Below, in pieces: positions 1 to 32,273 of a stretch of 32,273 nucleotides of DNA. The DNA is taken from the NCBI GenBank assembly GCA_016179105.1, contig JACOSB010000047.1, positions 1 through 32,273 of the forward strand, in the 5' to 3' direction. Each line of letters starts with the position of its first letter. Position 1 is the stretch's first letter. Under the pieces are notes generated by a model. The model had not been told where the DNA came from, made no database searches, and saw only the letters and a program-made list of their open reading frames with translations. Both the position numbers and the translations under genes were made by a program. This DNA is from Candidatus Acetothermia bacterium. Lineage in GTDB: Bacteria; Bipolaricaulota; Bipolaricaulia; RBG-16-55-9; DRXL01.

Positions 1-111
1 GACGCCATGATCCAAGACTACATTAGCGAGCAAGAGGGCGAACCGGTTCATGATGATAGTCAATTTCGAATTGACGATACTCCGAACCCCTCGCCTTCAA
101 GGCGAGGGTAG
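1..111 (+). CDS. tnpA: IS200/IS605 family transposase TnpA, C-terminal part (cut by window start)
   Basis: The frame open from base 1 encodes the last 36 residues of a small protein, including ISEQEGEPVHDDSQFRID, which I recognise as the usual C-terminus of the Y1 (HUH) single-strand transposases of the IS200/IS605 group. These enzymes cut and rejoin single-stranded DNA at subterminal hairpins. The frame runs through the right-end hairpin (88-108) and stops at TAG just after it, so the last dozen residues come from the element's end. The catalytic HUH and tyrosine residues lie outside the window. The transposase start at 32207 belongs to the same kind of element in the same orientation. Confidence 0.75.
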   Translation, partial: DAMIQDYISEQEGEPVHDDSQFRIDDTPNPSPSRRG

Positions 112-260
112 TTCAGTTCTTTGTCCGTACCGTCAACGCCAACGTTAAGAATTTTGACGAGTACGCCGCGTCCGTCCGGGATCTCGTCGAGCTTCGGTTT
201 TGGCAGCTCGACCAACCGAGCCGTATGCTGTTTTCGAGGCGTAATGCCAACTGCTTTCAT
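60..260 (-). pseudogene. gdh: Glucose 1-dehydrogenase, N-terminal fragment disrupted by IS
   Basis: The first 50 codons (260 down to about 111) match the start of zinc-dependent medium-chain glucose 1-dehydrogenases, which oxidise glucose to gluconolactone with NAD(P). The family motif GVDGTDKE is at residues 41-48. After that the frame enters the insertion sequence and ends in 16 unrelated residues at base 60. An AAAGGAG ribosome site precedes the ATG, and the gene follows the GH63 glucosidase by 40 bases, so it was the last gene seen of the sugar operon. Substrate-binding and NAD-binding regions are lost, so the fragment should be inactive. Identification rests on the N-terminus only. Confidence 0.75.
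88..108 (+). repeat. Subterminal hairpin of the IS200/IS605 right end
   Basis: CCCTCGCC (88-95), loop TTCAA, GGCGAGGG (101-108) form a perfect 8-bp stem. Hairpins at this place are the recognition sites of Y1 transposases. A related but bulged hairpin lies at the left end of the other copy (about 32164-32182). Confidence 0.75.
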
Positions 261-300
261 TCTCTGAAACTCCTTTCGTTACAGAACTTTAGAACTTTCA

Positions 301-2973
301 CTAAGATTGTCCTCCGCTTTGTTGGATCAATTTCGCGACCAATGCCGTCCAGCCGGTCTGATGGCTCGCACCGACGCCCGCGCCGGTGTCGCCGTGGAAA
401 TACTCGTGGAATGGGACGTAGTCCCGCCAGTGTGGATCGTTCTGAAAATAGTCATTGTGGCCAAAGACGGCACGATGCCCTTTAGTGTCTCGCAAGAATA
501 TATTCATCAAACGACGTGAGATATCAGCTGCGATCTCATCGAGTGCGGCCCACTCCCCAGAGCCGGTCGGCAATTCGGCTTTCAACGATTCGCCATAATA
601 GTGGTGGTATTTTTGCAGCGCCTCGACCATGAGATAATTCACAGGGAACCAAATCGGTCCACGCCAGTTCGAGTTGCCGCCGAACAACCCACTACTTGAC
701 TCCGCCGGCTCGTACTTCACTGTGTAGATTTGCCCACGAAGATTAAACGTGTATAGTTCTTTCTCATGATTTTTCGAGAGCGCACGCAGGCCGTAATCCG
801 ACAAGAATCGAGCCGTATCCAGCATTCGAGGGAGAATGCGCTTGATCTTCTCTCGATCGACCATCGTGAGCAGGCGTCGACCGCCCTCGCCGGGCATGGT
901 GAGCGAGGCGATGTTCCGCACCATCTGAGGACGGTACTTGATGAACCACTCGACGCGCTGCTTGAAGCGGGGGAGCATTTCCAGCAAGTCGGGTTCGAGT
1001 GTTTCTACAGCAAAGAGCGGGATGAGTCCGACGAACGAGCGCACTTTCAAGGGGATGTGGCTCCCGTCGGGAGCATGGAGCGTGTCATAGAAGAAGCCAT
1101 CCTCAGGATCCCAAAGACTAACGCCCTCGCCACTCAGATTGTAAATCGCGTGGGCGATGTAGATGAAGTGTTCGAAAAACTTTGTGGCGACGTCTTCGTA
1201 GGCCGGATTGTGCCGAGCCAGCTCGAGCGCGATCGCGAGCATATTCAAACAGTACATACCCATCCAGGCTGTGCCATCTGCTTGCTCGATGTAACCGCCC
1301 GTGGGCAACGGCGCGCTGCGATCGAAGACGCCAATATTATCTAGCCCGAGGAAGCCGCCCTGGAAAATATTCTTGCCCTCGGCATCTTTACGATTGACCC
1401 ACCACGTAAAATTGAGCAAGAGCTTATGGAATGCTTTTTCCAAAAATTCGATGTCGGCCTTGCCCGTCATGTTGCGTGTGATCTTATACACGCGCCAGAC
1501 AGCCCAGGCGTGCACCGGCGGATTGACATCACCGAAAGCCCATTCATAAGCCGGGATCTGCCCGTTGGGATGCATGTACCATTCGCGCAACAACAGAATG
1601 AGTTGACGCTTGGCCCACTCGGGATCGACCATTGCAAGGGGAATCATATGAAACGCCAAATCCCATGCGGCGTACCAAGGATACTCCCATTTGTCGGGCA
1701 TCGAGACCACGTCCAAATTATAAAGATGTTTCCAGTCAGAGTTGCGTCCGTGTTTGCGCGATTCGGGCGGTTTCGGACCCGAGGGATCGCCTTCCAGCCA
1801 GAGCGCGGTGCTGTAGTGATAGAACTGTTTGGACCATTGCAACCCCGCGAACGCTTGTCGCTGCACTAGTTTTTCATCTTCGGTCAATGTCGAGCTCTGT
1901 ACGTTAGCGTAAAACTCATCGGCCTCTTGGATGCGCTGCGCGAAAATTTTCTCAGCATCTTCAAACGGATTTTTGTTCTCAGCGTTCGTGAAACGAACAT
2001 AGACCGTAAACGTCTCACCGGGCTTCACCATCGCTTGGAAGTGTGCTGCAACTTTGGTGCCTTTGCGCTCAGGGTTCACTCGATCTGTCTGGCCGTGCAC
2101 AAGGTAATCGTTGATGCTGTCCTTCACATACGGAGTCTCATTCGGCCAATTGAAGAGCCGTTCGGTGTTCGTCTCGTTTTCGGTGAACAACAACGCCTCG
2201 GGCAAGGCAAGCCTTGCTCCTACATTGGTGCTCACATACCACCATCGTTTTCCTAGATGCTTGTGCTCGGCTTCGACAGCCGCGTCACCGATCGCACGCA
2301 GCTCCGGCTTAGTCGATTTGTATCCCCACGACCAGGTGTTGCGAAACCAGAGATGCGGCAAGACGTGAATGGGTGCTGAATCCGGCCCGCGACTGACCAC
2401 AGAGATTTTGCACAGAATGTCTTCTTGATCGGCCTTGGCATACTCGACAAAAACATCAAAATAGCGATTTTCCCTAAAAGATTTTTCAAGGGCGTCATAG
2501 AGTTCGTATTCGGGAGCGTCACGCCCGCGCCGGGCATTCTCTTCCTTCAAGCTACTATAGGGAAACTCGACCTGCGGGTATTTGTAGAGCATCTTCATGT
2601 ACGAGTGCGTGGGCGTGCTGTCCAGATAAAAATAATACTCTTTCACATCCTCGCCATGATTACCCTCTTGGCCGTTGAGACCATAAAGGCGCTCTTTGAT
2701 AATTGAATCTTTTTCGTTCCAGAGCGCGACTGCCAGACAGATATTTTGGAAGCGATTGCAGACTCCCGCTAAGCCGTCTTCATTCCATCGGTAGGTGCGA
2801 CTACGCGCATGATCGTGAGGGAAATAGGCCCAGGCGTTGCCGTCAGCGCTATAATCTTCGCGCACCGTTCCCCAAGCGCGCTCGCTGAGGTACGGTCCCC
2901 AGTTCTTCCAGTCAGCCTTGCGTGCCTCAGAGTCTGCGAGTCGTTTATGCTCTGACGTTTGAGGTTGAGACAT
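301..2973 (-). CDS. GH63-type glucosidase
   Basis: This protein of 890 residues looks like the bacterial GH63 group usually annotated simply as glucosidase (relatives of mannosyl-oligosaccharide glucosidase), inverting enzymes with a (alpha/alpha)6 barrel. Supporting motifs are AAWDLAFH near residue 437, NWRGPIWFP in the C-terminal quarter and [10 protein letters not shown] at the extreme C-terminus. I chose the ATG at 2973 over the one at 2991 because AAGGAG sits six bases before it (2980-2985), while nothing suitable precedes the earlier ATG. No signal peptide is seen, so it is probably cytoplasmic. It lies 68 bases after the GMC gene and 40 before gdh, within one operon. Residues VGARLALPE (about 251-259) are encoded by a dispersed palindrome. 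The exact substrate is unknown. Confidence 0.85.
2200..2223 (-). repeat. Palindromic repeat inside the GH63 reading frame
   Basis: On the minus strand the segment starts GTAGGAGCAAGGC and folds back as TTGCCTTGCCC. It resembles the palindromes at 3030-3056 and 22716-22742 in its GTAGG(A/G)GC(A/G)AGG arm. Here it is read in frame and adds the residues VGARLALP to the glucosidase without breaking it. Confidence 0.5.
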
Positions 2974-3029
2974 CGTATGCTCCTTAGCCATTTACCACAG
3001 AGATCATAGAAAGTGCAGAGATTTCCTCA

Positions 3030-3056
3030 GTAGAGGCGAGATTACCTTGCTCCTAC
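3030..3056. repeat. Palindromic repeat at the end of the GMC gene
   Basis: Arms GTAGAGGCGAGA and CCTTGCTCCTAC flank a short TTA centre. The layout and most bases match the perfect palindrome at 22716-22742. Bases 3042-3056 encode the last codons and the TAA stop of the GMC oxidoreductase (VGAR then stop), so the repeat fixes the C-terminus of that protein. Confidence 0.55.
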
Positions 3057-4691
3057 GTTCATTGTTTTCTTGTTCGCTCGCTTCGTACTCGCTATTTTCT
3101 CAGCCCTTGCGGACTTACTCACACCCAACCGCTCCATCAGATGGTCTCCCACGCGGAGTGCGTTGGCCATGATCGTGAGCGCTGGATTCACCGCTCCGCT
3201 CGAAGGGAAAAAGCTCGCGTCAACCACATAGAGATTGTCTACGTCATGTGCTTTGCAGTTGCGATCGAGTGATGAAGTCTTTGGATCATTCCCAAATCTG
3301 ATTGTCCCGTTTTGGTGAGCCACGCCCGCGAGCGGGATGCGTTGACCAACGTAGAGATTGCGTGCGAATAGACCTTCGTGACATTCATGCCCGTGGATTT
3401 TGCACCGACCTGATTCCTTCAAGATTTGTTGCAATTTGTTGGTAAGACGCTTGTGGCCTTCTTCGTTATTTGGCTTGTATGAGAGCACGATATTGCCCTT
3501 GTTATCGAGCGTCACACGATTGTTCGGATCGGGCAAATCTTCTGAGGTGAGCCAAAAATCGAGAGAGTGTTGAGCCATTTTGTCGAGCGCCCACCCTGGC
3601 GCGATCGCCGGCGCACCCGCCTTCAGTGTGTCCAAATCCAGTTTGCCGACAAAAGAAATATGGCCCATCGGATACGACCATTCTTCGGAGCCAAGATAGA
3701 AATCATTCAGCGAGAGTGATTTTTGAAAGACCGTTGGGTTCGGACATTTAGAGATGGCCATCATCACGGAGTTGATATGGCCCATGTAGTGACGTCCCAC
3801 AACGTCAGAGCTGTTGGCTAAGCCACGTGGATACTTATCATTGGCCGAACGCAAGAGCAGCGCCGCTGAATTGATCGCTCCACAAGAGACGACAACGAGA
3901 TCAGTCGAATATGATTCAGTTTGGCCATGGCGCTGTACGATTACTTTAGACACTTCGCGGCCCGAAGGATTCGTCTCCAACTTGGAGACGTAAGCATTCG
4001 TGAGTAGAGTTACGTTCTCGTACTCAAGCGCAGGATCGACGGCACACACTTGAGCATCAGATTTGGCGTTAACCAAACAGGGAAAACCGTCACACGTGTT
4101 GCAACGGATGCACTTGCTTCGCACTCGATTCTGCTCATCTAGCATGATACCGAGCGGCGTATGGAACGGTTTTAGGCCCAAGTGCTTAAAGTCATCAGAT
4201 AATTGTTGAAGGCGCGGCTCGTGGCTCACCGCCGGGTGCGAATACGGACCGCTCGACCAAGGTTCGGTCGGATCGACACCGCGCTCGCCGTGCACTTGAT
4301 AAAGCTTTTCGGCTCTCGTGTAATACGGCTCCATTTCGTCATATGTGATCGGCCACGCGGGCGAAATGCCCCCAGCATGTTTGATCTCGCCAAAATCCTC
4401 TTCGCGCAACCGAAAGAGACCAGCTCCGTAAAATTTCGTGTTGCCGCCAACGTAATAGTTCGTGTGCGGGTGTAGTTCTTTGCCGTCTTTGTTGTACCAA
4501 ATTTCTTTAGTGTTGTACTTGCCCTCGGCGTTGACCGCCTTTGAGCTCCAGTTGTCTTTCTCGCGCGGCACGTAATCGCCGCGCTCGAGCAAAAGAATTT
4601 TTTTGCCCGTCGGCGCGAGCGCGTACGTGAGCGTGCCTCCACCCGCTCCAGAGCCGATGATGATCACGTCATAGTGAGTACTTCCCGGCAT
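3042..4691 (-). CDS. GMC-family FAD-dependent oxidoreductase with a cysteine cluster
   Basis: The 549-residue protein has an N-terminal FAD-binding GSGAGGG at residues 13-19 and a C-terminal GMC segment with NLYVVDASFFPSSGAVNP, which fits the glucose-methanol-choline oxidoreductase family. These enzymes oxidise alcohol or sugar hydroxyls. Cysteines 194, 197, 200 and 205 are spaced like an iron-sulfur or disulfide cluster, which is found in some bacterial GMC dehydrogenases but not in the classical oxidases. AAAGGAGG lies six bases before the ATG. It sits between GH57 (26 bases upstream) and GH63 genes, so a sugar substrate is likely but not shown. The last few residues come from a palindromic repeat. 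Confidence 0.85.
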   Translation of the reverse strand: MPGSTHYDVIIIGSGAGGGTLTYALAPTGKKILLLERGDYVPREKDNWSSKAVNAEGKYNTKEIWYNKDGKELHPHTNYYVGGNTKFYGAGLFRLREEDFGEIKHAGGISPAWPITYDEMEPYYTRAEKLYQVHGERGVDPTEPWSSGPYSHPAVSHEPRLQQLSDDFKHLGLKPFHTPLGIMLDEQNRVRSKCIRCNTCDGFPCLVNAKSDAQVCAVDPALEYENVTLLTNAYVSKLETNPSGREVSKVIVQRHGQTESYSTDLVVVSCGAINSAALLLRSANDKYPRGLANSSDVVGRHYMGHINSVMMAISKCPNPTVFQKSLSLNDFYLGSEEWSYPMGHISFVGKLDLDTLKAGAPAIAPGWALDKMAQHSLDFWLTSEDLPDPNNRVTLDNKGNIVLSYKPNNEEGHKRLTNKLQQILKESGRCKIHGHECHEGLFARNLYVGQRIPLAGVAHQNGTIRFGNDPKTSSLDRNCKAHDVDNLYVVDASFFPSSGAVNPALTIMANALRVGDHLMERLGVSKSARAEKIASTKRANKKTMNVGAR

Positions 4692-4717
4692 ATTTGCCTC
4701 CTTTGCGCGTTCGCTCC

Positions 4718-5959
4718 TTAAACCGCTCCGACCAATGCAAGCCCTGATGGAGATTGCCTTGTTCCAACCGTCTCACGAACGAGGCCGCGACGAGTCTCAA
4801 CTCTCTGTTCCAAATCTTGCATCACGTTCATGAAGGCCATGAACGCATCATAGGGCGTCTCATAGGGATTGAAGTATTTGTGCACATCGCCGTCCGCGAA
4901 CCACTTGGTGCAGATATAGTAGAAGTGATCGCTCGTCGAGAGTTTTCTCCATCTCTCAATCAAGTCTTGGTCGCCCGTGGCCATCACGGCGGAGCGCAGC
5001 TTGTACAGTCGCTCGTGCGCCGCATTTTGTAAGCGATTGCCGAGCCAAGCACTCAGATCGCGTTCGACATCGGCCCACGACGTCGGCGTCGGGAACGAGA
5101 GAGTCCCCGTCGGAGTGCGGCCGGCGAGTTCCGAAGGATTCACAAATTTTAAGCCACGACGCTCGGCCTCAAATGGAAAGTGACGCAAGAAATCAAAAAT
5201 CCCCGTCTCGGCCCACTGGTGCTCACCAAACGTCTCATAGTCCATGAAGAGATTAACCGTCTCGCCGAGGCTGGCAGCAACCCAGTTCACGTATTTATCG
5301 GCAGTGACGGGCCAGCCTTCCCAGTTGCGCTCAGAAAATCGAAAACCGACATCATCGCTTAAACGATAATTGCGAAGCAGAAGTTTCAAGCCCGACGCAT
5401 TCGTCGTCTCATAAACGTAATTGGGTGAGCGCCACTGAAGAACTTTGTCAGCGCCCTCAGCCAAGATAGCTTTGAAGCCCATATCGGCAATGAGTGGCGC
5501 GAGCTCATCAAAATAGATCAGTTCGGTGTTACGGAAAACTCTCGGGCGCTGACCGAACAAGCGCTCGATCGTGCCACGGTGCAGATCGACTTGTTCAATG
5601 AACTCGTCTTTATGACCGATGGCCGAGAGACTGTGATAGTATGTTTCCCCCAAAATCTCAACAGAACCCGTCGCAGCCAGTTCTTGGAAGCTGGCGAGCA
5701 CTTCGGGCGCTTCGGCAACGAGTTGCTTGAGCAAAGCACCGCTCAGGCTAAACGCCACTTTGAATCGCCCCTCTGTACGCTTAATCAGATCGAGCAAGAG
5801 TTGATTTGTCGGGAGATAGCACTTGTGCGCGACTTTTCTCAAAATGGCGCGATTCTGCTCGTCATCGAAATAGTGCGTTCCGTTCCCGATGTCAAAGATT
5901 CGAAATCTCTTCAGACGATACGGCTGGTGAACCTGAAAATACATGCAAATGTTTTTCAT
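4718..5959 (-). CDS. GH57-family glycoside hydrolase (alpha-amylase or glucanotransferase type)
   Basis: The 413-residue protein carries the GH57 conserved blocks in order: HQP at residues 11-13, GETYYHSL at 104-111, FRNTEL with the probable nucleophile Glu146, and MDYETFGEH with the probable acid/base Asp240. GH57 enzymes are retaining enzymes acting on alpha-glucans and are common in thermophiles. The short length fits the one-domain amylase or maltodextrin-acting groups. AGGAGG precedes the ATG by eight bases. The start codon overlaps the stop of the GT4 gene (ATGA), so the two are probably co-translated and work on the same polymer. There is no signal peptide, suggesting cytoplasmic glycogen-like substrate. 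Confidence 0.88.
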   Translation of the reverse strand: MKNICMYFQVHQPYRLKRFRIFDIGNGTHYFDDEQNRAILRKVAHKCYLPTNQLLLDLIKRTEGRFKVAFSLSGALLKQLVAEAPEVLASFQELAATGSVEILGETYYHSLSAIGHKDEFIEQVDLHRGTIERLFGQRPRVFRNTELIYFDELAPLIADMGFKAILAEGADKVLQWRSPNYVYETTNASGLKLLLRNYRLSDDVGFRFSERNWEGWPVTADKYVNWVAASLGETVNLFMDYETFGEHQWAETGIFDFLRHFPFEAERRGLKFVNPSELAGRTPTGTLSFPTPTSWADVERDLSAWLGNRLQNAAHERLYKLRSAVMATGDQDLIERWRKLSTSDHFYYICTKWFADGDVHKYFNPYETPYDAFMAFMNVMQDLEQRVETRRGLVRETVGTRQSPSGLALVGAV

Positions 5960-7233
5960 GAGGCAACCTCCTGTAGGATTCTGTCGTTGGCCATTTCAAT
6001 AGCTCGTTCATAAACTTCTTTGACACGCTTCGCGGGTTCATCCAATCCTAGTTTGGGACTGGATACTTCTTCCAGGCTGCGCTCGCGCAGCTCTTCGTAG
6101 AGTTCTCGGTGTCGCAAGATGCCGACGACTTTGTTGGTCATCTCGTCGATGTCCCAGAAATCGACCTTGAAAACGTTTCTGAGTGCTTCAGCAACGCCGG
6201 ACTCTTTGGGAATGATCACCGGCGTCCCGCTCTTGAGGCTTTCGAGAGCTACTAACCCAAACGGCTCGCTGACTGAGGGCATCACGCAGACGTCAGCCAT
6301 CCTAAACATTTTGAAAACGTCAGCGCCCTGTACGGCTCCTGCGAAGTGCACTTTTTCCGTCAGCCCCAGCTCAGCGGTTCTTTCGATAATTTGGGGGAGC
6401 ATATCGCCGCTGCCCGCCATAACAAAACGCGCGTCGGGCACAAAGTCAGCGACTTTTCTGGCCATCTCGATGAAATAGTCCGGTCCCTTCTGGCGCGTGA
6501 CCCGTCCCAAAAAGAGCACCACCGGCTCGTCTTGCTTAAACGGCCGGGGTGGCTCCAGGTGATATTCGGGACGATGCTCTTCGATGCCCCAATGGACGAC
6601 CTCAATTTTTTCTGAAGGGAGTCCGTAGTGACGAGTCACTAGACGCCTGAGTGCGTGGCTGTTCGCAATGACTATATCCGCCGCGTGCATTCCCTCACGC
6701 TCACGGCGATAGATTTCAGGATTGGGATGATCGCCGGAGCGGTCATATTCGGTCGCGTGGATGTGCGCAACTAGAGGCTTTCCAGAAATTTTTTGCGCTT
6801 CGATAGCGGCTGCGTAAGTGATCCAGTCATGTGCGTGGATCACATTGTGCGGTTCTTCTCGCGCGATCCCAGCAGCGATTGAGGCAAAGCGCTCGACTTC
6901 TTCAAAAATATTTCGTCCGTACACGGATTTGCCTGTCGTGGCTGCGCCTTGCACCATCTGCGCATGAGTGACCGTGTACTCCTGTGCTGTCATGTATGGT
7001 CCCAAGAGAGCGGTCACTCGGCGCGTCCTGAGTAATTGCGTGACGCGAGTTGCAGTGCTGACCAAGCGCAGTCCGATGAGTTCAGAATGACCGACAGGGA
7101 AGGGCACGACGAGAGTCACTTCGATTCCTTGGCGTAGGAGTCCTTTGACCAGTCCCAGAGTCGCTGTCGCGAGCCCTCCGGCTTGGTACGGTGGAAACTC
7201 CCATCCGAACATCAAGACTTTCATCTTCCCCAC
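5956..7233 (-). CDS. GT4-family glycosyltransferase (glycogen-synthase-like)
   Basis: This 425-residue GT-B protein begins with a KVLMFGWEFPPYQAGGLAT segment typical of glycogen-synthase-like GT4 enzymes, which bind a nucleotide sugar in the C-terminal half. The GT4 donor-site motif SEPFGLVALES is present near residue 320, and FLGRVTRQKGPDYFIEMA marks the start of the second Rossmann domain. The start is either the GTG at 7233 (used here) or the ATG at 7224; GGAGAAG and GGGGAAG both lie nearby and do not settle it. It is the first gene of the minus-strand sugar operon and overlaps the GH57 gene by four bases. Pairing with GH57 suggests alpha-glucan synthesis or remodelling; the acceptor is unknown. 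Confidence 0.87.
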   Translation of the reverse strand: MGKMKVLMFGWEFPPYQAGGLATATLGLVKGLLRQGIEVTLVVPFPVGHSELIGLRLVSTATRVTQLLRTRRVTALLGPYMTAQEYTVTHAQMVQGAATTGKSVYGRNIFEEVERFASIAAGIAREEPHNVIHAHDWITYAAAIEAQKISGKPLVAHIHATEYDRSGDHPNPEIYRREREGMHAADIVIANSHALRRLVTRHYGLPSEKIEVVHWGIEEHRPEYHLEPPRPFKQDEPVVLFLGRVTRQKGPDYFIEMARKVADFVPDARFVMAGSGDMLPQIIERTAELGLTEKVHFAGAVQGADVFKMFRMADVCVMPSVSEPFGLVALESLKSGTPVIIPKESGVAEALRNVFKVDFWDIDEMTNKVVGILRHRELYEELRERSLEEVSSPKLGLDEPAKRVKEVYERAIEMANDRILQEVAS

Positions 7234-7320
7234 GCTTCCCCAAATCTTCTCCAGTGAACACGCAACTGGTTACTATGATTACGTCCTCATACGGCCCAAA
7301 CTTCCCGATCGAAATCTGAG

Positions 7321-7348
7321 CCGGGGCAGCCTGAGCAAACTGCCCCGG
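7321..7348 (-). terminator. Hairpin after the DM13 gene
   Basis: CCGGGGCAG (7321-7329) and CTGCCCCGG (7340-7348) form a perfect 9-bp stem ten bases beyond the DM13 stop codon on the minus strand. The following minus-strand bases are only weakly T-rich, so it is a likely but not canonical terminator separating the DM13 gene from the sugar operon. Confidence 0.6.
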
Positions 7349-7357
7349 TCCGATGGT

Positions 7358-7888
7358 TTAGAGTGACGCGAGTTTTGCAGTTCCGAAAAGAACGCTAAAT
7401 TGCTTGCACCACACAATGACACCGTTGTACTGGGAAAGATCCGTGCCCGCCGGGATCGCATAACTTTGCGATCCGATGTTGCCTTGGAGCTTGCCGAGCT
7501 CAACGTAATCTTTCACGTCGCCGTTCTTGATGAGACGCACGTACAAGTCGGGGCCATTGGAGGCTTTAAAATCGTCCTCGAAGCGCACGCGCACTTCATT
7601 CTCCTTCGTGCGGATGAACTTGGCGGTGCCCTCGGCCTTGTGGACGATCGCGTCCGCTCCCACAAAAGTTCCCTGCGCCAGCACTTGGACTCTTGTGCTA
7701 TCGAGCTTCTCGCTGACCGTGACGTTAATGAAGAGCGGAGAAATTAAGTAGTACGCGATCGGACCGATGATCAACAAAGCAATGACCACCAAAGTAATCT
7801 TTGCCCGTTTACTAAGCCCTCTCTTCTGCTCGATCATCTGCTCTTGCGCCATCATGCCCTCGCTCGGAGTCATCTTGGGTTGATTCAT
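7358..7888 (-). CDS. Membrane-anchored DM13-domain protein
   Basis: The 176-residue protein has a short cytoplasmic lead, one membrane helix (about residues 29-51, ending in ITLVVIALLIIGPIAYYLI) and an external DM13 domain. The DM13 signs are the GTF start, a GTAKF strand, NGPDLYVRL, DYVELGKL, and the ending VIVWCKQFSVLFGTAKL with the single conserved cysteine. DM13 domains are proposed to take part in redox or electron-transfer reactions outside the membrane; the partner is not known. AAGGAGG precedes the ATG. The upstream region carries the GTAAGAT-N15-CATCTA motif shared with the DUF417 gene and the aldolase operon. It appears to be transcribed alone. Confidence 0.85.
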   Translation of the reverse strand: MNQPKMTPSEGMMAQEQMIEQKRGLSKRAKITLVVIALLIIGPIAYYLISPLFINVTVSEKLDSTRVQVLAQGTFVGADAIVHKAEGTAKFIRTKENEVRVRFEDDFKASNGPDLYVRLIKNGDVKDYVELGKLQGNIGSQSYAIPAGTDLSQYNGVIVWCKQFSVLFGTAKLASL

Positions 7889-7960
7889 AGTGTTTCCTCC
7901 TTGGAATGAATCTCTTTGCCGATATTGATTCCGGCGGCTGTCCGGCCGCCTACACCCACC

Positions 7961-7988
7961 TAGATGATCTAGCGTAACCCGATCTTAC
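7961..7988 (-). promoter_or_regulatory. Two-part promoter-like motif upstream of the DM13 gene
   Basis: On the minus strand GTAAGAT (7988-7982) is followed after exactly 15 bases by CATCTA (7966-7961), 72 bases before the ATG. The same pair with the same spacing occurs at 21960-21987 and 28894-28921, each time pointing toward the next gene. Part of it lies in a small palindrome CTAGAT-G-ATCTAG (7960-7972). Confidence 0.5.
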
Positions 7989-8012
7989 CTCACCGCCGAT
8001 CGTTCTTTAGGA

Positions 8013-8264
8013 ATGTTAGTTGGCAGAAGAGAAATCAAAACATTTTTCGACCGAGACGTAGATATAACCTTTAGACCCAATTTTCACTCGCTCTCCATCA
8101 CAGCAAAAGCGGTCCGTCAGCGCCTCATCGCCTCGAAGCTGACCGAGAGTGATCTGCTTGCGCTTGTCGCGATGCACACGCGCAGCTTAGGCTCGATTCC
8201 GGGCACGAGCGTTGCCTTGAGTCGCGCGTTGGCCCAAGCCCTGGCTAATCGTTTTGAGCAGTAG
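8013..8264 (+). CDS. Possible small protein, unrecognised (doubtful)
   Basis: An open frame of 83 codons lies in the otherwise empty stretch 7889-8371. I recognise no family. The only upstream purine run (TTTAGGA) touches the ATG, too close to serve as a normal ribosome site, and the composition is unremarkable. It ends just before the promoter of the beta-helix gene. It may be chance; the stretch may simply be a long divergent regulatory region. Confidence 0.2.
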   Translation: MLVGRREIKTFFDRDVDITFRPNFHSLSITAKAVRQRLIASKLTESDLLALVAMHTRSLGSIPGTSVALSRALAQALANRFEQ

Positions 8265-8275
8265 GAGCACACCCC

Positions 8276-8304
8276 TTGAAATTAGTTCATCAATGTCTTA
8301 TATA
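8276..8304 (+). promoter_or_regulatory. Sigma-70-like promoter of the beta-helix gene
   Basis: TTGAAA (8276-8281), a 17-base spacer and TATATA (8299-8304) match the housekeeping consensus well. The ribosome site AGGAGG (8359-8364) and the start at 8372 follow, giving a leader of roughly 60 bases. Confidence 0.55.
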
Positions 8305-8371
8305 CTGAAGAGACACATATCCATCTGGAGGGTGTAGCGAAATATCGATTTTTCATCCAGGAGGGATGGTT

Positions 8372-9394
8372 ATGCGAATGTTCGCTAAGTTTTCGAGCCT
8401 CGGGATGGTCTTGTTGGTCTTCGTTTGGCTCCTTGGCGGCTACGGACAGGTAAGTCAATCGCAAGCCCCTTGCACGGTCAAGCTAGAGTTAGCGCACGTG
8501 GTCCAGCAGGCGATCAATGATGCCGCTGAGGGCGCTGTAGTCTGCCTCGCTAAGGGGACGTTTTTTGAAACTCTGGAGATCAAGAAGCGCCTGACACTCC
8601 GGGGCGCAGGACGGAATCAGACGCTCTTGGAGCCGAGGGAGTCGAACCTACCCAATCAATCTGCCGTGCTCATCGCGAGCAACCCAGAGATCGACGTTGT
8701 GATCGAAGACCTCACGATCTCCCGTGCTCAGGTCGGCATCACGGTTAAGGGCAATGCCAAGTTGACACTGAACAACGCTCAGGTTTCGATCAACACCAAC
8801 TTTGGGCTCTTCATCGATAACGCTGCGGTGGTCAACGTCTCCAACTCCATCATCTCCGATAACGCAAATGTCGGTGTCTTAGTAGGGAACACGGCCCGGG
8901 TGAGCTTCCAAAATACACAACTCTCCGACAACGAGGGAGAAGGGCTTATGGTCTGGGGGGATTCCGCTGCGAGCCTTACTGACTCCCAAGTCATTAACAA
9001 TGGGCATAGCGGTCTCCAGCTGTGCTCGCCCTTCTTAGGGGACTGCTCGGCTTCTCTCGATGTGCGGGGCAGCACCATCGCGGAGAACGGGAGAAATCTT
9101 GCTTGTCTAGGGAAGGACTTGCTCTGCAACGGCATCGAACTTCGGCATCAAGGTCGATTGCAATTGACAGACTCCATAATCAAAGACAACACGGATTGGG
9201 GCATCTTAGCTTTCATCGCTCAATGCAGCTTCAAGCCCGAAGAAGTGCAACTCGTCAATTTCACGGGCCAAACTTCTTTCTCTGGTCAAAATACGGTCAC
9301 GGGCAACAACAAGTCGGGCAATCAGAACGGGAAGGGTAATCCGGGCAATCATCCGTTCAAGAGCTTGCCCGACGGGCAGGTGTGTTTGCCGTAG
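8372..9394 (+). CDS. Secreted right-handed beta-helix (NosD/pectin-lyase-fold) protein
   Basis: About 340 residues with an N-terminal signal peptide (hydrophobic stretch LGMVLLVFVWLLGGYG). The mature part shows the ladder of short strands typical of parallel beta-helices: repeated units such as VVIEDLTISRAQVGITVKG, NVSNSIISDNANVGVLVGN and SLTDSQVINNGHSGLQL. Family members often bind or process polysaccharide or act as surface scaffolds; no catalytic set is evident, so function is open. The C-terminal region is rich in Gly and Asn. The ATG at 8366 is in frame but touches the AGGAGGG site, so the ATG at 8372 (seven-base spacing) is the better start. Cysteines in the second half may form disulfides. 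Confidence 0.75.
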   Translation: MRMFAKFSSLGMVLLVFVWLLGGYGQVSQSQAPCTVKLELAHVVQQAINDAAEGAVVCLAKGTFFETLEIKKRLTLRGAGRNQTLLEPRESNLPNQSAVLIASNPEIDVVIEDLTISRAQVGITVKGNAKLTLNNAQVSINTNFGLFIDNAAVVNVSNSIISDNANVGVLVGNTARVSFQNTQLSDNEGEGLMVWGDSAASLTDSQVINNGHSGLQLCSPFLGDCSASLDVRGSTIAENGRNLACLGKDLLCNGIELRHQGRLQLTDSIIKDNTDWGILAFIAQCSFKPEEVQLVNFTGQTSFSGQNTVTGNNKSGNQNGKGNPGNHPFKSLPDGQVCLP

Positions 9395-9425
9395 CGACTC
9401 TAAGTCCTTTCAAAACTATTTAGAC

Positions 9426-9501
9426 TGTCACCCCGAGCGGAGCGAGGGGGTCTCAAAGCCTGCCTCAAATACAGAGATTCTTCGCTCTGCCCAGAATGAC
9501 A
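9426..9501. repeat. Imperfect inverted repeat, dispersed-palindrome type
   Basis: The left arm TGTCACCCCGAGCGGAGCGA (from 9426) pairs imperfectly with the right arm GAGATTCTTCGCTCTGCCCA (from 9474) and its continuation to TGACA at 9501. Elements of this TGTCA...GAGCGRAGCGA form are commonly scattered between genes in many bacterial genomes. The rest of the gene-free stretch 9395-9696 holds two similar pyrimidine-rich lines (about 9520-9545 and 9628-9653) and nothing else I can name. Confidence 0.65.
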
Positions 9502-9696
9502 AGATCACCCCATTTGAACCCTCTTTAATCCTTCACTCTTATCCTCTTCTTGCCAAATCAGGAGGATTTCTCCATACTTGTGCCATTCCAGAACGAAGCT
9601 ACCAGTGCGTCGTCCTGGATTTTAAGCCTTTTTTAATCCCTCTCTCCTACCCTTTACGCTGAGCAGCAACGAAATCAAAGTAAGGAGGAAACAACC

Positions 9697-10476
9697 ATGA
9701 AAGCTCAGCAGCGCAGCAACGGAAACCGGAGGATCAGCCGACTTGGGCTGGTTCTGGCTCTAACAGGGTTCATCTTCTTGGGGTTGAGTAGCACCCCGAG
9801 AGCCGAGGCGCAAACCAGCGGACCTTTAAGTCAATACAAGGACAACGTTCATCTGATTTACATCGTAGCACGGTACTCTGTACCCACCGGCACAGTCTTG
9901 GTGCTCGATGGCGCGACCACAGCCACGGCCATACGCTCCATGCGCGGTGAGACGTTTTATCTGATCGAAAAAGACCATGTAGACCCCCAATACTTCTATC
10001 GTGAGCGACAAGTTCCGACGGGCACATTTCTCTCGTTTGTCTTCTTCGTGGACAAGTTTGACCTTGTCTCGCTGCTTAGGGGCAGTTCGGGCGACCCGTT
10101 CGAGGTCTTCAAAGTATCGGATCACTACGCCGTGCTGCGGGAACTGCGCACGCGTAACCTCCCCGATGTAGAGATCGCGAGCGATCCACAGGAGAGCGAG
10201 TCGGCCATCATCCTCTTGTCAAAGGGAAGAGACAACCCTCCGACGTTTACCGAGACGCCCATCACGATTTCTCAGGCACCGGCGGACTCACGGCTCTTCT
10301 TCATTGCCTTAGCGCAAACGGAAGAACAAGACACACATGGCGCTCCTGTTTTCGTGCAGCGTGAGGGTGCGTGGCGCTTGGCGGGCATCCGCGTGGCGCA
10401 TGGACGCAGTACGCAGGCCGATCAGAGTGCGGTGGCGAAATTGCCGTCGCTCGATGAGCTGACATCGAAACCGTAG
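9697..10476 (+). CDS. Secreted protein resembling a degenerate trypsin-like protease
   Basis: The 259-residue product has a clear signal peptide (arginine-rich start, hydrophobic LVLALTGFIFLGLSS, AEA at 36-38 as cleavage site). The mature part has pieces in the order of the trypsin fold: FYLIEKDHV near residue 94 like the catalytic-histidine strand, DHYAVLREL near 142 like the aspartate strand, and DTHGAPVF at 212-219 followed by WRLAGI like the nucleophile loop. In active enzymes the position before GAPVF is serine (GDSG); here it is His214. I infer a non-catalytic relative, with moderate trust. A strong AAGGAGG precedes the ATG, and a hairpin lies after the stop. Confidence 0.55.
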   Translation: MKAQQRSNGNRRISRLGLVLALTGFIFLGLSSTPRAEAQTSGPLSQYKDNVHLIYIVARYSVPTGTVLVLDGATTATAIRSMRGETFYLIEKDHVDPQYFYRERQVPTGTFLSFVFFVDKFDLVSLLRGSSGDPFEVFKVSDHYAVLRELRTRNLPDVEIASDPQESESAIILLSKGRDNPPTFTETPITISQAPADSRLFFIALAQTEEQDTHGAPVFVQREGAWRLAGIRVAHGRSTQADQSAVAKLPSLDELTSKP

Positions 10477-10490
10477 CGACAAAACGCGAG

Positions 10491-10518
10491 AGAGGCCGGG
10501 GATTTCTCTCCGGCCTCT
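10491..10518 (+). terminator. Strong hairpin between two secreted-protein genes
   Basis: AGAGGCCGGGGA (10491-10502) pairs with TCTCCGGCCTCT (10507-10518) around a TTTC loop, with one mismatch. It sits 14 bases after the stop of the 9697 gene. No T-run follows directly, so it may be a weak terminator or an RNA-stabilising element. Confidence 0.5.
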
Positions 10519-10548
10519 GTGCTCATTTCAAAGGAGGAGGGAATAACT

Positions 10549-11147
10549 ATGCGAGTGCACGTCTCTGGGTTGGGCTGGCAGTCGTGGCGCTGTTGGTCTC
10601 AGGGATCGGAGTACACGCGATGGCAGAGCCGAAGCCGAGTGATTTCTTTCTGGAGGAAGCACTAACAGGCAACATAGGAGCAGCCGCGGGAGGAGGGGTT
10701 GTTGCCTTGGTTACATGGCTAGCATACATGAGCTGCCCCATGAATGATTATGGAGCATGCGGTCGCAGCGTTCTCTTCCAAGGAGTGCTAGGAGTGCCTG
10801 TGGGAATAGTTGCAGGAGCTACAATTGGAGTGGAGACCGATGGCTCTATCCACGGTGTGTCGGGAAACTTGGTGGGAGCAATAGGCTTGGGAACCATGGG
10901 GGCTATCGCAGGGGTTTTCGCAGGGGCTATCGTAGGGGCTACTATCAATGCTTTGTTGGGTAATTGGCCCTTCTCGACAGTTCGTTTACCTCCAGAATTT
11001 GTCTTCCCAACAATAGGTCTGTCAGTTTGCATAGGAGCTGGATTTGGCGCAGGTTTTGGTTACAACATCGGAGCCAAGATGAAATCCGAAAAGAGCAAGC
11101 CCGTGGGGCTGAGCTGGCATCTGCCGCTGGTTGCTCTGAGATTCTGA
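10549..11147 (+). pseudogene. Glycine-rich membrane protein family, copy A, frameshifted in the signal peptide
   Basis: The frame 10584-11147 encodes a glycine-rich, several-helix protein with EPKPSDFFLEE after the signal region, two cysteines after the first helix (CPMNDYGAC) and the tail KSKPVGLSWHLPLVALRF. I do not recognise the family. The strong ribosome site AAGGAGGAGGG and ATG at 10549 are in another frame, which stops after 38 codons. Reading ATG-CGA and then shifting at 10555-10556 gives M-R-x-ARLWVGLAVVALLVSG, an ideal signal peptide, so one base is missing compared with an intact ancestor. The remnant at 11160 aligns as ATA-CGA-AAA-GCG-CGT-CTA and supports this. Only GTG 10584, without a ribosome site, could start the frame as it stands. 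A sequencing error is possible. Confidence 0.6.
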
Positions 11148-11159
11148 GAGGTGAAGACT

Positions 11160-11219
11160 ATACGAAAAGCGCGTCTATGAGTCGCAGGGACGATCTTGGC
11201 AGTGTTGGCCTGCGGGTAG
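11160..11219 (+). pseudogene. N-terminal (signal peptide) remnant of the glycine-rich family
   Basis: Behind a GAGGTGA ribosome-like site, the codons ATA CGA AAA GCG CGT CTA line up with the start of copy A, and the frame continues through a stop as VAGTILAVLACG before a second stop. It reads like a decayed signal peptide that has lost its ATG (now ATA). It begins 13 bases after copy A and lies upstream of the aldolase-like gene, with a C-terminal remnant of the same family (12355) on the far side of that gene. Confidence 0.45.
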
Positions 11220-11266
11220 GAACGACACAGAAAACAACGAATTTCCTAAACTCAAGGAGGCATCCC

Positions 11267-12343
11267 ATGGAACAAGACGATACTCTTACGTTCAGTTTTC
11301 ACGGCGAACCCACGCCACGCTTGCACGCTTTGGCCCAAGGACTAAAAGAAATCCTCGAGGTCCACGGCTATCAGTATGCCCCTCTCGCTCAAGCCCCTCG
11401 CTTGGTCTTCAATTTTATCGATTCTGAAGCGCCTCAGACCTACCGTCGTCGGGCTCAAGCGACGTTCGTGATCTCGCTCATGGAGAACCACCACACGCCG
11501 GCGGACCCCATCGCGGCGTTCTATCCGTATCTGGTCCGGGCACTTTCGAATATGCTCATGGTCTACACGCCGGGCCAAGGCGCCCGCTTTCTGACGCTGG
11601 AACTGGGGCACTACGTCGAGTCCGAAGGAGAAAGATTCTACGAGCGGTTGTATGAAAGAATTGCCCCCATCGCGCGCTCAGTGCTCGTCATCGATAACCA
11701 TTTTGAGCCCGATCTAGAACCGGAGCTATGGGAGGGAGACAAGCTGACCCGGGCGCTACACTACGCGGGCCAGAAGCTGGCCGAATGGGACCTTCTGCCC
11801 GCCCCCTTTCGGATTGATAAAATTTTGCCCCCCGACGACCTCAGACACGTCAAGCGGCTCTACGGCATTGGGGGCCTTTCCTACGGAAATCTCTCGGTTC
11901 GGAAAGATTCTCGTCGGTTCTGGATGTCTGCCTCCGGAGTGGACAAGGCCGCTCTGAGAAAAATCGGCCAGGACATCTTGATGGTGAAAGACTATGATCC
12001 GCGCGAAAACGCGATGGTGCTCTCCGTGCCGCCACATATCCAGCCGCGCCGCGTCTCGGTGGACGCGATTGAGCATTGGATGATCTACCGCGAGCATCCT
12101 ACGGTCGGCGCGATCATCCACGTGCACGCCTGGATGGAGAAAATTGCTGCGACACAGTTCAATTATCCGTGTGGAACCTATCAATTAGCGGAGGCCGTCG
12201 CGACAAAAGTGCGCGACCTGCCTGACCCGGTACGCGCGGTGGTCGGACTCAAGAATCATGGGCTTACGATCACGGGTCGGAGTCTGGAAGACATTCTTGA
12301 ACGCATCGACGGCAAGCTGCTGAAACAAGTTCCGATGATCTGA
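11267..12343 (+). CDS. Class II aldolase/adducin-domain protein with an unknown N-terminal domain
   Basis: The start is the ATG at 11267, eight bases after AAGGAGG; the open frame upstream covers another gene's end. Of 358 residues, about 190-350 form a class II aldolase/adducin domain: GGLSYGNLSVR (202-212), SASGVDK (221-227), the metal-binding HVHAW (285-289) and LKNHGLTITG (328-337). Such enzymes are zinc-dependent sugar-phosphate aldolases or epimerases. The first 185 residues are unlike that fold and I cannot assign them. The gene lies between an N-terminal and a C-terminal remnant of the glycine-rich family, as though it had been inserted into one copy. Confidence 0.75.
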   Translation: MEQDDTLTFSFHGEPTPRLHALAQGLKEILEVHGYQYAPLAQAPRLVFNFIDSEAPQTYRRRAQATFVISLMENHHTPADPIAAFYPYLVRALSNMLMVYTPGQGARFLTLELGHYVESEGERFYERLYERIAPIARSVLVIDNHFEPDLEPELWEGDKLTRALHYAGQKLAEWDLLPAPFRIDKILPPDDLRHVKRLYGIGGLSYGNLSVRKDSRRFWMSASGVDKAALRKIGQDILMVKDYDPRENAMVLSVPPHIQPRRVSVDAIEHWMIYREHPTVGAIIHVHAWMEKIAATQFNYPCGTYQLAEAVATKVRDLPDPVRAVVGLKNHGLTITGRSLEDILERIDGKLLKQVPMI

Positions 12344-12354
12344 GACATAGGTGA

Positions 12355-12408
12355 AGCGAGCCCGCCGCGCTCAGCTGGCGTCTGCCGCTGGTGGCGTTGA
12401 GGTTCTAG
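12355..12408 (+). pseudogene. C-terminal tail remnant B of the glycine-rich family
   Basis: The 17-codon frame ends SEPAALSWRLPLVALRF and a TAG stop, almost the same as the tails of the intact copies. It begins 11 bases after the aldolase stop, with a TGA just upstream in frame, so nothing else of the gene remains. Third-base differences from the other tails show it is not a fresh duplicate. Confidence 0.75.
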
Positions 12409-12481
12409 CACTCGTCTATGCGTCAGTTAGCCCCGGTTGAGCCTCAGCACACTTTCAACTAACATGAGCGAGGAGCAACTT

Positions 12482-12697
12482 ATGCAAAACGTACACGAAT
12501 TAGCCAAACAAGTCAGCTACCTGAGTGCCACTGAGAAACGAGAGCTCGTGCGTCTAGTGCCGGAATTGCTCCAAACAGATGAAGAGTTCATGCTGAAACG
12601 TTGGCATTCGGCACAAGAGGACTTAAGGTGCGATCGCGTAATCGAAACAACTACAGCCGTCAAGAAGGCCAAAGCACGACGCCGCGCTACACGGTAG
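12482..12697 (+). CDS. Antitoxin of a RelE-type pair (TA cassette 1)
   Basis: A 71-residue helical, charged protein beginning MQNVHELAKQVSYL resembles small antitoxins of the putative addiction-module type that pair with RelE/ParE toxins, with a basic C-terminal tail for toxin binding. AGGAG (12471-12475) lies six bases before this ATG, so I prefer it to the upstream in-frame ATGs at 12464 and earlier. It overlaps the toxin frame by 70 bases. Such antitoxins usually repress their own promoter; none is evident here. Confidence 0.65.
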   Translation: MQNVHELAKQVSYLSATEKRELVRLVPELLQTDEEFMLKRWHSAQEDLRCDRVIETTTAVKKAKARRRATR

Positions 12698-12969
12698 TGC
12701 TATCTCGCGCCGCTGCCAAAGATCTCGATCAATTACCCTTGCGATTGCTTGATCAGCTAAAGAGCAAGCATTTTCTGGCTTTGGCAATTGACCCTCGTGG
12801 CGCAGGACGCCCAAAGAAAGGCCAACTTGCAGGGCTGTATGGATATGAGTTTGGCCCACGTGGAGGCTACCGATTGTTGTATGACGTCTTAGATGAGAAG
12901 CGCTTAGTCCTGATCATCGCTATTGGCCCACATGACCAAGCCTATCGGCGGGCGACGCGCCGACGTTAA
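12628..12969 (+). CDS. RelE/ParE-family toxin (TA cassette 1)
   Basis: The 113-residue protein has the RelE-like core: RYTVVLSRAAAKDLDQLP, then GRPKKGQLAGLYGYEFG, a GGYRLLYDV strand and the ending LVLIIAIGPHDQAYRRA. These toxins cut mRNA on the ribosome or inhibit gyrase. GTG 12628 is chosen because AGAGGA precedes it by six bases and homology starts soon after; the open frame from 12601 has no ribosome site. The cassette lies between two tail remnants of the glycine-rich family (12355 and 13083), which suggests it arrived there by recombination. Confidence 0.75.
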   Translation: MRSRNRNNYSRQEGQSTTPRYTVVLSRAAAKDLDQLPLRLLDQLKSKHFLALAIDPRGAGRPKKGQLAGLYGYEFGPRGGYRLLYDVLDEKRLVLIIAIGPHDQAYRRATRRR

Positions 12970-13082
12970 GTGTCCCTCTCACTTCGATTCAATCACGCAG
13001 CTTATGCGATTTGCGAGTTTTCAGCTCCGTACTAGATTTGAAATACAACCAACTTCGTGATCGGCTGCCTTTTGTCCCCGCC

Positions 13083-13187
13083 GTCCTCGCCACGATCGGC
13101 TACAATTGGAGAGCCAAGATGAAATCTGACAAGAGCAAGCCCGCCGCGCTGAGCTGGCATTTGCCGCTGGTTGCACTGAGGTTTTAA
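13083..13187 (+). pseudogene. C-terminal tail remnant C of the glycine-rich family
   Basis: The frame encodes VLATIGYN, then WRAKMKSDKSKPAALSWHLP and the end LVALRF, aligning with about the last 35 residues of copies A and D (GYNxGAKMKxxKSKP). The frame stays open upstream to before 12981 but has no start signal or likeness there, apart from a short RLPFVP reminiscent of copy A. A glycine found in the intact copies is arginine here. It sits between TA cassettes 1 and 2. Confidence 0.8.
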
Positions 13188-13261
13188 TGACATCCGCTAT
13201 AGGAATACTACCTGATCGCTCAGTTGCAAGAAGATTAAGCTTGATGAATTCTCACATTACC

Positions 13262-13548
13262 CTAGCCCACTCGTCTACGCAGGGCTTCATAGAAACCTTC
13301 GCGCGGCCCGATCATAAGGACGAGTACCAGCCGATCGGCCGGGTAAATCTCATAGACGATGCGATATTGTGTGCCTTTGTAACTGAAGTGATAGGACCAG
13401 AGCCCCTTCAGATCATGAGAAAGTGATTCGGCTTGATAGGGATCTTCTTGATCTTGATCAGATGTATCGTTTTGAGCGGGACTGACAACGGCTGCTCCAA
13501 CTTACGAACGTCTTTCTTAACTGCTCTATGAAAGGTGAGCTGATACAC
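13262..13548 (-). pseudogene. RelE-family toxin, frameshifted (TA cassette 2)
   Basis: Read on the minus strand from GTG 13548, the frame gives VYQLTFHRAVKKDVRKLE and continues to KIKKI, then runs out of the family and stops at 13408. One base earlier the other frame continues DPYQAESLSHDLKGLWSYHF, YRIVYEIYPADRLVLVLMIG and REGFYEALRRRVG, ending at 13262. Together they make a complete RelE toxin of 95 residues with one base missing near 13441-13447, inside a run of AAGATC-like repeats. The start follows the antitoxin stop by three bases. Either a true loss of a toxin or a sequence error. Confidence 0.75.
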
Positions 13549-13551
13549 GCT

Positions 13552-13749
13552 CTATGCCAAGAAAAGTTCTTCTTCAGAGAGAGTCTTGCCGCTTTTCAAT
13601 TCGACGCGAGCTTTCGCCCAGCGGCTTTTGAGCTCAGCCTTGAGCTTGGGATCGAGAAGAATGACTAGAGTCTCGCGCTCCCCGGGAGTGAGCTGTTTAA
13701 GGGCTTGTGCGATCTCCTCCAGCTTCAATTCGACTTCAATTTTGGGCAT
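13552..13749 (-). CDS. Antitoxin partner of the frameshifted RelE toxin (TA cassette 2)
   Basis: A 65-residue acidic helical protein (KLEEIAQALKQLTPGERETL in the middle) of the small putative addiction-module antitoxin type. It starts after an AGGAG site at about 13755 (CTCC on the plus strand) and is followed directly by the toxin remnant. With the toxin broken it may persist as a free antitoxin. The cassette faces opposite to its neighbours. Confidence 0.7.
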   Translation of the reverse strand: MPKIEVELKLEEIAQALKQLTPGERETLVILLDPKLKAELKSRWAKARVELKSGKTLSEEELFLA

Positions 13750-13903
13750 GCAATCTCCTAGAATTCATACTAGCAAAAGAGGCTGGTTGCAGTCAAGATC
13801 GAAATTTCGGGAAGCAATTTAGTGTAAACTGCATATGCTCTTGATTTAAGGCCCTTTTAAGCCTCGCTGACTATCATAGAGCACGGAAGGAGCGTGAGCG
13901 CAG

Positions 13904-14545
13904 ATGCTCAGCAGAATCACACAGAAACTCATATCAGTCGGGGTGATCGCAGCACTGCTGATTATGACCATGCAGGCTGCATTAGGGGCACCAGCGCAGA
14001 GCCAGCCCAAGCCCAGTGACTTCTTCTGGGAAGAGGTCGGTATGGGAATGCTAGGAGAAGTTTTAGGAGCAGCTTTAGGATTTTCACTCTTTGCTTGGGT
14101 AGACTATGGTTGCCCTGGAGGTATCCTAAACTTTTTTGGGATGAGTATCTGCAAAACTAGCGGGGGCGGAGGAAAAGGGTGGACAACCCTATTCGGGGGC
14201 TTGATAGTGGGAATTCCTGTTGGAGCGAGTCTAGGTGCTATCCTGATTGGCTCCCAGAACGGTGTACAAGGCTCTATCATCTTCACGGTCGCTGTTGCTT
14301 ATGTAGGCATGATCGGGAGTATGGTGGGCATGGAATTTGTGGCTATGGTAGTAAGTCAATGGGTTCATTGGGTTAATGTTCAACCCGGCTTCACCATTGC
14401 GATTTTGTTGGGTGGTGCCACTGTGCTCGCTGTGACTGCTATTGGTGCTACCATTGGCTACAACAACGGAGCGAAGATGAAAGCCGACAAGAGCAAGCCC
14501 GCCGCGCTGAGTTGGCATATGCCGTTAATCTCCGTAAAATTCTGA
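13904..14545 (+). CDS. Glycine-rich membrane protein of an unrecognised family, copy D
   Basis: The 213-residue protein has a signal peptide (hydrophobic LISVGVIAALLIMTM, ending near ALGAPAQS), the motif QPKPSDFFWEE, then several glycine-rich hydrophobic segments with GxxxG spacing such as GGLIVGIPVGASLGAILIG. Two cysteines after the first segment (GCPGG and ICK) match a pair in copy A. It ends GYNNGAKMKADKSKP and then AALSWHMPLISVKF. Conserved ends and variable middle define the family; I do not know it. The terminal phenylalanine and alternating hydrophobic residues recall outer-membrane or sorting signals, but this is a guess. GGAAGGAG lies 11 bases before the ATG, a rather long gap. Confidence 0.7.
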   Translation: MLSRITQKLISVGVIAALLIMTMQAALGAPAQSQPKPSDFFWEEVGMGMLGEVLGAALGFSLFAWVDYGCPGGILNFFGMSICKTSGGGGKGWTTLFGGLIVGIPVGASLGAILIGSQNGVQGSIIFTVAVAYVGMIGSMVGMEFVAMVVSQWVHWVNVQPGFTIAILLGGATVLAVTAIGATIGYNNGAKMKADKSKPAALSWHMPLISVKF

Positions 14546-14577
14546 GGCTGTTTACTTCCTTCAAACAAGGAGCAACT

Positions 14578-15699
14578 ATGCCTCGGCATATCTTTCTCAC
14601 GGGCGGAACCGGACTCGTCGGAGGGTCTCTTCTCCCACGGCTGATGAGAGCTGATCCACGCGCAAAGATCACGTTGCTCGTTCGCGCTGCTTCGGAGGAA
14701 GAAGCTCAAACCCGCTTGCGTGCCATCTGGCAAGAGTGGGTTCCGCATACCGATTTTCGCCAAGTGCAGCATCAAATCCGTACGCTGCGCGGTGATGTCA
14801 CGCTTCCACGATTAGGACTTTCTGAATCAGCTTTTAGAGAACTGGCTTCCGAGGTCACAGAGATTCTGCACGCCGCCGCAACCGTGAAGTTCAATCTGCC
14901 CCTAGAAGAAGCCCGCTCAATCAACTGTCTCGGTACAAAAAATATCCTCGAACTCGCTCAGCAAGCTTCTAAATCAAAATTGAGACATATCGGTTCCATC
15001 AGCACAGCCTATGTGTGCGGCACTCGTACTGGAACTATTCTTGAAGATGAGCTTGATTGCGATCAAAGCTTTGCGAACACTTACGAGCAGGCCAAATTCG
15101 AATCTGAAAAAAATCTGGGTGCGTTCCAATCAGAATTGCCACTCACGATCTTCCGCCCCAGCATCATCATCGGTGACTCGAAGACGGGCAAGACGACAGC
15201 ATTCAATGTCATCTATTATCCCCTTAAACTTTATTACAAGCGCCTGCTGACGATGGTTCCCGGTGATCCCAAGACCAAGCTCGATGTCGTGCCCGTGGAT
15301 TATGTTGCCGATGCCCTCTGTCACATCTTGCTGAGCCCAAAACATATCGGGAAGACATACCATTTGGTAGCGGGTCCCAATCATTCAAGCAGCGCTGGAG
15401 AACTGTCGAAGCGAGCGACCGCTTACTTTAACCGAGTCAGCGCCGAAAAATTTGAACCCATCCAGTTCATCCCGCTCGAAACCTATCGAGCGTTTCGCCC
15501 AAGCGCTCCCCCATCTTGGCAAGAAGTGATGAACAAGATGGATTTCTACTTGCCCTATTTGGTCAACGAGCATGATTTTGATGATACGAACACTCGAAGT
15601 GCGCTGGCAGGCACGGGTATTCATGTCCCGCCGCTCTCGGATTATTTTGAGAAAACTTTAGAGTACTGCATCGCGACCAACTGGGGCGCAGTTCGTTAA
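14578..15699 (+). CDS. SDR-family thioester-reductase-like oxidoreductase
   Basis: The 373-residue protein starts at ATG 14578 behind AAGGAGC. It opens with the NAD(P)-binding FLTGGTGLVGGSLLPRL and has the extended-SDR features HAAATVKFN, SISTAYVCG, the YxxxK pair in TYEQAKFESE and FRPSIIIGDSKTG. This pattern is that of the NAD-binding-4/thioester-reductase group, which reduces acyl-CoA or acyl-carrier thioesters or modifies lipid head groups. It is the first gene of a set with the BtaA-like enzyme (five bases downstream) and the MMPL exporter, so a lipid substrate is likely. No membrane segment is obvious. Confidence 0.8.
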   Translation: MPRHIFLTGGTGLVGGSLLPRLMRADPRAKITLLVRAASEEEAQTRLRAIWQEWVPHTDFRQVQHQIRTLRGDVTLPRLGLSESAFRELASEVTEILHAAATVKFNLPLEEARSINCLGTKNILELAQQASKSKLRHIGSISTAYVCGTRTGTILEDELDCDQSFANTYEQAKFESEKNLGAFQSELPLTIFRPSIIIGDSKTGKTTAFNVIYYPLKLYYKRLLTMVPGDPKTKLDVVPVDYVADALCHILLSPKHIGKTYHLVAGPNHSSSAGELSKRATAYFNRVSAEKFEPIQFIPLETYRAFRPSAPPSWQEVMNKMDFYLPYLVNEHDFDDTNTRSALAGTGIHVPPLSDYFEKTLEYCIATNWGAVR

Positions 15700-15704
15700 T
15701 TTCT

Positions 15705-16862
15705 ATGCAGAGCGAGATCCGCACAAAAACATTCTTCGACAAGATTCGTTACAGCCAGTGCTGGGAAGACCCCAAGCTCTTGTACGAAGGACTCCGAATC
15801 ACTCCGGAAGATGATGTGCTCTCCATCAGCTCCGGCGGCTGCAATACGCTCGCACTCTTATTAAAAAATCCTCAGAGCGTGACAGCGATCGACTTCAATC
15901 TTTCACAAAACTGTTTGTTAGAGCTGAAAGTGGCTGCATTGCAAAACTTAGACTATGCAGACTTCATCGCCTTCTTGGGCGTTCGACCGATAGAGCATCG
16001 CTGGGAGCTCTATCAAAACATTCGTGTGGGACTGTCCCCCACTGCGCGCGGTTACTGGGATACTCAGCGCACGATGATCGAGCAAGGTGTGCTACACGTC
16101 GGTCGCTTTGAGAACTATCTCCGTATGTTCAGACAAACGATCTTGCCGCTCGTGCACACTCATCGGACGATTGAGCAACTACTCTCACTGAAAACGCTCG
16201 AAGAACAAAAATGTTTCTATGAAAGTATTTGGGATAATCGTCGTTGGCGGTTTCTCTTCAGAGTTTTCTTCGGGAAACTCATGCTCGGCCGACTGGGCCG
16301 CGATCCCGAATTCTTTAAGTACGTTCAAATTGAGAACGTCGGCGAGCACTATCTCCAGCGGGCCAAATACGCACTCACAGAAATCCCGATCCAAGGGAAT
16401 TTTTATGCTGAGCACATCTTGACGGGCGCTTACTCCAATCTCGAACAAACGCATCCTTATTTGATTGAATCCAATTTTCAAAAGCTGCGCGAAAATTTAG
16501 CTAAACTGAAAATTGTCACGGGTGAACTTGAAAAATTTCTGGATGAAAAACCCGAAGGGTCTTTCTCTAAATTCAATCTTTCGGATATTTTCGAATGGAT
16601 GTCACAGGCAAACTACGAAGCGCTTTTGAGAGCGATCATGCGCGCCAGCCGCGACGGTGCTCGGCTTTGCTACTGGAATAATTTAGTCTTGCGCGAGCAT
16701 CCGTCTTCCCTCGACGATCGACTGCAAAGCCATCGTGAGCTTGCTCAGCAATTGCACTTCCAGGACCGATCGTTTGTTTACAGAAATTTTGTGGTCGAGA
16801 GTGTGCATAAACCATCGGCTGCCGATGCCCTAGACACTATCAGCACCATAAGTGTAAAATGA
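15705..16862 (+). CDS. btaA: BtaA-like S-adenosylmethionine:diacylglycerol 3-amino-3-carboxypropyl transferase (DUF3419)
   Basis: The 385-residue protein matches BtaA/DUF3419: RYSQCWEDP at 15-23, SISSGGCNTLALL at 40-52 (SAM site) and AIDFNLSQNCLLELKVAAL from 61, where the usual DxNPxQ has leucine for proline. BtaA transfers the aminocarboxypropyl group of SAM to diacylglycerol, the first step to betaine lipids; the N-methylating partner BtaB is not in this window. The C-terminus is unusual: after FVYRNFVVESV it runs on for 18 residues and its stop overlaps hicB (ATGA). A second copy of the end lies at 17398-17463, right before the exporter, and ends RP-stop, so the present tail was probably changed when hicBA arrived. 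Confidence 0.85.
   Translation: MQSEIRTKTFFDKIRYSQCWEDPKLLYEGLRITPEDDVLSISSGGCNTLALLLKNPQSVTAIDFNLSQNCLLELKVAALQNLDYADFIAFLGVRPIEHRWELYQNIRVGLSPTARGYWDTQRTMIEQGVLHVGRFENYLRMFRQTILPLVHTHRTIEQLLSLKTLEEQKCFYESIWDNRRWRFLFRVFFGKLMLGRLGRDPEFFKYVQIENVGEHYLQRAKYALTEIPIQGNFYAEHILTGAYSNLEQTHPYLIESNFQKLRENLAKLKIVTGELEKFLDEKPEGSFSKFNLSDIFEWMSQANYEALLRAIMRASRDGARLCYWNNLVLREHPSSLDDRLQSHRELAQQLHFQDRSFVYRNFVVESVHKPSAADALDTISTISVK
16779..16806 (+). repeat. 28-bp direct repeat, copy 1 (in btaA)
   Basis: This stretch, encoding YRNFVVESV and starting TACAGAAATTTTGTGG, is identical to 17428-17455. It lies near the 3' end of btaA. The next 30 bases upstream are also alike at the protein level but differ in several third positions. 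Confidence 0.9.
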
Positions 16863-17167
16863 ACTTCGTTATGAAGAAAAAACTCTTGCAGCTTACCTGC
16901 CTAATCAAAAAAGAAGGAAATCAGTACTCGTCTCTTTGCTTGGAACTGGATGTAGCCTCTTGTGGCAAGACACGAGAGGAGGCATTTGCAGGGCTGAAGG
17001 CAGCTATCGAGACGTACGCCAATTACTTAGTCGAAGAAGACAGGGAAGAAGAGCTCTACCGCCCTGTCCCTCAGCAAGCGATCCGGGAATTTCTGCTAGG
17101 AGAAGTAGAGGAGAGAAAACTCATCACCGTCTACGCGATGCCATTAGAATTCTCCTATGCTTCGTGA
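16859..17167 (+). CDS. hicB: HicB-like antitoxin
   Basis: The 102-residue protein has the HicB/UPF0150 pattern: a strand QLTCLIKKEGNQYSSLCLEL, then VASCGKTREEAFAGLKAAIE, which is the partial RNase-H-like fold of HicB antitoxins that neutralise HicA. Its ATG overlaps the btaA stop, and the hicA start overlaps its own end by 11 bases. The order antitoxin then toxin occurs in many systems. The first ATG (16859) has no clear ribosome site, which suits translational coupling to btaA; a second ATG at 16871 is possible. Confidence 0.8.
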   Translation: MNFVMKKKLLQLTCLIKKEGNQYSSLCLELDVASCGKTREEAFAGLKAAIETYANYLVEEDREEELYRPVPQQAIREFLLGEVEERKLITVYAMPLEFSYAS

Positions 17168-17396
17168 TCTTTCCAGCGATGAAGTAGCCGCCTTGCTTCA
17201 GAAGATTGGCATCATATTCAAGCGACATGGGAAAGAAGACATCTACGGAGGATATTTCCGCGGGAAAGTTCGTACTGTGATTGTGCCTCGAAATAAGAAG
17301 AGCATCCCCAAAGGAACTCTTGCCAGCATCTTCCGCCAAGCGGGCATTACACGAAAAGAGGCAGAGAAATTATTCCATGAAGAGAAGATTCACTAA
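17157..17396 (+). CDS. hicA: HicA-like toxin
   Basis: The 79-residue protein has the small double-stranded-RNA-binding fold of HicA: SSDEVAALLQKIGIIFKRHG, then VRTVIVPRNKKSIPKGTL and IFRQAGITRKEAEKL. HicA toxins cut mRNA using a histidine usually in a GSHH or NHD setting; here the place reads RHGKEDIY, so the only candidate is His24, slightly shifted. Activity is therefore uncertain. It is followed after one base by a copy of the btaA 3' end. Confidence 0.75.
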   Translation: MLRDLSSDEVAALLQKIGIIFKRHGKEDIYGGYFRGKVRTVIVPRNKKSIPKGTLASIFRQAGITRKEAEKLFHEEKIH

Positions 17397-17397
17397 A

Positions 17398-17463
17398 GAG
17401 CTGCACTTTTGCGATTGCCCTTTCGTCTACAGAAATTTTGTGGTCGAGAGTGTGCGTCCCTGA
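17398..17463 (+). pseudogene. Duplicated 3' end of btaA
   Basis: Twenty-one codons read ELHFCDCPFVYRNFVVESVR plus P and a stop, matching QLHFQDRSFVYRNFVVESV of btaA. Codons differ at third bases upstream of the identical 28-bp core. The TGA stop overlaps the ATG of the MMPL gene, the arrangement expected for the original btaA-exporter junction. I infer that this is the older btaA terminus left behind when hicBA and a new end entered. Confidence 0.85.
17428..17455 (+). repeat. 28-bp direct repeat, copy 2 (before the MMPL gene)
   Basis: Identical to 16779-16806. The segment between the two copies carries hicB and hicA, and the repeat pair bounds a unit of 649 bases. Confidence 0.9.
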
Positions 17464-19703
17464 TGCGCCGGTTTGCTGAAATAATTCTTCGCTATCGACA
17501 ATGGGTCTTAGTCGCGTGGCTCTCCATCGTTCTCATCGCTGGACTCTTCGCAGCCAAAGTGAGTCAAATCCTGCAAGGGGGCGCAGACGCCATCCCGAGA
17601 AGCCAGTCCGACCAAGTAACGAAAGCGATCAAAGAAAAATTCGGAGCAGGCACACTTTATCAGTTTTTGGTCGTGATGAAGAGCGCTGGACCTAACGTGC
17701 ACGATCCGAGCTACGAAGCGGCTGCCCAGAAACTCGCCGACGTGCTCACCTCCCTCCGCACCGTCCGTGCTGTCAAGACCTATTGGAACACGCACTTGCC
17801 GGAATTCCTAGGTCGCGACAATCAGACAGCTCTCGCGGTCGTCACGCCCAACGTCGATACTTACTACAATGCCGAACTGATGACCAAAGAGTTGAGGTCC
17901 GCGATCCAACGCGCAGATATGCCTAAAAATTTTTCCGCGTATGTCACCAGCATGACAGCAACTCTCTATGACCTAGATGAACACTCTGCTTCTGATCTGC
18001 TCGAAGCCGAGCGGATCGGACTGCCCATCACGCTCATCATCTTGCTGATCGTATTTGGGTCTCCATTAGCCGCTGTGCTTCCGATCATCCTGGCGCTCGC
18101 GGCAGTAGCCATTAGCCTCGCCGGGCTCTTCTGGCTCAGCCAACTTTTCCCCGTGAGCATTTTCGCTGAGAACGCCGTCTCCATGATCGGGCTGGGTGTC
18201 GGGATCGATTACGCGCTTTTTATCCTGAGTCGCTTTCGGCAAGAGCTGTCTCAAGAGCACTCCATCTCAGAATCCGTAGCACGCGCCGTCGAGAGCGCAG
18301 GTCGTGCGGTTCTCTTTTCCGGGGCAACTGTGGCCATCGGATTTCTCGCGCTCTTTTTGGTGAATGCGCCCTTCTTACACGCGATCGCGCTCGGCGGCAC
18401 CTTTGTGGTGATCGCTGCAGTGGCAGCGGCGCTCACGCTCTTGCCGGTTCTGCTCTCGTATCTCGGGACTTGGGTCAATTGGCCGCGGCGCGTGCAAGTC
18501 AACCTGCACTCACACGAAGAGAGCCAAAGGCTGTGGAGTCGTTGGGCCGAGCGGGTGCTGCATCGACCGTTGGTCTTCTTGAGCGCCGGAATACTTGTAC
18601 TCGTTCTCTTAGTGGCACCCATTTTGCGGCTGCAGCCTTGGAACGTGGGCGCCCAACATCTGTCGCCGGGGTTGGAGGCGCGTCAGGGCTATGAGTTGCT
18701 CGCAAAAAATTTCTATGCCGGCTGGATGGGCCCGGTCATCTTGCTCGTCGCAGCAGAGCCCGGCAAGACCGTCTGGGATGAGCGAAACCAGAAAGCCATT
18801 TTGGATTTAAGCGAGCGACTGAGTAAAGACAAGCGCGTCGCCCAAGTGCAAGGATTCTCTCAGCTTTTGACCGCATTACGACAAGTCGGTATCTCGGCTC
18901 ACCTCGAGCGTGATCTGCCCGAATCGTTGCGATCTTTGACGAGTGGGATTGTCAGTCCTGATGGACGCACAGCGATCCTCGCGCTCGTGACGACGAGTCC
19001 TCCTGAGAGCCGTGAGACGATGAGCTATGTACGAGAGCTACGCAGAGATTTTTGGGCAGAAGCAAGATCGTCCGGTCTTAAAGTAAGTATCGGCGGCGCA
19101 ACGGCAGTGATGGCCGATTTTGACCAAGAGCTCTACGGGAGTCTGTGGCGCGTCGTGCCCGCTGTGATGTTTCTCACATTTGTAGTCTTGCTCGTGCTCT
19201 TTCGTTCGCTCTTGCTCCCGCTCAAAGCGACGGTTCTTAACTTGCTCTCGGTGCTCGCCGCGTACGGATTTTTAATTTATGTCTTTCAGGATGGAATCGC
19301 TGCAAGCTGGATCGGACTTGAGCCGCCGGGAGGGCTGAACTCATTCATAGTCTTGGTGCTCTTCACTATTCTGTTTGGACTCTCGATGGACTACGAAGTT
19401 TTTTTGCTCAGCCGCGTTCGTGAAGAATACGAAGCAACCGGCAACAACGCTCAAGCTGTCTCTATGGGTTTAGAGCGAACGGCGGGGATCATCACGAGCG
19501 CGGCGCTGATTATGGTTTCGATCTTCGCCTCGTTTGGGTTCACCAAGCTGGTCGCGACGCGTGAGTTCGGCCTGGGCTTGGCGTTCGCCGTAGCCCTTGA
19601 CGCTACGTTGATTCGCTTAATTTTAGTACCGGCGTTGATGGCACTTCTAGGCTCATGGAACTGGTGGCTGCCAGGGTGGAAGCAAAAAATTCAAGAACTT
19701 TGA
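17463..19703 (+). CDS. MMPL/RND-family transporter
   Basis: The 746-residue protein starts at ATG 17463, overlapping the upstream stop (TGATG); the open frame further up is part of the duplicated btaA tail. It shows the two-fold RND layout: a first helix (WVLVAWLSIVLIAGLFAAKV), a large outer loop, five helices, then a repeat of the same. The MMPL motifs GLGVGIDYALFILSRFRQE near residue 245 and GLSMDYEVFLLSRVREE near 640 carry the aspartates of the proton path. Such proteins export lipids, fatty acids or glycolipids. Together with the reductase and BtaA-like genes, export of a modified lipid is likely. Confidence 0.88.
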   Translation: MRRFAEIILRYRQWVLVAWLSIVLIAGLFAAKVSQILQGGADAIPRSQSDQVTKAIKEKFGAGTLYQFLVVMKSAGPNVHDPSYEAAAQKLADVLTSLRTVRAVKTYWNTHLPEFLGRDNQTALAVVTPNVDTYYNAELMTKELRSAIQRADMPKNFSAYVTSMTATLYDLDEHSASDLLEAERIGLPITLIILLIVFGSPLAAVLPIILALAAVAISLAGLFWLSQLFPVSIFAENAVSMIGLGVGIDYALFILSRFRQELSQEHSISESVARAVESAGRAVLFSGATVAIGFLALFLVNAPFLHAIALGGTFVVIAAVAAALTLLPVLLSYLGTWVNWPRRVQVNLHSHEESQRLWSRWAERVLHRPLVFLSAGILVLVLLVAPILRLQPWNVGAQHLSPGLEARQGYELLAKNFYAGWMGPVILLVAAEPGKTVWDERNQKAILDLSERLSKDKRVAQVQGFSQLLTALRQVGISAHLERDLPESLRSLTSGIVSPDGRTAILALVTTSPPESRETMSYVRELRRDFWAEARSSGLKVSIGGATAVMADFDQELYGSLWRVVPAVMFLTFVVLLVLFRSLLLPLKATVLNLLSVLAAYGFLIYVFQDGIAASWIGLEPPGGLNSFIVLVLFTILFGLSMDYEVFLLSRVREEYEATGNNAQAVSMGLERTAGIITSAALIMVSIFASFGFTKLVATREFGLGLAFAVALDATLIRLILVPALMALLGSWNWWLPGWKQKIQEL

Positions 19704-19731
19704 TAACTCATGCTTTATCATATAATATAAT
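19700..19731 (+). promoter_or_regulatory. Promoter and possible operator of the RHH/RelE pair
   Basis: Overlapping TATAAT boxes (19721-19726 and 19726-19731) lie after TTGATA (19700-19705), with spacers of 15 or 20 bases, neither ideal. Between them is an inverted repeat TGATAA-N8-TTATCA (19701-19720), well placed for self-repression by the ribbon-helix-helix antitoxin. Confidence 0.4.
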
Positions 19732-19745
19732 ATGGTGATTTGAAC

Positions 19746-19967
19746 ATGCCGAAGAAACCTATCACGTTGACTCTTTCCGATGAAGTGCTGGAACAACTGG
19801 AAATGGTCGCCGAACACCAGAAGCGTTCGCTCAGCTCTCAGATCGATCTAGCTCTGAGGGACTGGTTACATCTGAAAGAAGAGCTGCACCCGCAGTTCAT
19901 GGCGGACATCAAAGAAGCCCTGCGCGGGGTCAAACGCGGTCAAGTCGAACCAATCTGGAAAGGATAA
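19746..19967 (+). CDS. Ribbon-helix-helix (CopG/Arc-type) antitoxin
   Basis: The 73-residue protein begins with a DNA-binding strand and two helices (ITLTLSDEVLEQLEMVAEHQ, then SLSSQIDLALRDWL), the usual RHH layout, and ends with a toxin-binding helix. I use ATG 19746; the earlier TTG at 19740 is in frame but less likely. The toxin begins three bases after its stop. An inverted repeat in the promoter suggests self-regulation. Confidence 0.8.
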   Translation: MPKKPITLTLSDEVLEQLEMVAEHQKRSLSSQIDLALRDWLHLKEELHPQFMADIKEALRGVKRGQVEPIWKG

Positions 19968-19970
19968 ATC

Positions 19971-20294
19971 GTGGGTGCCCTGCCCAGGGAGCGAAAGCCC
20001 TACCAGCAATTGGCTTATCCTAAATACAATCAGACCAAGAAGAAACTACCAGAAATCCTTCGCAAAGAATTGAACCTCCAGGAGAACTTAATCGCCCAAA
20101 ACCCACTACTCGGAATGCCCAAAAAGGGCGAGCTGCGCGGTATCTATGTGCATAAGTTCAATCTTTTGGGGCAAGAATACTTGCTCGCTTATAGGCCCGA
20201 TCACAAGGCGAAGGCCATCATCTTCCTGGCGATCGGAGGTCACGAGAACTTCTATCGTGATCTCGCTCATTACTTGAAAAAACAGGAAAACTAG
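19971..20294 (+). CDS. RelE-family toxin paired with the RHH antitoxin
   Basis: This 107-residue basic protein starts with GTG 19971. The segments LRKELNLQENLIAQNPLLGM, GELRGIYVHKF, EYLLAYRPD and IIFLAIGGHENFYRDL follow the RelE/ParE arrangement (helices, then three strands ending in a basic strand). Presumed action is translation-dependent mRNA cleavage or gyrase poisoning. Its TAG stop is the first three bases of a palindromic repeat (20292-20332), so the repeat defines the protein's end. Confidence 0.75.
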   Translation: MGALPRERKPYQQLAYPKYNQTKKKLPEILRKELNLQENLIAQNPLLGMPKKGELRGIYVHKFNLLGQEYLLAYRPDHKAKAIIFLAIGGHENFYRDLAHYLKKQEN

Positions 20295-20332
20295 AGGCGC
20301 AGCACTCGCACTGATAAATGCTCCGCCCCTAC
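20292..20332. repeat. Palindromic repeat between convergent genes
   Basis: TAGAGGCGCAGCA (20292-20304) pairs with TGCTCCGCCCCTA (20319-20331) with two mismatches around a 14-base loop. The arms resemble the other palindromes of the window (GTAG(G/A)GGCG...). It includes the stop codon of the RelE gene and may act as a two-way terminator. Confidence 0.5.
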
Positions 20333-20343
20333 TCCAAATATGC

Positions 20344-21855
20344 TTACGGGTTTGACGTCACCGTTCCCACATAAATGTTTTGATTGCGGCATCCACTGTT
20401 GAGGGTCTCAGCTCGATTCGGATCACAGGGCGGATTCGCCACCGGCTGTGGAGCCACATCGCGGTTGTCCGTCCACGCGATGTGTGTATGTGTGCCATCG
20501 GATGCAATTCCAATATAGTCGCCAATAAAGGGCAATGTGCCACCGCCGTAGAGCCTCAAGTTCGGGTTGAACGATTTGTCGGTCACGCGCACGCTCGAAG
20601 TCGGGAATGAGACGGGGCATCCGCTGAGCGCTTCAGCATAGTACACATCGAGCGCCTCTCCGATAAAAGCGCTCGGAGCAAATCTGGGATCGTTGCGGCT
20701 GTCGTACCACGCAATCCTCAGCTTACCATTAGAAGCCTTCAACGCGGGCATGACCTGATGCCCATTTTGAGCATCACCCGTCACTTGCACCGGAGTTGAC
20801 CAGTTTTGCCCCCCATCGCTGGAACAGCTGATCACGACCCGTGATTTGCCGGAGCCCCCATCATGCCAAGCGACGTAAATTCCCTTTTGGTCGGCGGCGA
20901 TGGTGGGGAATGACGCGGAACGGAACGTGTTCGGGTTGTTGCGTGCTTGGTCGAAGGGCGTAATGTCCTGAACGGAACTCGGCGTGGTGAACGATTGGCC
21001 ACCGTCGATGGACTTCACAAATTTGATGGTGTCCGTCCCTCCGCTAAAGAGCCGCCAGACGAAATAGACCGCTCCGTCCGGCCCCACCGTGATCGCGCAG
21101 CCCTGCGGGCTGACTCCCGTTAACGTTTGAAGCGGGGCAAAGGTGACCCCGTGATCAGTCGAGCGCGTAAACGCCACGGTCGGTCGGTTCGTAGCGCCGG
21201 TGCCAAAGCGCGTGACGCCTATGTACAGATTGCCGTTGTATTTTCCTCCGGCCGTATCGACGGCCATGCAAGGCTTGTCGGGGAAACCGGTGATGTCGAA
21301 GGCCAGCGTCGTGCGCTCGTACTTGGCCCCGTGCTGGCTGTACACCGTCACGGACGCATAGTCATTGTTCCTGTCGAAGACCAGTCCGCCATAGAAAACG
21401 TTGCCCAAATTATCAAAGGCAAGAACTGCATCGCCGTTGGACCCTTTGTCGCTGAGAGGAGAAGCCTTGCCCTCAGGGGAAGTGTCGCCGGGAAAACCGG
21501 GGATGAACGAGTTGGCCCAGGTCTTGCCGCCATCGGTCGAGCGATGGTAGCCAAACCAGCCTACGCCGATGACCGGAAGCATACGGGAATCAAACGCGCC
21601 AGCCACGAGAATAGTGGGGTCTTGGGGGTCGACGGCGATGTCGGGCTCGGCCTGCTGCCGATGGAAACAATCGAACGTTGGATCGGGCTTGGCTCCCGCT
21701 GGGCACGGCACGTTATTGTTATCTCGGATGACTTTAACGTTGGGGCTCACCGAGATCGTCTGGGTGCCGGTTGACGCAAGAGATAGAACGAGACTGATCC
21801 CTACAACGACGGCCAACAAGAGAATCTGTCTGAACAGCTTGCTAAGTGATGGCAT
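20344..21855 (-). CDS. Secreted BNR-repeat (sialidase-like beta-propeller) protein
   Basis: The 503-residue product starts at ATG 21855 behind GGGAGGG (the open frame starts 13 codons earlier without a ribosome site). It has a signal peptide (LLLAVVVGISLVLSLAS) and four Asp-box/BNR motifs: STDGGKTW, STDHGVTF, SIDGGQSF and SSDGGQNW, separated as in a six-bladed propeller. Sialidases and many surface-bound propellers share this. I do not see a clear catalytic arginine set, so enzyme activity is unproved. The end of the gene meets the RelE gene from the other side, and it diverges from the DUF417 gene. Confidence 0.75.
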   Translation of the reverse strand: MPSLSKLFRQILLLAVVVGISLVLSLASTGTQTISVSPNVKVIRDNNNVPCPAGAKPDPTFDCFHRQQAEPDIAVDPQDPTILVAGAFDSRMLPVIGVGWFGYHRSTDGGKTWANSFIPGFPGDTSPEGKASPLSDKGSNGDAVLAFDNLGNVFYGGLVFDRNNDYASVTVYSQHGAKYERTTLAFDITGFPDKPCMAVDTAGGKYNGNLYIGVTRFGTGATNRPTVAFTRSTDHGVTFAPLQTLTGVSPQGCAITVGPDGAVYFVWRLFSGGTDTIKFVKSIDGGQSFTTPSSVQDITPFDQARNNPNTFRSASFPTIAADQKGIYVAWHDGGSGKSRVVISCSSDGGQNWSTPVQVTGDAQNGHQVMPALKASNGKLRIAWYDSRNDPRFAPSAFIGEALDVYYAEALSGCPVSFPTSSVRVTDKSFNPNLRLYGGGTLPFIGDYIGIASDGTHTHIAWTDNRDVAPQPVANPPCDPNRAETLNSGCRNQNIYVGTVTSNP

Positions 21856-21959
21856 AAGCCCTCCCAATTTTTGGGTGTTAATTGCTTTTATCAAATGGAA
21901 GCAGAGAAATCAACTTCCGAGTACTCTTCTTGGCAATCCCCTGGGGCTTATGGACCAAA

Positions 21960-21987
21960 GTAAGATTTTCACCCCCAGCCTCATCTA
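21960..21987 (+). promoter_or_regulatory. Two-part promoter-like motif upstream of the DUF417 gene
   Basis: GTAAGAT (21960-21966), 15 bases, then CATCTA (21982-21987), 53 bases before the ATG. The eleven-base run TCATCTAGGTG around the second part is the same as upstream of the DM13 gene, in the same direction. Confidence 0.5.
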
Positions 21988-22040
21988 GGTGATTGAAGAT
22001 GCCCAGCGAGGCAGATCAACATACCCATGAGGAGGAGATT

Positions 22041-22694
22041 ATGAGACCGAAAGCGATGTCGATGAAGAGTACGGAGATGCCCAAGAAGGGCCGAATCAAG
22101 AAAGCCATGATGGCCGACGAGAGCATAGCCATGGCTGTCAAAGAAGAGTCCGCGAGGCCCGCAGTGAAGATGGTGTCAAAAAAAGAAATGTCAAAGGAGA
22201 AGATGATGACAATGCAGAGCACTTCGGATATTGCCGCTAAGCTGGATACGCTCGGTCGGTTCGTCACTCGCTACGGTTTAGTGATCGTTCTCGGATGGAT
22301 CGGCACACTAAAATTCACAGGCTATGAGGCGGAAGGCATTCAGCCGCTCGTCGCCAACAGCCCGTTGCTCAGCTGGACCTACAATCTCTTCAGCGTCCAA
22401 GCTCTTTCTAATTTGATCGGCTTGACCGAAATCATCGCTGCTCTCCTGATCGCGATCCGACCTCTATCTGGGAAAGTCTCCGCGATCGGCAGCGTGCTCG
22501 CGACCGGGACCTTCCTCACGACCCTCTCGTTCATTCTCTCAACGCCCGCAGCCGCCGTCTATGTGAAGGATGCCAGTGGACTTACGGGATTCCCTTATCT
22601 CTCGGTCCTGCCCGGTCAGTTCTTGCTGAAAGATTTCGTGCTGCTCGGCGCGTCCATCTGGACTTTGGCTGATTCTCTAAGAAATAGAGCTTAA
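22041..22694 (+). CDS. DUF417/RclC-like membrane protein with a Lys/Met-rich N-terminal extension
   Basis: The last 160 residues are a four-helix membrane protein of the DUF417 (YkgB/RclC) family: RYGLVIVLGWIGTLKFTGYE, then EGIQPLVANSPLLSW, TEIIAALLIAIRP and FLLKDFVLLGASIW. RclC is linked to survival of reactive chlorine stress in E. coli. GAGGAGGAG precedes the ATG at 22041, giving about 60 extra residues very rich in Lys, Met and Glu. A second strong site AAAGGAG (22193-22199) precedes ATGs at 22203 and 22206, where normal family members would begin, so two forms are possible. It carries the shared upstream motif. Confidence 0.82.
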   Translation: MRPKAMSMKSTEMPKKGRIKKAMMADESIAMAVKEESARPAVKMVSKKEMSKEKMMTMQSTSDIAAKLDTLGRFVTRYGLVIVLGWIGTLKFTGYEAEGIQPLVANSPLLSWTYNLFSVQALSNLIGLTEIIAALLIAIRPLSGKVSAIGSVLATGTFLTTLSFILSTPAAAVYVKDASGLTGFPYLSVLPGQFLLKDFVLLGASIWTLADSLRNRA

Positions 22695-22715
22695 TACTCG
22701 CTTCATTGGCGTGCC

Positions 22716-22742
22716 GTAGGGGCGAGGTTACCTCGCCCCTAC
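22716..22742. repeat. Perfect palindromic repeat before the NADH dehydrogenase gene
   Basis: GTAGGGGCGAGG (22716-22727), centre TTA, CCTCGCCCCTAC (22731-22742): 12 perfect pairs. It is the best-preserved member of the palindromes seen at 2200, 3030 and 20292. No T-run follows, so it is not a typical terminator, though it may still affect RNA stability between the two genes. Confidence 0.8.
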
Positions 22743-22772
22743 AGACGCACATTTCTGAAGAGGAGACTGCTT

Positions 22773-24605
22773 ATGTTAACCCCACAAAGACGCGACGTGT
22801 CCGCCGGTGCTGTCGCAGGACTCTTGGGTGGCACTGTATTGAGCATAGCCATGGTCACTCAAGGCAATCTACCCGGATTACTGGGTCTTAAATTGCTGGA
22901 CCTTGGCCAGGCGCTGAATCTCGTTGTCATCGCGCTGCACTTGCTCATCGCCGCGCTGCTGGGGATGGGTTTTGGCGCGATCTTTCGCTATCAGCCTGGC
23001 GGTTACGCCGCCACCATCAGCAGCGGCTTGCTCTACGGGCTGCTCTGGTGGATCGTCGGCCCGCTGACCTTGATGCCCCTCTTGCTCGGCCAAGGTCCTA
23101 CCTGGTCTTTGAAGGAAGCCAACGCCGTCTTCTCTAGTTTGATTGGCCACTTACTCTATGGCGGCATTACTGCATTTAGTTTTTATTTGCTTATCTCTCT
23201 TTACTTGCGCGCGCGCCCTGAAACAGAAACAATCACTCCTCCACCTCAAGCGCCGACCAAGCGCATTGTGATCTTGGGTGGCGGCTTCGGCGGTGTGAGT
23301 ACAGCCCAACGCTTAGAAGAACTTTTTGCGCGCGAACCGAATGTTGACATTACTTTGGTCAGCCAGAGTAATTATCTCCTCTTCACCCCAATGTTGGCCG
23401 AAGTGGCGTCGAGCGGGCTGGAGCCGCAGCACATCAGTGCCCCCGTGCGTGCCTCCTGCCCGCGCACGCACTTTGTCCGTGCCGACGTCGAATCGATCGA
23501 CACCGATGAAAAAATCGTGCGCGTGCGCGTCGGGAAATCAGTTGCGAGTGAAGCGCTTTCGTATGACCATCTTGTGCTCGCGCTCGGATCGATCCCCAAT
23601 TATTTTGGACTGCCGGGTTTGGAAGCGAACTCGTTCACTCTAAAATCGTTGCACGATGCGACCAAACTGCGTAACCACGTGATCACTCTATTAGAAGAAG
23701 CAGATTCAGAGCCGAAGGCACAGAAGAGGCGCGAGTTGCTCTCATTCGTCGTCGCGGGCGGCGGCTTCGCCGGCACCGAGATGATCGCGGAACTTTTTGA
23801 TTTCGTCCATAGCGTGCGTCGTTACTATCCTCATATTCAGAGCGACGAGCCTCGCTTCGTGCTCGTGCACTCGCAGGACAGAATTTTACCCGAACTGAGC
23901 GCCGAGCTTGGGGCCTATGCGCTCGACAAATTACAAAAACGCGGCATCGAATTTTTCTTGAACGCGCGTGTCGCCGGAGCAACTCCAGAGAAAGTGATGC
24001 TGAATGACGGCCGTGAGATTCTCACCAAGACGCTCGTCTGGACGGCGGGCAATCAGCCGAACCCTGTGCTAAAGACGCTCCCGTGCGAGCACACCAAAGC
24101 CGGCGCCATCGTCGCCGAGCCCACACTTCAAGCCAAAGGGTTTACGAACCTCTGGGCTGTCGGAGACTGTGCTCAGATCCCGGATGTGCTGAATGCTGGA
24201 AAATTTCATCCGCCGACGGCACAGCACGCGCTGCGCGAGGGCAAAGTTCTGGCTGAGAACGTCGCGGCTGCGCTACGAGGCCAAACTCTAAAACCGTTCA
24301 AATTTAGGACTATCGGGATTCTCGTCGCGCTCGGCCATCGCACGGCCGCCGCAGAAGTTCGCGGCCGACGGTTCTCGGGCCTCTTGGCGTGGGTCATGTG
24401 GCGTACAATCTACTTCAGCAAGCTGCCCGGTCTAGAGAAGAAAGTTCGCGTCGCGTTCGACTGGGCGCTCGATCTCTTCTTTCCGCGAGACATCGTGCTC
24501 ACCTCGAACGTGCTGACTCCAACGCTCACTCAGATGATGGGCACGACTCAGATGAACGGCATAACTCCAGCAAAGCCAGCCACGGGAATGGCAAAGGAGA
24601 ATTAG
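22773..24605 (+). CDS. Type II NADH dehydrogenase fused to an N-terminal membrane domain
   Basis: Residues 1-145 form a four-helix membrane domain with YGLLWW (88-93), GPLTLMPL (96-103) and GHLLYG (125-130). After a proline-rich linker, residues 164-590 are an NDH-2-type flavoprotein: FAD motif ILGGGFGG (167-174), NAD motif AGGGFAGTE (328-336), AVGDCAQIPD near 468 and the C-terminal amphipathic region. NDH-2 oxidises NADH and reduces quinone without pumping protons and normally sits on the membrane by its C-terminus; here a true membrane domain is added in front. GAAGAGGAG precedes the ATG. The next gene, one base after the stop, is made of three copies of the same membrane domain. Confidence 0.87.
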   Translation: MLTPQRRDVSAGAVAGLLGGTVLSIAMVTQGNLPGLLGLKLLDLGQALNLVVIALHLLIAALLGMGFGAIFRYQPGGYAATISSGLLYGLLWWIVGPLTLMPLLLGQGPTWSLKEANAVFSSLIGHLLYGGITAFSFYLLISLYLRARPETETITPPPQAPTKRIVILGGGFGGVSTAQRLEELFAREPNVDITLVSQSNYLLFTPMLAEVASSGLEPQHISAPVRASCPRTHFVRADVESIDTDEKIVRVRVGKSVASEALSYDHLVLALGSIPNYFGLPGLEANSFTLKSLHDATKLRNHVITLLEEADSEPKAQKRRELLSFVVAGGGFAGTEMIAELFDFVHSVRRYYPHIQSDEPRFVLVHSQDRILPELSAELGAYALDKLQKRGIEFFLNARVAGATPEKVMLNDGREILTKTLVWTAGNQPNPVLKTLPCEHTKAGAIVAEPTLQAKGFTNLWAVGDCAQIPDVLNAGKFHPPTAQHALREGKVLAENVAAALRGQTLKPFKFRTIGILVALGHRTAAAEVRGRRFSGLLAWVMWRTIYFSKLPGLEKKVRVAFDWALDLFFPRDIVLTSNVLTPTLTQMMGTTQMNGITPAKPATGMAKEN

Positions 24606-24606
24606 T

Positions 24607-26067
24607 ATGAAGACGCAATTGCGAGAAATTTTGAAGAGTGCTATTTTGCCCGGAGCGCTTGCAGGTTTAGTCGGTGGCATTGTCTTCGGTCTGGCGCTGT
24701 ATAAACTCGGCGCGCTCTCGATGATTGCCCAGCTTGTGGGTGGCAGTACAGGAAAAGTCGGAATCGTTGTACATTTAATTATTGCTGCGATTATTGGATC
24801 GGGCTTCGGACTATTGATTTGGCATCAACGTGCCGGCATCGGCGAGACGCTCTTCTGGGGACTCACTTACGGAACGCTCTGGTGGTTTTTGGGCCCGCTC
24901 ACGCTCATGCCTCTTTTCCTAAAAGGCACGCTGGGTTGGGACCTCGCTTTTGTGCAATCCGCTTTTCCCAGTTTGCTAGGACACTTATTCTACGGAGTCA
25001 GCACGGCGTTGGCCTTTGTTCTCATCAAAAGAGACCGCATGGCTGAAGAGCCTTCATTTGGGTCAGTTATTCGTGGATTGTTGGCAGGTGTGCTCAGCGC
25101 ATGGTTTTTGGGTTCGATGCTCAACGCCCAAGGACAACTCAGTGCCTTCGCCGCGATGATGAATAGCGAATCTCAACTCGTCGCGTGGATCACACTCTTT
25201 ATCATAGGGGCGCTCGCAGGACTAGGATTTGTCTTACTCTATCCCCGCTCGACGGACACCTCGGGCGCGGGGCTCATTCGCGGCACTGTCTACGGATTCT
25301 TATGGTGGGCCATCGGCGCGTTGACCCTCCTACCTTTGATCGGCGGCACAGGCTTAGCCTGGTCGCTCGACGAAGCGCGACACGGGTTTGCGTTCTTGCC
25401 TGGATTTTTGCTTTTCGGTGCTCTGCTCGCCCTGCTCTATCAGTGGCTCGATGTCTTAGTGCGACTTTTGCTCTCGGATGAAATCGGAGAGAGAGAAGAT
25501 GAGGGCATCGGCACGCTCGGCTTGCGCGCGCTCGGCCGTGGCGCGCTTGCGGGCATCGTCGGCGGTCTGATCTTCACCCTCGTGATGATTCAAGTCGGAT
25601 TTCTCCCCACGGTCGCCAGCTTGATCGGTGCACAATCTGCTTTCACCGGTTTTATTGTGCATTTGGTCATCTCCATCTTGATCGGCGCAAGCTACGGGAT
25701 TCTTTTCCGAAAACAGAGCCAAGACCTTGGTTCTGCGCTCGGCTGGGGCGTCTCGTATGGATTCTTCTGGTGGATTCTAGGGCCGCTCACGTTGCTTCCC
25801 ATCTTACTCGGCGCAACGCCCGAATGGACGGTCGAAATCGCAACCAAATATCTCGCGAGTCTGATCGGTCACTTATCCTACGGAGCGGCGCTCGGTATTA
25901 TTTTTTACATCATGGAAACCCGGTTCAGCCCGTGGTGGGTCTCGCAGCATCACGCGCAGGCGGCCCGCATGGGACGCCGCAACGCGCAAGCCCTCACATC
26001 AGCGCCGGCGCTCTGGGCCTTTGTGGTCGTGATCGCACTTATCGTGCCGATCGTCTTGGGTAAATAA
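24607..26067 (+). CDS. Membrane protein of three tandem copies of the NDH-2-associated domain
   Basis: The 486-residue protein consists of three repeats at about residues 14-140, 155-285 and 308-436. Copy 1 has YGTLWW (88-93), GPLTLMPL (96-103) and GHLFYG (125-130), in exactly the register of the fused dehydrogenase. Copy 3 has YGFFWW, GPLTLLPI and GHLSYG; copy 2 keeps YGFLWW and GALTLLPL but has lost the GHLxYG box. A final helix follows. I do not know a function; close pairing with the dehydrogenase suggests they form one membrane complex, perhaps for quinone access. AAAGGAGA overlaps the end of the upstream gene, so the two are co-translated. Confidence 0.75.
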   Translation: MKTQLREILKSAILPGALAGLVGGIVFGLALYKLGALSMIAQLVGGSTGKVGIVVHLIIAAIIGSGFGLLIWHQRAGIGETLFWGLTYGTLWWFLGPLTLMPLFLKGTLGWDLAFVQSAFPSLLGHLFYGVSTALAFVLIKRDRMAEEPSFGSVIRGLLAGVLSAWFLGSMLNAQGQLSAFAAMMNSESQLVAWITLFIIGALAGLGFVLLYPRSTDTSGAGLIRGTVYGFLWWAIGALTLLPLIGGTGLAWSLDEARHGFAFLPGFLLFGALLALLYQWLDVLVRLLLSDEIGEREDEGIGTLGLRALGRGALAGIVGGLIFTLVMIQVGFLPTVASLIGAQSAFTGFIVHLVISILIGASYGILFRKQSQDLGSALGWGVSYGFFWWILGPLTLLPILLGATPEWTVEIATKYLASLIGHLSYGAALGIIFYIMETRFSPWWVSQHHAQAARMGRRNAQALTSAPALWAFVVVIALIVPIVLGK

Positions 26068-26081
26068 AAAAATCTGGTAGA

Positions 26082-26831
26082 ATGACTATGAAGACGCTTG
26101 AATACGTAGAGAGCCTAGAGATGATGAAAACGAAAAGTTTAAAAGAGATCCAGATTGTGCCCTCGATTCTGAGCGCGGACTTTGGACGCTTAGCGGAGGC
26201 TGTGATCGCGGCTGAACAGGGCGGTGCGGACTCCGTGCAGATCGACGTGATGGATGGGCAGTTCGTGCCTAATATTACGGTGGGTGCGCCGGTCATCGCG
26301 GCGCTCCGTCCTGTCACAAAAATACCATTGGATGTGCACTTGATGATCTCAGAACCCGGTCGTTATATTTCAGACTTTGTCAAAGCCGGCGCGGACATCA
26401 TCACGGCGCACATCGAAGCCTGCACGCACGCCCATCGGGTCATTCAACAAATAAAGAACGCAGGCGTTCATGCAGGCATCGCACTCAACCCCGCCACGCC
26501 CGCCGTGATGGTCCAAGAATTACTCGATGACGTGGATCTCGTTCTGGTGATGACCGTGAACCCTGGCTTCGGCGGTCAAGCTTTCATTCCCACGACTCTG
26601 CCTAAGATTCGCACGATTCGCGCGATGCTCGACCGGCGCGGACGCACGAATGTGCCCATTCAAGTCGACGGCGGCATCAGCACCGAGACGGCTCCCCTAG
26701 TAGTCGATGCGGGTGCACGCTCGTTGGTTGCTGGGTCGTCTGTCTACAATTCTCGCAGCTCGGTCGCCGACGCGATCAAGGCTCTTCGCCTAGCCGCTGC
26801 GAACGGGCTCACTCCGAAAAAACCCCGATAA
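26082..26831 (+). CDS. rpe: Ribulose-phosphate 3-epimerase
   Basis: The TIM-barrel protein has IVPSILSADFGRL, QIDVMDGQFVPNITVG, PLDVHLMI, VMTVNPGFGGQAFIP and VDGGI, all diagnostic of ribulose-phosphate 3-epimerase, which interconverts ribulose 5-phosphate and xylulose 5-phosphate with metal-binding His/Asp residues. The usual protein begins close to the IVPSILSADF strand, so the 26082 start gives about 24 extra residues; ATGs at 26121 or 26124 are more like the family length, but none has a strong ribosome site. It comes before glucokinase (24 bases) and fits with transketolase downstream. Confidence 0.93.
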   Translation: MTMKTLEYVESLEMMKTKSLKEIQIVPSILSADFGRLAEAVIAAEQGGADSVQIDVMDGQFVPNITVGAPVIAALRPVTKIPLDVHLMISEPGRYISDFVKAGADIITAHIEACTHAHRVIQQIKNAGVHAGIALNPATPAVMVQELLDDVDLVLVMTVNPGFGGQAFIPTTLPKIRTIRAMLDRRGRTNVPIQVDGGISTETAPLVVDAGARSLVAGSSVYNSRSSVADAIKALRLAAANGLTPKKPR

Positions 26832-26855
26832 TAATTATTTTTTGAGAGATTTTCT

Positions 26856-27857
26856 ATGAAGACCAATCAGAACCTTTTGTTGGCGGGAGACCTCGGCGGA
26901 ACGAAGACTAATTTGATGATTTTTTCGTCTGAGATAGGACCACGAGAGCCGCTCAAAGAAGCTACTTTCCCCAGTGCACAATATCCCAGCCTTGAAGCGC
27001 TTGTGAGTGATTTTTTGTCTCAAGCAAATCTGAAAATCGAGCGCGCGAGCTTCGGGGTCGCCGGCCCGGTTGTTTCTGGCCAAGCCAAGATTACGAACCT
27101 CCCTTGGGTGATGAACGAGACTCAACTTAGCAAAGCTCTGAATCTCTTCTCGGTGCGATTGTTGAATGATCTGAAAGCGATCGCCTGTGCTGTGCCTCAC
27201 CTGCAGCCAGAAGATGTCGCTACCCTGAACGCAGGCGAACCCGTTAAGGGTGGCCCGATGGCTGTCATCGCTCCCGGCACGGGTCTAGGCGAAGCCTTTC
27301 TCATCTGGAACGGCTCACGCTACCGAGCGCACGCCTCCGAGGGTGGCCACGCAGACTTTGCTCCCAATAATTCTCTTGAGGCCGAACTCTACAAATTTCT
27401 CGAAAAGCACTTTGGACACGTGAGCTACGAGAGAGTCTGCGCCGGTATAGGCATTCCGAATATTTACGCGTTTCTCCAAGAATCCGGCTATGCCGAAGAA
27501 CCAGCGTGGCTTGCCAAGCAGCTTGCGACGGCCAAAGACCCGACACCCATCATCATGAACGCGGCGATGGATGGAAAAAGGCTGTGCAAGCTCTGCACAA
27601 AAACCCTAGAAATCTTCGTCGCAGTGCTTGGAGCCGAGGCAGGCAATCTCGCCCTCAAAGTGCTTGCGACGGGGGGCATTTATTTGGGCGGTGGCATCCC
27701 TCCGCGCATCATGCCCGTTCTCAAGCAAGAGCAGTTTATGAAATCTTTTCAGGGCAAGGGACGCTTATCAAACTTGATGGCCAAGATGCCGGTGCATGTG
27801 ATTCTGAACCCCAAAGCCGCACTGCTCGGCGCGGCCTACGCCGGACTGGAGAACTAA
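26856..27857 (+). CDS. glk: Glucokinase
   Basis: A 333-residue protein of the bacterial Glk family (ASKHA fold): the ATP phosphate loop AGDLGGTKTNLMIF near residue 10, FGVAGPVV, LLNDLKAIA with the catalytic aspartate, APGTGLGEAFL and SEGGHADFAP for glucose binding, and ATGGIYLGGG near the C-terminus. It phosphorylates glucose from the glucan-degrading enzymes to glucose 6-phosphate. With gdh broken by the insertion sequence, this would be the main visible entry route for glucose. It is in line with rpe. Confidence 0.93.
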   Translation: MKTNQNLLLAGDLGGTKTNLMIFSSEIGPREPLKEATFPSAQYPSLEALVSDFLSQANLKIERASFGVAGPVVSGQAKITNLPWVMNETQLSKALNLFSVRLLNDLKAIACAVPHLQPEDVATLNAGEPVKGGPMAVIAPGTGLGEAFLIWNGSRYRAHASEGGHADFAPNNSLEAELYKFLEKHFGHVSYERVCAGIGIPNIYAFLQESGYAEEPAWLAKQLATAKDPTPIIMNAAMDGKRLCKLCTKTLEIFVAVLGAEAGNLALKVLATGGIYLGGGIPPRIMPVLKQEQFMKSFQGKGRLSNLMAKMPVHVILNPKAALLGAAYAGLEN

Positions 27858-28318
27858 GATTATGCACGACGTGCCCATGATGCCACCTGCCATCTCGTTC
27901 AATTTTGAGTTTTCTTCTTTCGGTCTTGATCTTCCCGCTGAGGGCTTTGACCCTCTTGCGCCGCAGCGAGTCGATGGCTATGTCTTCAACGATGACGCAG
28001 CCGATGCAGGCGATGATGGCAAACGATAGATTTTGAATCCCTCGTGCTGCCCCGCTATAGTGGCTAGTATAGATGGGTAGGAATAAAGATATTCGTGATA
28101 AGATCGAGTCACATAAGCTGATGATAGCGAGCCCTGAAGTTAAAATTCGCGAAGAGCCCGCCAAGAGATTGAACGACTAGAGGAAACCTGGCCAGAGTGA
28201 ACTACTCTGCGAAAAATGTTTACTCGCACGCTCCGGACATTATACACAACGCTCGATGCTTGACGCGTGTGCTTCCCTATCGTATCCTCAATTGTGAACT
28301 TAGTTGATGAAAGGTTGA
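27858..28318. other. Gene-poor stretch, one possible gene remnant
   Basis: No convincing gene lies here. Open frames on both strands at 27862-28164 lack ribosome sites and known motifs, and the antisense one is low in complexity. A 35-codon frame at 28073-28180 (MGRNKDIRDKIESHKLMIA...) resembles the charged helical start of a small protein that has been cut short; I cannot name it. No tRNA, terminator or palindrome is evident. Confidence 0.4.
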
Positions 28319-28348
28319 GTCGCGGGCACGTTACGTCAGATTCAAGCC

Positions 28349-28603
28349 TTGGTTCACAATGGGCTTTACTACTTGACTGAACATGCTGATAGCGAAGCAA
28401 GTGCTGATGGTTTTAGTATCTTTGATATGGAATGCGCTATGCTCACCGGCAAGATTCGACGAATGTGGCCACGTACTGGCAAATACGAAATTGTTGGTTC
28501 TTCCTCAGACGGGCGAGCCCTCGGTATCGTCTGTCGAATCACAGATACCGGCAAGGTGCGAGTGATCACAGTCTATGAAGACAAACCGAAAAAAACCAGA
28601 TAA
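28349..28603 (+). CDS. DUF4258-family toxin-like protein
   Basis: The product resembles DUF4258 proteins, which share the RelE/MqsR-like fold: GLYYLTEHADSEASADGF, AMLTGKIRR, KYEIVGSSSDGRALGIVCRI and VRVITVYED. They are often paired with YgiT-type zinc-finger antitoxins as here, in the toxin-first order of mqsRA. The family likeness goes further upstream (LRQIQALVHNG from about 28331), but no ATG, GTG or TTG is found in frame between the stop at 28316 and TTG 28349. So the true start is either unusual or lost. It overlaps the next gene by 29 bases. Confidence 0.7.
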   Translation: MVHNGLYYLTEHADSEASADGFSIFDMECAMLTGKIRRMWPRTGKYEIVGSSSDGRALGIVCRITDTGKVRVITVYEDKPKKTR

Positions 28604-28862
28604 CGGAAAATCTTCCAATGGTTTCTGGGCAGGAGAACGCTGTGAGTACTGCTCTGGCTCGATAGTTGAAAAACGTGTTACGCTACTCCGCAAGATAGGC
28701 AAACAATACGTGCTGATTGAAAATGTCCCCGCTGGGGTTTGCATTGAGTGTGGCGCTCGCTATTATGCCGCCAATGTGCTGAAGATGGTCGAAGAAGCTC
28801 TGCGTGACCGCAAACAAGCTGATCGAGTGATTGAACTTCCTGTATATTCACTATCAGTTTAA
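28575..28862 (+). CDS. YgiT-type zinc-finger antitoxin
   Basis: The 95-residue protein has two CxxC pairs (CEYCSGSI and CIECGARYY), forming the zinc-binding domain seen at the N-terminus of MqsA/YgiT antitoxins, but no helix-turn-helix domain follows, so it is the short form. It presumably binds and blocks the DUF4258 protein. The pair lies between glucokinase and the aldolase genes and seems to be an insertion in a block of sugar-metabolism genes. Confidence 0.75.
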   Translation: MKTNRKKPDNGKSSNGFWAGERCEYCSGSIVEKRVTLLRKIGKQYVLIENVPAGVCIECGARYYAANVLKMVEEALRDRKQADRVIELPVYSLSV

Positions 28863-28893
28863 AATCATCCAAAATTCTCTTTTGATCATTAAG

Positions 28894-28921
28894 GTAAGAT
28901 CACTCACTTTCCCCCCATCTA
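28894..28921 (+). promoter_or_regulatory. Two-part promoter-like motif upstream of the aldolase-transketolase operon
   Basis: GTAAGAT (28894-28900), 15 bases, then CATCTA (28916-28921), 60 bases before the ATG. The same pair and spacing stand before the DM13 and DUF417 genes. The outer bases GGTAAGATC also match those before the DM13 gene. Confidence 0.5.
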
Positions 28922-28981
28922 AATCAATGAAGACGAATATTACAAAGATTTTCAACACCAGTGCTGCAGGAGGATTTTTTT

Positions 28982-29908
28982 ATGAATGAGCGTGTTCAAG
29001 AGATTCTAAGTTGGTACCACGGCGAAAACCCCGGCGTCCTCACGAACCTAGCCCGACTGCTCAACCACGGAAAACTAGCAGGCACCGGAAAACTTGTCAT
29101 TTACCCGGTCGACCAAGGCTTCGAGCATGGCCCGGCCCGCAGCTTTGCTCCCAACCCGCTGGCCTACGACCCTCATTTTCATTTTGAATTTCCTATCGAA
29201 TCGGGATGCAACGCCTACGCCGCTCCCTTGGGCTTTCTCGAAGCCGGTGCTGCGGACTTCGCCGGACAGATTTCTCTCATTCTGAAACTCAATAATCATG
29301 ACGTTTTGCAAGATGAAAAAGACCCTCTAGGCGCTCAGACGGCTACCGTCAAAGACGCTCTGAGACTGGGTTGCGTCGGCATTGGGTACACGATCTATCC
29401 CGGCACGGCCGAGCGACGCTTACAATACGAGCAACTGCGAGAACTCACCCGAGAAGCAAAAGCTGCTGGCTTGGCCGTCGTCGTCTGGTCTTATCCAAGA
29501 GGTAGTAGCTTAAGCAAAGAGGGCGAGACAGCTCTTGATGTCACGGCTTACGCTGCGCACATCGCGGCCGAGCTGGGCGCACATATCGTGAAAGTGAAGT
29601 TGCCTACTGCACATCTCGAACAGAGTGAAGCCAAGAAAGTTTATGAAAAGTACGAGATCCCGCGTGAGACGCTTGCTGATAGAGTGCGCCACGTCGTCCA
29701 AAGTACATTCAATGGACGGCGCATTATTATTTTCTCCGGCGGCGCGAAGAAAGAAGATGATAACGCTATACTTGATGAAGCCCGCGCGATTCGCGACGGT
29801 GGCGGATTCGGCTCGATCATTGGCAGAAACATATTCCAGCGCGACAAAGCGACTGCCTTTCGCTTACTCGACGGAATGATGAAGATTTACAAAGGAGAAA
29901 CGAAATGA
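28982..29908 (+). CDS. Class I fructose-bisphosphate aldolase (DhnA/archaeal type)
   Basis: I place the start at ATG 28982, nine bases after AGGAGG; the open frame reaches back to 28961 without cause. The 308-residue TIM-barrel protein has KLVIYPVDQGFEHGPARSF, GIGYTIYPG, VVVWSYPRG, and HIVKVKLPT with the probable Schiff-base lysine, all typical of the DhnA-type class I aldolases first known from Archaea and present in many bacteria. It splits fructose 1,6-bisphosphate, and with transketolase gives a short sugar-phosphate route. The stop overlaps the transketolase start (ATGA). Confidence 0.9.
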   Translation: MNERVQEILSWYHGENPGVLTNLARLLNHGKLAGTGKLVIYPVDQGFEHGPARSFAPNPLAYDPHFHFEFPIESGCNAYAAPLGFLEAGAADFAGQISLILKLNNHDVLQDEKDPLGAQTATVKDALRLGCVGIGYTIYPGTAERRLQYEQLRELTREAKAAGLAVVVWSYPRGSSLSKEGETALDVTAYAAHIAAELGAHIVKVKLPTAHLEQSEAKKVYEKYEIPRETLADRVRHVVQSTFNGRRIIIFSGGAKKEDDNAILDEARAIRDGGGFGSIIGRNIFQRDKATAFRLLDGMMKIYKGETK

Positions 29909-31983
29909 TCGCTGCGAAAGAGAAAGCTATGGACACCCAAGCGCTTGAGCAACTGAGCATCAACACCATCAGAACACTCTCGATGGACGCCGTGCAGGCC
30001 GCCAACTCTGGGCATCCGGGCACCGCCATGGCGATGGCCCCGGTCGTCTACACCCTTTGGCAAAAATTTCTGAGATTTGACCCGAACGACCCGATCTGGC
30101 CCAATCGAGACAGATTTGTCCTCTCGATCGGCCATGCTTCGATGTTGCTCTACTCGCTCTTGCATCTCACCGGCGTCAAAGCCGTCAATTCTAAATATGA
30201 AAGACCGGGCGAGCTCTCGGTCACGCTTGAAGATATTAAGAAATTCAGACAACTCGACAGCAAGTGCCCTGGGCATCCCGAATATCGCTGGACCTCGGGC
30301 GTCGAGACGACAACTGGCCCGCTGGGACAGGGCGTCGCGACGAGTGTCGGCATGGCCATCGCCAGCAAGTGGATGTCAGAATATTTCAATCGCCCCAGCT
30401 TCAAGATGTTTGATTATGACGCCTACGCGCTCGCGGGCGACGGCTGCATGATGGAAGGTGTTTCCAGCGAAGCGGCTTCTCTCGCAGGCCATCTCAAGCT
30501 CAACAATCTTTGCTGGATTTATGACAACAACAAAATCTCGATCGAAGGCCATACGGACTGGGCTTTTACGGAGGACGTCGCTACGCGTTTTATGGGCTAT
30601 GGCTGGAACGTCACCCGCGTCGGCGATGCCAATGATCTAGAAATGCTCGAAAGAGCCTTCAAGATATTCAAGAAGACTACTGACAGACCGACACTGATGA
30701 TTGCCGACAGCCATATCGCGTACGGCTCTCCCAACAAACAAGATACGAGTGCCGCGCACGGCGAGCCGCTCGGCGAAGAAGAGATCAAGCTCACCAAGCG
30801 CAACTACAGCTGGCCCGAGAACGAGAAATTTTTAGTCCCGGACGAAGTTCGCGAGAATTTTAGAAACGGTATCGGTAAGCGCGGCAAAGAGTTGCGTGAC
30901 GCATGGTTCGCACTCTACGAAGTGTACAAGAAGCAATACCCAGAGTTAGCCGACCAACTTTATAAAATGCAAACCCGTCAGCTCCCCGAGGGCTGGGATA
31001 AAGATCTCCCCAAATTCCCAGCGGATGCGAAGGGCGTCGCAGGTCGTGATGCCTCCAGCAAAGTGTTGAACGCACTCGCGAAGAACGTGCCTTGGTTGCT
31101 TGGTGGCTCGGCCGACTTAGCACCCTCGACAAAAACGCGACTTACTTTTGAAGGAGCTGGAGACTTCAAGGCTGATAATTGCGCCGGGCGGAACTTGCAT
31201 TTCGGAGTACGGGAGCATGCGATGGGTTCGATTTTGAACGGACTCTCGCTGAGCAAGATCCGCCCCTACGGCTCCGGCTTCTTAATCTTCAGCGACTACG
31301 CTCGACCCGCGATTCGTCTGAGTGCACTGATGGAAATCCCGGTCATTCATATCTTCACGCACGACTCGATTGGCGTCGGCGAAGACGGACCGACGCATCA
31401 ACCCGTCGAGCATCTTGCATCGCTGCGTGCGATTCCCGGTCTGATCACGCTCAGGCCTGGAGACGCGAACGAAGTCGTCGAGGCCTGGAAAGTGATTATG
31501 AAGTTACAGCACGAGCCAGTCGCGCTGATTCTCTCGCGTCAAGCTCTGCCTACACTCGACCGCAGCAAGTACGCTCCGGCGTCGGGTGTCGAGAAGGGGG
31601 CCTATATCTTGGCCGATGCTCCCACCGGGAAATCCGATGTGATTCTGATGGCTAGCGGCAGCGAAGTCTCGCTCTGTGTAGATGCCTACGAAAAACTCAA
31701 GGCCGAAGGGATTAAAGCCCGCGTCGTGAGCATTCCGTCGTGGGAGCTCTTCGAGCATCAGGGTCAAGAATATCGCGAGAGCGTGTTGCCTCCGAATGTC
31801 ACAGCCCGCGTCTCAGTCGAGCAAGCGTCAACGTTTGGCTGGGCGCGCTACGTCGGCATGAGTGGAAACTCTGTGGGCATGAAGACCTTCGGCGCTTCAG
31901 CTCCACTGAAAGAGCTTCAGAAAAAATTTGGATTCATGGTCGACAACGTCATCGCTGCGGCCAAAGCACAACTGAAAAAATAG
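29905..31983 (+). CDS. tkt: Transketolase
   Basis: A full-length transketolase of 692 residues: ANSGHPGTAMAMAP near 33, FVLSIGHASMLLYSLLHLTG, the thiamine-diphosphate motif beginning GDGCMMEG (178-185) with the conserved Asn in WIYDNN, and in the second half REHAMGSI and HDSIGVGEDGPTHQPVEHLA. It moves two-carbon units between sugar phosphates, linking the pentose pathway to glycolysis. AAAGGAGA lies five bases before the ATG, and the start overlaps the aldolase stop, so the two are one operon. No defect is seen. Confidence 0.95.
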   Translation: MIAAKEKAMDTQALEQLSINTIRTLSMDAVQAANSGHPGTAMAMAPVVYTLWQKFLRFDPNDPIWPNRDRFVLSIGHASMLLYSLLHLTGVKAVNSKYERPGELSVTLEDIKKFRQLDSKCPGHPEYRWTSGVETTTGPLGQGVATSVGMAIASKWMSEYFNRPSFKMFDYDAYALAGDGCMMEGVSSEAASLAGHLKLNNLCWIYDNNKISIEGHTDWAFTEDVATRFMGYGWNVTRVGDANDLEMLERAFKIFKKTTDRPTLMIADSHIAYGSPNKQDTSAAHGEPLGEEEIKLTKRNYSWPENEKFLVPDEVRENFRNGIGKRGKELRDAWFALYEVYKKQYPELADQLYKMQTRQLPEGWDKDLPKFPADAKGVAGRDASSKVLNALAKNVPWLLGGSADLAPSTKTRLTFEGAGDFKADNCAGRNLHFGVREHAMGSILNGLSLSKIRPYGSGFLIFSDYARPAIRLSALMEIPVIHIFTHDSIGVGEDGPTHQPVEHLASLRAIPGLITLRPGDANEVVEAWKVIMKLQHEPVALILSRQALPTLDRSKYAPASGVEKGAYILADAPTGKSDVILMASGSEVSLCVDAYEKLKAEGIKARVVSIPSWELFEHQGQEYRESVLPPNVTARVSVEQASTFGWARYVGMSGNSVGMKTFGASAPLKELQKKFGFMVDNVIAAAKAQLKK

Positions 31984-31991
31984 AGAACTTC

Positions 31992-32138
31992 ATGCAGGCC
32001 GAAGTGTGCAAGACCGATCGGACTTTCCAGCCGAATCTGGTCTTTGCGCTTCTGCTCGGGAATTTCACTCTCATCGGAATCACCATCGGCGTGCAAGGGG
32101 TGCTCTGGGCCGAGCTGATGTCGGCACTGCTCAGTTAG
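31992..32138 (+). pseudogene. MFS-type transporter, N-terminal fragment cut by IS
   Basis: The 48-codon frame contains NFTLIGITIGVQGVLWAEL, which resembles the first membrane helix of major-facilitator transporters, and then meets a stop at the edge of the insertion sequence. It starts eight bases after transketolase, so it was probably the third gene of that operon, perhaps a sugar carrier. The ribosome site is poor. Identification rests on one helix. Confidence 0.5.
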
Positions 32139-32273
32139 TGTCCCCTGCGGGGATGGTCGAAACCCCTCGCCTTCAGGCGAAGAGAAGTTTGTGGTAATAT
32201 GGTCGCGTGCGAAAGTATCGCCTGGGAGCGCACACGAAGCATGATCTGAAGGTTCACTTGATCTGGATCCCCA
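32139..32273 (+). mobile_element. Left end of an IS200/IS605-type insertion sequence (cut by window end)
   Basis: From about 32139 the sequence has a small hairpin CCCC-TGC-GGGG (32142-32152), a second hairpin at about 32164-32182 (CTCGCC, loop TTCA, GGCGA-A-GAG with one bulged base) and then a transposase gene. The second hairpin resembles the right-end hairpin at 88-108. This copy points the same way as the one at the window start. The exact left edge cannot be fixed. Confidence 0.65.
32207..32273 (+). CDS. tnpA: IS200/IS605 family transposase TnpA, N-terminal part (cut by window end)
   Basis: GTG 32207 opens a frame reading MRKYRLGAHTKHDLKVHLIW and then IP to the end of the window, the characteristic start of IS200/IS605 TnpA (the KVHLIWIPKYR segment leads toward the HUH motif). 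A TAA lies in frame at 32195, so this GTG is the only suitable start. The matching C-terminus stands at the beginning of the window, either as a second copy or, if the molecule were circular, as the same copy. Confidence 0.75.
   Translation, partial: MRKYRLGAHTKHDLKVHLIWIP

Follow-up and report, generated by a model that had tools for sequence, protein, structure and literature searches.

Sequential displacement by homology-facilitated illegitimate recombination has been proposed for the T6SS effector-immunity arrays of Vibrio (PMC5361080). In E. coli, single crossovers of re-circularised linear DNA led to duplications of 109-950 bp in 56 of 60 clones (PMC3240628), and insertion of R-M systems with long target duplication was described by Nobusato (2000; reviewed in PMC3874152). 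Here we describe a hicBA toxin-antitoxin (TA) pair that is enclosed by two copies of the end of its neighbouring gene, an architecture that recurs with other TA families, at other genes and in other phyla. With a probability of roughly 0.7, we consider that a TA cassette comes in when a gene end recombines with a diverged allele of that end, and that the old end is displaced in the process.

The hicBA pair lies between btaA and the exporter gene mmpL (Table 1), in a window of 32,273 nucleotides. The initial annotation had reported that an identical 28-bp direct repeat (16779-16806 and 17428-17455) bounds a 649-base hicBA unit, and its coordinates, identity and spacing all turned out to be exact. 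The repeat extends upstream to 54 nt with an 80% match (16753-16806 and 17402-17455), and in this longer form it encloses hicBA. The two btaA copies have no mismatches in the 28-nt block compared with 11 in the adjoining 26 positions, and 7 of these 11 are at third codon positions, in line with the third-base differences that had been noted just outside the repeat. When up to 3 mismatches were allowed, the 28-mer had no third site in the whole 3.7-Mb genome and was present at these two positions only. The left copy reads LHFQDRSFVYRNFVVESV and then runs on as HKPSAADALDTISTISVK*, so that btaA continues for 18 codons past the repeat and its stop overlaps the ATG of hicB (ATGA, 16859-16862). The right copy terminates in CGTCCCTGATG, and its stop (17461-17463) overlaps the mmpL ATG at 17463. 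Both neighbours of the unit stay readable, as the initial annotation had it. The tail HKPSAADALDTISTISVK* probably arrived together with hicBA. The right copy is probably the displaced original end of btaA, with the displacement argued by analogy from the leuD loci described below, and mmpL is the original downstream neighbour of btaA and is listed as such in Table 1.

Table 1. Features around the two TA arrays in the window (positions are those of the whole stretch).
Feature	Position	Strand	Evidence
Gene whose end ..SKPVGLSWHLPLVALRF* recurs downstream	10584..11147	+	
First loose copy of the 10584..11147 gene end	12355..12407	+	
Antitoxin-like ORF (12437-12697) and ParE-type toxin (12601-12969)	12437..12969	+	PF05016 2e-8
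Second loose copy of the 10584..11147 gene end	13096..13187	+	
Probable decayed TA pair: weak ParE-like match (13298-13432) with an antitoxin-like ORF (13552-13749)	13298..13749	-	E 0.004 for the ParE-like match
Full-length paralog with an end of the same type	13904..14545	+	
Reductase gene	14512-15699		PF07993
btaA (DUF3419), host gene	15705..16862	+	PF11899 5e-80
Left btaA-end copy, with the 28-bp identical block 16779-16806	16753..16806	+	
New btaA tail HKPSAADALDTISTISVK*	16807..16862	+	
hicB-like antitoxin gene	16859..17167	+	position, length, sequence style
hicA toxin gene	17157..17396	+	PF07927 1.8e-9 (above cut-off); 1whz_A 1e-4
Right btaA-end copy, ending ..LHFCDCPFVYRNFVVESVRP*	17402..17463	+	repeat match
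mmpL exporter gene, original downstream neighbour of btaA	17463..19703	+	PF03176 1.6e-98

The HicB-like ORF encodes 102 amino acids, overlaps hicA and has no Pfam match, its name being based on position, length and sequence style. In HicA toxins the catalytic histidine is part of a GSH/GGH motif. When the HicA found here is aligned to 1whz_A, the residues KED are placed opposite GGH, and the usual catalytic histidine may be absent from this protein. No tRNA or Rfam features were found in the window, and no attC cores (GTTRRRY or RYYYAAC) on the plus strand between 16700 and 17480. BtaA relatives show two styles of protein end, which is either short (..HVESVR*, L007) or tailed (..VERVKKAARPQATA*, L003); tailed ends are found in L003 and L004. 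Another TA pair, consisting of an RHH antitoxin and a ParE-like toxin, is located directly 3' of mmpL (19740-20294), and neither the repeat scan nor inspection of the sequence revealed a copy of the mmpL end near it.

An empty btaA site was sought in related genomes. As btaA is absent from all 99 relatives, there is no empty site for comparison. The initial annotation had named a btaA ending without hicBA in relatives as counterevidence; such an ending would instead be the expected empty site. In the DNA surrounding 22 BtaA relatives from elsewhere, no mmpL match was found, and the reductase was present near two of them. The btaA case is therefore best seen as an argument from its own sequence combined with analogy to other loci, and because the repeat is short, the allelic nature of the btaA copies rests on 11 mismatches.

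A second array is found in the same window (10584-14545), where ParE-type TA genes are accompanied by two loose copies of a gene's 3' end, and a full paralog stands on either side. The first interval of this array also contains a class II aldolase-like gene.

For the repeat analyses, about 1.7 Mb of the 3.7-Mb genome was read in stretches. Direct repeats bracket 16 of the genome's own 53 toxin loci, versus 26 of 600 random positions (Fisher p=1.3e-8), although a few of the 53 share one array, so that they are not fully independent. At several toxin loci, the brackets repeat the 3' or the 5' end of the gene next door. The local direct-repeat scan gave no match in second-order random sequence of the same 254 kb. 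Of 1349 genes, 22 had a copy of their last 66 nt within the next ~2.2 kb at a score of at least 18, tandem paralogs being among them, and none did when the queries were reversed. At the protein level, a gene terminus is copied across a TA pair at 11 of the 53 loci, of which one or two are marginal (L212, perhaps L211), compared with 0 for reversed peptides. This protein search is noisy in GC-rich relatives (8 reversed matches in 48), and only high-scoring cases were used there. The genome has 16 HicA matches, and close to several of them a neighbouring gene has its end repeated, but the scar is not limited to hicBA: the bracketed TA families also include DUF4258/MqsA-like, DUF4258/DUF2283, MazE/PIN, DUF433/DUF5615, ParE and HEPN/MNT-type. 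Only a minority of TA loci carry it. Tandem paralogs and domain repeats (L157, L104, L061, and L050 at 16-19 kb) were excluded from the cases as paralogy. At one of these, L157 13990-17600 (contig C116), several diverged paralogs stand in tandem; their 3' ends are very similar, and they appear to be small membrane-protein-like genes.

The individual cases in this genome differ in the gene that is copied and in the number of copies. As an example, the end of proS (..KEKVIFAKAY*) recurs 649 bp further on, where a DUF7718/DUF5647 pair precedes the copy and a hicBA pair follows it. The end of an enoyl-CoA hydratase / 3-hydroxyacyl-CoA dehydrogenase gene (..VNSFLMKKKPEFK) recurs directly 3' of hicA, and for an ABC permease-like gene (..KRTGRLKRSG*) the copy forms the end of a PIN toxin. 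The end of a TPR gene (..LLKQWGLEK*) occurs four times around three TA cassettes. Gene starts can be copied as well: the start of a methyltransferase gene has a copy upstream of a DUF4258/DUF2283 pair, and at L050 4231-5141 (contig C8) a DUF433/DUF5615 pair situated at a gene's 5' end is enclosed by a 93-bp duplication that is 100% identical. Of a different kind are the hicBA units at L090 1780-3492 (C49) and L132 16459-17384 (C91), where three copies of a short repeat form the bounds (TGTCTGTAATGGGAATTACGTTGGG and CAAAGACAGAACTTTCAGGGA, respectively) and are not obviously gene ends. At L068 2103-2826 (contig C26), a tRNA-Gly gene and a truncated, identical copy of 63 nt flank an HVO_A0114-type HTH gene, as if the unit had inserted into the tRNA-Gly gene.

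Relatives have gene-end copies around TA pairs too, at leuD (L164) and at glycosyltransferase ends in three cases (L178, L184, L186), and in one relative hicBA and a ParE toxin are set among three copies of the wecB end (L233). Outside the phylum, HicA cassettes lie between three copies of one gene end at L249, a glycosyltransferase start occurs three times around HicA and ParE cassettes at L264, and another gene end is copied at L265. At L260 there is a possible copy of a tRNA 3' end, with no tRNA called by either Rfam or ARAGORN. A flanking repeat was also sought at hicAB of E. coli K-12, and none was found. The claim that recombination at the end of a gene brought in the TA unit, which the initial annotation had made for btaA, gains support from this occurrence of the same architecture at many other loci.

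The order of insertion can be read at leuD. Four genomes of one family have arrays with different TA cassettes between leuD and old leuD ends (DUF4258 and HicB are labelled here by Pfam, HEPN/MNT by sequence style). In G059 the array is leuD-(DUF4258/DUF2283)-end copy, in G061 it is leuD-(DUF4258/DUF2283)-end-(HEPN/MNT-type pair)-end-(HicB), and in G083 it is leuD-(HEPN/MNT-type pair)-end-(HicB). G089 has leuD-(hicBA)-end-(HicB), together with an extra end copy beside a HEPN/MNT-type pair ~6 kb away. The 77-bp spacer 3' of leuD in G083 is identical at 73 of 77 positions to the spacer 3' of leuD-end copy 1 in its congener G061, and it is unlike the spacer directly 3' of leuD in G061. By this match, G083 has the site without the extra cassette and G061 the filled one, in which copy 1 finishes as the old end that was displaced. 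The displaced end keeps its downstream neighbour at leuD (G061 versus G083), as the right copy does at btaA, where it overlaps mmpL. Homology is also seen in the spacer that precedes the common HicB gene, between G083 and G061 and, at a weaker level, G089 (alignment scores 51, 21, 23; shuffled maximum 12). G059 and G061 share the position of the junction between DUF2283 and the end copy (95 of 120 aligned bases identical), so this junction either moves along with the cassette or goes back to an ancestor of the two. It is worth pointing out that, when leuD copies from homologous positions are compared between species, they still resemble constrained coding sequence. Since a simple displaced fossil should not look constrained, this counts against displacement, unless the copies have been renewed through recombination with functional genes or were displaced only recently, and their appearance would suit either. 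The downstream btaA copy had been taken for the original junction, and this finds support in the filled and unfilled leuD sites, with the btaA case itself following by analogy.

An unlikely alternative for btaA is that hicBA inserted into the resident btaA end and copied ~54 bp of its target, after which the dead copy drifted. Long target duplications of variable length (on the order of 100 bp) are known for R-M systems (PMC3874152), and the perfect 93-bp duplication at L050 looks like a recent event of that kind; this locus fits better with insertion by true target duplication, and is the best candidate for it. Elsewhere, the copies differ in the way coding alleles do: mismatches between gene and copy at codon positions 1/2/3 are 45/26/124, in counts that pool non-independent pairs, and in the leuD set the third-position share is 71% for gene-copy pairs versus 66% for gene-gene pairs. 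A constrained gene paired with a free copy would also give some third-position excess, so that the excess alone cannot separate displacement from target duplication, and longer copies and three-way tests were needed. Copying from the resident gene followed by decay predicts a more even spread over codon positions, and a copy that is nearest to the adjacent gene. For the leuD copy in G089, three-way shared-site counts are 8/7/7, i.e. its own gene is about as distant as the leuD of a sister species, and for the glycosyltransferase copy in a closed genome, the gene beside it is a slightly more distant match than two orthologs from sister species (9/14/8 and 6/14/8), although short sequences limit this test. 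As neither prediction holds, the two ends are better explained as different alleles joined by recombination. Resident origin of both copies thus does not fit leuD or the glycosyltransferase, but is compatible with L050. At btaA, the mismatches are unevenly spread along the copies, which fits a crossover inside the identical block. Judging from sequence comparison, most of the copies open to such a test are foreign or displaced alleles rather than duplicates of the resident end. The initial annotation had already attributed the second ending to a different allele, which the predominance of third-position differences between the copies supports; its word "duplication" is probably wrong for most cases, as the copy comes from another allele and does not duplicate the adjacent gene.

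Very unlikely, in our view, is a site-specific cassette system in which the boundaries are attachment sites, recognised in trans by an integrase or a recombinase of the Xer type. Arrays to which cassettes are added at the proximal side do resemble integrons, and TA genes are reported to be carried in dif modules (PMC13141974). Against this, the boundary sequence differs from gene to gene and is simply that gene's own end, the btaA 28-mer is confined to this locus, and the tested interval has no attC cores. It is harder still to believe in an assembly artefact, or in a chance or paralogous repeat unconnected to the TA pair. Most source genomes are metagenome assemblies, and some repeats from the scan are indeed tandem paralogs (L157, L104, L061), but the null counts were 0, the copies are non-identical, repeats are in excess at TA loci, and the layout recurs in many genomes. 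One of the glycosyltransferase-end cases (L186, G020) is in a closed genome, which means that assembly is not the cause.

Recombination with a diverged allele at the gene end, which we prefer, would proceed as follows. A fragment from another cell, carrying the 3' end of a btaA' allele followed by hicBA, would cross over with the resident btaA end inside the 28-bp block that is identical in both alleles. The fragment could have been circularised and taken in through a RecA-type single crossover, or the reaction could be homology-facilitated illegitimate recombination, which is RecA-dependent and has 3-10 bp of microhomology at its illegitimate joint. In the product, btaA would have a foreign tail and be followed by hicBA, and behind hicBA would come the displaced original end, still overlapping mmpL. 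Repeated events at one gene would stack cassettes that are each bounded by an old gene end, as seen for leuD, the TPR gene and wecB. Gene ends would be favoured because insertion there leaves both neighbours intact, and TA pairs because their loss is costly (addiction). More tentatively, and with more doubt than conviction, TA pairs of many families could form a general integrase-free cassette system, in which they are excised and re-inserted as small circles with the gene-end copies as recombination sites. If this is true, any conserved gene end could head an array that records successive insertions between species.

TA pairs pass widely between genomes, and the recurring layout suggests that they move by recombining at ordinary gene ends, with the old end left behind like sediment. 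Movement of this kind would take place without a transposon, plasmid or integron, and the gene-end copies would be its readable scar, from which insertion sites can be located, insertions ordered in time, donor lineages traced and the mechanism tested. Gene-end copies would also account for the entry of TA pairs into operons without gene breakage, and annotators could read truncated gene ends as insertion scars instead of pseudogenes. No account of TA pairs enclosed by copies of gene ends came up in an open-access literature search, which may have overlooked a report in a subscription journal.

Compared with known systems, the arrays are like those of Vibrio T6SS loci (PMC5361080) in that a newcomer pair is placed beside a conserved gene or domain, old genes and ends are pushed downstream, successive insertions are recorded, and an integrase is not needed. 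In Vibrio, however, the genes that are displaced are immunity genes belonging to a single T6SS locus, and a new effector takes the place of the old one, whereas the anchors here are ordinary metabolic genes that stay intact, and the cargo, type II-like TA pairs, comes from many families and is found in many phyla. The single-crossover reaction in E. coli (PMC3240628) likewise puts the insert between two copies of the homologous end, but it is a laboratory by-product, and TA genes or a natural cassette route are not described there. As in R-M insertion, a unit with a toxin-like and an antitoxin-like part lies between long target copies of variable length, and L050 resembles that type; unlike in R-M insertion, most copies here appear to be other alleles and not duplicates of the resident target. 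Integron cassettes and the dif modules of Acinetobacter are also small units, often TA pairs, that are stacked between short recombination sites. The tested cassette differs from integrons in having neither attC cores nor a shared site, and where dif modules all use the same 28-bp dif-type site, each array described here uses the end of its own gene.
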